Notes under the pieces: model-generated | Seen by the model: only the letters and a program-made list of their open reading frames with translations | Database searches by the model: none | What the model was told of the DNA's origin: nothing | DNA from: Streptomyces sp. NBC_00513 | GTDB taxonomy: Bacteria; Actinomycetota; Actinomycetes; Streptomycetales; Streptomycetaceae | Length of the DNA: 64,000 nucleotides | Reading direction: 5' to 3' | Assembly (NCBI RefSeq): GCF_041431415.1 | Contig: NZ_CP107845.1 | Location: 5,642,001-5,706,000 of the forward strand | Shown: positions 1-64,000 of the stretch, one piece after another | How positions within the stretch are numbered: the stretch's first letter is position 1 | Layout: the number at the start of each line of letters is the position of its first letter | Program-made: the position numbers and the translations under genes

Positions 1-1
1 G

Positions 2-2674
2 GTGAACTTCATGGCGTCCAACCTCACCGGTCAGGTGCGGCAGATCGCCATGGTCACGACCGCCATCGCCAAGGGCGACATGACCAAGAAGATCGACATC
101 GACGCCCGGGGCGAGATCCTGGAGCTCAAGACCACCATCAACACGATGGTCGACCAGCTGTCCTCCTTCGCCGACCAGGTGACCCGGGTGGCCCGTGAGG
201 TGGGCACCGAGGGCATCCTCGGCGGCCAGGCGCGCGTGCGCGACGTGGACGGCACCTGGCGGGATCTGACCGAGTCCGTGAACGAGATGGCCGGGAACCT
301 GACCCGGCAGGTGCGGGCCATCGCGGCCGTGGCGACCGCGGTGACCCGCGGGGACCTGAGCCTGAAGGTCGACGTGGACGCGGCCGGTGAGATCCAGGTC
401 CTCCAGGACAACATCAACACGATGATCGTGAACCTGCGCGACACCACCTTGGCCAACAAGGAGCAGGACTGGCTCAAGGGCAACCTCGCCCGGATCTCCG
501 CCCTGATGCAGGGACGCCGGGAGCTGGACGACGTGGCTTCGCTGATCATGAGCGAACTGACCCCCGTGGTCTCCGCGCAGCACGGCGCCTTCTTCCTGGC
601 GCTGCCGGCCGGGGGGACCACCGAGATCGGGACGGAGGGCGGCGCGGACGGCTCGTACGAACTGCGGATGCGCGGCAGTTACGCGTACGCGGGCGGCCAG
701 ATGCCGATCTCGTTCCGGCCGGGGGAGGGGTTGATCGGGACGGTCGCGGAGGAGAAGCGGACGATCCTCGTCGAGAACACCCCGCCCGGCTATCTGAGGA
801 TCTCCTCGGGCCTGGGCGAGGCGCCGCCGGCGCACGTGATCGTGCTGCCGGTGCTGTTCGAGGGGAAGGTGCTCGGTGTGATCGAGCTGGCCTCCTTCAC
901 CCCGTTCACGCAGATCCAGAAGGACTTCCTGAGTCAGATCGCCGAGATGATCGGCACGAGCGTCAACACGATCAGCGTCAACTCCAAGACGGAGATGCTG
1001 CTCAAGCAGTCGCAGGAGATGACCGAGCAACTGCGAGAGCGCTCCGATGAGTTGGAGAACCGGCAGAAGGCGCTCCAGGCGGCGAACGCCGAGTTGGAGG
1101 AGAAGGCGGAGCTGCTGGCCCAGCAGAACCGCGACATCGAGGTGAAGAACACCGAGATCGAGGAGGCCCGGCAGGTCCTGGAGGAGCGCGCCGAGCAGCT
1201 CGCGGTGTCGATGCGGTACAAGTCCGAGTTCCTGGCGAACATGTCGCACGAGCTGCGGACCCCGCTCAACTCGCTGTTGATCCTGGCGAAGCTGCTGGCC
1301 GACAACGCGGACGAGAACCTGTCGCCGAAGCAGGTGGAGTTCGCGGAGACCATCCACGGCGCCGGTTCCGACCTGCTGCAGCTGATCAACGACATCCTCG
1401 ACCTGTCGAAGGTCGAGGCCGGGAAGATGGACGTCTCGCCGACCCGGATCGCGCTGGTCCAGCTCGTGGACTACGTGGAGGCCACCTTCCGGCCGCTGAC
1501 CGCGGAGAAGGGCCTGGACTTCTCGGTACGGGTGTCACCTGAGCTCCCGGCGACCCTGCACACCGACGAGCAGCGGCTGCTCCAGGTGCTGCGCAACCTG
1601 CTGTCCAACGCGGTGAAGTTCACCGACGGCGGGGCGGTGGAACTGGTGATCCGGCCCGCCGGCGCGGACGTGCCGACGGCGATCCGGGAGCAGTTGCTGG
1701 AGGCGGGTTCGCTGCGCGAGGCGGACGCGGACCTGATCGCGTTCTCGGTGACCGACACCGGGATCGGGATCGCGGCGAGCAAGATGCTGGTGATCTTCGA
1801 GGCGTTCAAGCAGGCGGACGGCACCACCAGCAGGAAGTACGGAGGCACGGGGCTCGGACTGTCCATCAGTCGGGAGATCGCCCGCCTGCTGGGCGGTGAG
1901 ATCCACGCGGCCAGCGAGCCCGGTCGGGGCTCGACCTTCACGCTGTACCTGCCGCTGCACCCGAGCGAGCTGCCGCCGCAGGGGTACGCCCCGCCGGCGC
2001 CCGGTGGCGCGCGCGGGGAGTACCGCAGGCCGGTCGAGGAGGCACGGCCCGCACCGGCGCTGCCGGCGGCGCCCGCGCCCGCACCGCAGGCCCAGGACCG
2101 GTCGGCGCGGCCCGCGCTGCCGGCGGCCGAGGTGGGCGGGGGCGGTCAGCAGAGCGGCCCGGCCGCGCTGTTCCGGCGGCGCCGCAAGTCGCTGAGCGAC
2201 CTGGAGCCGCGTACGGCGGTTCCCGGGCAGCCCCACGCCGAGGACGGCTGGGGCGGCGCCGAGGACGAACTCCCGGTGGTTCCGCGCAAGTACGACTTCC
2301 ATGGCGAGAAGGTGCTCATCGTGGACGACGACGTGCGCAACGTCTTCGCGCTCACCAGCGTCCTGGAACAGCACGGGTTGTCGGTGCTGTACGCGGAGAA
2401 CGGGCGGGAGGGCATCGAGGTCCTGGAGCAGCACGACGACGTCACGGTCGTTCTGATGGACATCATGATGCCGGAGATGGACGGGTACGCCACGACCTCG
2501 GCGATCCGGCGGATGCCGCAGTTCGCGGGTCTGCCGATCATCGCGCTGACGGCGAAGGCGATGCAGGGCGACCGGGAGAAGGCGATCGATTCCGGCGCTT
2601 CCGACTACGTCACCAAGCCGGTTGAACCCGACTACCTGCTGTCGGTGATGGAGCAGTGGATGCGTGGGAAGTGA
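2..2674 (+). CDS. osaA: Hybrid sensor histidine kinase/response regulator, OsaA-like (5' truncated)
   Basis: The frame is already open at the window edge, so the N-terminus is missing; the GTG at position 2 is not the true start. Visible order, in window residues: tandem HAMP repeats (about 1-145), GAF-like domain (150-325), coiled coil (335-405), HisKA with the SHELRTP box and phospho-acceptor His416, HATPase_c with N box near 532, DTGIGI near 585 and GGTGLGLSI near 615, a Pro/Ala-rich linker (656-765), and a C-terminal receiver with Asp820 and a VTKP lysine motif. This is a multi-HAMP cytosolic hybrid kinase that should autophosphorylate and pass phosphate to its own receiver. The next gene is a stand-alone receiver, matching the osaA-osaB pair needed for osmoadaptation in S. 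coelicolor (known from the family). The gene name rests on architecture plus neighbours. Confidence 0.85.
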
Positions 2675-2721
2675 TCGTCGGGCGACAACCCTGATATCAA
2701 TTGTTGACTCAGTGTGGCCGT

Positions 2722-2772
2722 AACGGTGTGGGAGGACGGGATGCGGGGAACCTTCTGCTCTCCCACACCGTT
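2722..2772 (+). terminator. Long stem-loop between osaA and osaB
   Basis: Perfect 13-bp inverted repeat (2722-2734 and 2760-2772, arm AACGGTGTGGGAG) with a 25-nt loop, followed by a short T/C-rich stretch. It lies 47 bp after the osaA stop, so a terminator is likely. The large loop also fits an operator or a processing site. A candidate -10 (TACGAT, 2831-2836) for osaB lies downstream, which suggests osaB has its own promoter. Confidence 0.5.
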
Positions 2773-2948
2773 TCTGCTTCGTGCACAGTGACATCTTGGT
2801 GACAGGGTGTGGCGATCTCGGGACTGGGGCTACGATGACCGGCACAAGGACGGACGGCGCAAGGATGCCGTCCTCTGGGGCGGGGCCCGGCGTACAGGCC
2901 GGTGCCCGGAGCCGGGGAGGCCCCATGCCGGGGCGAGGAGGACAGGGC

Positions 2949-3629
2949 ATGGTGCAGAAGGCCAAGATCCTCCTGGTCGACGACCGGCCGGAGAATCTGC
3001 TGGCGCTGGAGGCCATCCTCTCCGCGCTCGATCAGACACTGGTCCGGGCGTCGTCCGGGGAGGAAGCGCTCAAGGCGCTGTTGACGGACGATTTCGCGGT
3101 CATCCTGCTGGATGTGCAGATGCCGGGCATGGACGGTTTCGAGACGGCCGCGCACATCAAGCGGCGGGAACGGACCCGGGACATCCCGATCATCTTCCTC
3201 ACCGCGATCAATCACGGTCCGCACCACACCTTCCGCGGTTACGCGGCGGGCGCGGTCGACTACATCTCGAAACCGTTCGACCCGTGGGTGCTGCGCGCCA
3301 AGGTGTCGGTCTTCGTGGAGCTGTACACGAAGAACTGCCAGCTGCGGGAGCAGGCGGCGCTGCTGCGACTCCAACTGGAGGGCGGCGGGACCAACGGCGA
3401 CGGCAGCAAGGAGACGGCCGGACTGCTGGCCGAGCTCTCCGCGCGGCTCGCGGCGGTCGAGGAACAGGCCGAGGCGCTGACGAAGCAACTCGGTGAGGAA
3501 TCCGCCGACGCGGCCGTGGTGGCGACCGCGGCGCATTTGGAACGCAAGCTGACCGGACTGCGCAGAGCGCTGGACGCGCTCGAACCGGGAACCGGCGGCG
3601 GAGCGGCGGTACTGCCCGCCCAGGGCTGA
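2949..3629 (+). CDS. osaB: Response regulator with coiled-coil output, OsaB-like
   Basis: 226 aa. Receiver domain at residues about 5-125: VDD acidic pocket, phospho-acceptor Asp55 in the LLDVQMPGMDG box, and a conserved SKPF lysine motif. No DNA-binding domain follows. The C-terminal half is Leu/Glu/Ala-rich and predicted coiled coil (about 125-215), as expected for a regulator acting by protein contact. The ATG at 2949 was chosen because a strong GAGGAGG (2935-2941) sits 7 nt upstream; longer in-frame starts back to 2781 lack this and would add an unconserved tail. It follows the hybrid kinase in the same orientation. In S. coelicolor OsaB is reported as required for growth at high osmolarity; transfer of that role here is inference. 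Confidence 0.85.
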   Translation: MVQKAKILLVDDRPENLLALEAILSALDQTLVRASSGEEALKALLTDDFAVILLDVQMPGMDGFETAAHIKRRERTRDIPIIFLTAINHGPHHTFRGYAAGAVDYISKPFDPWVLRAKVSVFVELYTKNCQLREQAALLRLQLEGGGTNGDGSKETAGLLAELSARLAAVEEQAEALTKQLGEESADAAVVATAAHLERKLTGLRRALDALEPGTGGGAAVLPAQG

Positions 3630-3642
3630 CGGCGTCGGCCCC

Positions 3643-3664
3643 GCGGGCCCCGGTGCGGGCCCGC
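3643..3664 (+). terminator. Short GC-rich hairpin after osaB
   Basis: 8-bp inverted repeat GCGGGCCC/GGGCCCGC with a 6-nt loop, starting 13 bp after the osaB stop. There is no U-tract, which is common for Streptomyces terminators. Weak support. Confidence 0.35.
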
Positions 3665-3779
3665 CTGGGTGTGCGTCAGGTCTGGCGGTGCGTCAAAGCA
3701 CCGCCGACCGCGGCGACACGAACGGGTGAAGGGGTGGGCACGCGCGTCCACCGGCGTGCGCACCGGTAACCTCGCCCCC

Positions 3780-6608
3780 ATGGCCTCAAGTACGTCCGGC
3801 AAGGGTTCCCAGCGCGCCGCGGGCACCGCGAAGGGCCGCACCGGCCGTACGGCGGCCCCGGCGAAGAAGACCGCTCCCGCGCGCAAGCCGCCCGCGAAGA
3901 AGGTCGGGGCGGCCCGCCGCGCCCCGGTCAAGAAGGTGCCGGCCAAGCCCGCGCCGTCCCCGACCGGGGGCGTGGTGCGGCTGGTGCGCGCCTGTTGGCT
4001 CGGCCTCGCCCACGGGGTCGGCGCCGTCTTCCGCGGTGTCGGCCAGGGCGCCAGGAACCTCGACCCCGCGCACCGCAAGGACGGCCTCGCGCTGCTGCTC
4101 CTCGCCCTCGCGCTGATCGTCGCCGCCGGAACCTGGTCGAACCTGAGCGGTCCCGTCGGCGATCTGGTCACGATGTTGGTCACCGGTGCCTTCGGGCGAC
4201 TGGATCTGCTCGTACCGATCCTGCTCGGCGTGATGGCCGTGCGGTTCATCCGGCACCCCGAGCAGACCGACGCCAACGGCCGCATCGGCATCGGCCTGTC
4301 CGCGCTCGTGATCGGCGTCCTGGGCCTGGTCCACATCGGCTGCGGGGCACCCGGCCGCGACGAGGGCACCACCGCGATGCAGAACGCGGGCGGGCTCATC
4401 GGATGGGCCGCCTCCAAGCCGCTGATCTTCACCATGGGCGCGCCGCTGGCCGTGCCCATGCTGGTGCTGCTCACCGTCTTCGGCCTGCTGGTGGTCACGG
4501 CCACGCCGGTCAACGCGATCCCGCAGCGGCTGCGGCGGCTCGGGATCCGGCTCGGGATCATCGCGCCGAACGAGTACGACGAGGACTACGGGGACGCGGA
4601 GCAGCCCGCCGACCGGCACGACGCCGAGCGCTGGCGGGCCCGCGCCGGGGCGGAGGAGCCCGCCGGGCCGCTGGATCCCGCCGACGCCGCCGAGGAGGCC
4701 GCGCTGGCCCGGCGCCGCAGGCCGAGGCGGTCCGCGCCCAGGACCGGCATGGACGCCGTCGACGTGGCGGCCGCGGCGGCCGCCGCACTGGACGGGGTGG
4801 TCTACGGCGGAATGCCTCCGTCCCCGCTGGTCGCGGACCTCACCCAGGGGATCTCCCCCGACCCCGAGGGCGCGGAGCTCACCACTCCCGTGCCGCCCGC
4901 GCGCGGTGCGCGGCCCGCCGTCCTCCCGGACCCCGCACCCGCCCCGAGGCCCGCGGCGCCCGAGCCCGCCGCGGCGGCCGCGTCCGTTCCGGCGGCCGTG
5001 CCCGCGTCCGCCGAGCGCCCGCACGACACCACCGCCGCGGCCTCCGGGACCCTGTCGGTACCGGACCTGACGAAGGCGTCGCCGGAACCCCGATCGCTGT
5101 CGCCGCGCTCCGAGCAGCTCCAGCTGCGCGGCGACATCACGTACGTCAAACCCCGGCTGGACCTGCTGGAGCGCGGCGGTCCCGGCAAGACCCGCAGCGC
5201 CGCCAACGACGCGGTCGTCGCCTCGCTGACCAACGTCTTCATGGAGTTCAAGGTCGACGCGTCCGTCACCGGTTTCACCCGGGGCCCGACGGTCACCCGC
5301 TACGAGGTGACGCTGGGCGCGGCCGTGAAGGTCGAGCGGATCACGGCGCTGGCCAAGAACATCGCCTACGCCGTCGCCTCGCCGGACGTACGGATCATCA
5401 GCCCCATCCCGGGCAAGTCGGCGGTCGGCATCGAGATCCCGAACACCGACCGCGAGATGGTCAACCTCGGCGACGTGCTGCGCCTCGCGGACGCCGCCGA
5501 GGACGACCACCCGATGCTGGTGGCGCTCGGCAAGGACGTCGAGGGCGGCTACGTCATGGCCAACCTCGCCAAGATGCCGCACGTGCTGGTCGCCGGCGCC
5601 ACCGGCTCCGGCAAGTCCTCCTGCATCAACTGCCTGATCACCTCGGTGATGATCCGGGCCACCCCGGAGGAGGTGAAGATGGTGCTGGTCGACCCCAAGC
5701 GGGTGGAGCTGACCGCGTACGAGGGCATCCCGCACCTGATCACGCCGATCATCACCAACCCCAAGCGGGCCGCCGAGGCCCTGCAGTGGGTCGTACGCGA
5801 GATGGACCTGCGCTACGACGACCTCGCGGCCTTCGGGTACCGGCACATCGACGACTTCAACCAGGCCATCCGCGACGGCAAGATCAAACTGCCGCCGGGC
5901 AGCGAACGTGAGCTCACCCCGTACCCGTATCTGCTGGTGATCGTGGACGAGCTCGCCGACCTGATGATGGTCGCGCCGCGCGACGTCGAGGACTCGATCG
6001 TCCGCATCACCCAGTTGGCCCGAGCGGCCGGCATCCATCTGGTGCTCGCCACCCAGCGGCCCTCGGTGGACGTGGTCACCGGCCTGATCAAGGCGAACGT
6101 GCCCTCGCGGCTCGCCTTCGCCACCTCCTCGCTCGCGGACAGCCGGGTCATCCTGGACCAGCCCGGTGCCGAGAAGCTGATCGGCAAGGGTGACGGACTG
6201 TTCCTGCCGATGGGCGCGAACAAGCCGGTCCGTCTCCAGGGGGCCTTCGTCACCGAGGAGGAGATCTCCGGGGTGGTCCAACACTGCAAGGAGCAGATGA
6301 CCCCCGTCTTCCGCGACGACGTCACGGTCGGGCAGAAGCAGAAGAAGGAGATCGACGAGGAGATCGGCGACGACCTGGACCTCCTGTGCCAGGCGGCGGA
6401 GCTGGTCGTCTCCACCCAGTTCGGCTCCACCTCGATGCTCCAGCGCAAGCTGCGGGTCGGTTTCGCCAAGGCCGGACGGCTCATGGACCTGATGGAATCG
6501 CGCGGGATCGTCGGCCCCAGCGAGGGGTCGAAGGCCCGCGACGTGATGGTGAAACCGGACGAGCTGGACGAGGTCCTGGCCGTCATCCGAGGCGAGTCCC
6601 ACCCGTAA
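3780..6608 (+). CDS. ftsK: DNA translocase FtsK/SpoIIIE
   Basis: 942 aa. Septum-associated, ATP-driven DNA pump that clears chromosomes from division septa; in Streptomyces it acts mainly during sporulation. Order: Ala/Lys/Pro-rich basic N-terminus (about 1-60), four hydrophobic membrane segments (about 100-245), a long Ala/Pro-rich linker (about 270-440), then the motor with Walker A GATGSGKS (606-613) and Walker B with Asp723-Glu724. The C-terminal winged-helix gamma domain, which reads oriented DNA motifs, follows at about 860-940. ATG 3780 is the preferred start; an in-frame extension to 3669 is unlikely. ftsK-HTH-rimO-pgsA-cinA-clgR is a conserved actinobacterial order. Confidence 0.95.
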   Translation: MASSTSGKGSQRAAGTAKGRTGRTAAPAKKTAPARKPPAKKVGAARRAPVKKVPAKPAPSPTGGVVRLVRACWLGLAHGVGAVFRGVGQGARNLDPAHRKDGLALLLLALALIVAAGTWSNLSGPVGDLVTMLVTGAFGRLDLLVPILLGVMAVRFIRHPEQTDANGRIGIGLSALVIGVLGLVHIGCGAPGRDEGTTAMQNAGGLIGWAASKPLIFTMGAPLAVPMLVLLTVFGLLVVTATPVNAIPQRLRRLGIRLGIIAPNEYDEDYGDAEQPADRHDAERWRARAGAEEPAGPLDPADAAEEAALARRRRPRRSAPRTGMDAVDVAAAAAAALDGVVYGGMPPSPLVADLTQGISPDPEGAELTTPVPPARGARPAVLPDPAPAPRPAAPEPAAAAASVPAAVPASAERPHDTTAAASGTLSVPDLTKASPEPRSLSPRSEQLQLRGDITYVKPRLDLLERGGPGKTRSAANDAVVASLTNVFMEFKVDASVTGFTRGPTVTRYEVTLGAAVKVERITALAKNIAYAVASPDVRIISPIPGKSAVGIEIPNTDREMVNLGDVLRLADAAEDDHPMLVALGKDVEGGYVMANLAKMPHVLVAGATGSGKSSCINCLITSVMIRATPEEVKMVLVDPKRVELTAYEGIPHLITPIITNPKRAAEALQWVVREMDLRYDDLAAFGYRHIDDFNQAIRDGKIKLPPGSERELTPYPYLLVIVDELADLMMVAPRDVEDSIVRITQLARAAGIHLVLATQRPSVDVVTGLIKANVPSRLAFATSSLADSRVILDQPGAEKLIGKGDGLFLPMGANKPVRLQGAFVTEEEISGVVQHCKEQMTPVFRDDVTVGQKQKKEIDEEIGDDLDLLCQAAELVVSTQFGSTSMLQRKLRVGFAKAGRLMDLMESRGIVGPSEGSKARDVMVKPDELDEVLAVIRGESHP

Positions 6609-6857
6609 CAAATGGGCGGGCAACCGTTTCCCCTCGGCGCGCGTCAAGTTGAGGGAGACGCAGGCCCCGCGCCCTCGGTACGAGGTCGTCCCACCCGTTT
6701 CACCTGTTCCACTCGTCACGCACCGCTGCGGAATCCCCGCGCTGTTCGGATCACCATTCGGATGGCGTAGGGAGTCCACCCTCCGGTTGCTCCACCCTTT
6801 CGTCACCCCCCTAGACTGGTAATCCAGCAGGTGGCTACACGCTCGAAAGGCGCCCTC

Positions 6858-7751
6858 GTGTCCATCGGCAACGCCAACTCCCCCGAAGAAGAGCGGCCTT
6901 CGACCGACGACCGGTCCGAGGACCGCATCGTCGAACGTCCCGTCGAAGGACCGTCCATCGGGACGGCCCTCAAGAAGGCCCGGATCGTCGCCGGGCTCAC
7001 TGTCGACGAGGTCAGTTCCACCACCCGCGTGCGCATCCCGATCGTGCACGCGATCGAAGAAGACGATTTCACGCGGTGCGGCGGCGACGTCTACGCCCGC
7101 GGTCACATCCGTACCCTCGCCCGTGCCGTGGGCCTCGATCCGGAACCCCTGGTCGACGCGTACGACGCGGCTCACGGCGGCCGGCCGGCACCCACCCCCG
7201 CCGCGCCGATGTTCGAAGCCGAGCGGATCCGTCCCGAACGGCAGCGGCCCAACTGGACCGCCGCCATGGTCGCCGCCATCGTCGCCGTGATCGGCTTCGT
7301 GGGCTTCACCGCCTTCAGCGGTGGCGACGAGAAGGGCAAGCGACCCGTCGCGGAGGGAACCGCCTCCCCGAAGCCCGCTCCCAAGCAGGCCGGGAAGCCG
7401 GCCGCCTCGCCGTCGCAGAGCCCGAAGGCCCCCAAGCCGGAGCCCTCGGACAGCGCCATCGCGGCCGCGCCCAAGGACCTCGTCACGGTGGTCCTGACGG
7501 CCGACAGCGGCGAGAGCTGGATCTCGGCGAAGGACCACAACGGCCGACTCCTGTTCGACGGCACTCTCGCGCAGGGTGAGTCGAAGACCTTCACGGACAA
7601 GGAGTCCATCGACCTCGTACTCGGCGACGCCGGGGCCGTGCACCTCTTCGTGAACGGCAAGGAGATCAAGGACACCTTCCAGGCGGGTCAAGTGGAACGT
7701 CTCACCTACACCAAGGACGACCCGCGCCAGGGCCAGGCCCAAGCGGGCTGA
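6858..7751 (+). CDS. RodZ-like helix-turn-helix membrane protein (DUF4115)
   Basis: 297 aa. Cytoplasmic N-terminal HTH of the RodZ type (about 25-100, with the [20 protein letters not shown] helix region and an [13 protein letters not shown] segment), one transmembrane helix (about 133-155), a Lys/Pro/Ala/Ser-rich spacer, and a C-terminal DUF4115-like beta domain. RodZ proteins link the cell envelope or cytoskeleton to the cytoplasm; the function in Streptomyces is not settled. GTG 6858 was chosen because AAAGG at 6846-6850 is well spaced; the GTG at 6831 has no clear ribosome binding site. A perfect terminator-like hairpin follows. Confidence 0.85.
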
Positions 7752-7774
7752 ACCCCTACGGAACAAGCACTTCC

Positions 7775-7810
7775 GGATCCCCGGGACGCCGCGCCGCGTC
7801 CCGGGGATCC
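7775..7810 (+). terminator. Strong hairpin terminator before rimO
   Basis: Perfect 15-bp inverted repeat, arms 7775-7789 (GGATCCCCGGGACGC) and 7796-7810, with a 6-nt loop. It starts 23 bp after the stop of the HTH gene and ends 56 bp before rimO, so rimO probably has its own promoter in the remaining gap. Confidence 0.7.
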
Positions 7811-7866
7811 TGCCGTGGTGGGACGTGGGGCGGGGGCCGCCGCCGGGACGAAGTAGTCTTGAGTCC

Positions 7867-9357
7867 ATGCCCGAACGCCGTACCGTCGCCCTTGTCACTC
7901 TTGGCTGCGCCCGTAACGAGGTGGACTCGGAGGAGCTCGCAGGCCGCTTGGCGGCGGATGGCTGGGAGCTCGTCGAGGACGCCGCCGACGCGGACGTCGC
8001 CGTCGTCAACACCTGCGGCTTCGTCGAAGCCGCAAAGAAGGATTCCGTAGACGCCCTGCTGGAAGCCAACGATCTCAAGGATCACGGCAAGACCCAGGCC
8101 GTCGTCGCCGTCGGCTGTATGGCCGAGCGCTACGGCAAGGAACTCGCCGAAGCGCTCCCCGAGGCCGACGGCGTGCTCGGATTCGACGACTACGCCGACA
8201 TCTCCGACCGCCTCCAGACCATCCTCAACGGCGGCATCCACGCCTCCCACACCCCCCGCGACCGGCGCAAGCTGCTGCCGATCAGCCCCGCGGCCCGCCA
8301 GGACGCGGAGGTGGCCCTGCCCGGCCACGCGCAGGAGCCGGTCGCCGAGGCGCCCGCCGACCTGCCCGACGGGCTCGCGCCCGCCTCCGGGCCGCGCGCG
8401 CCCCTGCGCCGCCGCCTGGACAAGAGCCCCGTCGCCTCCGTCAAGCTGGCCTCCGGCTGCGACCGGCGCTGCTCCTTCTGCGCCATCCCGTCCTTCCGCG
8501 GCTCCTTCATCTCGCGCCGTCCCAGCGACGTGCTGGGCGAGACCCGCTGGCTCGCGGAACAGGGCGTCAAGGAGATCATGCTGGTCTCCGAGAACAACAC
8601 CTCGTACGGCAAGGACCTGGGCGACATCCGCCTGCTGGAGACCCTGCTGCCGGAGCTGGCCGAGGTGGAGGGCATCGAGCGCGTCCGCGTCAGCTACCTC
8701 CAGCCCGCCGAGATGCGGCCCGGGCTGATCGACGTGCTGACCTCGACCCCCAAGGTCGTCCCGTACTTCGACCTGTCCTTCCAGCACTCGGCCCCCGACG
8801 TGCTGCGCTCCATGCGCCGCTTCGGTGACACCGACCGGTTCCTGGAACTGCTCGACACCATCCGCTCCAAGGCCCCGCAGGCCGGCGTCCGGTCCAACTT
8901 CATCGTCGGGTTCCCCGGCGAGAAGGAGTCGGACTTCAAGGAGCTGGAGCGTTTCCTCACCCACGCGAGGCTCGACGCCATCGGCGTCTTCGGCTACTCG
9001 GACGAGGACGGCACCGAAGCCGTCACCTACGACGGCAAGCTGGACGAGGACACCATCGCGGAGCGGCTCGCGCACATGCAGCGGCTGGCCGAGGAGCTCA
9101 CCTCGCAGCGCGCGGAGGAGCGGATCGGCGAGACCCTGGAGGTCCTCGTGGAGTCCGTCGAGTCCGTGGACGAGGACGGCGAGGGCGCCTACGGGCGCGC
9201 CGCCCACCAGGCCCCCGAAACGGACGGCCAGGTGGTCTTCACGGACGGCACGGGTCTGGTCCCCGGGCGTATCGTCACGGCAAAGGTGGTCGGCACCCTC
9301 GGTGTCGACCTGGTCGCGGAGCCCTTGGGCCTGGATCTTGAGGAGGCGGCCGGATGA
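7867..9357 (+). CDS. rimO: Ribosomal protein S12 methylthiotransferase RimO
   Basis: 496 aa. Radical-SAM enzyme that adds a methylthio group to the beta carbon of the conserved aspartate of ribosomal protein S12. The UPF0004 domain carries N-terminal cluster cysteines (Cys14 in TLGCARNE, then NTCGF and VGCMAERY). The radical-SAM cluster is CDRRCSFC with Cys198, Cys202 and Cys205. A TRAM-like C-terminal domain follows. The protein is longer than the usual ~440 aa because of a Pro/Ala-rich insert at about residues 140-180, just before the radical-SAM core. [10 protein letters not shown] and the [10 protein letters not shown] context separate it from MiaB, which is also in this window. Its stop overlaps the pgsA start (ATGA). 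Confidence 0.95.
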
Positions 9358-10022
9358 CCGGAGTCCCGGCGTCTGCGGCGGGCGGGACCGGCCGCCGGCC
9401 GGCACCCGGCGCGAAGGTCGGGGCTACGGCCGTCCATGAGGCGGGCCTGTGGAACATCGCCAACATCCTGACGATGATCCGGCTCGTGCTGGTGCCGGGA
9501 TTCGTCCTGCTGCTGCTCGCCGACGGGGGATACGACCCCGTCTGGCGGGCGTGGGCGTGGGCGGCGTTCGCCGTGGCCATGATCACGGACATCTTCGACG
9601 GGCACCTCGCCCGGACGTACAACCTGGTCACGGATTTCGGGAAGATCGCCGACCCCATCGCCGACAAGGCGATCATGGGGTCGGCGCTGATCTGTCTCTC
9701 CTGGCTCGGTGACCTGCCCTGGTGGGTCACCGGGGTCATCCTCGGGAGGGAACTCGGGATCACGCTGATGCGCTTCTGGGTGATCCGCTACGGGGTCATC
9801 CCGGCGAGCCGGGGCGGCAAGATGAAGACCCTCGCGCAGGGGACGGCCGTGGGCATGTACGTCCTCGCGCTGACCGGACCGCTGGCCACGATGCGGTTCT
9901 GGGTGATGGCGGTCGCCGTCGTGTTGACCGTGGTCACCGGCCTGGACTACATCCGGCAGGCCGTCGTACTGCGTCGCAAGGGCCTCGCCGCGGAGCTGGC
10001 CGTGGAGCGGGCCGCGAGGTGA
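9354..10022 (+). CDS. pgsA: CDP-diacylglycerol-glycerol-3-phosphate 3-phosphatidyltransferase
   Basis: 222 aa integral membrane enzyme of anionic phospholipid synthesis, making phosphatidylglycerol phosphate from CDP-diacylglycerol. The CDP-alcohol phosphotransferase signature DG-x2-AR-x8-G-x3-D-x3-D is visible as [20 protein letters not shown] followed by ADPIADK. Several hydrophobic helices span the rest. It overlaps rimO by 4 nt and cinA by 4 nt, so the three genes are probably co-translated. In mycobacteria the equivalent gene (pgsA3) also lies beside ftsK and clgR, which supports the assignment. Confidence 0.93.
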
Positions 10023-10588
10023 CGCACGGCGCGGGTGATTTCTCGGTGGCCGATGGTGCGGCGGAAGCCGGCGCCGGGGTCGTCGAGATGGCCGGAGACG
10101 TACTGCGACTGCTCGCGGAGAGTAACCAGACGGTCGCCGTCGCGGAGTCCCTCACCGGCGGCATGGTGGCCGCGGGGATCACCTCCGTGCCCGGAGCGTC
10201 GAAGTCCTTCCGCGGCTCGGTCACGGCGTACGCGACCGAGCTCAAACACCGGATCCTCGGAGTGGACGCCGATCTGCTGGCCGCCGAGGGCGCCGTGAAC
10301 GCCCAGGTGGCGCTGGAGATGGCCACCGGCGTCCGACGGATCACGGGGGCGTCGTGGGGGATCGCGACGACCGGGGTGGCCGGTCCGGACCCGCAGGACG
10401 GGCAGCCGGTGGGAACGGTTTTCATCGCCGTGGTGGGGCCCGCGGGCAGGAAAACAGCCCGGCTGTGGTTGAACGGCTCCCGTACGGAAATCCGTAGGGA
10501 GAGTGCACGGACAGTGCTCGAACTTCTCTCGAGCGAACTCCGCGAGAATCTGCGGGGGCAGGATACGGAACAGAACGGGGGGATTTGA
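10019..10588 (+). CDS. cinA: CinA C-terminal family protein, nicotinamide-nucleotide amidase type
   Basis: 189 aa. Matches the CinA C-terminal (PncC-like) domain: VAVAESLTGGMVAAGITSVP near the N-terminus, a SVTAYATELKHRILGV segment, and GIATTGVAGPDPQDGQPVGT. Members deamidate nicotinamide mononucleotide in NAD recycling. The N-terminal CinA nucleotide domain is absent, as usual for actinobacterial copies. The GTG at 10019 overlaps the pgsA stop (GTGA), which sets the start. The stop TGA shares its A with an ATG opening a 37-codon frame that leads to clgR. Confidence 0.88.
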   Translation: MTHGAGDFSVADGAAEAGAGVVEMAGDVLRLLAESNQTVAVAESLTGGMVAAGITSVPGASKSFRGSVTAYATELKHRILGVDADLLAAEGAVNAQVALEMATGVRRITGASWGIATTGVAGPDPQDGQPVGTVFIAVVGPAGRKTARLWLNGSRTEIRRESARTVLELLSSELRENLRGQDTEQNGGI

Positions 10589-10701
10589 TGTTTGCAGCCC
10601 TGAGTGAACACGACATAGCTCCCCGCACGGCCGCGGCGCGAGGCGGTACGGTGGGGCGTGAAGGTTACGGCTACACGGTCAGAGGAGGGAGCCACCGATG
10701 A
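10588..10701 (+). CDS. Possible 37-aa coupling ORF between cinA and clgR
   Basis: A short frame starts at an ATG overlapping the cinA stop (TGATG) and ends in a TGA overlapping the clgR start (ATGA). A purine-rich GGGGGGA at 10577-10583 lies 4 nt upstream. The peptide starts [20 protein letters not shown] and resembles nothing I recognise. Random 37-codon frames are common in GC-rich DNA, so this may be chance. The double overlap would nevertheless allow ribosomes to pass from cinA to clgR by re-initiation. Confidence 0.35.
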
Positions 10702-11078
10702 TTCTGCTCCGTCGCCTGCTGGGTGACGTGCTGCGTCGGCAGCGCCAGCGCCAGGGCCGTACTCTGCGCGAGGTCTCCTCGTCCGCCCGAGTTTCGCTCG
10801 GCTATCTCTCCGAGGTGGAGCGGGGGCAGAAGGAGGCATCTTCCGAGCTGCTCTCCGCGATCTGCGACGCGCTTGACGTACGGATGTCCGAGCTGATGCG
10901 GGAAGTCAGCGACGAACTGTCGTTGGCAGAGCTTGCGCAGTCGGCCGCGGCAAGCGAACCGGTGCCGGCACCGGTGCGCCCGATGCTCAATTCGGTCTCC
11001 GTGACCTCGGTCGCGGGAACCACGGAACGGGTGACCATCAAGGCCCCCGTGGAAGCGGTGAACGTCGTAGCCGCGTGA
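10698..11078 (+). CDS. clgR: Clp gene regulator ClgR (XRE-family HTH)
   Basis: 126 aa. Cro/C1-type HTH at about residues 8-65 ([20 protein letters not shown] core) and a short C-terminal arm. ClgR activates clpP1P2, clpC and lon genes in Streptomyces and other actinobacteria. The name is supported by position after pgsA-cinA (as in M. tuberculosis and C. glutamicum) and by the C-terminus ending in VVAA: in S. lividans, C-terminal alanines were reported to make ClgR a ClpP substrate, giving feedback. A strong SD (GAGGAGGGAG, about 10682-10691) precedes the ATG. No convincing ClgR operator was seen just upstream. Confidence 0.85.
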
Positions 11079-11275
11079 GTCCAAGCGTATGAGTGTGGCT
11101 GGAGCCCCGGTCGGTGCGAGATGCATCGGGTGGGGTTCCTTGCTGTGTGCCCTTCCTCGTCGCGCTCCGTGCCTCAGGTGTCTCCGCGGGAGCGTGCCGG
11201 GTCGTTCTGGGTGCGGCGGGCAGGGGGGTGCGGGAGGATGGGCGCGTCCGAATCCCCGCCTCCCGGGAGGCAGCC

Positions 11276-11581
11276 GTGCGGCGGCTACTGATACCCCTTG
11301 CGCTGACCGTGGGCGTGCTGTGGTGGTGGGCCGTGCTGCGGCTGGCCCTGGCGCCCGTGGAGTCCGGACCCGTGGAGGGTGCGGTGGCGATCGGCGGCTG
11401 GGGGCTGGGGCTCCTGCCGGTGCACTGCGTCCCGAGGCCCGAGCGGGCGCGCCGGAAGGGGGGACCGGGGGACGGGGGAACCGTCGTACCGGGTGTCACG
11501 ACCTCGGCCGTGCCCGCCGGTCCGGCGTCTACCAGGGCATCGACACTCCACCGTTCGGGCGAAGGATCTGGCCCGTCATGA
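11276..11581 (+). CDS. Small hypothetical membrane protein
   Basis: 101 aa. GTG 11276 is preceded by GGGAGG (11265-11270). The first 50 residues form two hydrophobic segments, one Trp-rich (LTVGVLWWWAVLRLALAP) and one around GGWGLGLLPVHC. The tail is polar and low complexity. Its last 53 bp overlap the convergent SDR gene. I do not recognise a family. The short membrane core looks real, but the C-terminal extent is uncertain. Confidence 0.5.
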   Translation: MRRLLIPLALTVGVLWWWAVLRLALAPVESGPVEGAVAIGGWGLGLLPVHCVPRPERARRKGGPGDGGTVVPGVTTSAVPAGPASTRASTLHRSGEGSGPS

Positions 11582-12293
11582 AGGACGAGGCGTCCGAGGC
11601 GAGGTAGAGCACGGCCTGCGCGATGTCCTCGGGCTCGCCGACCCGGCCGAGCGGGGACATCCGTACCATCATCGCCTCGGTCCGCTCCTGCGCCCGCGCG
11701 CCGTGGCGGCCGGTCATGGGGGTGCGGATCCACCCCGGCGCGACGGCGTTGACGCGGATGCCGTGCGGGCCCGTCTCGGTGGCCAGGGTCTTGGTCAGCT
11801 GGACGACGGCGGCCTTGGCGGCGCTGTAGCAGAGCAGACCGGGCTGGGCGGCGTCCACGGCGCCGGATGCCATGGTGACGATCGAGCCGGGGCGGCCGGC
11901 GGCGATCATGGCGCGGGCGGATTCCTGGCAGGTGCGCAGGACACCCTTGAAGTTGATGTCGAGGACCCGGTCGAGGTCCTCGTCGGTGGTCTCCAGGACG
12001 CTGCTGGTGTGCATGATCCCGGCGATGGCGGCCGTGATGTCGAGGGGGCCCGCGGCCGCGACGGCCGCCCGGAGCGCGGTGCGGTCCGTGACGTCGAGTG
12101 CGTGGACGGTGGCCCGTCCGCCGGCCTTGGCGACCAGGTCGGCGGTCTCCCGAAGGCCGTGCGCGTCCCGGTCCGCGCAGTGCACGGCCGCGCCGGCCTC
12201 GGCGAGGAGCACGGCGGTGGCGCGGCCGATGCCGCTCGCGGCGCCGGTGATCAGCGCGGTGCGGCCGGTGAGGTCGTACGAGGCTGTGGGCAT
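11529..12293 (-). CDS. SDR family NAD(P)-dependent oxidoreductase
   Basis: 254 aa classical short-chain dehydrogenase/reductase. Cofactor motif TGAASGIG near residue 16, NNAG-equivalent region IAGIMHTS, catalytic Ser in the MASGAVDA segment, and the YSAAK catalytic pair. The C-terminus (GQILRPNGGVSMPW) is typical of the family. ATG 12293 was preferred over an upstream in-frame start at 12329 because the cofactor fold begins directly after it. The substrate cannot be deduced. It is a single gene, convergent with the small membrane protein and downstream of the Nei-type glycosylase on the same strand. Confidence 0.85.
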   Translation of the reverse strand: MPTASYDLTGRTALITGAASGIGRATAVLLAEAGAAVHCADRDAHGLRETADLVAKAGGRATVHALDVTDRTALRAAVAAAGPLDITAAIAGIMHTSSVLETTDEDLDRVLDINFKGVLRTCQESARAMIAAGRPGSIVTMASGAVDAAQPGLLCYSAAKAAVVQLTKTLATETGPHGIRVNAVAPGWIRTPMTGRHGARAQERTEAMMVRMSPLGRVGEPEDIAQAVLYLASDASSFMTGQILRPNGGVSMPW

Positions 12294-12329
12294 GTCGGGA
12301 CCGTACGACCGAACCTGACGGACCGTCAA

Positions 12330-13154
12330 CTACGGGGTCGGGCCGGATTGGCAGCTCGGACACCAGTAGGTGGGCCGGTCGTCCTGCGGGGCCTCGCGGA
12401 CCGGGGTGCCGCAGCGCAGGCAGGGGCGGCGCAGGCGGCCGTAGACGAACAGGTCCTGCCCGGGGCGGCGACTGCCGGTGGTGTTGCGGTGGCCGTCGTG
12501 GCCGCCGCGCTCGCCGATGTTGGCGCGCAGGAGCCGGTGCGCGGCCCCGGCGAGCCGGACGGTCGTGACCTCGGGGTCGGGGAGGGCGCCCACCGGGGTC
12601 CACGGGGTCACCTGGGCCAGGAAGCAGAGCTCGGACTTGTAGATGTTGCCGATGCCGGCCAGGTTGCGTTGGTCGAGGAGGGCCTCGCCGAGGGGGCGGT
12701 CGGGGGCGGCGAGGAGGTTCGCGGCGGCCCGGGCGGCATCCCAGTCCGGGCCGAGGAGGTCCGGGCCGAGGTGGCCGACGACGCGTTCCTCGTCGGCGGT
12801 GCGGATCAGTTCCACGACGGGGAGGCGGTAGCCGACGGCGGTGGAGTCGGCGGTGCCGAGGACGACGCGGATCTCGTGGACGGGGCCCCCGCGCCACTTC
12901 GCGGCCGCGGGGAAGACGTGCCAGGCGCCGTCCATGCGGAGGTGCGTGTGGAGGGTGAGGCCGTCGTCCCCGTCGCCCCCCTCGAAGCGGGCCAGGAGGT
13001 GCTTGCCGCGGGGGATGACGTCGAGGGTGGTGCGGCCCGTGAGGTCGGCGGTGGCGAAGCGGGGAACGCGCAGGTCGGAGCGCGTGAGCCGTTTCCCGGC
13101 CAGGGCCTCGTGGAGGCGGGCCGCCGCGCGCCAGACGCTGTCTCCTTCGGGCAT
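12330..13154 (-). CDS. Fpg/Nei family DNA glycosylase/AP lyase
   Basis: 274 aa base-excision repair enzyme. After the initiator Met, Pro2 is the expected Schiff-base nucleophile and Glu3 the catalytic acid (MPEGDSVWRAA). A beta-clamp lysine lies in IPRGKHLL, the H2TH region includes LLDQRNLAGIGNIYKSE, and a C-terminal zinc finger has Cys-x2-Cys-x16-Cys-x2-Cys. The MPEGD start and the zinc finger favour a Nei (endonuclease VIII) subtype, excising oxidised pyrimidines. The lhr helicase lies nearby on the same strand; nei and lhr also sit together in mycobacteria, which suggests a shared repair context. Confidence 0.92.
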   Translation of the reverse strand: MPEGDSVWRAAARLHEALAGKRLTRSDLRVPRFATADLTGRTTLDVIPRGKHLLARFEGGDGDDGLTLHTHLRMDGAWHVFPAAAKWRGGPVHEIRVVLGTADSTAVGYRLPVVELIRTADEERVVGHLGPDLLGPDWDAARAAANLLAAPDRPLGEALLDQRNLAGIGNIYKSELCFLAQVTPWTPVGALPDPEVTTVRLAGAAHRLLRANIGERGGHDGHRNTTGSRRPGQDLFVYGRLRRPCLRCGTPVREAPQDDRPTYWCPSCQSGPTP

Positions 13155-13210
13155 GGGCCCATTGTCGGCCTCGGGGCGGGGATTCTGCGCCGCACCCCGG
13201 TGTACGGCGA

Positions 13211-13237
13211 GCCCCCGCGGCCGTTCGCCGCGGGGGC
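13211..13237 (-). terminator. Hairpin terminator after the lipoprotein gene
   Basis: Perfect 10-bp inverted repeat GCCCCCGCGG/CCGCGGGGGC with a 7-nt loop, 18 bp beyond the lipoprotein stop and before the Nei start. It should end lipoprotein transcription and insulate the glycosylase gene. Confidence 0.65.
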
Positions 13238-13254
13238 CCGAGTGGCGGCTGGGC

Positions 13255-13935
13255 CTACTTCCAGGTGAGGCCCTTCTTGTCGCTCAGGGAGTTGTAGGGC
13301 TCGCCCCAGTACTCGGCGCCGACCACCTTGGTCTGGGCCGAGGGGGCCAGGGCGACGGCGCAGTTGGTCTGCGACTTGCCGTTGGTGAAGTCGCGCGGCA
13401 GCGAGTCGTCGTCACACTTCTCGAACGTGCCGATGATCGAGAGGCCCTGGGCCTCGCTGCCGTCCGGGAGGAGGCCCTTGATGTGGCCCACGGAGGTGTG
13501 CGACAGATCGGTGGTGCCGACGTTCTTGACCGAGTAGCGGATGTAGTACGGAACCATCCCCTTGACCTTGTCGCCGAGCTTGAGCGCGGCGAGGTCGGAG
13601 GCCTGGCCCTGCTCGATGCCGGTCACGGTGAGGGCGATGGTGCCGGCCTTCTCCGTGCCGTACTTGAACGGGACGGTGGCCGCCTCGCCGATCTTGAAGC
13701 TCTGGCCGGACTTGGCGGTGCCCGCGGTCCCGGGGGCCGGTGCGTCGCCGCCTCCGGCCGACGGGGAGGCGCTCGTGTCGGGCTCCGCGGACTTGGAGGG
13801 CTGGGCGGCGGACGGGGAGGACGCCGGCGCCGGGTCCTTCTCCTCGTTGCCGCTCTTGCAGCCGGTCAGAGCCAGGCCGACGACCGCCAGGCCGATGAAG
13901 CCGACCGCGGTCCCGCGGGTGCCTATGCTGCTCAC
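13255..13935 (-). CDS. Putative secreted lipoprotein of unknown function
   Basis: 226 aa. A type II signal peptide ends in a lipobox (GLALTGC, about residue 23), followed by a Pro/Ala/Ser-rich linker (30-70). The C-terminal domain (about 75-225) carries the segment VTGIEQGQASDLAALKLG and is mostly beta by appearance. GTG 13935 (SSIGTRGTAV after the start) gives a proper signal peptide; the longer in-frame start at 13968 lies inside a repeat. The mature protein should be anchored to the outer face of the membrane. No enzyme motif is visible. Confidence 0.8.
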   Translation of the reverse strand: MSSIGTRGTAVGFIGLAVVGLALTGCKSGNEEKDPAPASSPSAAQPSKSAEPDTSASPSAGGGDAPAPGTAGTAKSGQSFKIGEAATVPFKYGTEKAGTIALTVTGIEQGQASDLAALKLGDKVKGMVPYYIRYSVKNVGTTDLSHTSVGHIKGLLPDGSEAQGLSIIGTFEKCDDDSLPRDFTNGKSQTNCAVALAPSAQTKVVGAEYWGEPYNSLSDKKGLTWK

Positions 13936-13953
13936 TGTTCTCGTCCCCCATGA

Positions 13954-14005
13954 ATGTGCGTCGGGCATCTGGATGTGCGTCGGGCATCGCGTCGAACGCG
14001 ATGCC
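13954..14005. promoter_or_regulatory. Direct repeat and palindrome upstream of the lipoprotein gene
   Basis: A 16-bp sequence, ATGTGCGTCGGGCATC, is present twice (13954-13969 and 13973-13988, 19 bp apart). It runs into a perfect 9-bp inverted repeat GGCATCGCG/CGCGATGCC (13983-13991 and 13997-14005) with a 5-nt loop. An AT-rich stretch, probably promoter for the minus-strand lipoprotein gene, lies just beyond (14006-14035). The palindrome could be an operator at the transcription start or a terminator for lhr. Confidence 0.45.
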
Positions 14006-14109
14006 TTATGCGATCTTGATAACGCACAAAAGGCCGCGATTGCCAGGTGGGCGGGGTCTCGTGACGTGTTCAGTACAAGACCGGCACACTTGGGTCCGTT
14101 TCGTGGAGA

Positions 14110-17100
14110 TCAGTTGCGCAGCCGCAGGCCCCGCGGGGTCGCATGGAAGCCGGCCGCCTCCAGGGCCGGCCCCAGGGGCGAGGTCAGCGCCGGCGCGGCA
14201 TTGATCCGCTCCACCGTCAGGGCGGGGACGGTGCCCGCGCGCGAGGCCGCGACGAGCGCCGCCGTCGCCGCGGCGAGGCGCGGGTCCTCCGCCGGCGGCC
14301 AGGCCAGCAGGGTCTTGCCACCACGCTCCAGATACAGCGTGAGTTCACCGTCGACCAGCACCACGAGGGAGCCCGCCTTACGGCCCGGCTTGTGGGTGGC
14401 GTCGGCCGGGGGCTCCGGCCAGGGCAGGGCAGCGCCGTACGCGTTCGCCGGGTCGGCCGCGGCCAGGACCACCGCCGCCAGGGGAGGCGGGGTGCGCTCG
14501 GCAGCACGCAGCCGGTCCACCGCGCCGTCCATCGCGAACTGGGCCGCACCCAGACCCTCGACCACATAACCCCGGCGGGCCTGACCGCTGTCCTCGAAGG
14601 CCGACAGGACGCGGTAGACCGCGCTGAAGCCGCCCTGCACCCCCTCCGCCGCGACCGCGCCCCGGGTGACCACCCCGTGCCGGTCCAGCAGGGTGCGGGC
14701 CAGGGCGTGGGCGCGGTGGGTGGGGTCCGGGGCGTGCGTCGGCAGGAGGGACCAGCGACCCGAGACCGTGGGCGGGCCCGTACGGGACACGGTGGCGCCG
14801 AGGGTGCCGTAGCGGCCGCGCGGGACGGTGCGCCGCGCCCGATGGGCGGTGGCCCCCGCCGTGCGCCCCGAACCCAACAGGGACCGCAGGGGGGCCAGGG
14901 TGTCGTTGGTCAGCCGGCCCGACCAGGCCAGGTCCCAGACGGCGGAGGAGAGTTCGGCGTCCGAGACCGCGGGGTGCCCGGCCCGCACGGCCTCGGTGAG
15001 CTGGCGGAAGAACAGGCCGTACCCGCCCGATAGGGCGTCCAGGACGGCCTGGTGGATCGGGGTCGTCTCCAGCGGATGCGCCGGCGGGAGGAGCAGGGGC
15101 GCCGTCTCCGCGAGGTAGAGGGAGACCCAGCCGTCCTTGCCGGGCAGTGCCCCGGCGCCGGCCCAGATCACCTCGCCGGTGGTGGTCAGTTCGTCCAGCA
15201 GGGTCGGGGAGTAGCCCGCGACCCGGGAGGGCAGGATCAGGCGCTCCAGCGCGGAGGCCGGCACCGGGGCCCCCTGGAGTTGCTCCACCGCCCGGGCCAG
15301 GCCGTCGATCCCGCGCAGGGTCCCGCCCAGGTGCTGCCACTGCGGCAGGAACGTGGCCAGCGCCGTCGGCGGTACGGGCTCCAGCTCCTGCCGGAGCGCC
15401 GCCAGCGAGCGGCGACGCAGCCGGCGCAGCACGGCCGCGTCGCACCACTCCTGACCGATGCCGGCCGGATGGAACTCGCCCTGGACCACCCGGCCCGACG
15501 CGGCGAGCCGGTGCAGGGCGCCGTCGGTGACGGCCCCGCCCAGACCGAGGCGGGCGGCGGCCGCGGCCGTGGTGAACGGTCCGTGGGTGCGGGCGTACCG
15601 GGCCAGGAGATCACCGAGCGGGTCCTTGACCGGTTCGGTGAACGCCTCGGGGACCCCGACCGGGAGCGCGGTGCCCAGGGCGTCGCGCAGCCGGCCCGCG
15701 TCCTCGATCGCGGCCCAGTGCTCGGCTCCGCCGATCCGTACCCGGATGGCCCGGCGGGCGGCGGCGAGTTCACCGGCCCAGGAGGACTCGGCCCCGCGCT
15801 CGACCAGTTCGGCGTCGGTCAGCGGGCCCAGCATGCGCAGCAGGTCGGCCACCGACTCGGCGTCCTTGGCCCGGCGGTCCTCGGTGAGCCACTGGAGCTC
15901 CCGCTCCAACTCCTCCAGCACCGAGGCGTCGAGCAGCTCGCGCAGCTCCGCCTGGCCGAGGAGTTCGGCGAGCAGGCGGGAGTCCAGGGAGAGCGCGGCG
16001 GCCCTGCGCTCGGCCAGCGGCGAGTCGCCCTCGTACAGGAACTGGGCGACATAGCCGAAGAGGAGGGAGCGGGCGAACGGCGAGGGCTCGGGTGTGGTGA
16101 CCTCGACCAGGCGGACCCGGCGCGCCTCGATGTCCCCCATCAGCTCGGTCAGGCCCGGCACGTCGAAGACGTCCTGGAGGCATTCCCGTACGGCTTCCAG
16201 CACGATCGGGAAGGAACCGAACTCCGAGGCCACCTGGAGGAGTTGCGAGGCGCGCTGGCGTTGCTGCCACAGCGGGGTGCGCTTGCCCGGACTGCGGCGC
16301 GGCAGCAGCAGGGCGCGGGCGGCGCACTCGCGGAACCGGGAGGCGAACAGGGCCGAGCCGCCCACCTGGTCGGTGACGATCTGGTTGATCTCGCCATGGT
16401 CGAAGGCGACGTCGGCGGCGCCCAGCGGGGCCTTCTCGTCGTCGAACTCGAAGGAGCGGTCGGGCTGCGCGGGGTCGTGGTCCAGCAGGTCCATGCTCAG
16501 GAGGTCGGCGTCCGGCAGGCGCAGCACGATGCCGTCGTCGGCGTGCATGACCTGCGCGTCCATTCCGTACCGCTCGGCGAGGCGGGCGCCGAGGGCGAGC
16601 GCCCACGGGGCGTGCACCTGCGCACCGAAAGGGGAGTGGACCACGACCCGCCAGTCACCCAGCTCGTCACGGAACCGCTCCACCACGATGGTGCGGTCGT
16701 CGGGGACGTGGCCGCAGGCCTCGCGCTGCTCGGAGAGGTACGCGAGGACGTTGTCCGAGGCCCAGGCGTCCAGGCCGGCCGCCAGGAGGCGCAGTCGGGC
16801 GTCCTCGTCGCTCAGGGCCCCCAGCTCGCGCAGGAACGCGCCGACGGCGCGGCCCAGTTCGAGGGGGCGGCCCAGCTGGTCGCCCTTCCAGAAGGGCAGC
16901 CGCCCGGGAACCCCCGGGGCGGGCGACACCAGGACCCGGTCCCGGGTGATGTCCTCGATCCGCCAGGAACTGGTGCCCAGGGTGAAGACGTCCCCGACGC
17001 GCGACTCGTAGACCATCTCCTCGTCGAGCTCACCGACCCGGCCGCCGCCCTTCTTCGGGTCCGCGCCCGCGAGGAAGACGCCGAACAGGCCCCTGTCCGG

Positions 17101-18702
17101 GATCGTGCCGCCGGAGGTGACGGCCAGCCGCTGGGCGCCCGGCCGGCCGGTGATCGTCCCTGCGACCCGGTCCCACACCACGCGCGGTCGCAGTTCGGCG
17201 AACGCGTCCGACGGGTAGCGGCCCGCCAGCATGTCCAGGACCGACGTGAACGCAGAGTCGGGCAGCGCCGCGAACGGCGCGGCCCGCCGCACCAGGGCCA
17301 GCAGGTCGTCCAGTTGCCAGGTGTCCATGGCCGTCATCGCGACCAGCTGCTGGGCCAGGACGTCGAGCGGATTGGACGGGACGCGCAGCGCCTCGATCGA
17401 ACCGGTGCGCATCCGCTCGGTGACCACCGCCGCCTGCACCAGGTCCCCCCGGTACTTGGGGAAGACCACACCCGTGGAGACCGCGCCCACCTGGTGTCCG
17501 GCGCGGCCCACGCGCTGGAGCCCGGAAGCGACCGAGGGCGGGGACTCGACCTGCACCACCAGGTCCACCGCGCCCATGTCGATGCCCAGTTCCAGGCTGG
17601 AGGTGGCGACCACGGCAGGCAACCGGCCCGCCTTGAGGTCCTCCTCGACCAGCGCCCGCTGTTCCTTCGACACCGACCCGTGGTGTGCGCGGGCCAGCAC
17701 CGGCGGGGCGCCACGCGCGGCCCCCGACTGGGCCATGATCTCCGCCGGCGGGGCGTCCTCGGGCAGCTTCTCACCCGTGGCGCGCTCGTACGCGATCTCG
17801 TTGAGCCGGTTGCAGAGCCGCTCGGCGAGCCGGCGGGAGTTGGCGAACACGATCGTCGAGCGGTGCGCCTGGACGAGGTCCGCGATCCGCTCCTCCACAT
17901 GCGGCCAGATCGACGGCTTGTCGCCGCCGTCCTTGCCCTCGGACGCCGGGGAGCCCCCCAACTCGCCCATGTCCTGGACGGGGACGACCACCGACAGGTC
18001 GAACTCCTTCGTCGAGGGCGGCTGGACGATCTCCACCTTGCCGCGCGGCGCCAGGTACCGGGCCACCTCGTCCACCGGGCGGACCGTCGCCGACAGGCCG
18101 ATCCGGCGGGCCGGACGCGGCAGCAGCTCGTCCAACCGCTCCAGGGACAGGGCGAGATGGGCGCCGCGCTTGGTCCCCGCGACCGCGTGCACCTCGTCCA
18201 GGATCACCGTCTCGACGCCCGCCAGGGCGTCCCGGGCGGCCGAGGTCAGCATCAGGAACAGGGACTCGGGGGTGGTGATCAGGATGTCCGGCGGTCGGGT
18301 CACCAGGGACCGGCGCTCGGCGGGCGGGGTGTCCCCGGAACGGATGCCGACCCGGATGTCCGGCTCCGGCGACCCCAGCCGGACGGACTCCTGCCGGATG
18401 CCGGTCAGCGGGCTGCGGAGATTGCGCTCCACGTCGACGGCCAGCGCCTTCAGCGGCGACACGTACAACACCCGGCAGCGCTTCTTCGGCTCGGCGGGCG
18501 GCGGGACGGACGCCAGCCGGTCGAGGGCCGCCAGGAAGGCCGCCAGGGTCTTCCCGGAGCCGGTGGGCGCCACGACGAGCACGTCCGATCCGGCCCCGAT
18601 CGCCCGCCAGGCACCCTCCTGCGCGGCCGTGGGCATGTCGAAGGCCCCCGTGAACCACGAGCGGGTCGCGGGGGAGAACGAGTCGAGCGCGCTACCGGAC
18701 AT
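14110..18702 (-). CDS. lhr: Lhr-type ATP-dependent helicase
   Basis: 1530 aa, the usual length of full-size bacterial Lhr. Superfamily 2 motifs are in order near the N-terminus: motif I VVAPTGSGKTLAA, motif II DEVH (VILDEVHAV), motif III LSATV, then the second RecA domain with a GIDMGAVD segment and the QRVGRAGH motif VI. The Lhr winged-helix/beta-barrel core and a long C-terminal region, including a winged-helix glycosylase-like domain, follow. Lhr is a 3'-5' DNA/RNA-DNA translocase linked to DNA repair. ATG 18702 (MSGSALDSF) is preferred to upstream in-frame starts. It diverges from the araC-type gene with an 80-bp gap. Confidence 0.93.
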   Translation of the reverse strand: MSGSALDSFSPATRSWFTGAFDMPTAAQEGAWRAIGAGSDVLVVAPTGSGKTLAAFLAALDRLASVPPPAEPKKRCRVLYVSPLKALAVDVERNLRSPLTGIRQESVRLGSPEPDIRVGIRSGDTPPAERRSLVTRPPDILITTPESLFLMLTSAARDALAGVETVILDEVHAVAGTKRGAHLALSLERLDELLPRPARRIGLSATVRPVDEVARYLAPRGKVEIVQPPSTKEFDLSVVVPVQDMGELGGSPASEGKDGGDKPSIWPHVEERIADLVQAHRSTIVFANSRRLAERLCNRLNEIAYERATGEKLPEDAPPAEIMAQSGAARGAPPVLARAHHGSVSKEQRALVEEDLKAGRLPAVVATSSLELGIDMGAVDLVVQVESPPSVASGLQRVGRAGHQVGAVSTGVVFPKYRGDLVQAAVVTERMRTGSIEALRVPSNPLDVLAQQLVAMTAMDTWQLDDLLALVRRAAPFAALPDSAFTSVLDMLAGRYPSDAFAELRPRVVWDRVAGTITGRPGAQRLAVTSGGTIPDRGLFGVFLAGADPKKGGGRVGELDEEMVYESRVGDVFTLGTSSWRIEDITRDRVLVSPAPGVPGRLPFWKGDQLGRPLELGRAVGAFLRELGALSDEDARLRLLAAGLDAWASDNVLAYLSEQREACGHVPDDRTIVVERFRDELGDWRVVVHSPFGAQVHAPWALALGARLAERYGMDAQVMHADDGIVLRLPDADLLSMDLLDHDPAQPDRSFEFDDEKAPLGAADVAFDHGEINQIVTDQVGGSALFASRFRECAARALLLPRRSPGKRTPLWQQRQRASQLLQVASEFGSFPIVLEAVRECLQDVFDVPGLTELMGDIEARRVRLVEVTTPEPSPFARSLLFGYVAQFLYEGDSPLAERRAAALSLDSRLLAELLGQAELRELLDASVLEELERELQWLTEDRRAKDAESVADLLRMLGPLTDAELVERGAESSWAGELAAARRAIRVRIGGAEHWAAIEDAGRLRDALGTALPVGVPEAFTEPVKDPLGDLLARYARTHGPFTTAAAAARLGLGGAVTDGALHRLAASGRVVQGEFHPAGIGQEWCDAAVLRRLRRRSLAALRQELEPVPPTALATFLPQWQHLGGTLRGIDGLARAVEQLQGAPVPASALERLILPSRVAGYSPTLLDELTTTGEVIWAGAGALPGKDGWVSLYLAETAPLLLPPAHPLETTPIHQAVLDALSGGYGLFFRQLTEAVRAGHPAVSDAELSSAVWDLAWSGRLTNDTLAPLRSLLGSGRTAGATAHRARRTVPRGRYGTLGATVSRTGPPTVSGRWSLLPTHAPDPTHRAHALARTLLDRHGVVTRGAVAAEGVQGGFSAVYRVLSAFEDSGQARRGYVVEGLGAAQFAMDGAVDRLRAAERTPPPLAAVVLAAADPANAYGAALPWPEPPADATHKPGRKAGSLVVLVDGELTLYLERGGKTLLAWPPAEDPRLAAATAALVAASRAGTVPALTVERINAAPALTSPLGPALEAAGFHATPRGLRLRN

Positions 18703-18782
18703 GCCCCCATCGTGCACCCGGCCACTGACAACCGGCCGGACCTGCGCAAACGTGCCGCGCTCCCGGGGCGCAGAATGGGGGG

Positions 18783-19631
18783 ATGGGCACGGACGAGGGC
18801 CGCCGGGAATGGGCAAGGCACTGGCGGCACGCGGAGCTGCCGGGCCTGGACCTGCTGCGCGCCCACTACGTACGGCACACCTTCCCGCGCCACGCCCACG
18901 ACGGCTACGTCATCGCGGCCGTCACGGGCGGCATCGAGGAGATCGGCCTGCCCGGCACCACCCTGCGCGCCGGCCCGGGCAGCGTGGTCCTGATCAACCC
19001 CGAGGTCCCGCACACGGCCCGCGCCGGCGTTCCCGAGGGCTGGGCGTACGCCACCCTCTACCCGTCCCGGGAGCTGATCACCGAGGTCGCCGCCGAGATC
19101 GGCACCCTGCGGGGAACGCCGGGCTTCACGGTCGACATGGTCACCGATCCGCACACCTCCCGGGTGATCGCCGAGGTGCACCGGGCCGCCGAGGCCGGCA
19201 ACGCGCTGGCCGCCGACACCCTGCTGCGGGGCGCGGTCGCACGGATGCTGACCCGGCACGCCGGACCGCTGCCGGCCCGCGAGTCGCGCCGGGCGGGCGC
19301 CTCGGACGCCGAACGGGCCCGGAGCGTCCTGGAGGACCGGATGGCCGAGCCGCCCTCGCTGGAGCGGCTCGCGACGGAACTGGGCACGAGCCCGTTCGCC
19401 CTGCTGCGGGCCTTCCGGGAGCGGTACGGAATGCCCCCGCACACCTGGCTCACCGACGCCCGGGTCCGTCGGGCGCGCCGGCTGCTGGACGCGGGCACCC
19501 CGCCCGCCGAGGCGGCGGTCGCCGTCGGCTTCACCGACCAGCCGCACCTGAACCGCCACTTCACCCGGATCGTGGGCGTGCCCCCGGGCGCCTACCGGCG
19601 GGAACGGGCCGCCTGGGGCCCCGTCCCGTAG
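18783..19631 (+). CDS. AraC family transcriptional regulator
   Basis: 282 aa. N-terminal AraC-type cupin sensor (HTFPRHAHDGYVIAAVTGG at about 36-54; LRAGPGSVVLINPEVPHTA). C-terminal double HTH (about 180-275) with the family signature near LDAGTPPAEAAVAVGFTDQP and a final HFTRIVGVPPGAYRR. It lies directly upstream of azlC-azlD on the same strand, so it probably controls that exporter in response to an amino acid or analogue. It diverges from lhr with 80 bp between starts. Confidence 0.88.
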   Translation: MGTDEGRREWARHWRHAELPGLDLLRAHYVRHTFPRHAHDGYVIAAVTGGIEEIGLPGTTLRAGPGSVVLINPEVPHTARAGVPEGWAYATLYPSRELITEVAAEIGTLRGTPGFTVDMVTDPHTSRVIAEVHRAAEAGNALAADTLLRGAVARMLTRHAGPLPARESRRAGASDAERARSVLEDRMAEPPSLERLATELGTSPFALLRAFRERYGMPPHTWLTDARVRRARRLLDAGTPPAEAAVAVGFTDQPHLNRHFTRIVGVPPGAYRRERAAWGPVP

Positions 19632-19730
19632 GCAGCGGGTCCGCGCCCGAGGCGAGAAGGACGGAACGCGGGGGTGCGGGCCGCAAGAACGTACAAGACC
19701 GGACCGTCCCTCCCCGCTTAGGTTCGCGGG

Positions 19731-20447
19731 GTGGGAGAACATCAGATGGTGATACGAGAGGCCCCCGACGAAGGGGTCGCCGACAAGCCGCGGGCCGCCG
19801 TCGTCCGGGACGCCCTCGGTGTCGGCGTGGCCGTCGGGCTGTCCGGATTCGCGTTCGGCGTGACCGCGGCCGGGGCGGGCGTCAGCGTGCTCCAGGCCTG
19901 CGTGCTGAGCCTGCTGGTGTTCACCGGGGCCTCGCAGTTCGCGCTGGTCGGGGCGCTGGCGGCGGGCGGGAACCCGTTCACCGCCGCCGCCGGGGCCTTC
20001 TTCCTCGGCACCCGCAACGCCTTCTACGGGCTGCGGCTGTCCCAGCTGCTGGCCCTCCCCAAGGCGGTACGGCCCTTCGCCGCACATTGGGTGATCGACG
20101 AGACCACCGCCGTGGCCCTGGCCCAGCCCGACCGGAAGTCGGCGCGACTCGGCTTCACCGTGACCGGGCTGACCCTGTACGCCCTCTGGAACCTGACCAC
20201 GCTGCTGGGCGCCCTCGGCGCCGAGGCCATCGGGGACACCCGCGTGTGGGGTCTGGACGCCGCCGGGCCCGCCGTGTTCCTGGCCCTGCTCGCGCCGATG
20301 CTGAAGACCTCCACCGAGCGGGCGGTGGCCGCCCTCGCCCTGGTGCTCGGGCTGGGCCTGCTGCCCGTGCTGCCCTCCGGGGTGCCCGTGCTGATCGCGG
20401 CGCTGGCCGCGCCGATCGTGCTGTGGATGAAGGGACGCCGCTCGTGA
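19731..20447 (+). CDS. azlC: AzlC family branched-chain amino acid exporter, large subunit
   Basis: 238 aa polytopic membrane protein. The AzlC signature is clear: GLSGFAFGVTAAGAGVS, LLVFTGASQFALVGALAAGG and GAFFLGTRNAFYGLRLS. Paired with AzlD it exports branched-chain amino acids and analogues. The GTG at 19731 lies 7 nt after a possible -10 (TAGGTT, 19719-19724), which would make it leaderless. The ATG at 19746 has a GGGAG 8 nt upstream and is a good alternative. It overlaps azlD by 4 nt (GTGA). Confidence 0.9.
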   Translation: MGEHQMVIREAPDEGVADKPRAAVVRDALGVGVAVGLSGFAFGVTAAGAGVSVLQACVLSLLVFTGASQFALVGALAAGGNPFTAAAGAFFLGTRNAFYGLRLSQLLALPKAVRPFAAHWVIDETTAVALAQPDRKSARLGFTVTGLTLYALWNLTTLLGALGAEAIGDTRVWGLDAAGPAVFLALLAPMLKTSTERAVAALALVLGLGLLPVLPSGVPVLIAALAAPIVLWMKGRRS

Positions 20448-20752
20448 ACGTCTGGATCGCCATCGCGGTGACCGTCGTCGGCTGCTACGCGGTCAAACTC
20501 GTCGGTCTCCTCGTCCCCGCCGAGGCCCTGGAACGGCCCTCGGTACGCCAACTCGCCGCGCTGCTGCCCGTCGCCCTGCTCGCCGCGCTCACCGCCCAGC
20601 AGACCTTCAGCACCGGGCAGGAACTGGTACTGGACGCCCGGGCCGCAGGGCTGGCCGCCGCCGGGATCGCCCTGCTGCTGCGTGCCCCGTTCCTGGTGGT
20701 GGTCGGGGCCGCGGTCGCCGTCACCGCGGGGCTGCGGGCCCTGACCGGGTGA
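20444..20752 (+). CDS. azlD: AzlD family branched-chain amino acid exporter, small subunit
   Basis: 102 aa with about four hydrophobic helices and the AzlD hallmark RPSVRQLAALLPVALLAAL. It is the small partner of AzlC and is co-translated with it through a GTGA overlap. Its last 32 bp overlap the 3' end of the convergent gene. Confidence 0.88.
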   Translation: MNVWIAIAVTVVGCYAVKLVGLLVPAEALERPSVRQLAALLPVALLAALTAQQTFSTGQELVLDARAAGLAAAGIALLLRAPFLVVVGAAVAVTAGLRALTG

Positions 20753-21704
20753 CCGGGGCGAGCGGACGACCGTACGCCCGCAGGGTCAGCAGCGCCTCGA
20801 CCGTGGCGATGGGCCGTCGCTCCAGGGAACTGCCCGGCGCCCAGGCCCTGCGACGCACCGGCCAACCGCCGTCCTGCTGCTGCTCGGCCGTGAGGAAGTC
20901 CAGGGCGCGCTCCATCTCCGCGTCGGTGAACCACCCCCGCGCCAGCGACTCCGGGCGGCGCGCGAAGTCGTACGGGAACAGCCGCTCGCCCGGCGCGTAG
21001 CCCGCGGCCGGAGGCTGCTCCTCGCGGCGTTCCGGATCCAGCACGACGAGCCCCCGCTCCCGCACCAGCCGCCCGAGCCGGTCCGCGGCCGCCGCCGCGC
21101 GCCCCCGGTCGGGCGCCCCGTCGAGGAAGGCGACCGCGCTCTGGATCTCGTACGGATGCGAGTGGCGCAGGGTCTCGACCCGGTCCCAACAGAAGTCCGT
21201 GGCCCGGAACAGCCACGCGTGCCAGACCCGGTTGCGGTGGAGCAGGCCGACGACGGGCCCCGTGGTCAGCAGCTCGCTCGGGGGATCGTCGCGCATCGGG
21301 TGGTAGGGGGCCGCCGGGTAGTCGCGCGGGGCCGGGAAGACCAGGGGGAGCGCGCCCTCCGGGGTGGAGACCAGGGTCAGGTGGCGGCAGAGCCGCTCGA
21401 TGCGCCGGCCCGTGCAGCGGCCCAGGGCGTCGAGGACGCGCAGGGCGTGCGCGGTGTGCAGGGGCTGGCTCAGCGGGCCGCGCAGGTCCGGGTCCAGCGC
21501 GTGACCGTAGCCCCCGTCCTCGCCCAGGTACGCGCCGAGGGCGGCGTCCACCGCGTCGGCGTCCCCGCCGAGGAAGTGGAACGCGAACCGGCGCTGCTCC
21601 AGCACCCGGGCGGTGAGCCAGATGAACTGCTCGGCACGGGCCAGCGGGGCGGTCGGCGCCGGTGACGCCGCCGGGGCCAGCGAGGAAGCTTCGTCTCCAG
21701 GCAT
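20721..21704 (-). CDS. Hypothetical alpha-alpha-toroid-like protein
   Basis: 327 aa, conserved in appearance but of unknown function. It has repeated helical units containing DGGYGHALDPDLRGP, SHPYEIQSAVAFLDG and EQQQDGGWPVRRRAW. The DGGW/DGGY pattern resembles the prenyltransferase/terpene cyclase alpha-alpha toroid. I see no DxDD or other catalytic acid motif, so activity is unproved. ATG 21704 (MPGDEASS) was chosen over much longer in-frame extensions, which run antisense to the AI-2E gene. It is convergent with azlD and divergent from the DUF3046 gene. Confidence 0.75.
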   Translation of the reverse strand: MPGDEASSLAPAASPAPTAPLARAEQFIWLTARVLEQRRFAFHFLGGDADAVDAALGAYLGEDGGYGHALDPDLRGPLSQPLHTAHALRVLDALGRCTGRRIERLCRHLTLVSTPEGALPLVFPAPRDYPAAPYHPMRDDPPSELLTTGPVVGLLHRNRVWHAWLFRATDFCWDRVETLRHSHPYEIQSAVAFLDGAPDRGRAAAAADRLGRLVRERGLVVLDPERREEQPPAAGYAPGERLFPYDFARRPESLARGWFTDAEMERALDFLTAEQQQDGGWPVRRRAWAPGSSLERRPIATVEALLTLRAYGRPLAPVTRSGPAAPR

Positions 21705-21785
21705 GCGTGAAACCGTAGGGCGCACGGATGCGGCGGCGGGGCCCGAACGCGGTCGGTGCACTCTCCGGGGCGCGATACTGGTGGC

Positions 21786-21980
21786 ATGCGGTTGACGATT
21801 TTCTGGGAACGGATGGCCGAGCACTTCGGAGCGGGCTACGCGGACTCCTTCGCGCGCGACCACGTCATGACGGAACTCGGCGGACGCACCGTCCACCAGG
21901 CCCTCGACGCCGGCTGGGAGGCCAAGGACGTGTGGCGCGCGGTGTGCGCGGCGATGGACGTGCCGGCCTCGCTGCGCTGA
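21786..21980 (+). CDS. DUF3046 family protein
   Basis: 64 aa. MRLTIFWERMAEHFGAGYAD through DVPASLR is the complete, typical DUF3046 protein, a small actinobacterial family usually encoded near recA. An ATG start 30 nt inside a longer frame gives the conserved N-terminus. Function unknown. It precedes the AI-2E family gene on the same strand by 51 bp. Confidence 0.85.
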   Translation: MRLTIFWERMAEHFGAGYADSFARDHVMTELGGRTVHQALDAGWEAKDVWRAVCAAMDVPASLR

Positions 21981-22031
21981 GCCGCACGCCCGTTTCCTCA
22001 CAAGCGCCGCAGGTGGGACACACTGGGCGGC

Positions 22032-23246
22032 GTGGCAGCGACAGAAGAGACGACCGAACGGCCCGCGCCGGCCCCCGCCGATCCCGAAGACCGGCCGCGT
22101 GACGGCGGCCCGGACCGGGTGCCGTCGCCCGCACGGGGCCCGGCCGAGGCGCGGATGCCGCGGTGGTTGCCGCGCGCGGTGATCCTCGTACTGGCCCTGG
22201 TCGCCTGTTTCCAACTCGGCAGCTGGGCCTTCCATCAGCTCATCGGGCTGCTCGTCAACATCCTGATCGCCTTCTTCCTCGCCCTCGCGATAGAGCCCGC
22301 GGTGGCGCGGATGGCGGCCCGCGGCATGCGCCGCGGGTTCGCCACCTTCCTGGTCTACCTGGGCGTTCTCGTCGCGACCGCGGGATTCGTCGCGCTGCTC
22401 GGCTCGATGCTCGCCGGGCAGATCGTGGACATGGTGGAGGGCTTCCCGAAGTACCTGGACTCGGTGATCGGATCGATCAACGACACCTTCCACACCGAAC
22501 TGTCCCGGCTGTCGATCCAGGACAGCCTGCTGCACTCGGACTGGTTGCAGAAGTACGTGCAGAACAGTGCGACCGGCGTGCTCGACGTGTCCGCCACCGT
22601 CCTCGGCGGACTCTTCAGGCTGCTGACGATCGGGCTGTTCTCCTTCTACTTCGCCGCGGACGGTCCGCGACTGCGGCGCGCGCTGTGCTCCGTGCTGCCG
22701 CCCGGCAAGCAGTCGGAGGTGCTGCGCGCCTGGGAGATCGCCGTCGCCAAGACGGGCGGGTACCTCTACTCGCGCGGGCTGATGGCGCTGATCTCCGGGA
22801 TCGCGCACTACATCCTGTTCGCGGTCCTCGGTGTGCCCTACGCGCCCGCCCTCGCGGTGTGGGTGGGTCTGGTGTCCCAGTTCATCCCCACCATCGGCAC
22901 CTACCTGGCGGGCGCGCTGCCGATGCTGATCGCCTTCACGATCGACCCCTGGTACGCGCTGTACGTCCTCGGGTTCGTGGTGGTCTACCAGCAGTTCGAG
23001 AACTACGTGCTCCAGCCCAAGCTGACGTCGCGGACCGTGGACATCCATCCGGCGGTCGCCTTCGGCTCGGTCATCGCGGGCACCGCCCTGCTCGGCGCGG
23101 TCGGGGCGCTCATCGCGATCCCCGCCGTCGCCACGCTCCAGGCCTTCCTCGGCGCGTACGTGAAGCGGTACGAGCTGACGGAGGGCGCGGACGCGTCTAC
23201 TTCTTCCCGTCCGCGTCGGCGAGTACGGCTGCCAGGGCTTCGGTGA
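22032..23246 (+). CDS. AI-2E family (PerM/YdiK) transporter
   Basis: 404 aa. A polar Pro/Glu-rich N-terminus (1-45) is followed by about eight hydrophobic segments. A family core is visible: VNILIAFFLALAIEPAVARM, SFYFAADGPRL, and near the C-terminus QFIPTIGTYLAGALPMLIAF with YQQFENYVLQPKLTSRTVD. The family includes proposed AI-2 exporters and Na+/H+ antiporters; the substrate here is unknown. GTG 22032 is the earliest sensible start. The last 50 bp overlap the convergent Clp-N gene. Confidence 0.88.
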   Translation: MAATEETTERPAPAPADPEDRPRDGGPDRVPSPARGPAEARMPRWLPRAVILVLALVACFQLGSWAFHQLIGLLVNILIAFFLALAIEPAVARMAARGMRRGFATFLVYLGVLVATAGFVALLGSMLAGQIVDMVEGFPKYLDSVIGSINDTFHTELSRLSIQDSLLHSDWLQKYVQNSATGVLDVSATVLGGLFRLLTIGLFSFYFAADGPRLRRALCSVLPPGKQSEVLRAWEIAVAKTGGYLYSRGLMALISGIAHYILFAVLGVPYAPALAVWVGLVSQFIPTIGTYLAGALPMLIAFTIDPWYALYVLGFVVVYQQFENYVLQPKLTSRTVDIHPAVAFGSVIAGTALLGAVGALIAIPAVATLQAFLGAYVKRYELTEGADASTSSRPRRRVRLPGLR

Positions 23247-23961
23247 CGGTCGCCTCGACGCCGGCCTTGTCGACGCCCAGGCCGCTCAGCACGCCCTCGC
23301 CGTTCTCCAGCTCCAGCAGGGCGAGCAGGAGGTGCTCGGTGCCGACGAAGTTGTGGCCCAGCCGCAGGGCCTCGCGGAAGGTGAGCTCCAGGGCCTTCTT
23401 GGCGCCGGCGTCGAAGGGGACGAGGTCGGGTACCTCCGCGACGGCCTCCGGCAGCGCGGCGCCGGCGGCGGCGCGGACGTCGTCCGTCGCGACCCGCTGG
23501 GCCCGCAGGGCCTGAGCGGCGAGCGACTCGGGGTCCGCGAGCAGACCGAGGACCAGGTGCTCGGTGCGGATCTCGGTGTTGCCTGCGGCGCGGGCCTCGT
23601 TCTGCGCGGTCATCACGACATTGCGGGCGCGGGGGGTGAATCGGGCGAAGCCCTGCGCGGAGTCGAGGTCGCCTTCGGCGCCGTCGCCCTTGTCGCTCTT
23701 GGGGACGAAGCGCTTCTGGGCGGCCTGGCGGGTGACGCCCATGCTGCGGCCGATGTCGGTCCAGGAGGCGCCGGAGCGGCGGGCCTGGTCGACGAAGTGG
23801 CCGATGAGGTGATCGGCGACGTCCCCGAGCGCCTCGGCGGCGACGACGGCGCCGCTGAGCTGCTCCAGGGTGTCGGAGTGGACCTTCTTGATGGCCTCGA
23901 TGAGGTCGTCGAGGCGTACCGGATTGGTCATGCGAACGGGTTCCACGGGAGGGTTCGTCAT
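23197..23961 (-). CDS. Clp N-terminal domain protein with HTH segment
   Basis: 254 aa. The N-terminal part contains an HTH-like segment (SWTDIGRSMGVTRQAAQKRF, about 67-86). The C-terminal part is a double Clp-N repeat: FTPRARNVVMTAQNEARAAG with EHLVLGLLADPE, then LRLGHNFVGTEHLLLALLE. There is no AAA+ domain. It could therefore recognise ClpC substrates or act as a DNA-binding regulator. The start at 23961 keeps a TNPPVEPVR leader; ATG 23931 (MTNPVRLDD) is an alternative. A perfect palindrome lies just upstream of its start. It is convergent with the AI-2E gene. Confidence 0.82.
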   Translation of the reverse strand: MTNPPVEPVRMTNPVRLDDLIEAIKKVHSDTLEQLSGAVVAAEALGDVADHLIGHFVDQARRSGASWTDIGRSMGVTRQAAQKRFVPKSDKGDGAEGDLDSAQGFARFTPRARNVVMTAQNEARAAGNTEIRTEHLVLGLLADPESLAAQALRAQRVATDDVRAAAGAALPEAVAEVPDLVPFDAGAKKALELTFREALRLGHNFVGTEHLLLALLELENGEGVLSGLGVDKAGVEATVTEALAAVLADADGKK

Positions 23962-23974
23962 GGAGGCAACCGTA

Positions 23975-24021
23975 GGTTGACAGTCACGCGACTGTCAACC
24001 ATGGGTTGTCACTCGCGTGAC
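23975..24021. promoter_or_regulatory. Palindromic operator candidate upstream of the Clp-N/HTH gene
   Basis: A perfect 11-bp inverted repeat GGTTGACAGTC/GACTGTCAACC with 4-bp centre (23975-24000) lies 14 bp upstream of the gene's start codon. A second inverted repeat GTCAC-TCGC-GTGAC (24008-24021) shares the GTCACnCG core. Both contain a TTGAC/-35-like element. Two related dyads at a promoter suggest cooperative repressor binding, possibly by the HTH protein itself (inference). Confidence 0.55.
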
Positions 24022-24177
24022 TGGCCGCGGCCCCGACCGGGGGTCGGCGCGGTCGGATCGGGAGAGGTGCGGCGTGCCCGCAGGGCCGACTGCCACGTTC
24101 GGCGCGCCACGTTCCGTATCGGATCGGCTACGTTACGCACGTGCGCGATGGGCGCGCCCGGAGTGGAGGAGACCGCA

Positions 24178-24600
24178 GTGACGACATCGGAAGACGAGCG
24201 GACGGGCGGCCCCGAGGCCCGGCTCGGATTCGAGCCCGGCCAGGTCGTCCAGGAGATCGGCCTGGGCGACGACGTCGACGAGGAGCTGCGCGCGGGCATC
24301 GCGCGGGTCATCGGCCAGGAATTGGTCGGCGAGGACTACGACGACGTCGTGGACGTCGTCCTCCTGTGGTTCCGGGAGGAGGACGGCGACCTCACCGACG
24401 GGCTCGTCGACTGCATCGCGCTGCTGGAGGACGGTGGCGTGATCTGGCTCCTCACCCCGAAGGTCGGGCTGGACGGACACGTCGAGCCGAGCGACATCGC
24501 CGAGGCCGTGACGACGGCCGGCCTCTCGCAGGCCCGACCCGTCAGCGTGACCAAGCGCTGGGCCGGAGCCAGGCTCACCACCCCCAAGTCCCGGAGGTAG
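24178..24600 (+). CDS. DUF3052 family protein
   Basis: 140 aa. Hallmarks: ARLGFEPGQVVQEIGLGDDV, DYDDVVDVVLLWFREEDGDL, GGVIWLLTPKVGLDGHVEPS and AGLSQARPVSVTKRW. DUF3052 proteins are small cytosolic actinobacterial proteins without an established biochemical role. The GTG at 24178 is fixed by a strong GGAGGAG (24165-24171) 6 nt upstream. A hairpin terminator follows. Confidence 0.88.
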   Translation: MTTSEDERTGGPEARLGFEPGQVVQEIGLGDDVDEELRAGIARVIGQELVGEDYDDVVDVVLLWFREEDGDLTDGLVDCIALLEDGGVIWLLTPKVGLDGHVEPSDIAEAVTTAGLSQARPVSVTKRWAGARLTTPKSRR

Positions 24601-24627
24601 GGCGGGCGGCGGCGACGTTTGTCCGGT

Positions 24628-24664
24628 GACCGGTCGACCCGTCCGAGGGATGGGTCGACCGGTC
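24628..24664 (+). terminator. Hairpin terminator after the DUF3052 gene
   Basis: Perfect 13-bp inverted repeat GACCGGTCGACCC/GGGTCGACCGGTC with an 11-nt loop, 27 bp after the stop codon. Confidence 0.7.
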
Positions 24665-24798
24665 TCTCGCGTTCGGTCGCGTCGCGTCGGCGGGCGGGAT
24701 CGCGCGGGGGTGTGGGGGTTCGGATCCGGCCACCCCTTCGGTGATAACGCCTTTCGTCGACTCGCCACGCCCTCTTGTGGGTTGGTCGTGACCTCTTA

Positions 24799-24838
24799 AC
24801 AATGCGCATGACAACCGAAGGATCTTCGGTCGCATTGT
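24799..24838 (+). promoter_or_regulatory. Bipartite hairpin upstream of the secreted protease
   Basis: Outer arms ACAATGCG (24799-24806) and CGCATTGT (24831-24838) enclose an inner perfect 7-bp hairpin ACCGAAG-GAT-CTTCGGT (24814-24830). A 7-nt bulge lies on the 5' side only. It ends 43 bp before the GTG start. It may be an mRNA leader structure or a DNA operator. The rest of 24601-24881 holds the terminator and nothing else recognisable. Confidence 0.45.
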
Positions 24839-24881
24839 CACGGGCGAACCCAGCCCTCGATTCGAGAGGGGAACCCCCCAC

Positions 24882-25721
24882 GTGAACAAGCCTCTCGCCG
24901 GCGCCCTGCTCTCCGTGCTCCTGATCGGAGCGGCGGCGGCCCCGGCCGTGGCCTCCGCACCCCTGGAGGAGAAGGCGGCCCCGGCCGTCGCCGTCACCTT
25001 CGCGGGAACGGTCGCGCTCAGCAACTGTTCCGGCTCCGTCGTGCGCGCCCCCGCCTCCCAACCGAACGACCCCGCCCTGGTCCTCTCCAACGGACACTGC
25101 CTGGAGACCGGCTTCCCGGCGGCCGGCGAGGTCGTCAAGGACCGGGCGTCCAACCGCTCCTTCTCGCTGCTCAACGCCTCGGGTTCCAAGGTGGCGACCC
25201 TCAGGGCAAGCAAGATCGCGTACGGCACGATGACCGACACGGACGTGTCGATCTACCAACTCACCAAGACGTACGCGCAGATACAGAGTCAGTACGGCAT
25301 CGGCGCGCTCACCCTCAACGACGTGCGCCCGGTGCAGGGCTCGGCGATCAAGGTGGTGTCGGGGTACTGGAAGCGCACCTACAGCTGCAGCGTCGACGGG
25401 TTCGCCTACCGGCTCAAGGAGGGCGAGTGGACCTGGAAGGACTCGGTCCGCTACACCTCGGCCTGCAACACCATCGGCGGCACCTCGGGCTCGCCGGTGA
25501 TCGACACGACGACGGGCAAGGTCGTCGCCGTCAACAACACCGGCAACGAGGACGGCGGCCGGTGCACCGACAACAACCCGTGTGAGGTGGACCAGAACGG
25601 CAACGTGACGGTCCGTCGGGGCATCAACTACGCCCAGGAGACGTACACGATCGTCCCCTGCATAGGCGCCGGCAACGTGATCGACCTGAACCGCCCCGGC
25701 TGCACGCTGCCCAAGCCGTAG
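24882..25721 (+). CDS. Secreted trypsin-like serine protease
   Basis: 279 aa. A short Sec signal peptide (about 1-25, ending near AVASA) precedes an S1-like fold. The catalytic His is in LSNGHCLE, a probable Asp in TDTDVSIYQL, and the nucleophile Ser in GGTSGSPVID. Several cysteines (NCSGS, YSCSVDG, TSACN, RCTDNNPC, VPCIG) suggest disulfides in an extracellular enzyme. GTG 24882 is preceded by a purine-rich GAGAGGGGA. It stands alone with its own promoter region. Substrate specificity is not predictable. Confidence 0.87.
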   Translation: MNKPLAGALLSVLLIGAAAAPAVASAPLEEKAAPAVAVTFAGTVALSNCSGSVVRAPASQPNDPALVLSNGHCLETGFPAAGEVVKDRASNRSFSLLNASGSKVATLRASKIAYGTMTDTDVSIYQLTKTYAQIQSQYGIGALTLNDVRPVQGSAIKVVSGYWKRTYSCSVDGFAYRLKEGEWTWKDSVRYTSACNTIGGTSGSPVIDTTTGKVVAVNNTGNEDGGRCTDNNPCEVDQNGNVTVRRGINYAQETYTIVPCIGAGNVIDLNRPGCTLPKP

Positions 25722-25828
25722 CGCTCCGCGACCGCCCGTCGCCGCGTCCGCCGTCGTACCGGTGCGCGCGGGGGCGGGCGGTCGCCCGTCGCCGCCCGGG
25801 GCGCCGCCGCATCGCCGCCCCGACCGCC

Positions 25829-26338
25829 TCAGGCCGGATGCAGCACGGCGACGGCGATCTCGCGGACCCGGTCGAGGGTGATCCCGGTGCGCTGCTCGAC
25901 GGCGAGGGGGTGTGCGGTGGGCTCCAGCTCGATGAAGGGGCGCCGCCCCACCGGGCGCGTATGGCAGGTCGTCCTCAGGTTGACGGTGCCGGGGGAATAG
26001 AGCGCGAGTTCCGTGCTGAGCCAGCCGAAGTACGGCTTCTCGGCCTCGCGGCCCTCCGTGTGCCACAGGTCGAGGGCGCGGCCGAAGTTCTCCTTGCTGA
26101 GCGAGATCCAGACGCCCCACGAGAAGACGTGGCCGCTGTCGACCACGGGTATCTCGATCAGACCCCTGATGAAGAAGTGCCGACCCTGGATGACGCACTG
26201 CTCCGACGACAGCGTGCTGTCCGGATCGGCCTCGAAGCCGGGATTCCAGGCCTCGGGCGCCGGTGTCGAGTAGCTCAGGGGGAGCTCCGCGTGGTGCTCG
26301 CCGCAGCGTGAACACGTGAATCCGAGATCGTTGGCCAT
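25829..26338 (-). CDS. DUF2199 domain-containing protein
   Basis: 169 aa cytosolic protein. It begins with a zinc-ribbon-like FTCSRCGEHH and contains a long conserved middle (SSEQCVIQGRHFFIRGLIEI, FSWGVWISLSKENFGRALDL) typical of DUF2199. Function unknown. It is divergent from recA with about 390 bp between. The 107 bp after its stop, up to the protease, hold nothing clear. Confidence 0.85.
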   Translation of the reverse strand: MANDLGFTCSRCGEHHAELPLSYSTPAPEAWNPGFEADPDSTLSSEQCVIQGRHFFIRGLIEIPVVDSGHVFSWGVWISLSKENFGRALDLWHTEGREAEKPYFGWLSTELALYSPGTVNLRTTCHTRPVGRRPFIELEPTAHPLAVEQRTGITLDRVREIAVAVLHPA

Positions 26339-26598
26339 GCCGCGAGCCTAATGACCGGACCCGGGTGAGAGGCTCCCGGGCCGCCGCCCGCCCGGCGCCC
26401 GGCTGTCTTGCGCTCGCCCGAAGGACCGCCGGTCGCCCCGCCCGCCGGCCCGCCGCGTGTGCCGGGTGCGACGGAGTGGCTGCTTCCGAATCCTTGTTCG
26501 CCAGCCCGCCCGAGGGGTGGGTCGGCGCGCCCTCCTCGCGTCCGCGCCGGCCGTCACGGCAGGTCGGAGGGGAGTGGGGCGGGGTGGGCGTGGTGCGC

Positions 26599-26627
26599 TT
26601 GACAGGGAAATCGAACATCCATTCTCA
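26599..26627 (+). promoter_or_regulatory. recA promoter with LexA/SOS box
   Basis: The -35 TTGACA (26599-26604) is followed by the SOS box GAACATCCATTCTC (26613-26626), which covers the spacer and the expected -10. This matches the LexA-controlled recA promoter reported for Streptomyces. LexA bound here would block RNA polymerase until DNA damage. It lies about 100 bp before the recA ATG. The rest of 26339-26729 shows no gene. Confidence 0.85.
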
Positions 26628-26729
26628 TGAGTTATCCACAGCTGAGCAGTGCGTGGGAGCGCATTGTCAGTGGCAGGCGTTAGCGTCAATGGCGTGAAGC
26701 GATCGACTCAAGCAAATCGGGTGGAACCC

Positions 26730-27842
26730 ATGGCAGGCACCGACCGCGAGAAGGCTCTCGACGCCGCTCTCGCACAGATTGAACGGCAATTCGGCAAGGG
26801 TGCGGTCATGCGCCTCGGCGACAAGCCGAACGACCCCATCGAGGTCATCCCCACCGGGTCGACCGCGCTGGACATCGCCCTGGGCGTCGGCGGGCTCCCC
26901 CGCGGCCGTGTGATCGAGGTGTACGGACCGGAGTCCTCCGGTAAGACCACCCTGACCCTGCACGCCGTGGCCAACGCCCAGAAGGCGGGCGGCACCGTCG
27001 CCTTCGTGGACGCCGAGCACGCGCTGGACCCCGAGTACGCCAAGGCCCTCGGCGTCGACACCGACAACCTCATCCTGTCCCAGCCGGACACCGGCGAGCA
27101 GGCGCTGGAGATCGTGGACATGCTGGTCCGCTCCGGTGCCCTCGACCTGATCGTCATCGACTCCGTCGCGGCGCTCGTGCCGCGCGCCGAGATCGAGGGC
27201 GAGATGGGTGACTCCCACGTGGGTCTCCAGGCCCGACTGATGAGCCAGGCGCTCCGGAAGATCACCGGTGCCCTCAACCAGTCCAAGACCACCGCCATCT
27301 TCATCAACCAGCTCCGCGAGAAGATCGGCGTCATGTTCGGCTCGCCGGAGACCACCACCGGTGGTCGCGCGCTGAAGTTCTACGCCTCGGTGCGTCTCGA
27401 CATCCGCCGTATCGAGACCCTGAAGGACGGCACGGACGCGGTCGGCAACCGCACCCGCGTCAAGGTCGTCAAGAACAAGGTCGCGCCGCCGTTCAAGCAG
27501 GCCGAGTTCGACATCCTCTACGGCCAGGGCATCAGCCGCGAGGGCGGCCTGATCGACATGGGCGTGGAGCACGGCTTCGTGCGCAAGGCCGGCGCCTGGT
27601 ACACGTACGAGGGCGACCAGCTCGGCCAGGGCAAGGAGAACGCCCGCAACTTCCTGAAGGACAACCCCGCCCTCGCCGACGAGATCGAGCGGAAGATCAA
27701 GGAGAAGCTGGGCGTGGGCGTGCGCAAGGTCGCCGAGGCCCCCGCCGAGACCGGCGCGGACGCCCCCGCCGATGCCGCGGCCGTGCCCGCTCCGGCATCG
27801 AAGGCGAAGACGACGGCCAAGGCCGCCGTAGCCAAGAGCTGA
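26730..27842 (+). CDS. recA: Recombinase RecA
   Basis: 370 aa. ATP-dependent strand-exchange protein and LexA co-protease. Walker [10 protein letters not shown], the [20 protein letters not shown] region with Walker B, DNA-binding loop [20 protein letters not shown], and the extended Ala/Pro/Lys C-terminal tail of actinobacterial RecA are all present. The start ATG 26730 ([19 protein letters not shown]) gives the standard N-terminus and follows GGGTGGA. recX begins 3 bp downstream, so the two are co-transcribed. Confidence 0.98.
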
Positions 27843-27845
27843 CCC

Positions 27846-28433
27846 GTGCGGGAGCAGGAAAGGGGCGGCGGAGCCGGTCGGGAGGGCCGCCGGGAGGGCG
27901 GCCGCGAAGCCCGCGGTGCGCTGCCGCCCCAGAGTCCCGAGGAGCAGGCGCGGGCGATCTGTCTGCGCCTGCTCACCGGGATGCCGCGAACCCGGCGGCA
28001 ACTCGCGGACGCCCTGGAGAAGCGGGGCATCCCCGAGGAGGTGTCACAGGAGGTCCTCTGCCGGTACGAGGAGGTGGGCCTGATCGACGACGCCGCCTTC
28101 GCCGGTGCCTGGGTGGAGTCCCGCCACCGCGGTCGGGGCCTGGCGCGACGGGCGCTCGCGCAGGAGCTGCGGACCAAGGGAGTACACGCCACCCTCGTAC
28201 AGGAGGCGCTGGAACAACTGGACTCCGAGCAGGAGGAAGAGACGGCCCGGGAGCTCGTGGAGCGCAAGCTCCGCTCGACCAGGGGCCTGGAGCGGGACAA
28301 ACGGATCCGGCGCCTCGCCGGGATGCTGGCCCGCAAGGGGTACCCGGAGGGCATGGCCCTGCGGGTGGTCCGCCGCGCGTTGGAGACGGAGGACGTCGAC
28401 GACGTCGACGCCCCGGAGTACCCCGGCGGCTGA
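27846..28433 (+). CDS. recX: RecA regulatory protein RecX
   Basis: 195 aa. A Gly/Arg/Glu-rich N-terminal extension (1-32) precedes three RecX three-helix repeats, including ARAICLRLLTGMPRTRRQLA, YEEVGLIDDAAFAGAWVES and TRGLERDKRIRRLAGMLARK. RecX limits RecA filament growth. GTG 27846 lies 3 bp after the recA stop, indicating tight coupling. It ends in an acidic DVDDVDAPEY tail. Confidence 0.95.
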   Translation: MREQERGGGAGREGRREGGREARGALPPQSPEEQARAICLRLLTGMPRTRRQLADALEKRGIPEEVSQEVLCRYEEVGLIDDAAFAGAWVESRHRGRGLARRALAQELRTKGVHATLVQEALEQLDSEQEEETARELVERKLRSTRGLERDKRIRRLAGMLARKGYPEGMALRVVRRALETEDVDDVDAPEYPGG

Positions 28434-28568
28434 ACCGGTCCCCGGCCCGGCCCGCAGGGGGACGGGCGGCGGGCCGGCGCGGCGGCCGAGAGCGGGCCGG
28501 CGGCCTACACGGACAGGCAGGCCGGGCCGGCGCCCCGCGGGTCGGCGCGCCCGGGTCGGTGGGTGCGA

Positions 28569-28598
28569 GGCCGGTGCGTGCGGGGCCGGTGCGTGCGG
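28569..28598. repeat. 15-bp tandem duplication downstream of recX
   Basis: GGCCGGTGCGTGCGG occurs twice, back to back, in a G-rich 170-bp gap between convergent recX and the rhodanese gene. No gene is seen there. Confidence 0.6.
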
Positions 28599-28605
28599 GG
28601 GTGCG

Positions 28606-28998
28606 TCAGACGGCGGTGGTGGGGAGGCCGGCCGATCTCCAGGCCTGGAAGCCGCCCGTCAGGTCCGTCGCCCGATGGAGCCCCAGGGCGTGGAGGGAGA
28701 CCGCGGCCAGTGTGGAGGCGTAGCCCTCGTTGCAGATGACGACGACCCCGATGTCATGGCTCGTCGCCTCGGGCAGCCGGTGCGACCCCTGGGGGTCGAG
28801 GCGCCACTCCAGTTCGTTGCGTTCGACGACCAGCGCGCCCGGGATCAGACCGTCACGCTCGCGCAGCGCCTGGTACCGGATGTCGACGAGGAGCGAGCCC
28901 TCGCGGGAGGCGGCGTACGCCTGCTCCGGCGAGACCCGGGCGTAGGTGGTCCTGAGGCGGTCGACGAGGGCGTCGATGCCCTCCGGCGCGGCGCTCAC
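28606..28998 (-). CDS. Rhodanese-like domain protein
   Basis: 130 aa single rhodanese domain. It contains SLLVDIRYQALRERDGLIPG and the active-site loop VVICNEGYASTLAA, with the persulfide-forming Cys in ICNEGYAS. It could carry sulfane sulfur released in cysteine breakdown. The GTG at 28998 overlaps the stop of the upstream cysteine dioxygenase gene (GTGA), so the two form an operon and are translationally coupled. This context strongly suggests a sulfur role. Confidence 0.88.
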   Translation of the reverse strand: MSAAPEGIDALVDRLRTTYARVSPEQAYAASREGSLLVDIRYQALRERDGLIPGALVVERNELEWRLDPQGSHRLPEATSHDIGVVVICNEGYASTLAAVSLHALGLHRATDLTGGFQAWRSAGLPTTAV

Positions 28999-29513
28999 TG
29001 CCAGTCCGCCGGACGCTCGACGTGCTCCAGCCGCAGGACCTGCCCGCTGCGGCTGTAGCGGCGGATCAACGGGAGCGGAGGGTAGTACGCGTGGACGGAG
29101 ACGGCGTGCTCGGCCGGGGACTCGTTGAGCACCTCGTGCACGTGGTGCAGGCCGAAGCCGCGGCCCGTGCCCTCCGTCAGGTCGCGCCTGCGGTCCACGT
29201 CGGGGGCCAGTTCCAGGGACTTCCAGCCCTCGGAGGGAAGGCGGACGGCCAGGGAGTGCTCGGTGAGCCGGCCGCGCGCGGTGGCGAACGCGCCCCGCGA
29301 TTCGGCGTGGTCGTGCCAGCCGGTGCCGGTGCCCGGAGGCCAACCGATCAACCAGGCCTCGCTGCCGCCGGGCCCGTCCAGCCGTACCCACGTACGGCCT
29401 TCGGGGTCGAGCGGGAGCGAGCCCACGATCTCGGGGTCCGCCGCGGTGCGCAGCGCGAAGTCGAGAAGCTCGGCGGTCGTCGGACCGGCCGAGATCAGGG
29501 TGGGGGAAGACAT
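28995..29513 (-). CDS. Cysteine dioxygenase family cupin
   Basis: 172 aa. Cupin iron ligands appear as HDH in GTGTGWHDHAESRGAF, with a second-motif His in LHHVHEVLNESP. Family members oxidise cysteine to cysteine sulfinate, the first step in cysteine catabolism. It is followed immediately by a rhodanese and preceded by a 28-codon Cys-rich leader ORF and a strong hairpin. Cysteine-dependent control of this operon is therefore likely (inference). The ATG at 29513 is the only sensible start. Confidence 0.88.
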   Translation of the reverse strand: MSSPTLISAGPTTAELLDFALRTAADPEIVGSLPLDPEGRTWVRLDGPGGSEAWLIGWPPGTGTGWHDHAESRGAFATARGRLTEHSLAVRLPSEGWKSLELAPDVDRRRDLTEGTGRGFGLHHVHEVLNESPAEHAVSVHAYYPPLPLIRRYSRSGQVLRLEHVERPADWQ

Positions 29514-29543
29514 GGAATGACCGTCCTGGAGGTTCGCGAAGGT

Positions 29544-29574
29544 GCGCGCGGGCCCGGAAGGGCACGGGGCGCGC
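29544..29574 (-). promoter_or_regulatory. Hairpin between leader peptide and cysteine dioxygenase
   Basis: GCGCGC arms (29544-29549 and 29569-29574) are extended by CGGG/CCCG pairing with a small bulge. It begins 16 bp after the leader peptide stop and ends about 30 bp before the cysteine dioxygenase start. The position fits an attenuator or an anti-Shine-Dalgarno structure. There is no U-tract. Confidence 0.45.
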
Positions 29575-29589
29575 GGGGGAAAGGGCGAA

Positions 29590-29676
29590 TCAACAGGAAG
29601 GGCGACACACGCAGCCCGCGTAGCGGAGCAGGTCCATGTGAACCCTCCGCCACAGGCGTACGTCGTTGCCGGTCAT
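29590..29676 (-). CDS. Cys-rich leader peptide (28 aa) for the cysteine dioxygenase operon
   Basis: A short frame on the minus strand: ATG 29676, TGA at 29590. It encodes MTGNDVRLWRRVHMD and then a C-terminal tail RYAGCVCRPSC. Three of the last seven residues are Cys, and the final sense codon is Cys. Short uORFs of this style, ending in Cys codons, occur upstream of actinobacterial sulfur genes, where cysteinyl-tRNA supply is thought to set ribosome stalling. Here it lies 76 bp before a cysteine dioxygenase gene, with a hairpin between. Confidence 0.7.
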   Translation of the reverse strand: MTGNDVRLWRRVHMDLLRYAGCVCRPSC

Positions 29677-29709
29677 GTCCGCGAGTGAAGCACGTGAGCG
29701 GGAGACCGG

Positions 29710-31296
29710 TCAATCGATCACGGAGGTGGGAGCGGTCACGGCCGGGGTGATCGAGGGCGCGCGCGCCGGTTCGGGCGCCCCGCAGCGGACGGCGTCCGCC
29801 GCCTCGTACAGCTCGGCCGGTCGGACCCCCGCGAAGGTCGCCGCCAGATGCCCGTCGGGCCGTACCAGCAGCACGGTGTGCGCCGGAGCACCCGGATAGC
29901 TGTCCGCGACCAGCAGGTCCGCACGCGTCGGGAGCGCGCTGACCGCCGCCGCGAGACGGGGCATCAGACCGGCGCCGAGCCAGTGGCGGCGGTCCCAGAC
30001 CCCGGTCCCCGGGGCGACGAGGAGCACCAGCAGCCGGCCCCGCCCGAGCAGGTCGCGCAACGGCACGGTGGTGCCGTCGGGAGCGGTCACCGGGACATCG
30101 GCCACCGGGCCGCCCGGTTCCGTGGCCGTCGGGACCTCCCGTACCGCCACCGGAGGGGCGTACGCGGGCTCCGCGCCCAGCGGTCCCCGGCCGAGGTGGC
30201 CGTCGGTGAGCAGGCCCTCGGCGGAACGTGCCGCACCGGGGAGGTAGGTGCGCAGGCCGCCCCCGCCGCGCAGCGCCGGCATGGCCTGGTCGGCGGCGCG
30301 CAGCCGGGCGGCGACCGCCCTGCGCCGCTCGTCCTCGTACCCGTCGAGCAGCGCCTCGGAGGCCCCCTGGTGCCAGGCCACCGCCAGCCTCCAGGCCAGG
30401 TTCTCGGCGTCCCGCAGCCCCTCCTCGACGCCCTGGGTGCCGAGCGCGCCCAGCAGGTGCGCCGCGTCCCCGGCGAGGTAGGCCCGGCCGTCGCGCCAGC
30501 GCCGGGCGAGCCGGTGGTGCAGGGTGTGCACCCCGGTGTCGATCAGGTCGTACGGGGGAGTCGTGCCCCCGCACCACGCCGCGAGGGTGTCCCGGATGAG
30601 GGTCACCAGGGTGTCCGGGGTGACGAGTTCGCCGCGCGAGGGGAGCAGCCAGTCCAGCCGCCACACCCCGTCGGGCAGCGGGCGGGCGGTGACCTCGTGG
30701 TCCGCGCCGCGGTGCAGCAACGCCTCGCCGGGCCAGGGGAGTTCGGTACGGAGCGCGGCCACCGCGTGTCGTTCCACGGCGGTCCGGCCGGGGAAGCGGA
30801 TCCCGAGCAGCTTGCGGACGGTGGAACGGGCCCCGTCGCAGCCCACGAGGTGGCTGCCGCGCCACCAGGTCGTCTCCCCGCCCCGGGTGTGCGCGGTGAT
30901 GCCGCGCTCGTCCTGTTCCAGGGCGTCCAGCCGACAGTCGGTCACCAGCCGGACCAGCGGGTGCGCGCCGGCGGCGTCCCGCAGTCCGCGCGTCAGGGCG
31001 TGCTGGGGCAGGTGCAGCGGGGCCGGATGGTCCTCGAAGGTGATCCGACGCGAGTCCCGGCCGCGCCGCATGGTGCGCCAGGCGGCGAAGTAGGCGCCCT
31101 CGTCGCGCAGCGTCGTACAGCCGAGTCGGTGTGCCATCGCGGCGGTGTCGGCGTGCAGGACGACGGAGCGGGCGGGGCGCGGGTCGTCCTTGCCCGGGCC
31201 CTCGTCGAGTACGACGGTGGGTACGCCCGCGCCGGCCAGCGCGAGGCAGAGCGCGAGCCCGACGGGGCCCGCGCCGACGACGATCACCGGGTCCAT
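29710..31296 (-). CDS. FAD-dependent aromatic-ring-type monooxygenase
   Basis: 528 aa, class A flavoprotein monooxygenase (PheA/TfdB, MhpA-like). Rossmann GxGxxG at VIVVGAGPVGLALCLALAGA, the GCDGARSTVRKLLGI motif, and the second FAD motif RAYLAGDAAHLLGALGTQG. A C-terminal thioredoxin-like extension (about 400-528) is typical of the phenol hydroxylase branch. ATG 31296 was chosen because the FAD fold starts there. It stands alone between the cysteine dioxygenase leader and the glu operon. The substrate is not evident. Confidence 0.87.
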   Translation of the reverse strand: MDPVIVVGAGPVGLALCLALAGAGVPTVVLDEGPGKDDPRPARSVVLHADTAAMAHRLGCTTLRDEGAYFAAWRTMRRGRDSRRITFEDHPAPLHLPQHALTRGLRDAAGAHPLVRLVTDCRLDALEQDERGITAHTRGGETTWWRGSHLVGCDGARSTVRKLLGIRFPGRTAVERHAVAALRTELPWPGEALLHRGADHEVTARPLPDGVWRLDWLLPSRGELVTPDTLVTLIRDTLAAWCGGTTPPYDLIDTGVHTLHHRLARRWRDGRAYLAGDAAHLLGALGTQGVEEGLRDAENLAWRLAVAWHQGASEALLDGYEDERRRAVAARLRAADQAMPALRGGGGLRTYLPGAARSAEGLLTDGHLGRGPLGAEPAYAPPVAVREVPTATEPGGPVADVPVTAPDGTTVPLRDLLGRGRLLVLLVAPGTGVWDRRHWLGAGLMPRLAAAVSALPTRADLLVADSYPGAPAHTVLLVRPDGHLAATFAGVRPAELYEAADAVRCGAPEPARAPSITPAVTAPTSVID

Positions 31297-31387
31297 GACG
31301 CGGCTCCCGATGTCCGGTATGTGATCACACAACGTATGCAACCGACTGGAAGTGCCTGCGTCAAGTGACACTCGTCGGCGCAACGCG

Positions 31388-31422
31388 GTGTGGTGCGGCG
31401 GAAGGTCTCCGCCGCACCACAC
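31388..31422 (-). terminator. Strong terminator after the glu operon
   Basis: Perfect 15-bp inverted repeat (arm GTGTGGTGCGGCGGA, 31388-31402; partner 31408-31422) with a 5-nt loop, about 44 bp beyond the gluD stop. It separates gluABCD from the monooxygenase gene. Confidence 0.75.
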
Positions 31423-31465
31423 AGGCTACGCACCATGACTGACTTGGTGTCAGTCGACCCGTCGG

Positions 31466-32350
31466 TCAGGCGCCACCACTGTTCGCGCCGGTGGCCATGT
31501 CGTCGACCCGCGCCGGGACCACGGCGCCGGTGCTCCGCTTGGACTTGCGCTGCCGGCTCTCCATCCAGGACGCGAAGCTGGTGAGGGCGAAGTTGACCGC
31601 GACGTAGATCAGCGCGATCACCACGAAGGTCGCGATCGTGTTGCTGTAGTTCGCCGAGATCTGCCGGGACATCGACATCAGCTCGCCGAGGCCGAGCACC
31701 GTGCCGCCGAGCGCGGTGTCCTTGAGGATCACGACCAGCTGGCTGACCAGGGCCGGCAGCATCGCGGTGACGGCCTGCGGGATCAGCACGTGGACCATGG
31801 TCTGGCCCTTGCGCATGCCGATCGCTTTGGCGGCGTCTGTCTGCCCGTTCGGGAGGGACAGCACGCCCGCCCGGACGATCTCGGCGATGACCGAGGCGTT
31901 GTACAGCACCAGGCCCGTGACCACCGCGTACAGCGGGCGGACGTCGGAGGACACACCGGTGTACTGGACGTACAGGGCGTAGCCGAACAGCATCAGCATG
32001 AGCACCGGGATGGCGCGGAAGAACTCGACGAACGCGCCGACGGGCGTCCGGACCCAGGCGTGGTCGGACAGCCGGCCGATGCCCAGCAGGGCGCCCAGCG
32101 GCAGGGCGATCACCATGGCGATCACGCCGGCCTTGAGGGTCTCCAACAGGCCGGGGATCAGGAACGTCGTCCAGATCTGGCTGTCGGTGACGAAGGGGCT
32201 CCACTTGTCGGCGTCGAGCTGGTTCTTGTCGGCCATGAGTCCCAGCGCCCACCACACGGCGAGGCCGAGGAGCACGAGGAAGACGCCGGAGTAGATCCAG
32301 TTCCGGGCCTTCGCCTTCGGACCCGGTGCGTCGTACAGCACGGACGTCAT
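31466..32350 (-). CDS. gluD: Glutamate ABC transporter permease GluD
   Basis: 294 aa. A cytosolic N-terminus, a lone TM (about 18-37), then the HisM-type permease domain with the EAA loop EIVRAGVLSLPNGQTDAAKAIG. The C-terminus is basic and polar. It overlaps gluC by 4 nt (ATGA). With GluC it forms the membrane channel of the glutamate importer. Confidence 0.9.
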   Translation of the reverse strand: MTSVLYDAPGPKAKARNWIYSGVFLVLLGLAVWWALGLMADKNQLDADKWSPFVTDSQIWTTFLIPGLLETLKAGVIAMVIALPLGALLGIGRLSDHAWVRTPVGAFVEFFRAIPVLMLMLFGYALYVQYTGVSSDVRPLYAVVTGLVLYNASVIAEIVRAGVLSLPNGQTDAAKAIGMRKGQTMVHVLIPQAVTAMLPALVSQLVVILKDTALGGTVLGLGELMSMSRQISANYSNTIATFVVIALIYVAVNFALTSFASWMESRQRKSKRSTGAVVPARVDDMATGANSGGA

Positions 32351-33021
32351 CGCTTCACCGCCGCTCGCTTGGCCACCCAGCCCAGCAGCAGGCCGGTGGG
32401 CAGGGTCAGCAGGACGAAGCCCAGGGCGAAGACCCCGAAGACGGCGAAGAGCGCGTCGGCCTCGTTCTCGATCATTTCCTTCATCAGCAGGGCCGCTTCG
32501 GCCACGCCGATGGCCGCGGCCACCGTGGTGTTCTTGGTGAGCGCGATCAGTACGTTGGTGAGCGGCGCGATGACCGCCCGGAAGGCCTGGGGGAGCACGA
32601 TCAGCCGGAGCACCTGGAAGAAGCTCAGGCCCAGCGCGCGCGCCGCCTCGGCCTGGCCCACGGGCACCGTGTTGATGCCCGAGCGCAGTGCCTCACAGAC
32701 GAAGGTGCCGGTGTAGGCCGTCAGTCCGAGGACCGCCAGTCGGAAACCGGTCTCCTTGAACGTGGTGCCGCCCAAGGTGATGCCGAGGGTCTCGCTGAGA
32801 CCCAGCGAGCAGCCGATGATCACCAAGGTCAGCGGGGTGTTGCGCACCACGTTGACGTACGTGGTGCCGAAGCCGCGCATCAGCGGGACCGGGCTGACCC
32901 GCATTCCCGCCAGGGCGGTGCCCCATATGAGGGACCCGATCGCCGAGTAGAGGGTGAGCTGAACCGTCACCCAGAAGGCTCCGAGCACGTCGTACTGCCC
33001 GGAATCAAGAAAGTCGAACAC
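32347..33021 (-). CDS. gluC: Glutamate ABC transporter permease GluC
   Basis: 224 aa. About five membrane helices and the EAA loop CEALRSGINTVPVGQAEAAR. It belongs to the polar amino acid permease family and partners GluD. The ATG at 33021 lies downstream of an 83-bp gap from gluB that contains a nested hairpin. Confidence 0.9.
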   Translation of the reverse strand: MFDFLDSGQYDVLGAFWVTVQLTLYSAIGSLIWGTALAGMRVSPVPLMRGFGTTYVNVVRNTPLTLVIIGCSLGLSETLGITLGGTTFKETGFRLAVLGLTAYTGTFVCEALRSGINTVPVGQAEAARALGLSFFQVLRLIVLPQAFRAVIAPLTNVLIALTKNTTVAAAIGVAEAALLMKEMIENEADALFAVFGVFALGFVLLTLPTGLLLGWVAKRAAVKR

Positions 33022-33049
33022 GTTGCCCTGCGCTCTCCCCAGGATGGCC

Positions 33050-33098
33050 GGTGAGGGGCGCCACCGCCCGCGGCAGGCGGGCGGCGACGCTCCTCACC
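33050..33098 (-). terminator. Nested hairpin between gluB and gluC
   Basis: Outer arms GGTGAGG (33050-33056) and CCTCACC (33092-33098) enclose a perfect inner hairpin CCGCCCGC-GGCAG-GCGGGCGG (33064-33084). It begins 7 bp after the gluB stop. The likely role is partial termination or mRNA protection, giving more binding protein than permease. Confidence 0.55.
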
Positions 33099-33104
33099 GA
33101 GGAA

Positions 33105-33959
33105 TCAGCTGCCTTCGGTGATCTGCGGGGCAGGCTCGTTCTTGTAGCCGGCGGGGCCGAAGTTCGTCTTCACGGCCGCCTCCCAGGCGCCGTCCGCGAC
33201 CATCTTCTTGAGCGCGGCGTTGATCTTGGTCTGGAGCTCCTTGTCGCCCTTCTTCAGACCGATGCCGTAGTTCTCGTTGCTCAGGCTCAGCCCGGCCAGC
33301 TTGAACTTGCCCTTGTTCTTCTCCTGCGCGGCGTAGCCGGCCAGGATCGAGTTGTCCGTGGTCAGGGCGTCGACGGCCTTGCTCTCCAGGGCGGTCAGGC
33401 ACTCGGAGTAGCCGGCGTTCTGCTTGAGGTCGGCCTCGGGGGCCAGCTTCTCCTTGACGTTCTGCGCCGAGGTGGAGCCGGTGACCGAGCAGAGCTTCTT
33501 CTTGTTCAGGTCCTCGGGCTTGGTGATCGACGTGTCGTCGGCACGGACCAGCAGGTCCTGGTGCGCGAGGAGGTACGGGCCGGCGAAGTCGACCTTCGCC
33601 TTGCGCTTCTCGTTGATCGAGTAGCTCGCGACGACGAACTTCACGTCACCGTTGGAGATCAGGTTCTCGCGCTCGGCGCTGATGGCCTGCTTGAACTCGA
33701 TCTGGTCGGGCTGGTAGCCGAGTTCCTTGGCCACGTAGGTCGCCACGTCGACGTCGAACCCGGTGAACTTGCCGTCCGGGTTCTTCAGACCGATGCCGGG
33801 CTGGTCGAACTTGATGCCGATGACGACCTTGTCCTTCTTGGCGCCACCGCTCGAACCGGCGTCACCGGACGCCTTGTCGCCGCTGCCGCCACAGGCGGTC
33901 GCGGTCAGGGCGAGAGCCACGGCCGCGGCGACGGCCGCTCCGGCCTTGTAAAGCTTCAT
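33105..33959 (-). CDS. gluB: Glutamate-binding lipoprotein GluB
   Basis: 284 aa. The lipoprotein signal ends at TATACGG (lipid-attached Cys about residue 23). The SBP family 3 fold follows: VVIGIKFDQPGIGLKNPDGK, FTGFDVDVATYVAKELGY, VDFAGPYLLAHQDLLVRADD and GYSECLTALESKAVDALTTD. It captures glutamate outside the cell for GluCD/GluA. It lies between gluA and gluC. Confidence 0.93.
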   Translation of the reverse strand: MKLYKAGAAVAAAVALALTATACGGSGDKASGDAGSSGGAKKDKVVIGIKFDQPGIGLKNPDGKFTGFDVDVATYVAKELGYQPDQIEFKQAISAERENLISNGDVKFVVASYSINEKRKAKVDFAGPYLLAHQDLLVRADDTSITKPEDLNKKKLCSVTGSTSAQNVKEKLAPEADLKQNAGYSECLTALESKAVDALTTDNSILAGYAAQEKNKGKFKLAGLSLSNENYGIGLKKGDKELQTKINAALKKMVADGAWEAAVKTNFGPAGYKNEPAPQITEGS

Positions 33960-34027
33960 GGTGAACTTCCCTCGGATGAGACGTGGTTGAACGCCGAACG
34001 AGACGTGTCGCGTCGGCGGGCCCGGTC

Positions 34028-34045
34028 GTGTCAGGGTTCTGACAC
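34028..34045 (-). promoter_or_regulatory. Small hairpin between gluA and gluB
   Basis: GTGTCAG-GGTT-CTGACAC, a perfect 7-bp stem in the 109-bp gap. It may be an RNA processing or attenuation element within the operon. Confidence 0.4.
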
Positions 34046-34068
34046 CGGATCACTACCAGACGAGACCG

Positions 34069-34854
34069 TCAGTGATGCAGGATCTTCGACAGGAAGTCCT
34101 TGGCGCGGTCGCTGCGGGGGTTGCTGAAGAACTGCTCGGGCACCGCCTCTTCGACGATCTTTCCGTCGGCCATGAAGACGACCCGGTTGGCGGCGGAGCG
34201 GGCGAAGCCCATCTCGTGCGTGACGACCACCATGGTCATCCCCTCCCGGGCGAGCTGCTGCATGACCTCCAGCACCTCGTTGATCATCTCCGGGTCGAGA
34301 GCCGACGTCGGCTCGTCGAACAGCATCACCTTCGGGTCCATCGCCAGCGCGCGGGCGATGGCCACGCGCTGCTGCTGACCACCGGAGAGCTGCGCCGGGT
34401 ACTTGTCCGCCTGGGAACCGACGCCGACGCGGTCGAGCAGCGCCTTCGCCTTCTCCGTCGCCTCCGCCGCGTTCGTCTTGCGGACCTTCAGCTGGCCCAA
34501 CATGACGTTCTGCAGGACCGTCTTGTGCGCGAACAGGTTGAACGACTGGAAGACCATGCCGACATCGGCTCGCAGTCGCGCCAATTCCTTGCCCTCGGAA
34601 GGCAGTTCCTTGCCGTCGACCGTGATGGTTCCCGAGTCGATGGTCTCCAGCCTGTTGATCGTCCGGCACAACGTGGACTTGCCCGATCCCGAGGGACCGA
34701 TCACCACGACGACCTCACCGCGGGCAATGCTCAGATCGATGTCCTGAAGCACGTGCAGCGCGCCGAAGTGCTTGTTGACGTTGCTCAGTACGACCAGGCT
34801 GTCCGCGGCAGCGGCCGCGTCCTGTACGTCCTTGGTCACTGATACTCCGCTCAT
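34069..34854 (-). CDS. gluA: Glutamate ABC transporter ATP-binding protein GluA
   Basis: 261 aa. Walker [11 protein letters not shown]-loop [10 protein letters not shown], signature [15 protein letters not shown], Walker [12 protein letters not shown] and switch His VVTHEMGFA. It belongs to the polar amino acid importer ATPases and is first in gluABCD, divergent from the gluR-gluK system. The 318-bp gap holds the regulatory sequences. Confidence 0.94.
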
Positions 34855-35086
34855 CGGCTTCTTGCTCCGTCCTCCGTCGGTTGGGAGGACAGTAGTGACG
34901 AGGCGCGCACACCGTCATCACATCTGAGGGAGAATTGAGCATAACGATCCGGCCTCGCCCGGATACGCTCCGTGCGCGACGCCCGCGACGGCGCCCCTGT
35001 ACTCGTACCGGGTACATAACGGAAGACTCGCGGGAGCGGAACTCCCTTGACGTGGGACTCTGCATCAGCGTGGATGCATGGTGGCC

Positions 35087-35117
35087 ATGAAACCGACATG
35101 ACGCCGCAATGAAACCG
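35087..35117. promoter_or_regulatory. Three 11-bp direct repeats upstream of gluR
   Basis: ATGAAACCG (35087), ATGACGCCG (35098) and ATGAAACCG (35109) recur exactly every 11 bp. This is the layout bound by OmpR/PhoB-type regulators, including Streptomyces PhoP. A candidate promoter TTGACG-17-GTGGAT lies at 35047-35075. The site sits in the 318-bp (34855-35172) divergent region between gluA and gluR, which holds no gene. Confidence 0.55.
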
Positions 35118-35172
35118 CCACTACGGCGCCACCCCGCCGACCGGACGGGACGGACGAGGGAAGGGTGACGCA

Positions 35173-35877
35173 GTGAGACTGCTGCTCGTCGAGGACGACG
35201 ACCACGTCGCCGCCGCGCTGTCCGCGATCCTCGCCCGGCACGGCTTCCGGGTGACCCACGCCCGCAACGGCGAGGAGGCGCTGCAGGCGCTCCTGCCGGC
35301 GGACGCCCCGCCCTTCGGCGTGGTCCTGCTCGACCTGGGCCTGCCCGACCAGGACGGCTACGAGGTGTGCGGAAAGATCCGCAAGCGCACCGCCACCCCC
35401 GTGATCATGGTGACCGCGCGTGGTGACGTGCGCTCACGCATCCACGGCCTGAACATGGGCGCCGACGACTACGTGGTCAAGCCCTACGACACCGGCGAAC
35501 TCCTCGCCCGGATCCACGCCGTCGCCCGGCGCACCGGCGCCTCCGAGGAGGCCGCCGCCACGGGCACCGGGGCCCCCGCCATCGTCCGACTCGGTCCGGT
35601 CAGCATCGAACTGCCCACCCGCCGGGTCATCGTCGACGGCGCCGACGTACCGCTCACCCGCAAGGAATTCGACCTGCTGGCCCTGCTCGCACAGCGGCCC
35701 GGCGTCGTCTTCCGCCGCGAACAGATCATCAGCGAGGTGTGGCGCACCAGCTGGGAAGGCACCGGCCGGACCCTGGAGGTCCACGTCGCCTCGCTGCGCT
35801 CCAAGCTGAGCATGCCCGCACTCATCGAGACCGTCCGCGGTGTGGGCTACCGGCTCGTCACCCCGGCCGGCCCCTAG
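35173..35877 (+). CDS. gluR: OmpR-family response regulator, GluR-like
   Basis: 234 aa. Receiver with VVLLDLGLPDQDGYE phospho-acceptor Asp and VVKPYDTGELLARI. Winged-helix output at about 135-230 with the RKEFDLLALLAQRPGVVFRR motif and a TRRVIVDGADVPLT strand region. Adjacent to gluABCD and followed by a kinase. This is the arrangement of the glutamate-responsive GluR-GluK system described in S. coelicolor, which activates gluABCD. The name rests on this context. Confidence 0.87.
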   Translation: MRLLLVEDDDHVAAALSAILARHGFRVTHARNGEEALQALLPADAPPFGVVLLDLGLPDQDGYEVCGKIRKRTATPVIMVTARGDVRSRIHGLNMGADDYVVKPYDTGELLARIHAVARRTGASEEAAATGTGAPAIVRLGPVSIELPTRRVIVDGADVPLTRKEFDLLALLAQRPGVVFRREQIISEVWRTSWEGTGRTLEVHVASLRSKLSMPALIETVRGVGYRLVTPAGP

Positions 35878-35889
35878 CGGGGTCCCGTC

Positions 35890-37302
35890 GTGCGTGCCCG
35901 ACTGCTTCCGCTCCTCGTCGTCCTGATGGCGGGCGTCCTGCTGGCGCTCGGCTTCCCGCTCGCCGTCAGCCTCGCCGCCGGACAGCAGCAGCGGGTCGTG
36001 GTCGACCGGATCGACGACAGCGCCCGCTTCGCCGCCCTCGCCCAGTTCGTCATCGACGCCGAGGGTTCCGGTTCCACCGGCGCCGACGAACGCCGCGACA
36101 CCCTCCAACTGGAACTCGCCCGCTACCAGGAGCTGTACGGCATCCGCGTCGGCATCTTCTACCGCGACGACAACGCCATGGCCCGCGCGCCCGGCTGGTG
36201 GCAGCTCCCCGATTCCAGGGAAGGGCGCCGGGCCTTCGAGGATGCCCTCGCCGGACGCCGCAGCCACGACCCGGGCCAGGTGTGGCCCTGGCAGACCGAC
36301 GGCAGACTCCTCGTGGTCTCCCCGGTCGTCCTCGACGGCGACGTCGTCGCCGTCGTCGCCACCGAATCGCCCACCGACCAGATGCGGGGCCGGATCCTGC
36401 AGGGATGGCTCCTCATCGCGGGCGGCCTCGCCGCCGCCATGCTGGTCGCCTTCGGAGCCGCGCTGCGGCTCACCAGCTGGGTGCTCAAGCCCGTCCAGAC
36501 CCTGGACGCGGCCGCCCACGGCATCTCCACCGGCAAGATGAACTCCCGGGTCGCGGCCGACAGCGGACCGCCGGAACTGCGACGACTGGCCCACTCGTTC
36601 AACGAGATGGCGGACAACGTCGAAGAGGTGCTGGAGCAGCAGCGGGCGTTCGTCGCGGACGCCTCCCACCAACTGCGCAACCCGCTCGCCGCGCTGCTCC
36701 TGAGGATCGAACTCCTCGCCCTCGAACTGCCCGAGGGAAACGAGGAGATCGCCTCCGTGCGCACCGAGGGCAGACGCCTGACCCAGGTCCTCGACGACCT
36801 GCTCGACCTGGCGCTGGCCGAGCACGCCGCCGCCGAGATCTGCCTGATCGACATCGGCGGGCTGGCCGCCGAGCGGGTCACCGCGTGGCGCCCCTTCGCC
36901 GAGGACAAGGGCGTGGAGCTCACCGAGCCCGGCCCCGAGGCCGTCACCGGCTGGGCCGACCCCATCGCCCTGTCCAGCGCCCTCGACGCCGTCATCGACA
37001 ACGCCCTCAAGTTCACCCCCCGGGGAGAGCGCGTCGAGGTCGAGGTCTCCACCGAGGGGCGCCTCGCGCTCGTCACCGTCGCCGACCGGGGCCCCGGACT
37101 CACCCCCGAGGAACTGCTGCGCGTCGGCGACCGCTTCTGGCGCAGCGGACGCCACCAGAACGTCAAGGGATCCGGGCTGGGCCTGTCCATCTCCCGCGCA
37201 CTGCTCGCCTCGGGCGGCGGGTCCCTCGCGTACGAGACGAACCCGCCGCACGGACTGCGGGTGACGGTGGCCGTGCCGCACACCGACCCCCACGCGGACT
37301 AG
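35890..37302 (+). CDS. gluK: Sensor histidine kinase, GluK-like
   Basis: 470 aa. TM1 at about 5-30, an extracellular region of about 140 residues, TM2 near 177-197, HAMP, and a HisKA box DASHQLRNPLAAL. HATPase_c motifs are NALKF, VADRGPGL and [13 protein letters not shown]. The extracellular domain is reported to sense glutamate in S. coelicolor. GTG 35890 lies 12 bp after the gluR stop. Confidence 0.85.
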   Translation: MRARLLPLLVVLMAGVLLALGFPLAVSLAAGQQQRVVVDRIDDSARFAALAQFVIDAEGSGSTGADERRDTLQLELARYQELYGIRVGIFYRDDNAMARAPGWWQLPDSREGRRAFEDALAGRRSHDPGQVWPWQTDGRLLVVSPVVLDGDVVAVVATESPTDQMRGRILQGWLLIAGGLAAAMLVAFGAALRLTSWVLKPVQTLDAAAHGISTGKMNSRVAADSGPPELRRLAHSFNEMADNVEEVLEQQRAFVADASHQLRNPLAALLLRIELLALELPEGNEEIASVRTEGRRLTQVLDDLLDLALAEHAAAEICLIDIGGLAAERVTAWRPFAEDKGVELTEPGPEAVTGWADPIALSSALDAVIDNALKFTPRGERVEVEVSTEGRLALVTVADRGPGLTPEELLRVGDRFWRSGRHQNVKGSGLGLSISRALLASGGGSLAYETNPPHGLRVTVAVPHTDPHAD

Positions 37303-37312
37303 CCAGGGCGGT

Positions 37313-39478
37313 TCACTCGGGATCGTCCCAGGTCAGGGTGGTGCTGGCCGGGTCGGACAGCGTGTACAGCTCGTCCACGGCCCGTACCTCGAAGCCGGCC
37401 GCGCGTTCCCGTCCGGCGCGGGTGACGGCCGGCAGGTGCAGGGCCGCGCCGCAGGTGCCGCCGAGGAAGCGGCGGGTCCCGTCCGGCAGCAGGTGGTACA
37501 CCTCGTGGTGGCGGATCGTCCCGGGCGCGCGGCGCCACGACAGCCGGACCGAGGCCTCGCCGTCCCGCTGGGCCGCCGCGTCCACCCGCAGGGCGCTCGG
37601 GGCGGCGGGCCGGCGCCGAGCGGCGGTGTCGTGGACCGTCAGGGCCCCGAGCCGCCAGCGCACCGGTCCGGTCCCGTGAGCGGTGATCCGTACGGCCAGG
37701 GCGTACGCGGTTCTCCCGGCCCGCGTCCCGAGATCCACCCGGCCGGTGTGCCAGCCGGGACCGGAGCCGGGGCCGTCGACCCCGAACCACGCGTACGGGA
37801 CCGGCTCACCCGGGGCGGCGGGCTCGCGCACGGCGACGCCCACCTCCACGGTGACCGGGACGCCACCCGGGGCGCGGGCGTGGACCAGGTCCAGGACCGT
37901 CGTACGGGTCAGGGGCAGCCGGGTGGCGTGCAGCCCGACGGCGACGGGCGCGGTGAGGACGCCGTCGACCAGGAGACTGGAGCCGCCGCGCCACGCCTCG
38001 TCGAAGTCCAGGGTGACCGAGGGGCGCGGGCCGTCGGTGTCGACCACCCAGCGCCGCCCGGGCAGCACGTCCTGGAGGCCGAGCCGGTTCCAGGGCGTCG
38101 GCGAGGTGACCTCGCCGGCCTCGTACCAGCGCTCCCCGTGCCCCGTGTTGAACGAGCAGCCGAAGGGGAGCGCGGCGACGGTGGAGCGGTCGGCGACCAC
38201 GGTGGCGGGCGCGCGCCAACCGCTCTCCGGCGCCGGGCGGGCCGGGTCCAGGGATTCGCCCGTCCAGAACCGGTCGTCGGCCCGGTGGAAGGCGCCCGGG
38301 GACCGGTCGGTGAGGTGGTTGCGCGTCCACTCGGGCCGGTAGAACCCGATGCCGACGACATGGTCCCGCCCGCGCGGAACGATCGCGTCCCAGTCGACGT
38401 CCGCGTCCCAGCCGCGGGACTCGGTGTCCACCGCCGCCCACAGTTCGTGACGGCTGCGGCCCAATCGCTCGGCGAGGGCGCCGGACTCCGCGAGGCTCCG
38501 GGCCGTCCAGCGAAAATCCACGAACATGCTGTCCGCGACCGTCCCGAACCGGTCCTCGAAGAAGTCCCGGTTCAGCGCGTTCAGCGCCCCCTGCCACCCG
38601 ACCCGACCGGTGCTGTTCATCGCGTCGTACCAGGTGACGCGCAGCCCGTGCGGTTCACCCGCCGCCCGCAGGGCGCGCAGGAACCCCCGCGTCCGGCTCG
38701 CGAGCGCGCTGTCGCCGCCGTCGGTCTCGGCGTTGACGAACCAGCCGTCGAACCCGTACGTCCGCGCCACCCGGACGAGCTGCTCCGCGATCGGGAACCG
38801 GCCCGAGGCGTCCCGTCGCACCAGGTCGCGGGTCCAGCGCAGGTCACCGCCGTACGCGACGGGCGGCAGGAACACGTTGCCCAGCACCCGGACCCCGTTG
38901 CGGTGGGCCGCGTCGACCACGGGCGCGTTCGGGGCCAGCACGATCCCCTCGCCGGACGACCCGCCCCAGAAGACCAACTCGTCGATGTACGCCCAGTGCG
39001 TGAGCGCGTAGTGGTCGGCGGTCGCGGAACCCTGCGACGGGTTCCCCGCGGTCGGCCCGAAGGACACCAGCGAGGAGATCCGGGCCTGCCCGACGCGGGC
39101 GCCGGGATGCGGCGGCACGGGTGTGAAGCGGCGCGCGAGGGGCACCGTCGCGGTGTTGTGGGCGAGGTCTGGATCCGAGGCGGGGCTCCACTCGCGTAGG
39201 GAGCGCCAGATGATCCCGGGGCCGGGGGACCCCTCCGGGAGCGAGTCCGGGAACCAGTACGAGGCGTACGGGGCGAGATCCGGCAGGAGCGTCGGCCCGC
39301 CGGCCGGCTCCTCCCCGGCGGCCGTGGCCCGCGCGGGCCACGCGGGCGCGGCGGCGATCCCCACCCCGGCGGCGAGCACGGCCCGTCGGGTCGGCCGGCC
39401 GGGGGACCTGCGGGGGAGCGGGGCAGTGCGCGGGTCGACACCGTGATCGGGCTCGTACATGCGGGGCTCCTCTGCCAT
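37313..39478 (-). CDS. Secreted GH85 endo-beta-N-acetylglucosaminidase
   Basis: 721 aa. A Tat-type signal (RPTRRAVLAAGVGIAAA) precedes a GH85 catalytic domain: YASYWFPDSLPEG, YIDELVFWGGSSGEGIVLAP, and the catalytic pair Asn249/Glu251 in GFDGWFVNAETDGGDS. The C-terminal half has beta-sandwich and fibronectin-like regions. GH85 enzymes cleave the chitobiose core of N-glycans. Two starts, 39478 and 39460, each carry an identical RBS because the RBS-plus-ATG module is duplicated. It is downstream of a GH clan A gene on the same strand. Confidence 0.9.
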   Translation of the reverse strand: MAEEPRMYEPDHGVDPRTAPLPRRSPGRPTRRAVLAAGVGIAAAPAWPARATAAGEEPAGGPTLLPDLAPYASYWFPDSLPEGSPGPGIIWRSLREWSPASDPDLAHNTATVPLARRFTPVPPHPGARVGQARISSLVSFGPTAGNPSQGSATADHYALTHWAYIDELVFWGGSSGEGIVLAPNAPVVDAAHRNGVRVLGNVFLPPVAYGGDLRWTRDLVRRDASGRFPIAEQLVRVARTYGFDGWFVNAETDGGDSALASRTRGFLRALRAAGEPHGLRVTWYDAMNSTGRVGWQGALNALNRDFFEDRFGTVADSMFVDFRWTARSLAESGALAERLGRSRHELWAAVDTESRGWDADVDWDAIVPRGRDHVVGIGFYRPEWTRNHLTDRSPGAFHRADDRFWTGESLDPARPAPESGWRAPATVVADRSTVAALPFGCSFNTGHGERWYEAGEVTSPTPWNRLGLQDVLPGRRWVVDTDGPRPSVTLDFDEAWRGGSSLLVDGVLTAPVAVGLHATRLPLTRTTVLDLVHARAPGGVPVTVEVGVAVREPAAPGEPVPYAWFGVDGPGSGPGWHTGRVDLGTRAGRTAYALAVRITAHGTGPVRWRLGALTVHDTAARRRPAAPSALRVDAAAQRDGEASVRLSWRRAPGTIRHHEVYHLLPDGTRRFLGGTCGAALHLPAVTRAGRERAAGFEVRAVDELYTLSDPASTTLTWDDPE

Positions 39479-39493
39479 GCGGGGCTCCTCTGC
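39458..39493 (-). repeat. Tandem duplication of the RBS-start module
   Basis: An 18-bp unit (minus strand GCAGAGGAGCCCCGCATG) occurs twice without a gap, at 39458-39475 and 39476-39493. Each copy contains GAGGAG and an in-frame ATG, so two equivalent start sites 18 nt apart exist for the GH85 enzyme. Confidence 0.8.
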
Positions 39494-39539
39494 GGAAGGG
39501 ACGGCGCGGCTGCGGAAGGGACGCTCGGTCAGACCTCGG

Positions 39540-40841
39540 TCACACCTCGGTCACCTCAGGCGTCTCGGTCACCTCGGTCACGCGCAGCACCTCGGTGATG
39601 CCCCGCGCGGACAGGTGCGCCCGGTCCTCGGCGTGTTCCGCCAGGACCACCGCGGGGCGCACCCCTTGGGCCGTGAGCGCGGCCCACGCCTCGAAGAAGG
39701 TCCCGCCCGGGGCGCACACCGACCGTTCGGGCGCGGTGAGCGCCCCGCCGACGTCCACGACGAGCGCGGTGGACCGGACGGGCGGGCGGTGCTCCCGGCC
39801 CCGCCACCACTCGGCGATCCGGGCGATGGCCGCCCCCTGGGGCTTGACCCGACGGTCGTTGGTCAGCAATCCGAGGCCGTACTCCAACTCCGGGAAGTCC
39901 GCGAGGTCCCGGGACACGTCGTGCGAACACCACCAGGTCACGCCCCACACGTCCGGGCAGTCCAGCACGTTGGCCACGGTCGCCTCGGTGAACTCCGCCG
40001 CGTGCTCCGGCTGTACCAGTGGCGCGGGCGCCCCGACCTCCTGGAGCCACACCGGGCGGTGCGGGTCCGTGGCCCAGGCCTTGGACAGTTCGACCAGGTA
40101 GGCACCGTGATGCTCGGTGGCGGTCCCGGTGCGCCCGTGGCGCTGGGCGGTCCCGTTGAACACCCACGAGTGCACGGCCGTGGCCGCGCCCAGCCGGGCC
40201 GCCTGCGCCGCCGTGAAGGGGTGCCCGTCCCGGTACCAGGCCGCGTCGTACTCGGCGTGCAGGTGGAACCGCCCCGGGGCCCCCTTCTCGCACGCGGCCA
40301 GCATCCGCTCCAGCCACCGCTGCGCCTGCGCCTGGGTGATCCGGTCGGGGTCGGGGTGCGGTGAGTCGGAGAACTGGTTGATCTCGTTGCCCACGGTCAT
40401 CCCGAGGAAGTTGGGCCGGTCGCCGAGGGCGGCGGCCAGCGTGCGCAGGTACTCCTCCTGCGCCTCCACCACACGGGGGTCGCTGAAGATGTTGCGCCGG
40501 TGCCAGGTCCCGGTCCAGGCGGGCAGGAAGTCGAAGCTCGACAGGTGCCCCTGCAATCCGTCGACGGTGACGTCGAGCCCCCGTTCGGCGGCGGCGTCGC
40601 CGAGCGCGACGAGCTGTTCGACAGCGCGCGGGCGGATCAGCGTGCGGTTCGGCTGGAACAACGGCCACAGCGGGAAGACCCGTACGTGGTCCAGCCCGAG
40701 CGCGGCGATCGAGTCGAGGTCGGCCCGGACCTCGTCGAGATCGAAGTCGAGCCAGTGGTGGAACCACCCGCGTGTCGGCGTGTAGTTGGCGCCGAACCGG
40801 AGCCGGCGGGGGAGGGCAGGAGGGACGGTGCCGTCGTGCAT
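39540..40841 (-). CDS. Glycoside hydrolase, clan A (GH5/GH2-like)
   Basis: 433 aa, no signal peptide. TIM-barrel motifs: FGANYTPTRGWFHHWLDFDL, DHVRVFPLWPLFQPN, acid/base Glu in TVGNEINQF and nucleophile Glu in WLQEVGAPAP. The family is clan A, possibly a mannosidase-like enzyme. It likely works inside the cell on imported glycans. The C-terminus is a short Thr/Glu/Val repeat, VTEVTETPEVTEV. It is divergent from the LacI regulator. Substrate inferred only from context. Confidence 0.82.
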   Translation of the reverse strand: MHDGTVPPALPRRLRFGANYTPTRGWFHHWLDFDLDEVRADLDSIAALGLDHVRVFPLWPLFQPNRTLIRPRAVEQLVALGDAAAERGLDVTVDGLQGHLSSFDFLPAWTGTWHRRNIFSDPRVVEAQEEYLRTLAAALGDRPNFLGMTVGNEINQFSDSPHPDPDRITQAQAQRWLERMLAACEKGAPGRFHLHAEYDAAWYRDGHPFTAAQAARLGAATAVHSWVFNGTAQRHGRTGTATEHHGAYLVELSKAWATDPHRPVWLQEVGAPAPLVQPEHAAEFTEATVANVLDCPDVWGVTWWCSHDVSRDLADFPELEYGLGLLTNDRRVKPQGAAIARIAEWWRGREHRPPVRSTALVVDVGGALTAPERSVCAPGGTFFEAWAALTAQGVRPAVVLAEHAEDRAHLSARGITEVLRVTEVTETPEVTEV

Positions 40842-41033
40842 GAATGATCCTGGAGTTCAGGGGAATTCACCGGACGCCCCACAACGTGCCGCCCGTTCCG
40901 AGGGAAAGTCAACAGGTCCGGTACGGGCAATCCGGTCCACCCGACCATGAATGTGCGCCTCCTGAAGGGTGGTTGGCGACTTATGCGCTTCAGTCCAAGG
41001 CGTGGTAGGGGAGTTGACGATCAAGACTTCCGT

Positions 41034-41049
41034 GCTAATGCGGTTTAGC
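41034..41049. promoter_or_regulatory. Candidate LacI-family operator in the divergent region
   Basis: GCTAATGC/GGTTTAGC is a near-perfect 16-bp dyad with a central CpG, as bound by LacI-type repressors. A minus-strand TTGACA (41055-41050) abuts it. The 439-bp gap 40842-41280 otherwise holds a TTGACG at 41115 and no gene. Confidence 0.45.
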
Positions 41050-41280
41050 TGTCAACCGGAAGTCGCGGTCCGGGGGAAAGGGAGGGGAAATGGCCAACGT
41101 CGGCAACAGGGGTGTTGACGGTCGTGCGCGGAATCCGGTAAGGCGCCGGGACGGGGTGAACCGAAGCCTGGCGCAACGTCGTTCGGCTCGGCGCCCGCCG
41201 GCGGTGGTGGCCGCCTTCCGGGGGCCGGATCGCGTACGGTCCCGCCATCGGAGTCCGCGGCGGCGAAGGATGAGGCAGGC

Positions 41281-42417
41281 ATGGCGCGCAGACCCACCAT
41301 CAAGGACATCGCCCGCCGGTCGGGGGTGTCGGAGAGCGCCGTCTCCTTCGCGCTCAACGACCGTCCCGGGGTGTCCGAGGACACCCGTGCCCGTGTCCGT
41401 CGGATCGCCGAGGAGCTCGGTTGGCAGCCCAACAGCGCCGCTCGCGCACTGTCCGGGGAACGCTCCGGCGCCGTCGGGCTGGTCCTCGCCCGACCCGCGC
41501 ACACCCTCGGGGTGGAGTCGTTCTTCCTCCGGCTCGTCTCCGGTGTCCAGGAGGTGCTGTCGGCGGGGCGGATCGCGCTGCTCTTCCAGGTGGTGGAGGA
41601 CGTGGACGCCGAGTGCGCCGTGTACCGCCGGTGGTGGGCCGAACGACGGGTGGACGGGGTCATCGTCGTCGACCCCCGGATCGACGACCCGCGACCGGAA
41701 CTCCTCGCCGGGTTGGGGCTGCCGGCCGTGATGGTGGGCGGCCCGGACGTCCCCGGGGCGGACACCACGGGCTCGGACGTCCCCGGGCCGGACACCACGG
41801 GCTCGGATCCCTCGGAGTCGACCGCGGCTCGGGCCGTCCCGCCGGCCGTCCCGACCTCCCGCCGGCCGTCCACCATCCGGGCCGACGACGCCGGCGCGAT
41901 GATCCAGGTGCTGGAGCACCTCCACGGACTCGGCCACCGCCGGATCACCCACCTCGCCGGCCTCCCCGGCCTCGCCCACACCGCCCGGCGGACGGCCTCG
42001 CTGCGCACCTGGTCCGAGGGGCGCGGGCTCGGCCCCGACCGGGTGCGCTCGGTGGTGACGGACTACTCCGACGCCGAGGGCGCCGCCGCGACCCGCAGGG
42101 TCCTCGCCGAGCCGGAGCCGCCCACGGCCCTCGTCTACGACAACGACGTGATGGCGCTGGCCGGTCTCGCCGTCGCCACCGAGCTGGGCATCGCGGTCCC
42201 CGGCCGGCTCTCGATCGTCGCCTGGGACGATTCCGCGCTCTGCCGGGTCACCCACCCCCGGCTCACCGCGCTGGTCCGTGACACGGCCGCGTTCGGGCGG
42301 CTCGCCGCCGAGGAGCTGCTGGCCGTACTCGCCGGGGGCGTGCCCCGCACCCGGCAGAGCGAGCTGCCGCGACTGGAGCCCCGCGAGAGTACTGCGCCAC
42401 CCCCGGCCGCATACTGA
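41281..42417 (+). CDS. LacI family transcriptional regulator
   Basis: 378 aa. N-terminal LacI HTH (RRPTIKDIARRSGVSESAVS, hinge NSAARALSG). The C-terminal periplasmic-binding-like sensor (60-370) contains ARPAHTLGVESFFLRLVSG and IVAWDDSALCRVTHPRLTA. It diverges from two glycoside hydrolases and is followed by a ROK kinase. It probably represses the cluster until a glycan-derived sugar binds. A 20-residue repeat is inserted around residues 156-175. ATG 41281 follows an AAGGATGAGG region. Confidence 0.9.
   Translation: MARRPTIKDIARRSGVSESAVSFALNDRPGVSEDTRARVRRIAEELGWQPNSAARALSGERSGAVGLVLARPAHTLGVESFFLRLVSGVQEVLSAGRIALLFQVVEDVDAECAVYRRWWAERRVDGVIVVDPRIDDPRPELLAGLGLPAVMVGGPDVPGADTTGSDVPGPDTTGSDPSESTAARAVPPAVPTSRRPSTIRADDAGAMIQVLEHLHGLGHRRITHLAGLPGLAHTARRTASLRTWSEGRGLGPDRVRSVVTDYSDAEGAAATRRVLAEPEPPTALVYDNDVMALAGLAVATELGIAVPGRLSIVAWDDSALCRVTHPRLTALVRDTAAFGRLAAEELLAVLAGGVPRTRQSELPRLEPRESTAPPPAAY
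41746..41805 (+). repeat. 30-bp tandem repeat inside the LacI gene
   Basis: Two adjacent 30-bp copies (one base different) encode DVPGADTTGS and DVPGPDTTGS in the middle of the sensor domain. The expansion keeps the frame and is likely a surface loop. Confidence 0.8.
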
Positions 42418-42444
42418 GTTCCGACCCCTCCCTGGAGCGCCACC

Positions 42445-43446
42445 GTGACCAGTTCCACCCCAGCCCTCCCCACCCCTCGCGCCGCCGCCCCGGGCACCGG
42501 CCCGACCGTGGCGATCGACATCGGCGGGACGAAGATCGCCGGCGCTCTGGTGCACCCGGACGGAACGATGACGGCCGGAACCCGCCGCCCCACGCCGCGC
42601 GCGGCGAGCGCCGACGCGGTGATGGCGGCCGTCGCCGAGGTCGTCGCGGACCTGGCACGCAGCCCGTTGTGGCCCTCGGTGGTCCGCTGCGGCGTCGGCA
42701 GCGCGGGCCCGGTGGACACCTCCCGGGGCACGGTCAGCCCGGTCAACATCGGCGCTTGGCGGGAGTTCCCCGTACAGGCCCGGATCGCGGCGGAACTGGC
42801 CGCCCACGGGGCCCGGATCCCGACCGTCCTGGCGGGCGACGGGGTCGCGATGACGGCCGCCGAGCACTGGCTGGGCGCCGCCAAGGGGCACGCCAACGCC
42901 CTGTGCATGGTCGTCTCCACCGGTGTCGGGGGCGGCCTCGTCCTGAACAACCGGCTCCACCCCGGTCCCACCGGCAACGCGGGCCACATCGGGCACATCA
43001 GCGTGGCCTTCGACGGGGACCCCTGCGTCTGCGGCGGCCGCGGCTGTGTGGAGTCCCTCGCCTCCGGCACCGCCATCGCCGCCTGGGCCCTCGCCCAGGG
43101 CTGGACCCCGGCCGACGATCAGGAGGCCACCGCCGCCGGCGTCGCGGCCGCCGCCCGGGCGGGCGACCCCGTCGCCGAGGCCGCCTTCGACCGGGCGGGC
43201 CGCGCCCTGGCCGCCGCCATCGCCGCCACCGCCACCCTGGTCGAGACCCGCATCGCGGTCATCGGCGGCGGCGTCGCCGCCTCGGGCGACACCCTCTTCG
43301 CACCGATCCGGCGGCACCTGGCCTCGTACGCCACCCTGTCGTTCGTCCGGGACATCGAGGTCGTTCCGGCGAGCCTGGGCACCGACGCGGGCCTCATCGG
43401 GGCGGCCGCCGCGGCGATGCTGCTGCCCGAGGGCGCTTCGACCTGA
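42445..43446 (+). CDS. ROK family sugar kinase
   Basis: 333 aa. ATP-binding DIGGTKIAGALVHPDG, sugar-site GVGSAGPVDTSRGTVSPVNI, a GVGGGLVLNNRLHPG segment and the ROK zinc motif GHISVAFDGDPCVCGGRGCVE. There is no DNA-binding HTH, so it should be a kinase. It is 27 bp after the LacI gene. Likely role: phosphorylate GlcNAc or a related sugar released from glycans. GTG 42445 follows CTGGAGCG. Confidence 0.88.
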   Translation: MTSSTPALPTPRAAAPGTGPTVAIDIGGTKIAGALVHPDGTMTAGTRRPTPRAASADAVMAAVAEVVADLARSPLWPSVVRCGVGSAGPVDTSRGTVSPVNIGAWREFPVQARIAAELAAHGARIPTVLAGDGVAMTAAEHWLGAAKGHANALCMVVSTGVGGGLVLNNRLHPGPTGNAGHIGHISVAFDGDPCVCGGRGCVESLASGTAIAAWALAQGWTPADDQEATAAGVAAAARAGDPVAEAAFDRAGRALAAAIAATATLVETRIAVIGGGVAASGDTLFAPIRRHLASYATLSFVRDIEVVPASLGTDAGLIGAAAAAMLLPEGAST

Positions 43447-43513
43447 GAGCCCGCGATCCGGCCCGGCCCCGGAACTCCGTCCGGAGACCGGGCGCTCCCG
43501 GCTCGACCGGGCG

Positions 43514-44518
43514 CTACGGCTTGACCGAGCGGTAGTACCGCCGGGCACCCTCGTGCAGGTCCAAGGGATCCGTGTAGATCGCCGTCCGCAGATCCACCAA
43601 CTGCGCGGCGTGCACCGCGCGCCCGATCCGGTCGCGGCTTTTGATCACGGTCCGGGTGAACTGTTCCGTCAGCTCCGCGCTCGTGTCCTCGCGGGTCACG
43701 AGCAGGTTCGGCACGGCGAGCGTGGCCACCGCCGCGGTGTTGCGGGCCCGCGCGTACGCCTCCTGCGGCATCACCGCCGCCCGGTAGTAGCGGGCGGGAC
43801 TGCCACTGCCCTGGAGCTTCTCCACCAGGTCGCCCAGCGGCACCAGCCGGATCTCGAAGCGCTCCGACAGCTCGTGCACCGCGTTCGTCGGGAGACCGCC
43901 GGACCAGAAGAAGGCGTCGATCCGCCCCTTCTCCAGCTCGGCCGGCATGGTGTCGATGCCTATGGACACCGGGGTGATGTCCTTCCGCGGGTCCAGCTTG
44001 GCCGCCGACAGCAGCCGCTCCGAGATCAGTCGGACGCCGGAGCCGTCCTGGCCGACCGCGACCCGCTTGCCCCGCAGGTCCCGCGTCGACTGCACCGAGG
44101 ACCCGGCGGGCACCACCAGCTGTACGTAGTCGTCGTACAGCCGCGCCACCCCGCGCAGCCGGTCGGCGCCCGGCTTCCCGTCGAGCCGGTACTTGGACAC
44201 CGCGTCCGCCGTCGCCACCGTGAAGTCGGCCTGCCCGGCGGCCACCCGCTGGAGGTTCTGCTGCGAGCCCTCACTGGGGTCCAGCCGCACCTTCACACCG
44301 GGGATGTCCTCGGCGAGGTCCTCCTTCAGGAGCTGCCCGTAGCGGTGGTAGACGCCGGTGGGGACACCCGTGCTGAACGCGAGGTCGCCCTTGAGTTCCG
44401 GCTCCCCGAACGGCCTCAGCCACCAGGCCAGCACGCCGAAGACCGTCACCACGGCCGCCAGGCCCCACAGGGCGCGGCGCCGGCTGATCCGGGGCACTCG
44501 GGACGGCAGGAGCGGCAT
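43514..44518 (-). CDS. TAXI family TRAP transporter solute-binding subunit
   Basis: 334 aa. A basic start and one signal-anchor helix (ALWGLAAVVTVFGVLAWWL) precede the TAXI fold: FSTGVPTGVYHRYGQLLKED, EGSQQNLQRVAAGQADFTVA and LRGKRVAVGQDGSGVRLISE. No TRAP membrane subunits are adjacent. The partner could lie elsewhere, or it may serve as a free sensor. It is downstream of a LysR gene on the same strand, 56 bp apart. Confidence 0.85.
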   Translation of the reverse strand: MPLLPSRVPRISRRRALWGLAAVVTVFGVLAWWLRPFGEPELKGDLAFSTGVPTGVYHRYGQLLKEDLAEDIPGVKVRLDPSEGSQQNLQRVAAGQADFTVATADAVSKYRLDGKPGADRLRGVARLYDDYVQLVVPAGSSVQSTRDLRGKRVAVGQDGSGVRLISERLLSAAKLDPRKDITPVSIGIDTMPAELEKGRIDAFFWSGGLPTNAVHELSERFEIRLVPLGDLVEKLQGSGSPARYYRAAVMPQEAYARARNTAAVATLAVPNLLVTREDTSAELTEQFTRTVIKSRDRIGRAVHAAQLVDLRTAIYTDPLDLHEGARRYYRSVKP

Positions 44519-44574
44519 GCTCGCGATCCTACCTTCGGGCCCGTACCGCCCCGGGGCGGGAGCGGCACGGTCCC

Positions 44575-45573
44575 TCAGCCACCGGGGCCCGCCGCCGTGG
44601 CGCCGCCCGCGTCCGCCGGCTCCGGGGCCCGGGCGTGCGCCGGTTCCACGTCGCCCGACGACGCCGGGTCCGTCAGGCCCGCCCGCAGCCGGGCCAGGAG
44701 ATGCGCCGCAGCCGGACCCGGCGGGACGCCCGTCCGCCAGGCCAGCGCCACCCGACCGCTCAGCGCCGGTTCGACGATCCGCAGCGCCACCAGGTCGCCG
44801 GCGACCCCCGCCTCCGCCCCGGCCGGCACCACCGCCGCCCCCAGCCCCCGCGCGGCCAACCGGACCAGTACGGGTGGCGCCGCCGCCTCGAAGTCCACCC
44901 GGGGCGCGAATCCGGCTTCCGCGCACGCCCGCTCCAACACCGCGCGCAGGCCCGTCCCGCGCGGCAGACTGATCAGTGCCCGCCCGCGCAGCGCCGCCAG
45001 CGGGATCCGGCCGTGCGCGGACTCCCGCACGAGCGGATCGCCGGCCCGAACCAACGCCACGAGGGGCTGGTCGAGCACCACCTGGAACGCGATCCCGGGC
45101 GGCGGGTCACCGGCCGGCCCGATCACCGCCAGGTCCAGCTCCCCGCTCGACAAACCGGCCAGCATCCGCTCCGAGGTGTCCTCCGACAGCGCGATCTCCA
45201 CTCCGGGGTGCGCTTCGTGGAAGTCGCCGAGCACCCCCACCACGTCCAGCCCCGCCACCACCGCCCCGGCCGCCCCCGGGATCAACCCGACCGCGACCCG
45301 CCCCCGCAGCAGCCCCGAGATCTCGTCGGCCGTGCGCCGCATCCCCTCCACCGCCGCCAGCGCGGCCCGCGCGTACGACAGCAACGCCGTCCCCGCCTCG
45401 GTCGGCGTCACCCGCCGTCCGGAACGATCGAGCAGCCGCACCCCCAGCTCCCGCTCCAACAGCCGGACCTGCGCGCTCACCCCCGGCTGGGACACGTGCA
45501 GCCGGACGCCCGCCCGCGTGAAGCCGCCCTCCTCGACGACCGTCACGAAGTACCGAAGCTGGGCCAGTTCCAT
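44575..45573 (-). CDS. LysR family transcriptional regulator
   Basis: 332 aa. N-terminal HTH (LAQLRYFVTVVEEGGFTRAG, HVSQPGVSAQVRLLERELG). C-terminal substrate-binding domain (about 90-300) and an Ala/Pro-rich end. It diverges from a mycothiol-dependent enzyme gene with 71 bp between and a 26-bp dyad in the gap, a classical LysR layout. Confidence 0.9.
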   Translation of the reverse strand: MELAQLRYFVTVVEEGGFTRAGVRLHVSQPGVSAQVRLLERELGVRLLDRSGRRVTPTEAGTALLSYARAALAAVEGMRRTADEISGLLRGRVAVGLIPGAAGAVVAGLDVVGVLGDFHEAHPGVEIALSEDTSERMLAGLSSGELDLAVIGPAGDPPPGIAFQVVLDQPLVALVRAGDPLVRESAHGRIPLAALRGRALISLPRGTGLRAVLERACAEAGFAPRVDFEAAAPPVLVRLAARGLGAAVVPAGAEAGVAGDLVALRIVEPALSGRVALAWRTGVPPGPAAAHLLARLRAGLTDPASSGDVEPAHARAPEPADAGGATAAGPGG

Positions 45574-45592
45574 AACCGCGCATTCTAGGGAG

Positions 45593-45618
45593 CATAAGAA
45601 CCCAGGCTTGGACTTATG
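45593..45618. promoter_or_regulatory. Candidate LysR-type operator
   Basis: CATAAG (45593-45598) and CTTATG (45613-45618) form a perfect 6-bp dyad 26 bp long, with internal CC/GG symmetry. It lies between the divergent LysR and mycothiol enzyme starts. Confidence 0.55.
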
Positions 45619-45644
45619 GCAGGAGCCCGACCCACCCTGGACCC

Positions 45645-46277
45645 ATGACCGACATCGCCGCCGCGACCGCCGCCGAACGCCGAGAACTGGCCGACCTGCT
45701 CGACTCCCTCACCCCCGACCAGTGGGACGCCCCGAGCCTCTGCGCGGGCTGGCGGGTCCGCGAGGTCGCCGCCCACATGTCGCTGGGCTTCCGGTACTCG
45801 CTGCCCCGGTTCGCCGTCGAGCTGGTCACGGCACGCGGCAGCCTGGACCGGATGACCGACCGCGCCGCGCGCCGAGACGCCGCGTCCCTCGCCCCCGCCG
45901 AACTCGCCGCCCTGCTCCGTGACCACGCCCACCACCCCTGGAGGCCCCCGGCCGCCGGACCCACCGGGGCCCTCGCCCACGACGTGGTCCACGGCCTCGA
46001 CATCACGATCGCCCTCGACCACCCCCGCCGGGTCCCCGAGGACCGGCTGCGCCTCCTCCTCGACGCCGTCACCCCGCGCGGCCTGCGGTTCTTCGGCGTG
46101 GACCTGACCGGCATCCGACTCGTCGCCGACGACCTCGACTGGTCCCGGGGCACCGGAAGCCCCGTCCACGGCACCGCGCGGGAACTGCTGCTCGTCCTCT
46201 TCGGCCGCCGGCTGCCCGCCGGGCGACTGCACGGGGGCGCGGAGGGCTCCCCGGTACCGCCTACCCTTGTCGCATGA
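45645..46277 (+). CDS. Maleylpyruvate isomerase-like mycothiol-dependent enzyme
   Basis: 210 aa, DinB-like four-helix family (mycothiol-dependent maleylpyruvate isomerase N-terminal type). Features: [20 protein letters not shown] with [11 protein letters not shown]is ligand, and [15 protein letters not shown]. Substrate unknown. Its start faces a LysR operator, and its stop overlaps the miaB start (ATGA). Confidence 0.82.
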
Positions 46278-47800
46278 CCAGCAGCAGCGACCGGAGCACG
46301 GCAGTGGACGTCAAGGGAACTTACGAGGTGCGCACCTACGGGTGCCAGATGAACGTGCACGACTCCGAGCGGCTTTCCGGTCTGCTGGAGGGCGCGGGGT
46401 ACACGCGTGCGCCCGAGGGTTCCGACGGCGACGCCGACGTCGTCGTGTTCAACACCTGCGCCGTCCGCGAGAACGCCGACAACAAGCTGTACGGCAACCT
46501 CGGCCGGCTCGCCCCGATGAAGACCAAGCGCCCCGGCATGCAGATCGCCGTCGGTGGCTGCCTGGCCCAGAAGGACCGCGACACGATCGTCAAGCGTGCC
46601 CCCTGGGTCGACGTCGTCTTCGGCACGCACAACATCGGCAAGCTGCCCGTCCTCCTGGAGCGCGCCCGCGTCCAGGAGGAGGCGCAGGTCGAGATCGCCG
46701 AGTCGCTGGAGGCCTTCCCCTCGACGCTGCCGACCCGCCGCGAGTCCGCGTACGCCGCCTGGGTGTCCATCTCCGTCGGCTGCAACAACACCTGCACCTT
46801 CTGCATCGTCCCGGCGCTGCGCGGCAAGGAGGAGGACCGGCGCCCCGGCGACATCCTCGCCGAGGTCGAGGCCCTGGTCGCCGAGGGAGTCTCCGAGATC
46901 ACCCTGCTCGGCCAGAACGTCAACGCGTACGGCTCCGACCTGGGGGACCGCGAGGCCTTCAGCAAGCTGCTGCGCGCCTGCGGGCAGATCGAGGGCCTGG
47001 AGCGGGTCCGCTTCACCTCGCCGCACCCGCGCGACTTCACCGACGACGTGATCGCGGCCATGGCCGAGACCCCGAACGTGATGCCGCAGCTCCACATGCC
47101 GATGCAGTCCGGATCGGACACCATCCTCAAGGCGATGCGCCGCTCGTACCGCCAGGAGCGCTTCCTCGGCATCATCGAGAAGGTCCGGGCCGCCATCCCG
47201 CACGCGGCGATCTCCACCGACATCATCGTGGGCTTCCCCGGTGAGACCGAGGAGGACTTCCAGCAGACGATGCACGCCGTGCGCGAGGCCCGCTTCGCGA
47301 ACGCGTTCACCTTCCAGTACTCCAAGCGCCCCGGCACCCCGGCCGCCGACATGGACGGGCAGATCCCCAAGGAAGTCGTCCAGGAGCGCTACATGCGCCT
47401 GGTCGCCCTCCAGGAGGAGATCTCCTGGGAGGAGAACAAGAAGCAGGTGGGCCGCACCCTGGAGGTGATGGTCGCGGAGGGCGAGGGCCGCAAGGACGGT
47501 GCCACGCACCGCCTCTCCGGCCGTGCCCCCGACAACCGCCTCGTCCACTTCACGAAGCCGGACGAGGACGTGCGCCCGGGTGACGTGGTGACCGTGGACA
47601 TCACGTACGCGGCCCCGCACCACCTGCTGGCCGAGGGCCCGACGTCGGCCGTGCGCAGGACCCGCGCGGGCGATGCCTGGGAGAAGCGCAACGCGGCCCC
47701 GGCGCAACCGGCGGGCGTCATGCTCGGCATCCCCACCCTCGGAGTCCCGGCCCCCCTCCCGGCCGCCACCTCGGGCTGCGCGGCCCCGGCGTCCGCCTGA
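46274..47800 (+). CDS. miaB: tRNA-2-methylthio-N6-dimethylallyladenosine synthase MiaB
   Basis: 508 aa radical-SAM methylthiotransferase for i6A37 in tRNA. UPF0004 cysteines in [20 protein letters not shown] and GGCLAQKD. Radical-[11 protein letters not shown] is at Cys170, Cys174, Cys177. TRAM domain at about 375-445, then an Ala/Pro-rich tail. It pairs functionally with MiaA, encoded 1.6 kb downstream. ATG 46274 overlaps the preceding gene. Confidence 0.95.
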
Positions 47801-47816
47801 CGCGCGTTCGCTCCTG

Positions 47817-47842
47817 CGGTCCGGCCCCGACGGGCCGGACCG
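47817..47842 (+). terminator. Terminator after miaB
   Basis: 11-bp inverted repeat CGGTCCGGCCC/GGGCCGGACCG with a 4-nt loop, 17 bp after the miaB stop. A 17-bp tandem repeat (GCGGACGCCGCACCCC type) follows to about 47890. Confidence 0.7.
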
Positions 47843-47943
47843 TGGACCCGCGGACGCCGCACCCCCGCGGACGCCGCACCCCTGCGGACCCGTTCGCCGG
47901 CGGAGCCGTACGGCCCGGGCAGGCGACGGCTAGGCTGCGGATC

Positions 47944-48651
47944 ATGCTCGTAGCCGCCGCCGTCTGTCCCGCCCCGCCGCTCCTCGTGCCGGAGGTCGCC
48001 GCGGGCGCCGCCGCCGAACTGGGCGACGCCCGCACCGCCTGTTCCGACGCGCTCGCCGTGCTCGCCGCCTCCCGACCCGACCTCCTGGTCGTCGTCGGCG
48101 ACGCCGACCAGGACCACCGCGGGCCCTATCCCCAGGGATCCCGGGGCACCTTCCGCGGATACGGCGTGGAACTCGACGTACAGCTCGGTGACGGCGAAGA
48201 GGGACCGCGCCTGCTGCCGACCTCACTGGCCGTCGGCGCCTGGCTGTTGCGCCGCGCCCGCTGGGGCGCCGCCCCCGTGGAAGGGCTCGGGGTCGGGGAA
48301 CCGCTCGGAGCCGAACAGTGCCTGCGGGCGGGGCGGGACCTCGCCGCCCGCGACGCGCGCGTCGCCCTGCTCGTGATGGGCGACGGCAGCGCCTGTCGCA
48401 CGCTCAAGGCCCCCGGCTACCTCGACGAGCGGGCCGCCGGCTTCGACGCGGCCGCCGCCCGCGCCCTCGGATCCGCCGACACCGCCGCGCTGGCCGCCCT
48501 GGACGCGGACCTCGCGCACGAACTCAAGGCCGCCGGGCGTGCTCCCTGGCAGGTCCTGGCGGGCGCGGCCGAGGACGCGGGCCTCGACGGCAGGCTGCTG
48601 TACGAGGACGCCCCGTACGGGGTCGGCTACTTCGTCGCCGCCTGGTCCTGA
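47944..48651 (+). CDS. Class III extradiol dioxygenase B-subunit-like protein
   Basis: 235 aa. Start MLVAAAVCPAPPLLVPEV resembles the LigB-like fold. Segments include LLVVVGDADQDHRGPYPQGS and RVALLVMGDGSACRTLKAPGY. The usual iron-binding His residues are not clearly all present, so it may be non-catalytic. The neighbourhood of miaB/miaA is conserved in Streptomyces. Confidence 0.75.
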   Translation: MLVAAAVCPAPPLLVPEVAAGAAAELGDARTACSDALAVLAASRPDLLVVVGDADQDHRGPYPQGSRGTFRGYGVELDVQLGDGEEGPRLLPTSLAVGAWLLRRARWGAAPVEGLGVGEPLGAEQCLRAGRDLAARDARVALLVMGDGSACRTLKAPGYLDERAAGFDAAAARALGSADTAALAALDADLAHELKAAGRAPWQVLAGAAEDAGLDGRLLYEDAPYGVGYFVAAWS

Positions 48652-48697
48652 CACAGCCGAGGCAGGCACCCGGGCCCCCGCGTCCGGGCACGAGAAA

Positions 48698-48729
48698 GGG
48701 GCGCGGGGTTCATCGAACCCACGCGCCCC
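48698..48729 (-). terminator. Terminator after the antitoxin-like gene
   Basis: 14-bp GC-rich stem with one bulged A and a 3-nt loop. On the minus strand it is followed by CTTTCTCG. It lies 16 bp beyond the antitoxin-like stop. Confidence 0.7.
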
Positions 48730-48744
48730 TCTCCGGCGACCACG

Positions 48745-48990
48745 TCAGGAAGTCGCCGGCGGCGTCGGCCCGCCGGGTGCGTCCTTGTGCGCGATCTTGC
48801 CCAGGGCGTCCTTCGCCTTGCCCGTCCCGCTCGTGATCCGACCGCTGTACTTGCCCTTGGTCTTGGAGTCCACGGCCTTCGCGACCTTCTCCAGACCGTC
48901 GGAGATCTTTCCCTCGTGCTGCTGCGCGAGGTCGCCGACCTTGTCCTTGGCCGGAGCGAGCTTGGCCTTCAGATTGTCCAGCAGGCCCAT
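48745..48990 (-). CDS. MT0933-like antitoxin family protein
   Basis: 81 aa. A Lys/Asp/Gly-rich helical start, MGLLDNLKAKLAPAKDKVGD, and the core EKVAKAVDSKTKGKYSGRIT are typical of this family, annotated as antitoxin by analogy with mycobacterial Rv0909. No toxin gene is adjacent. An AAGGGTGA element precedes the ATG. It could instead be a stress-related CsbD-like protein. Confidence 0.75.
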   Translation of the reverse strand: MGLLDNLKAKLAPAKDKVGDLAQQHEGKISDGLEKVAKAVDSKTKGKYSGRITSGTGKAKDALGKIAHKDAPGGPTPPATS

Positions 48991-49013
48991 GGATCACCCT
49001 TCATTGGCGATGG

Positions 49014-49220
49014 CTACGTACGGGCGCCCTCGCCGGCCTCGCTGTCCAGGGAAGCCTCCGCGGACTTCTGCTGCGGAATCTCCGCGGCCGTCGCCGCCGG
49101 AGCCTCCACCCCAGTCGCCTCGCCCGTCGCTTCCTCGGACGCGGCCGTCAGGTCGGCGGACGCGACCTCATCGGTCGAACCCTGCTCCTTACGGCCAAAA
49201 AACCGGCTGAAAACGCCCAT
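49014..49220 (-). CDS. Small acidic hypothetical protein
   Basis: 68 aa. Start MGVFSRFFGRKEQGSTDEVA, then Ala/Glu/Thr-rich acidic low-complexity sequence. GGGAG lies 6 nt before the ATG at 49220. It is 23 bp upstream of the antitoxin-like gene and probably co-transcribed. No family recognised. Confidence 0.6.
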   Translation of the reverse strand: MGVFSRFFGRKEQGSTDEVASADLTAASEEATGEATGVEAPAATAAEIPQQKSAEASLDSEAGEGART

Positions 49221-49378
49221 GTCTACTCCCGTAACGTTACTCGTGCGAATGAAGTTCCGCCGTGGCCGAAACGGCCTCCGCCGGGTACACGCCGGGCCGG
49301 AACCTCGCCAGGGCAACGACTCCGACCACGCCCCGTCACGTAGCTCGATCGGGTATCGGCCGCCGGGTTTGCGAGACT

Positions 49379-50323
49379 GTGTCGGTGAGGAATCCAGCCC
49401 CCGCCCCGCGGGTCATCGCCGTCGTCGGTCCCACCGCGGCCGGAAAGTCCGACTTGGGCGTCGCCCTGGCCCGCCATTTCGACGGCGAGGTCGTCAACGC
49501 CGACTCCATGCAGCTCTACCGGGGGATGGACATCGGCACCGCGAAGCTGACGCAGGAGGAACGCGGCGGGGTCCCGCACCACCTCCTCGACGTCTGGGAC
49601 GTCACCGAGACCGCGAGCGTCGCCGAGTACCAGCGCCTCGCCCGCGCCGAGATCGACCGACTCCTCGCGCAGGGCCGTACGCCCGTCCTCGTCGGCGGCT
49701 CCGGGCTGTACGTCCGCGGCGCGCTCGACGCGATGGAGTTCCCCGGCACCGACCCCGAGGTACGGGCCCGCCTGGAGGAGGAGGCCACCCTGCGCGGCCC
49801 CGGCGCCCTGCACGCCCGGCTCGCCGCCGCCGACCCGATCGCCGCCCAGGCGATCCTCCCCAGCAACGGCCGCCGGATCGTCCGCGCCCTGGAGGTCATC
49901 GAGATCACCGGGCGCCCGTACACCGCGAACCTGCCCGGCCACGAGTCCGTCTACGACACCGTCCAGATCGGCGTGGACGTGGGCCGGCCGGAACTCGACG
50001 AACGGATCGCGCTGCGGGTCGACCGGATGTGGGAGGCCGGGCTCGTGGACGAGGTCCGCGACCTGGAGGCCCGGGGCCTGCGCGACGGGATCACCGCCTC
50101 CCGCGCACTCGGCTACCAGCAGGTGTTGTCCGCCCTCGCGGGCGCGTGCACCGAGGACGAGGCGCGGGCCGAGACGGTCCGGGCCACCAAGCGGTTCGCC
50201 CGCCGACAGGACTCGTGGTTCCGGCGCGACCCGCGCGTGCACTGGCTGAGCGGCGCCCTCGCGGACCGCGGGGAACTCGCCGGACTCGCGCAGTCGTTGG
50301 TCGAACGAGCGGTCACAGCCTGA
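49379..50323 (+). CDS. miaA: tRNA dimethylallyltransferase MiaA
   Basis: 314 aa. P-loop GPTAAGKSD, NADSMQLYRGMDIGTAKL, HHLLDVWDVTETASVAEYQ, LVGGSGLYVRGALD and LEVIEITGRPYTANLPG mark MiaA, which makes i6A37, the substrate for MiaB. GTG 49379 gives the standard length; 49385 is an alternative. It diverges from the small minus-strand genes. Confidence 0.95.
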   Translation: MSVRNPAPAPRVIAVVGPTAAGKSDLGVALARHFDGEVVNADSMQLYRGMDIGTAKLTQEERGGVPHHLLDVWDVTETASVAEYQRLARAEIDRLLAQGRTPVLVGGSGLYVRGALDAMEFPGTDPEVRARLEEEATLRGPGALHARLAAADPIAAQAILPSNGRRIVRALEVIEITGRPYTANLPGHESVYDTVQIGVDVGRPELDERIALRVDRMWEAGLVDEVRDLEARGLRDGITASRALGYQQVLSALAGACTEDEARAETVRATKRFARRQDSWFRRDPRVHWLSGALADRGELAGLAQSLVERAVTA

Positions 50324-50428
50324 TCACGTGATGGCATCGGGACGCCCCGTGCGCCCGTACCGGGGCCGGGGGCGTGCCATCATCAAACTTCTGAACAGCG
50401 GCGTACGAAGTCCGAGTGGGGAGGGCGC

Positions 50429-50962
50429 GTGGCTATGGAGGCCGGCCCCCGTGACACCGGGCGGGACGACACCAGACGGGAAGCGGACCCGATGCTTCAC
50501 AACGGGATCGCGGAGCCGATCGGGTCGGACGGCCCGGACGCCCTCGGCCTGCCCGCCGACCCGGCGCGGCTGACCCCCGACGGCCCCGACGCCCCGGACA
50601 TCGCCGCCCTGGACGCCTCGGGCCCCGAGTTCGAGGTCGAACTGAGGCCGCAGCGCCGCCTGCGCATCTGGCAGATCGCGCCCATCGTGATGCTCGCCGC
50701 CGCCGGATCCCTGATGTTCGCCTTCCCCCTCGCCTTCGAGTTCGGCGACGGCGGAGCCGTGGTCGCCATGCTGGGCTTCCTGATCAGCTGCTGCGCCGGC
50801 GGATGGGCCATGATGGCCGCGCGCCGCGTCGGCCACTCCTGGCCCGGACTGCCGCCCCGCGGCAGCGGCCGCCGCCCCGACTGGCGCATGGCCGCCCTGT
50901 ACACGGTGATGGCCCTCGCCCTGGTGTCCCTGGCCGTGTACCGGGTCGCGCGCCTGCGCTGA
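50429..50962 (+). CDS. Hypothetical membrane protein
   Basis: 177 aa. A polar, Asp/Pro-rich N-terminus (1-78) precedes three hydrophobic segments (about 80-100, 108-128, 152-172). No motif recognised. GTG 50429 has GGGGAGGG about 5 nt upstream; ATG 50492 is an alternative. It is between miaA and dapF on the same strand. Confidence 0.72.
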   Translation: MAMEAGPRDTGRDDTRREADPMLHNGIAEPIGSDGPDALGLPADPARLTPDGPDAPDIAALDASGPEFEVELRPQRRLRIWQIAPIVMLAAAGSLMFAFPLAFEFGDGGAVVAMLGFLISCCAGGWAMMAARRVGHSWPGLPPRGSGRRPDWRMAALYTVMALALVSLAVYRVARLR

Positions 50963-51056
50963 GCAGGCCCGCGCGCCCTTCCCGCCGTGCCCGCGCTCCG
51001 CGCACACCGGGCGTCCGCCCGGAGGGCGAAACGGGCCCCGAAGGTACGATGACCTG

Positions 51057-51932
51057 GTGACGCACCGCACCCTCTCCTTCCTCAAGGGCCACGGGACCGA
51101 GAACGACTTCGTGATCGTCCCCGACCCGGACAACGCCATCGACCTGCCCGTGAGCGCCGTCGCCGCACTGTGCGACCGGCGAGCGGGCATCGGGGCCGAC
51201 GGGGTGCTGCACGTCGTGCGGTCCGCCGCCCACCCCGACACGGCGCACCTGGCCGACGAGGCCGAGTGGTTCATGGACTACCGCAACAGCGACGGATCCG
51301 TCGCCGAGATGTGCGGCAACGGCGTACGGGTCTTCGCCCGCTACCTCCTGCACGCCGGCCACGTCGAGCCCGGCGACCTCGCCGTCGCCACCCGGGGCGG
51401 CGTCAAGCGCGTCCACCTCGACAAGAGCGGCGACGTCACGGTCTCCATGGGCCGCGCCGAACTGCCCGTCGGCGACGTCACCGTCTCCGTCGGCGAGCGC
51501 TCGTGGCCCGCGCGGAACGTGAACATGGGCAACCCGCACGCGGTGGCCTTCGTCGACAGCCTCGACGACGCCGGAAACCTCCACACCGCCCCGCCGTTCA
51601 GCCCCGCGTCCGCGTACCCGACCGGAGTCAACGTCGAGTTCGTCGTCGACCGGGGCCCGCGGCACGTCGCGATGCGCGTCCACGAGCGCGGCTCCGGCGA
51701 GACCCGCTCCTGCGGCACCGGCGCCTGTGCCGTCGCCGTGGCGGCCATTCGACGCGACGGCGTCGACCCGGCCGTGACCGGCGAACCGGTCACGTACACC
51801 GTCGACCTCCCCGGCGGACGACTCGTCATCACCGAGCACCCCGACGGGCAGATCGACATGACCGGACCGGCCGTCATCGTGGCCGAGGGCGAGCTCGATT
51901 CGACCTGGCTCACCGAAACGGCTTTCGCGTGA
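51057..51932 (+). CDS. dapF: Diaminopimelate epimerase
   Basis: 291 aa. Catalytic cysteines Cys86 (AEMCGNGVR) and Cys219 (ETRSCGTGACA), with HGTENDFVIVPD at the N-terminus. It converts LL- to meso-diaminopimelate for lysine; in Streptomyces the wall itself uses LL-DAP. GTG 51057 is the start. Confidence 0.95.
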   Translation: MTHRTLSFLKGHGTENDFVIVPDPDNAIDLPVSAVAALCDRRAGIGADGVLHVVRSAAHPDTAHLADEAEWFMDYRNSDGSVAEMCGNGVRVFARYLLHAGHVEPGDLAVATRGGVKRVHLDKSGDVTVSMGRAELPVGDVTVSVGERSWPARNVNMGNPHAVAFVDSLDDAGNLHTAPPFSPASAYPTGVNVEFVVDRGPRHVAMRVHERGSGETRSCGTGACAVAVAAIRRDGVDPAVTGEPVTYTVDLPGGRLVITEHPDGQIDMTGPAVIVAEGELDSTWLTETAFA

Positions 51933-52072
51933 AGGTTCCCTCCAATGGGTGATCCGTTTCACGCTGAGCGAGAGGTGGACTGCGCCACGTGGTGGGGTCG
52001 GTAACATCAGGCACCGGCCCTGAGGGCTCACCCCATGCCCACCACCGCCGGTCGAAGCCGCCGGAGGTGCCC

Positions 52073-54151
52073 ATGAGTGCAGAGGCCACGAACCCCGAAG
52101 CACACCCCGAAGCGCGCCCTGAGCTGCGTAGACGGGGCCGGAGCAGGCTGGATCTGCGCCGGCTCGGGCGCGCGGCGCTGCTCGGGCCCACGTCCCGGGA
52201 CCGCCTTCCGGACGCCATCGGACACGTGGCGGAAGCGCATCGTGCCCACCATCCGGACGCCGATCTGTCCATTCTGCGACGCGCATATCTGCTCGCGGAG
52301 ACCTCTCACCGCGGCCAAATGCGAAAAAGTGGTGAGCCGTACATCACACATCCGCTCGCCGTCACCCTGATCCTCGCGGAACTCGGCGCGGAGACAACGA
52401 CGTTGACGGCGTCCCTCCTCCACGACACCGTCGAGGACACGGACGTGACCCTCGATCAGGTGCGCGAGGAGTTCGGCGACGAGGTCTGCTTCATCGTGGA
52501 CGGCGTCACCAAGGTCGAGAAGATCGACTACGGCGCCGCCGCCGAACCCGAGACCTTCCGCAAGATGCTCGTCGCCACCGGCAACGACGTCCGCGTCATG
52601 TCCATCAAACTCGCCGACCGACTGCACAACATGCGCACCCTCGGCGTGATGCGCCCCGACAAACAGGCGCGCATCGCCAAGGTCACCCGCGACGTCCTCA
52701 TCCCCCTCGCCGAACGACTCGGCGTACAGGCCCTCAAGACCGAGCTGGAAGACCTCGTCTTCGCGATCCTGCACCCCGAGGAGTACGAGGAGACCCGCGC
52801 GCTCATCGCGGCCCACGCCGGAGAACGCGACCCGCTGCCCGGCATCGCGGACTCCGTGCGCGGCGTCCTGCGCGACGCCGGCATCGCCGCCGAGGTCGTG
52901 GTCCGCCCCCGCCACTTCGTGTCCGTGCACCGCATCTCCCGCAAGCGGGGCGAACTGCGCGGCTCCGACTTCGGCCGGGTCCTCATCCTCGTCGGCGAGA
53001 ACGCCGACTGCTACGCGGTCCTCGGTGAACTCCACACCTGTTTCACCCCGGTGGTCTCGGAGTTCAAGGACTTCATCGCCTCCCCGAAGTTCAACCTCTA
53101 CCAGTCGCTGCACACGGCCGTCGCCACCTCCGAGGGGTACGTCGCCGAGGTCATCGTCCGCACCCGGCAGATGCACCGCGTCGCGGAGGCCGGAGTGGTC
53201 GCGCTCGGCAATCCGTACACCACCCCGCCGGCCGAAGCGGCCGAGGGCGACGAGGAGCGGGTCGACCCGACGAGACCCGGCTGGTTGTCCCGACTGCTCG
53301 ACTGGCAGCAGTCCGCACCCGACCCCGACACCTTCTGGACGGTGCTGCGCGCCGAACTGGCCCAGGACCGCGAGATCACCGTCTTCAGGGCCGACGGCGG
53401 GACGCTGGGCCTGCCGGGCGGGGCGAGCTGTATCGACGCCGCCTACGCCCAGTACGGGGAGGCGGCGCACAGCTGTATCGGCGCCCGCGTCAACGGGCGC
53501 CTCACCTCCCTCTCGTCCCGGCTGTCCGACGGGGACACCGTTCAACTCCTGCTCTCGCACGACGCCGCCTCCGGGCCCGCCGCCGACTGGCTCGACCACG
53601 CCAAGACCCCGGCCGCCCGCATCGCCATCAGCGGCTGGCTCCAGACCCACCCCGACTCCGCGGCCGCCACCACCACCGCGGCCCGGGCCCCGCTCTCCGT
53701 CGTCGGGGCGCGCGGTGGCGGGGCGAACGCCGTCGCCGACCTGCCGGACGCGCCCGTGCGCCTGGCCGGCTGTTGCACCCCCGTACCGCCGGACGCCGTC
53801 GCCGGGTTCGTCGTACGCGGCGGGGCCGTCACCGTGCACCGCGTCCACTGCCCGGCCGTGGCCCAGATGCGCGCCGTCGGCCGTACCTCGGTCGCCGTGC
53901 ACTGGCGGGCCACCGCGGACTGCCGCGTGACCCTGCTCGCCGAATCGTTCGGCCGCCCACACCTCCTGGCCGACCTGACCGAGGCAATCGCCCGCGAGGG
54001 GGTCGAGGTGGTCTCCGCGACCGTGGAACCGCCCGTCGAACAGCGGGTCCGGCACTCCTACACCCTGCAACTGCCCGACGCGACGGGGCTCCCGGCCCTG
54101 ATGCGGGCGATGAGGGACGTGCCGGGCGTGTACGACGTCAGCCGGGCGTAG
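52073..54151 (+). CDS. rshA: RelA/SpoT homologue RshA
   Basis: 692 aa. HD hydrolase domain: SHRGQMRKSGEPYITHPLAV, LLHDTVEDT and LADRLHNMRTL. The synthetase domain (about 260-360) is diverged: VRPRHFVSVHRISRKRG replaces the usual G-R-x-K-x3-S motif. TGS-like and zinc-finger-like CCTPVPPDA regions and a C-terminal ACT domain follow. It controls (p)ppGpp. Start set by GGAGGTG 3 nt before ATG 52073. S. coelicolor has RelA plus this second homologue, RshA. Confidence 0.9.
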   Translation: MSAEATNPEAHPEARPELRRRGRSRLDLRRLGRAALLGPTSRDRLPDAIGHVAEAHRAHHPDADLSILRRAYLLAETSHRGQMRKSGEPYITHPLAVTLILAELGAETTTLTASLLHDTVEDTDVTLDQVREEFGDEVCFIVDGVTKVEKIDYGAAAEPETFRKMLVATGNDVRVMSIKLADRLHNMRTLGVMRPDKQARIAKVTRDVLIPLAERLGVQALKTELEDLVFAILHPEEYEETRALIAAHAGERDPLPGIADSVRGVLRDAGIAAEVVVRPRHFVSVHRISRKRGELRGSDFGRVLILVGENADCYAVLGELHTCFTPVVSEFKDFIASPKFNLYQSLHTAVATSEGYVAEVIVRTRQMHRVAEAGVVALGNPYTTPPAEAAEGDEERVDPTRPGWLSRLLDWQQSAPDPDTFWTVLRAELAQDREITVFRADGGTLGLPGGASCIDAAYAQYGEAAHSCIGARVNGRLTSLSSRLSDGDTVQLLLSHDAASGPAADWLDHAKTPAARIAISGWLQTHPDSAAATTTAARAPLSVVGARGGGANAVADLPDAPVRLAGCCTPVPPDAVAGFVVRGGAVTVHRVHCPAVAQMRAVGRTSVAVHWRATADCRVTLLAESFGRPHLLADLTEAIAREGVEVVSATVEPPVEQRVRHSYTLQLPDATGLPALMRAMRDVPGVYDVSRA

Positions 54152-54328
54152 CGGGACGGCCGGGCGAAGCGGGGAAGACAGGGGGCCGGGGGGCTCGGGG
54201 GTTCGGGGGAACGGGAATCCGGGGGCGGGACGCACGTCGGCCGGGCCACGGGGTCGGACGCCCTCGTTCGGGTGCACCCGGCGCGCGCCGTTCGCCGCCC
54301 GATGCCGGGCGCTGGTAAGCGATGGGGG

Positions 54329-55777
54329 ATGCAGCTCACCTCCCCCCGCCTGCGTGCCGCCCTGCTCGCCGCCGCCTCGCTCACCCTCGTCGCCGCCGTA
54401 CTGCCCCCACCCCAGTCGCTGGGCATCGGCGACCGGCTCTTCCCCGAGCTCGGCAACCCCGGGTACGACGTCCTCTCGTACGACCTGTCCTTCACGTACA
54501 AGGACAACCGGACCCCGCTCGACGCCGTCACCGTCATCAGCGCCCGCACCCTGCACGCGCTCGACCGCATCAACCTCGACTTCACCCACGGCCAGGTGGC
54601 GTCCGTCGAGGTCAACGGGGAACCGGCGCGGTTCGAGAGCGCGGGAGAGGACCTCGTGCTGACCCCCGCCCGCCCGGTCACCCAGGGATCCGTGCTGAGC
54701 ATCACCGTGCGCCACACGAGCGACCCGCGCGGTCGCGGCGACGGCGGCTGGGTGCCCACCGAGGACGGCCTGGCCATGGCCAACCAGGCCGACGCCGCCC
54801 ACCGCGTCTTCCCCTGCAACGACCACCCCGCCGACAAGGCGTACTTCACCTTCCGGATCACCGCCCCGGCCGGACTCACCGCCGTGGCCAACGGACTGCC
54901 GGGCGCCCTCCCGACCCGGCGCGCGGGCGGCCCGACCACCTGGACGTACCGCACCCTGCACCCCATGGCCACCGAACTGGCCCAGGTCTCCGTCGGCACC
55001 TCGGAGGTCGTCCACCACACGGGCCCGCACGGACTGCCCCTGCGCGACGTGGTGCCCGCCGCCGACCGGGTGCGCCTGGAACCCTGGCTGAAGAAGACCG
55101 ACGGTCACGTCCGGTGGATGGAGGAGCGGGTCGGCCGCTACCCCTTCGAGAACTACGGCGTGCTGATCGCGCGAGCCACGACCGGCTTCGAGCTGGAGAC
55201 CCAGACCCTCTCCCTCTTCGAGCACGGCCTGTTCTCCGGGAACGCCGGCTACCCGGAGTGGTACGTCGAGTCCGTGATGGTCCACGAGCTCGCACACCAG
55301 TGGTTCGGCGACAGCGTCAGCCCCCGCACCTGGTCCGACCTGTGGCTCAACGAAGGACACGCGACCTGGTACGAGGCCCTGTACGCCGACGGGCTCGGCA
55401 AGTACTCCCTGGAGCGGCGCATGCGCGAGGCGTACCAGCGCTCCGACCAGTGGCGGGCGGCCGGCGGCCCCCCGGCCGCCCCGAAGGCCGCGGCCCCCGG
55501 GGAGAAGATCGGCCTGTTCCGGCCCGTGGTCTACGACGGGGCCGCGCTGATCCTGTACGCCCTGCGCCAAGAGGTCGGCGTCGCCACCTTCGACCGGATC
55601 GAGCGCCGCTGGGTGGACGAGCACGCGGATTCCACGGCCGGCACGGACGACTTCGTACGCCTGGCGTCACAGGAGGCGGGGCGCGACCTGACGGCCTTCC
55701 TCAAGCCGTGGCTGTACGGCACGACCACCCCGGCGATGCCGGGGCACCCGGAATGGGGCGGCCCGAAAAGCGTGTGA
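54329..55777 (+). CDS. Secreted M1 family metallopeptidase
   Basis: 482 aa. N-terminal signal (RLRAALLAAASLTLVAAVLP). Zinc site HELAHQW with His319, Glu320, His323 and Glu342 in LNEGHA (spacing 18). The N-terminal beta domain (35-225) is typical. The GxMEN exopeptidase loop is replaced by GFELETQT. It acts outside the cell, releasing N-terminal residues. ATG 54329 follows GATGGGGG. Confidence 0.9.
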   Translation: MQLTSPRLRAALLAAASLTLVAAVLPPPQSLGIGDRLFPELGNPGYDVLSYDLSFTYKDNRTPLDAVTVISARTLHALDRINLDFTHGQVASVEVNGEPARFESAGEDLVLTPARPVTQGSVLSITVRHTSDPRGRGDGGWVPTEDGLAMANQADAAHRVFPCNDHPADKAYFTFRITAPAGLTAVANGLPGALPTRRAGGPTTWTYRTLHPMATELAQVSVGTSEVVHHTGPHGLPLRDVVPAADRVRLEPWLKKTDGHVRWMEERVGRYPFENYGVLIARATTGFELETQTLSLFEHGLFSGNAGYPEWYVESVMVHELAHQWFGDSVSPRTWSDLWLNEGHATWYEALYADGLGKYSLERRMREAYQRSDQWRAAGGPPAAPKAAAPGEKIGLFRPVVYDGAALILYALRQEVGVATFDRIERRWVDEHADSTAGTDDFVRLASQEAGRDLTAFLKPWLYGTTTPAMPGHPEWGGPKSV

Positions 55778-55966
55778 CGCGCCCGGAACGGGCATGTCAC
55801 CATCAACGAGGCCGTTCGGCGGCCCATCGGGCCCGATCGGGCCAGGGCTCGGATTCCGGGAATCACCGGGCGGCGTGACGCGTTGGACGTGACAGTGTTA
55901 TGTCACGTTCGGCGGTAGCGTTGGCCATTGCCGGGCGCGACGCATTCGAATCGACGTAAGGATCCA

Positions 55967-57472
<1,506 letters not shown>

Positions 57473-57479
57473 CCCGTGT

Positions 57480-57515
57480 GTCGATGAAGCATCGACGGGT
57501 GCTCGGTGAAGCACC
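57480..57515 (+). repeat. Two small hairpins after hflX
   Basis: GTCGATG-AAG-CATCGAC (57480-57496) and GGTGCT-CGGTGA-AGCACC (57498-57515). Both loops contain GAA or TGA; together with the next element they form a three-hairpin array. Confidence 0.6.
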
Positions 57516-57536
57516 GGCGAGCGTGACACGGCGCGA

Positions 57537-57587
57537 CATCACGTGACGGAGGGCCCCCGCGATGCGGGGGCCCTCCGTCACGTGATG
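57537..57587. terminator. Bidirectional terminator with perfect 24-bp stem
   Basis: Arms 57537-57560 and 57564-57587 are perfectly complementary with a 3-nt GAT loop. It lies between convergent hflX and the protease-like gene and can act both ways. Confidence 0.85.
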
Positions 57588-57690
57588 GCCCACGCGCGAG
57601 GCTCGATGTGCTGCGCACCGGGCTGGCGCGGCGCTCTTGGTGCGGTGCTCGCGCCGCGTGGGGCCGGGCGCCGCGCGCCCGGCCCACCCG

Positions 57691-58869
57691 CTACTTGAAC
57701 TTGGCGCTCACCGCGGAGTAGATGCCCTTGGCCTCCGGGCCCAGGCGCGGACCGGCCAACCAACCGGCCTTGGCCGGGCCGATCGAGGTGTTCGACACCA
57801 GCGCCGGCCTGCCATCGGCACCCGCCGCGACCCAACCGCCACCCGAGGAACCGCCGGTCATGGTGCAACCGATGCGGTACATCACCGGGTCGGCCGCCTT
57901 CAACGACAGACGACCGGGCTTGTCCGTGCACTGGAACGCCCGCTGGCCGTCGAACGGAGCCGCCGCCGGGTAGCCCGTCGCGGTGATGCCCGCGACCCTG
58001 CCCACCGCCGGCGCGTTGAACTCCACCGGCAGCGCCGAACCGACCGTCTCCTCCAGCGACTTGCCACTGCCCTTCTCCGGAGCGACGTGCAGCACCGCGA
58101 AGTCGTACGGGGCGCCCGCGCCACCGCTCGGGCCGCCCGAAGCGATCCACTGGTCCGAGGTCTGCGCCCAGTCGCTCCACCACACGCCGTACGGGGCGAC
58201 CTGCTCGCGCGGCGCACCCTTCAGCTGCGCCGACGCCTGGCCCGCGTTGTTGTAGGACGGCACGAAGGCGATGTTGCGGTACCAGCCGCCCGCCTTGCCC
58301 GCGTGGACGCAGTGACCCGCCGTCCAGACCATGTTGGACTTGCCCGGGTGGGCCGGGTCCTTCACCACGGTCGCCGAGCAGACCATCGAACCCTCGGGGC
58401 CGTCGAAGAACACCTTGCCGGATGCCGGAATGGTGGAGTGGTACGGCGCCGCCGCACCCCTTGCCCGCACCGGCGCCGGCGTCGGGTCCGTGACACCCTG
58501 GTCCTTGCCGGCATCCGGGTCCACGGCCGGAGGCTGCGGAGTCTTGTCGGCGTCACGCATCCGGTCCGGGTCCCACAGCCCCTCGATGACCGGGTTGATG
58601 TAGTCGCCCGCCTCGCGGAGCCAGTCCTCCTGCTTCCAGTTCTTCCACGCGCCTCCCCGCCACTTCTCCAGGTCGACGCCGTGCTCCTTGAGCTTGTCCT
58701 TGAGCTCGTCCGGGATCGCGATCCCGTCCGTGGCACCGGGCGGAAGGCTCGCGGCCACGGTCGGCTTGGCGTCGCCGCCGGCCTCCCCGTCGCCGGGGCC
58801 GCAGGCTGCGGCGGTCAGCGCGAGCGCGGCCGCGCACAGGATCGCGGTGACCGGTCGGATCGGTCGCAT
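57691..58869 (-). CDS. Trypsin-like serine protease, lipoprotein
   Basis: 392 aa. A lipobox (LTAAACGPG, Cys about 23) indicates membrane anchoring. Linker 25-135, then the S1 fold: His in WTAGHCVHAG, Asp in PYDFAVLHV, Ser in TGGSSGGGWVA. It probably acts at the cell surface. It is convergent with hflX and divergent from the aminotransferase. Confidence 0.87.
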   Translation of the reverse strand: MRPIRPVTAILCAAALALTAAACGPGDGEAGGDAKPTVAASLPPGATDGIAIPDELKDKLKEHGVDLEKWRGGAWKNWKQEDWLREAGDYINPVIEGLWDPDRMRDADKTPQPPAVDPDAGKDQGVTDPTPAPVRARGAAAPYHSTIPASGKVFFDGPEGSMVCSATVVKDPAHPGKSNMVWTAGHCVHAGKAGGWYRNIAFVPSYNNAGQASAQLKGAPREQVAPYGVWWSDWAQTSDQWIASGGPSGGAGAPYDFAVLHVAPEKGSGKSLEETVGSALPVEFNAPAVGRVAGITATGYPAAAPFDGQRAFQCTDKPGRLSLKAADPVMYRIGCTMTGGSSGGGWVAAGADGRPALVSNTSIGPAKAGWLAGPRLGPEAKGIYSAVSAKFK

Positions 58870-59112
58870 GTCGTAAATCCCCCTGGTGTTTCGAGGCGTT
58901 GAACGGGGTGGAGCGCGGTCGCCGCACGGGTGTACGGCAAGCGCAGCACCCCACTATGCCGCTGCTCCCAAGGACGGCACAGCCCGGGGCCACGGTTCCT
59001 GCCCGGCGAACCATCCTCGGAACTTGTTCGATTCGGACATCTCGGAGGACATCGCGGCAGACCTTACGGCGGACTTTTCGGTGGATATCGAGGACGACAG
59101 CGGGGCGGACCA

Positions 59113-59233
59113 CACGAGGGACTTCGGGGCAGACTTCGCGAGGGTCTTGGCGACGGACAACACGAGGGACTTCGGGGCGGACTTCGCGACGGACTTGGCG
59201 ACGGACTTGGCGACGGACTCGGCGACGGACAAG
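59113..59233. repeat. Minisatellite upstream of the aminotransferase
   Basis: A 48-bp unit beginning CACGAGGGACTTCGGGGC is repeated at 59113 and 59161, and its end breaks into four 12-bp units (GCGACGGACTTG and variants, 59186-59233). The whole gap 58870-59355 (486 bp) carries no convincing gene: both strands have open low-complexity frames. No iron box (TTAGGTTAGGCT type) was seen. Confidence 0.75.
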
Positions 59234-59355
59234 GATCTTCGGTCCACCCGTGATCCGCGGCCGCCACCGTCGTTGGTACGTACGGGGGACGGGGGAGCAG
59301 CGTTCATGTTCGAAACGCAATCCGGAAGAGAATCCGTGCGGGAGGACCGACACTC

Positions 59356-60723
59356 GTGGCTTTGAGCGAGGCTTTCACCGAGTCGGCCGCGGCCGCGGAG
59401 CAGATCCCGCCGCAAGGAACCAGAGGACCCGTCGCCGCCGAAACCATCCTGCGCAGACAGGCGCAACGAGAGTCCGCCGCCCGGACATACGCGCGCTCGC
59501 TGCCCATCGTTCCGGTGCGCGCCCGGGGCCTGACGATCGAGGGCGCGGACGGACGGCGCTACCTCGACTGTCTGTCCGGCGCGGGCACGCTCGCCCTCGG
59601 GCACAACCACCCCGTGGTGCTCGAAGCCATCCGTGCCGTCCTCGACTCCGGGGCACCGCTGCACGTCCTCGACCTGGCCACCCCGGTCAAGGACGCCTTC
59701 ACCACCGAGCTGTTCGCGAACCTTCCGGCAGCGCTCGCGGCCGACGCCCGGATCCAGTTCTGTGGGCCGGCCGGGACGGACGCCGTCGAAGCCGCGCTCA
59801 AGCTGGTCCGCACCGCCACCGGGCGTTCCGGACTGATGGCCTTCACGGGTGCGTACCACGGCATGACCGCGGGAGCCCTGGACGCCTCCGGTGGAGCCCC
59901 CGACGTACGGGTCACCCGGCTTCCGTATCCACAGGACCACCGCTGCCCGTTCGGTGTCGGCGGGGCCGAGGGCGCCCGACTCGGCGCCCGTTGGACCGAG
60001 AGCCTGCTCGACGACCCGAAGGGCGGAGTACCCACCCCCGCCGGGCTCATCGTCGAACCCGTACAAGGGGAAGGCGGCGTCCACCCCGCTCCGGACGACT
60101 GGCTCCGGCGGATGCGCGAGATCACCGAGGCCCGCGGGATCCCGCTGATCGCGGACGAGGTCCAGACGGGTGTGGGGCGCACCGGTGCCTTCTGGGGCGT
60201 GGACCACGCGGGAGTGGTGCCCGACGTGATGGTGCTGTCCAAGGCCATCGGCGGCAGCCTTCCGCTCGCGGTGATCGTCTACCGGTCCGAACTCGACGTC
60301 TGGGCGCCCGGCGCCCACGCCGGCACGTTCCGCGGCAACCAACTGGCCATGGCCGCGGGTACCGCCACTCTGGCCTACGTCCGCCGCAACAACCTCGCGG
60401 AACGCGCCGGGGTGCTGGGCGAACGCATGCTGACCGCCTTGCGCGCATTGGCCGCCGACCATTCGTGCATCGGCGACGTACGAGGTCGCGGCCTGATGCT
60501 GGGCATCGAACTCGTGGACCCCGACACCGGGGACGCTGCCCCGGACCTCGCCGCCACCGTCCGCCGGGAGTGCCTGGACCGCGGGCTGATCGTCGAGCTC
60601 GGGGGCCGCCACTCCTGCGTGGTCCGCCTGCTGCCCCCGCTGACCCTGACCGACGAGCAGGCCGCAGCCGTCCTGGAGCGGCTGGCCGACGCCATCGCCG
60701 CCGCCGCCCGACGGTCCCACTGA
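59356..60723 (+). CDS. Diaminobutyrate-2-oxoglutarate aminotransferase family
   Basis: 455 aa class III PLP aminotransferase. The PLP lysine is Lys296 in VLSKAIGGSLP, with FTGAYHGMTAGALDASGG and LIADEVQTGVGRTGAFWG. It resembles RhbA/PvdH-type enzymes that feed diaminobutyrate or diaminopropane into siderophores. GTG 59356 follows GGGAGGA. The next gene, 26 bp downstream, is a NIS synthetase, so the two are likely one operon. Confidence 0.88.
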   Translation: MALSEAFTESAAAAEQIPPQGTRGPVAAETILRRQAQRESAARTYARSLPIVPVRARGLTIEGADGRRYLDCLSGAGTLALGHNHPVVLEAIRAVLDSGAPLHVLDLATPVKDAFTTELFANLPAALAADARIQFCGPAGTDAVEAALKLVRTATGRSGLMAFTGAYHGMTAGALDASGGAPDVRVTRLPYPQDHRCPFGVGGAEGARLGARWTESLLDDPKGGVPTPAGLIVEPVQGEGGVHPAPDDWLRRMREITEARGIPLIADEVQTGVGRTGAFWGVDHAGVVPDVMVLSKAIGGSLPLAVIVYRSELDVWAPGAHAGTFRGNQLAMAAGTATLAYVRRNNLAERAGVLGERMLTALRALAADHSCIGDVRGRGLMLGIELVDPDTGDAAPDLAATVRRECLDRGLIVELGGRHSCVVRLLPPLTLTDEQAAAVLERLADAIAAAARRSH

Positions 60724-60749
60724 CCCCACCCGCACCCCAAGGACCTCCG

Positions 60750-63700
60750 ATGCCGGACCCCTCCGCCCCCCACCCCGCCCCTTCCCCGAGGGCCGGCAGC
60801 CCGACGCCGACCCCCACGCCGGAGCAGACCCCCACACCGACGCCGACCCTCACACCCGCGCCCGGCACGAGCCCGGCGCCCGGCACGAGCCCGGCGCCCG
60901 GCACGAGCCCGGCGCCCGGCACGAGCCCGGAGTTCAGCCCGGGGGCGGAGTTCAGCCCGAGGGCGACTTCGAGCCCCGAACCCAATCCGGGCGCGAGTCG
61001 CCGGCCGGGCTGGGCCCTCCGGCTGGGGGAGAGCCCGGCTCTGGAGGTCAGCGGGAGCGCGGGCTGCGATCCGGTCGTGGACCGCGATCCCGACTCGGAC
61101 CTCGGCCCAAGGGAGGAGGTCCCGGGCCCGGAGTTCAGCCCGGGCCGAGGCCGCCGTCCGAGTCCGGAGCCCACGCCGCTTTCCGGCGCGGCTCACCCCG
61201 CCGCGTTCGCCGCCGCGCCTGAAGCTCCCCACCCTGCCCCTCCTCTCGTGCGTGCGGCCCCGGGCGCCCGGACCCCCGACCCGGTCAGCGCCCCGACCGC
61301 CTCAACCCCGACGGCCTCAACCCCGACCGCCTCGGGTCTGGCCGCCCCGGGTCTGGCCGCATCGGTCAGGTCTCCGGGCCCGGCTTTGACCACCCCGGCT
61401 GCCGCAGTGTCATCTCCCTCTACTTCGCCACCGGGCTCGGCTCCGACCGTCACGGTCACGGGCACGGTCAGCGCCCCGGAGGACGCGAACCTGGTCGACT
61501 CAGCCTCGACTCCGGCCTCGACGCCGGCTTCTGCTTCGGCTTTGACTTCTGCTTCGACTTCGACTTCGAGGGCGTCCGCCTCTGGCCGAGCCTCGGTTCC
61601 GGGCGGGACGCCGGCTCAGGAGACCTCGGCAGCGGAGACGTGGTCAGCACCGGTTCTGTCGCCTACGGCGGCCCTGGACTGGGCGGTGGCTCGCTCCGCG
61701 CACGCCCCCGTCCCCGCCGGCCCGGCAGTCCCGGTCAGCTCCGAGTCCCTCGCCGCCCGGACTTCAACCCACCCGCGCCCGGGCACACGGACGCCCGCCC
61801 CGAGCTCGGCGACAGGTCACCGGCTCCCGGCGTTGGCCACCCTGTCCTCCTGGCCGGCCCCGGATCCCGCCCCGGCGGTGAGCCCGGCCCAGTCGGCCCC
61901 GAGCAACGGTCCCGTGCTCGCTGCCCGGCCCCCACACGGCACGCCCGCGCAGGGGGCCACGGGCCAGGACCTCACTCCGCTCCTCTGGCTCGCCCCCACA
62001 CCGCTCGGCTCGGGACCGGCTCCGGCCGAGGCCCGGTCCCTCGACCCGGGAGACCCAGGACCCGGCCGGGCCCAGGCGTCGTCCCCGATCCAGAGGGCGT
62101 CCCGGGAGGACACCCTCTCGGCCCACTCCGTACCGGATCCGGTACGAGACACCGCCCCCACCTCAGCACCAAGCCAGCCCACCCCGGGCGCCCGGCCGGA
62201 CTCGACACCGACACTGGGCACCCACCAGAACCCGCCCGGTTCCGACACCGCACCCGGTTTCGACACCCTGCCCACTCCCGAGGCCGCGCCCAGCCTCAGC
62301 CCCAGCGCAAGCCCAGGTCCCAGCGCAAGCGCAAGCGCAAGCGCAAGCCCCGGCCCCGGAGTCGCCCCGGCGCCGGAGGCCGCCCGGCCGCCCAAGGCCG
62401 CTCCGGCGGCAGGCCCGGAGTCCGACCAAGCGCCGGATGTGGCGGAGTACCGCAGCGCCCCGGCCGCCCCGGAAGCCGACCGTTACCAGGCCGCCCCAAC
62501 GTCCCGGGCCGTCCCATCCGCAGTCGATCCAAGGTCCCGGGCCGAGGAGCCGTCCCGGGCCGAGGACGCGCCACCGGCCGAGGCGGCGGCCGAACCGCAC
62601 CCCACGGCGGTGTCCCCCGGCGGCGGCGTGCCACGGCAGTTGGGCGGGAGCCGCAGATCCGGAGCCGGAGGAGCCGGTCCCGTCGGATCGGGATCGGCCA
62701 TGCTCCCCGATCCCCTCGACCACCCCGATCCGGCCCTCGCCGCCGAGGCCGCTGCGGTGGAGAACCTGCTTCGGTGCTGGGTCCGCGAAAGCGGCCTCGG
62801 CCGCCCCGACGGGCCCGCCGGAACACCGCTCCGCATCCCCCTCCCCGCATCCGGCACGGCGGTGCTCGTCGCAGTCCGGTACTGGTCCTCGGCCGGCTGG
62901 CACCGGTTCGCCTCCGCCCGGATCGAAGGCGCCCCGGCCGAATCCCCCGCCCTGGACGCCGTGACCCTCGCCGCGCTCATCGCGCGTGAGGGCACCGGCC
63001 GAGGTGGCGCCGATCTGGTGGGCCGGGTCGCCGACTCGGTCCAGCGCACGGCGGAGTTCATCGCCGACCGGCGAGCCCGCCCCGCCGCCCCCGCCCCCGT
63101 CGCCGAGGACCGATTCCTCACCGCCGAACAGTCGCTCCTCCTCGGCCATCCCCTGCACCCGACCCCGAAGAGCCGCGAAGGCCTCTCCGAAGCCGAGGTA
63201 CGTCGCTACTCACCCGAACTCCACGGCTCCTTCCCCGTGTACTGGTTCGCGGTCGCGCCCGCCGTCCTCGCCACCGACTCCGCCTGGACCGAACGAGGCC
63301 GCCCGGTTTCCGCCGCCCAACTGCTCGCCCGCCTCGCACCCGGCCTCCAACCGCCCACCGGCACCACCCTTCTTCCGCTGCACCCCTGGCAGGCCCGCGA
63401 CCTCCTCCAACGCCCGGCCGTGGCCGCCCTGTGCGACGCCGGACTACTGACCGACATGGGCCCGTACGGTGACCCCTGGTACCCCACCTCCTCCATTCGC
63501 ACCGTCCACCGCCCCGGTTCCCCCGCGATGCTCAAGCTGTCCCTGGGCCTGCGCATCACCAACTCCCGCAGGGAGAACCTCCGCAAGGAACTCCACCGCG
63601 GCGTCGAGGTTCACCGCCTTCTGCGCGCCGGACTCGCAGAGCAATGGCAGTCGTCCCACCCCGGTTTCGACATCGTCCGCGACCCCGCCTGGGTCGCCGT

Positions 63701-64000
63701 CGACTCCCTCGACGGCACACCCATCCCCGGACTCGACGCCCTCCTGCGCCACAACCCCTTCCACTCCGACGACGACACCCTCTGCATCGCCGCGCTGACC
63801 ACTCCCCGCCCATGGCCCGGTCGGACCACGATGCGCTCCCCGCTCGCCGAGACAGTCGCCCGGCTCGCCACCTCCACCGGGCGCTCGGTCCCCGCCGTCG
63901 CCGCCGAGTGGTTCCTGCGCTACCTCGACCACGTGGTCCTGCCGATCCTCGCCCTCGACGCGCTCGCCGGAGTCGCCCTCGAAGCGCACCAACAGAACAC
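60750..64000 (+). CDS. NIS siderophore synthetase (IucA/IucC) with long disordered N-terminus (3' truncated)
   Basis: Open to the window edge, at least 1083 aa. AAGGA (60739-60743) lies 6 nt before ATG 60750. Residues 1-650 are Pro/Ala/Ser/Thr-rich low complexity with repeats (PGTSPA x4, TASTP, SASASA). The IucA/IucC domain starts near Met651 (position 62700), in the same frame with no stop between: EQSLLLGHPLHPTPKSREG, LHPWQ, PTSSIRTV, KLSLGLRITNSRRE and the EAHQQN motif at the edge. It couples amines to carboxylates using ATP. If the extension is not translated, the gene would start at 62700, but no good RBS is seen there. Confidence 0.8.
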   Translation, partial: MPDPSAPHPAPSPRAGSPTPTPTPEQTPTPTPTLTPAPGTSPAPGTSPAPGTSPAPGTSPEFSPGAEFSPRATSSPEPNPGASRRPGWALRLGESPALEVSGSAGCDPVVDRDPDSDLGPREEVPGPEFSPGRGRRPSPEPTPLSGAAHPAAFAAAPEAPHPAPPLVRAAPGARTPDPVSAPTASTPTASTPTASGLAAPGLAASVRSPGPALTTPAAAVSSPSTSPPGSAPTVTVTGTVSAPEDANLVDSASTPASTPASASALTSASTSTSRASASGRASVPGGTPAQETSAAETWSAPVLSPTAALDWAVARSAHAPVPAGPAVPVSSESLAARTSTHPRPGTRTPAPSSATGHRLPALATLSSWPAPDPAPAVSPAQSAPSNGPVLAARPPHGTPAQGATGQDLTPLLWLAPTPLGSGPAPAEARSLDPGDPGPGRAQASSPIQRASREDTLSAHSVPDPVRDTAPTSAPSQPTPGARPDSTPTLGTHQNPPGSDTAPGFDTLPTPEAAPSLSPSASPGPSASASASASPGPGVAPAPEAARPPKAAPAAGPESDQAPDVAEYRSAPAAPEADRYQAAPTSRAVPSAVDPRSRAEEPSRAEDAPPAEAAAEPHPTAVSPGGGVPRQLGGSRRSGAGGAGPVGSGSAMLPDPLDHPDPALAAEAAAVENLLRCWVRESGLGRPDGPAGTPLRIPLPASGTAVLVAVRYWSSAGWHRFASARIEGAPAESPALDAVTLAALIAREGTGRGGADLVGRVADSVQRTAEFIADRRARPAAPAPVAEDRFLTAEQSLLLGHPLHPTPKSREGLSEAEVRRYSPELHGSFPVYWFAVAPAVLATDSAWTERGRPVSAAQLLARLAPGLQPPTGTTLLPLHPWQARDLLQRPAVAALCDAGLLTDMGPYGDPWYPTSSIRTVHRPGSPAMLKLSLGLRITNSRRENLRKELHRGVEVHRLLRAGLAEQWQSSHPGFDIVRDPAWVAVDSLDGTPIPGLDALLRHNPFHSDDDTLCIAALTTPRPWPGRTTMRSPLAETVARLATSTGRSVPAVAAEWFLRYLDHVVLPILALDALAGVALEAHQQN
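60858..60929 (+). repeat. Four 18-bp tandem repeats in the synthetase extension
   Basis: GCGCCCGGCACGAGCCCG is present four times without interruption, encoding APGTSP. The repeat preserves the frame, and related sequence continues to about 61000. Confidence 0.85.

Follow-up and report, generated by a model that had tools for sequence, protein, structure and literature searches.

Probable in-frame growth of a disordered N-terminal spacer ahead of a conserved VPRQ motif in CsbB, a predicted siderophore synthetase of Streptomyces

The csb gene cluster has been described in Streptomyces sp. YIM 121038, and the part of that paper available here tabulates CsbB at 818 aa, gives CsbC a polyproline N-terminal extension of about 80 aa, and reports that disruption of csbC failed and that no csb product was found (PMC9600172). 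An over-long CsbB is thus already in print, in this part of the source as a bare number. In the accessible part of a second paper, sco5799-sco5801 of S. coelicolor are called 'putative siderophore' (PMC7324645). A search of open-access papers for disordered or extended N-termini of NIS synthetases returned nothing relevant beyond PMC9600172.

The stretch of DNA analysed here, 64,000 nucleotides from the 8.6 Mb genome of Streptomyces sp. NBC_00513, is referred to as the window. At one end it carries csbA (Table 1), whose product scores above the cut-off of TIGR00709 and below those of the narrower diaminobutyrate models PRK06938 and PRK06931. The csbA stop codon (60721-60723) lies 26 nt before the csbB start. 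Located 3' of csbB are genes for a GNAT acyltransferase, another IucA/IucC synthetase and, by Pfam, a helicase; from their translations, we take the helicase to be DinG and its neighbour LexA, and the gene beyond LexA is presumably a ribonucleotide reductase. The order transaminase, IucA/IucC, GNAT, IucA/IucC, dinG, lexA was found at this locus, and it matches the csbABCD layout of a cryptic Streptomyces siderophore cluster; sco5799-sco5801 are presumably its orthologous locus. No match to an iron-box consensus, at up to 3 mismatches, was found in the window. Between a protease-like gene and csbA (58954-59300) there are short repeats, with SVAKS- or RTTRGTSG-like translations on the two strands.

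Table 1 Coordinates of csbA, csbB and their features, numbered from the first nucleotide of the window.
Feature	Position	Strand	Basis or remark
csbA, class-III aminotransferase, diaminobutyrate-2-oxoglutarate transaminase type	59356..60723	+	PF00202, E 8.1e-87
Shine-Dalgarno-like AAGGA	60739..60743	+	6 nt 5' of ATG; sequence
CsbB hypervariable disordered spacer, residues 1-626, P/A/S/T/G rich	60750..62627	+	
Three 18-bp (6-residue) tandem arrays, side by side	60801..60965	+	Tandem Repeats Finder
15-bp tandem arrays, TASTP type	61291..61365	+	Tandem Repeats Finder
6/12/18-bp Ser/Ala/Pro array (SASASA)	62298..62350	+	Tandem Repeats Finder
Conserved VPRQ motif, residues 627-630, 5' of Met651	62628..62639	+	relatives
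CsbB IucA/IucC NIS-synthetase part, 578 aa, to window-equivalent 64436	62700..64000	+	PF04183

The csbB frame is stop-free from ATG 60750 to a stop at the position equivalent to 64436, outside the window, and its 1228 codons comprise a 650-residue extension followed by an IucA/IucC part of 578 aa. CsbB matches PF04183 over residues 789-1017 (E 9.2e-65; 219 bits against a curated cut-off of 25), and its last part, up to the edge of the window, matches PF06276, so that by profile CsbB is an IucA/IucC (NIS) synthetase. The best sequence match of the catalytic part is IucA (E 3.1e-52). An AlphaFold model of a short orthologue, L040, built with 36 sequences and standing in for the window protein, had a mean pLDDT of 74.1, with residues 1-48 under 50. 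Against the PDB it matched IucA best (5jm8, E 8.4e-35) and AcsD next, and the predicted fold is of the IucA/AcsD type.

The commonest residues named for the extension are P (20.5%), A (19.1%), S (13.7%), T (8.9%) and G (8.6%), which together account for 71% of the first 650 residues, and inspection of its N-terminus, MPDPSAPHPAPSP, by eye, with a possible role in secretion or anchoring in mind, revealed no hydrophobic stretch. The start, frame and length given for it in a preliminary description of this DNA were right, and the 18-bp tandem repeats reported there are real, as are 15-bp arrays. The drop in GC3 described within the extension was also seen, with values down to 0.69-0.76 in counting windows beginning at 61230-61470. 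The slippage or local frame change that had been proposed for 61320-61700 is not supported: start and frame are kept in relatives, and the stretch is stop-free and rich in Ser, Thr and Ala, whose codons fit a low GC3, so that no frame change is needed.

An open frame by itself is weak evidence of coding in DNA of such composition. Among sequences simulated at the length and composition of the extension (500 for each model), 4.2% were open with an order-1 and 27.8% with an order-2 Markov chain. The window holds other open P/A/S/T/G-rich stretches, and parts of the extension within 61101-61401 have GC2 above GC3 as these do, so that composition alone cannot decide whether it is coding. Both observations would suit untranslated GC-rich, low-complexity DNA that is open by chance or through an assembly artefact. 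The other open stretch examined, 44447-45197, differs in being antisense to a gene, presumably LysR-like. Stronger evidence came from relatives, since start, frame and VPRQ are conserved in dozens of species, which makes a chance frame most improbable.

Besides the window locus, the sample comprised named Streptomyces loci, limited to the best 80 of 585. The end of the transaminase gene and the start of the domain could both be located in 69 of these loci (from the window's and L007-L086), and 67 of the 69 had the conserved start after the csbA stop and a frame open to the domain. The two misses were an assembly gap in L050 and a frameshift inside the extension of L007, by which the conserved start and the domain lie in different frames. 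Of the stops or frameshifts in orthologues that had been named beforehand as evidence against the extension, L007 is the one case. The start chosen by the script lay 8-43 nt past the csbA stop in 56 of 68 loci (outside this range: L007, L022, L031, L037, L038, L043, L066, L067, L072, L077, L079 and L085); in L022 it sits 4 nt before the scored transaminase end, and in L038, L043 and L067 an earlier start at +29 exists that the script skipped. In 65 of 68 loci a ribosome-site-like match of at least 4 bases lay ahead of the start selected, although the script favours such starts. MNPTPAP and MPDP(HQSTP) recur as CsbB N-termini among the relatives.

Fifteen long extensions (6831 codons) contained no in-frame stop, the five other frames having 30, 46, 39, 26 and 67; these extensions had been chosen as open, and the zero is partly due to that selection. 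Local DNA matches between extensions, many of them overlapping, were in phase in 39 of 42 cases. All 35 non-overlapping tandem arrays in the long extensions have a period divisible by three, a result partly built in by codon periodicity, as 8 of 9 arrays in a control region do too. Taken as a whole, the comparison with relatives indicates that the extension is real and probably translated, and the earlier description, of a very long N-terminal stretch that looks disordered and lies in a single frame, is supported.

A VPRQ motif precedes the domain in most relatives. Under a strict definition (in frame, at most 140 aa from the first helix) 89 of the 112 loci carried it, three being duplicates of others: 70 of the 80 named and window loci, and 19 of 32 unnamed ones; under a relaxed definition it was found in 84 of 93 anchored loci, another 17 not being anchorable. 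Among 120 listed database proteins 119 could be anchored, and 115 had a relaxed VPRQ within 130 aa. VPRQ was absent from the N-termini of eight loci of other genera (L117-L124). The miss of L088 in the codon survey was a wrong-frame match, and the same gene with more flank (L125, L165) has the motif. Codons for V, P and R vary synonymously across loci, and in the 84 relaxed-motif loci the valine codon is GTG in 54, GTC in 21, GTT in 5 and GTA in 3, with GCC in one. VPRQ as part of the fold was not supported, pLDDT being below 50 there in the L040 model, which neither docks nor orders the motif. VPRQ would be the selected element of the tail, and is probably a short linear motif that contacts either a partner protein or CsbB.

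Conservation of VPRQ in frame upstream of Met651 does not fit translation from that residue alone, nor initiation at or beyond 62700, which the preliminary description had named as an outcome that would count against it. Initiation could still occur mostly within the extension, at the in-frame GTG 62439, 62610 or 62628. CsbB would then have a short tail that includes VPRQ, and the long upstream part, though open, would be little used. In-frame GTG and TTG codons are indeed present, and in L007 the domain and VPRQ share a frame though the frameshift separates both from the conserved start. CsbB N-termini also vary widely among close relatives in the database (P0001-P0120), so that start codons seem to be called inconsistently and the tail seems under-annotated. 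The spacer, searched against the 120 listed proteins, gave no alignable match save mainly for its last 50 residues. Such initiation is nonetheless rather improbable, as the start after csbA is conserved and repeats far upstream keep the frame. By eye, the 18 nt before each of the 13 internal GTG/TTG codons lacked AAGGA, AGGA, GAGG and GGAG, and VPRQ itself was rejected as an alternative start, its valine being encoded by GTC, GTT or GTA in 29 of 84 loci and replaced by an alanine codon in one.

Measured CsbB tails (n=68) had a median of 62.5 aa; 57 did not exceed 130 aa, and the other 11 measured 150 aa or more, the longest 911. For L007 only the part after the frameshift was counted, and the values of L038, L043 and L067 were entered manually. 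The usual tail in the sampled Streptomyces is about 40-70 aa. Nearly all very long tails fall in the clade of the window protein (16 rows, with a support of 92 that falls short of the 95 mark), the eleventh, L035 with 166 aa, lying elsewhere in the tree. In this clade tails of 650, 378, 316, 224, 178, 185, 388, 782, 779 and 911 aa were measured, three more are cut by contig ends (at least 361, 509 and 832 aa) and one is frameshifted. Two clade members have short tails, L011 of 50 aa and L013 of 48 aa; with these and the frameshifted L007, tail length looks dispensable. The repeat units of the long tails differ between species.

In frame-neutral alignments of seven pairs, spacer dN/dS was 0.72-1.08 for the csbB frame and 0.80-1.29 for the two alternatives, the in-frame value being lower than both others in four pairs, tied in two and above one of them in one; selection on the encoded residues is therefore barely visible, and is no proof of coding alone. 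Values of 0.50-0.60 from protein-guided alignments of seven pairs had suggested strong purifying selection on the spacer, which was mostly lost in the frame-neutral ones. Domain values were 0.08-0.32 (six pairs, protein-guided). Outside VPRQ, the spacer thus appears to evolve almost neutrally.

Low-complexity sequence was also seen elsewhere in the operon. In other Streptomyces, CsbB has a second insertion site within the domain, flanked by the segments ALL.RE and DLVARVADS, reaching 149-161 aa in L154, L152 and L155 (7 of 112 loci were not measurable). The N-terminal tails of CsbC (GNAT) are variable too (L031, L160, L037), with as many as 386 aa preceding the conserved core in L031 if the first possible start is used. 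Disorder growth therefore affects more than one protein of the csb operon.

As for gene content, no csbD was found in the csbC-dinG interval of L007, L020, L059, L064, L072, L077, L079, L084 and L085, and csbA was not seen within 6 kb upstream in L059, L069 and L084. No transaminase was found upstream of L165, the csb locus of genome G012, where csbD is seemingly split: a short N-terminal fragment remains close to the locus, and a C-terminal fragment is found elsewhere in the chromosome, at G012:C1:6731994-6732608, as if after a rearrangement. The csb cluster erodes repeatedly.

The tail could instead be a selected tether or docking arm whose length matters and whose VPRQ binds a pathway partner, CsbD being the best candidate; VPRQ is kept amid variable surroundings, and the variable tail of CsbC would fit as well. 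Across 101 loci, VPRQ and csbD were both present in 74 and both absent in 14, with VPRQ only in 9 and csbD only in 4. L080 (no helix found), five loci with scant downstream sequence, three identical proteins, and L020, L044 and L050 (motif region cut by a contig start, unclear, or in an assembly gap) had been dropped. Absence of csbD was scored within each locus and, for 23 genomes, genome-wide: 13 gave nothing csbD-like at E 1e-100, and the other 10 gave a match, which in two is just a 47% relative and in one an incomplete copy. On the tree, VPRQ changed state 8 times over a branch length of 3.74 where csbD is lost, against 4 times over 9.45 elsewhere (nominal p 0.0065); however, parsimony reconstructs four of the eight changes as regains, and with only losses counted p was 0.17. 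An independent-pairs test on the tree (5 pairs) was not significant, with means of 1.6 pairs differing in the same way, 0.2 in the other and 3.2 without difference. csbD was lost in five lineages, two of which, each a single species (L007 and L165), retain VPRQ; L019 was scored csbD-positive but its match spans only 230 aa. The raw table is striking but the tree-aware tests are mixed, so VPRQ and csbD were not accepted as a proven pair and CsbD docking is a lead only. With clade tails of 48-911 aa and a nearly neutral spacer also against it, a length-dependent functional arm is unlikely. The more specific proposal, that VPRQ captures CsbD, the spacer being a fast-evolving tether in an NIS siderophore assembly line organised by a short linear motif, is also unlikely. 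The tail may still be the tether or scaffold suggested in the preliminary description, but most of it is near-neutral, and close species differ in its length over a range of about 50 to 911 aa.

It seems likely, then, that the extension is a disordered N-terminal tail of CsbB, a lineage-specific spacer that ballooned in frame before a conserved VPRQ. Comparison of relatives shows a conserved start right after csbA and a single open frame that runs through the spacer to the conserved VPRQ, from which a short linker of variable sequence leads to the catalytic fold. The region from start to VPRQ has ballooned in the clade of the window protein through repeated in-frame tandem duplications of species-specific units. 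It may have little or no sequence-specific function, acting at most as a length-insensitive flexible arm, and would be tolerated because it is flexible and exposed.

On this account, in-frame repeats can stretch the disordered tail of an enzyme from about 50 to 911 residues between close species without loss of the gene, and the drifting spacer can now be separated from one conserved, directly testable motif. If VPRQ binds a partner, it offers a handle on a Streptomyces siderophore cluster of cryptic product; if it binds none, CsbB is a clean natural case of near-neutral disorder growth and a caution on start-codon calls in GC-rich genomes.

Among known systems, CsbB of Streptomyces sp. YIM 121038 is closest, with the same gene order and, at 818 aa, an over-long protein like that of the window with its 650-aa extension; no discussion of the CsbB extension, of its expansion or of VPRQ was found in the available part of that paper (PMC9600172). 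The catalytic part of CsbB resembles IucA (5jm7, 5jm8) in sequence and, by the L040 model, IucA and then AcsD (2w02) in structure, whereas the eight matched NIS synthetase chains have 576-653 aa in total, none with a tail of the size of that in CsbB. In Borg proteins, as in CsbB, fast-evolving DNA tandem repeats give rise to P/T/S-rich disordered segments; in the accessible part of that study the Borg repeats are perfect and under very strong selection (PMC9879509), while those of CsbB are imperfect, appear nearly neutral and lie on a bacterial chromosome.
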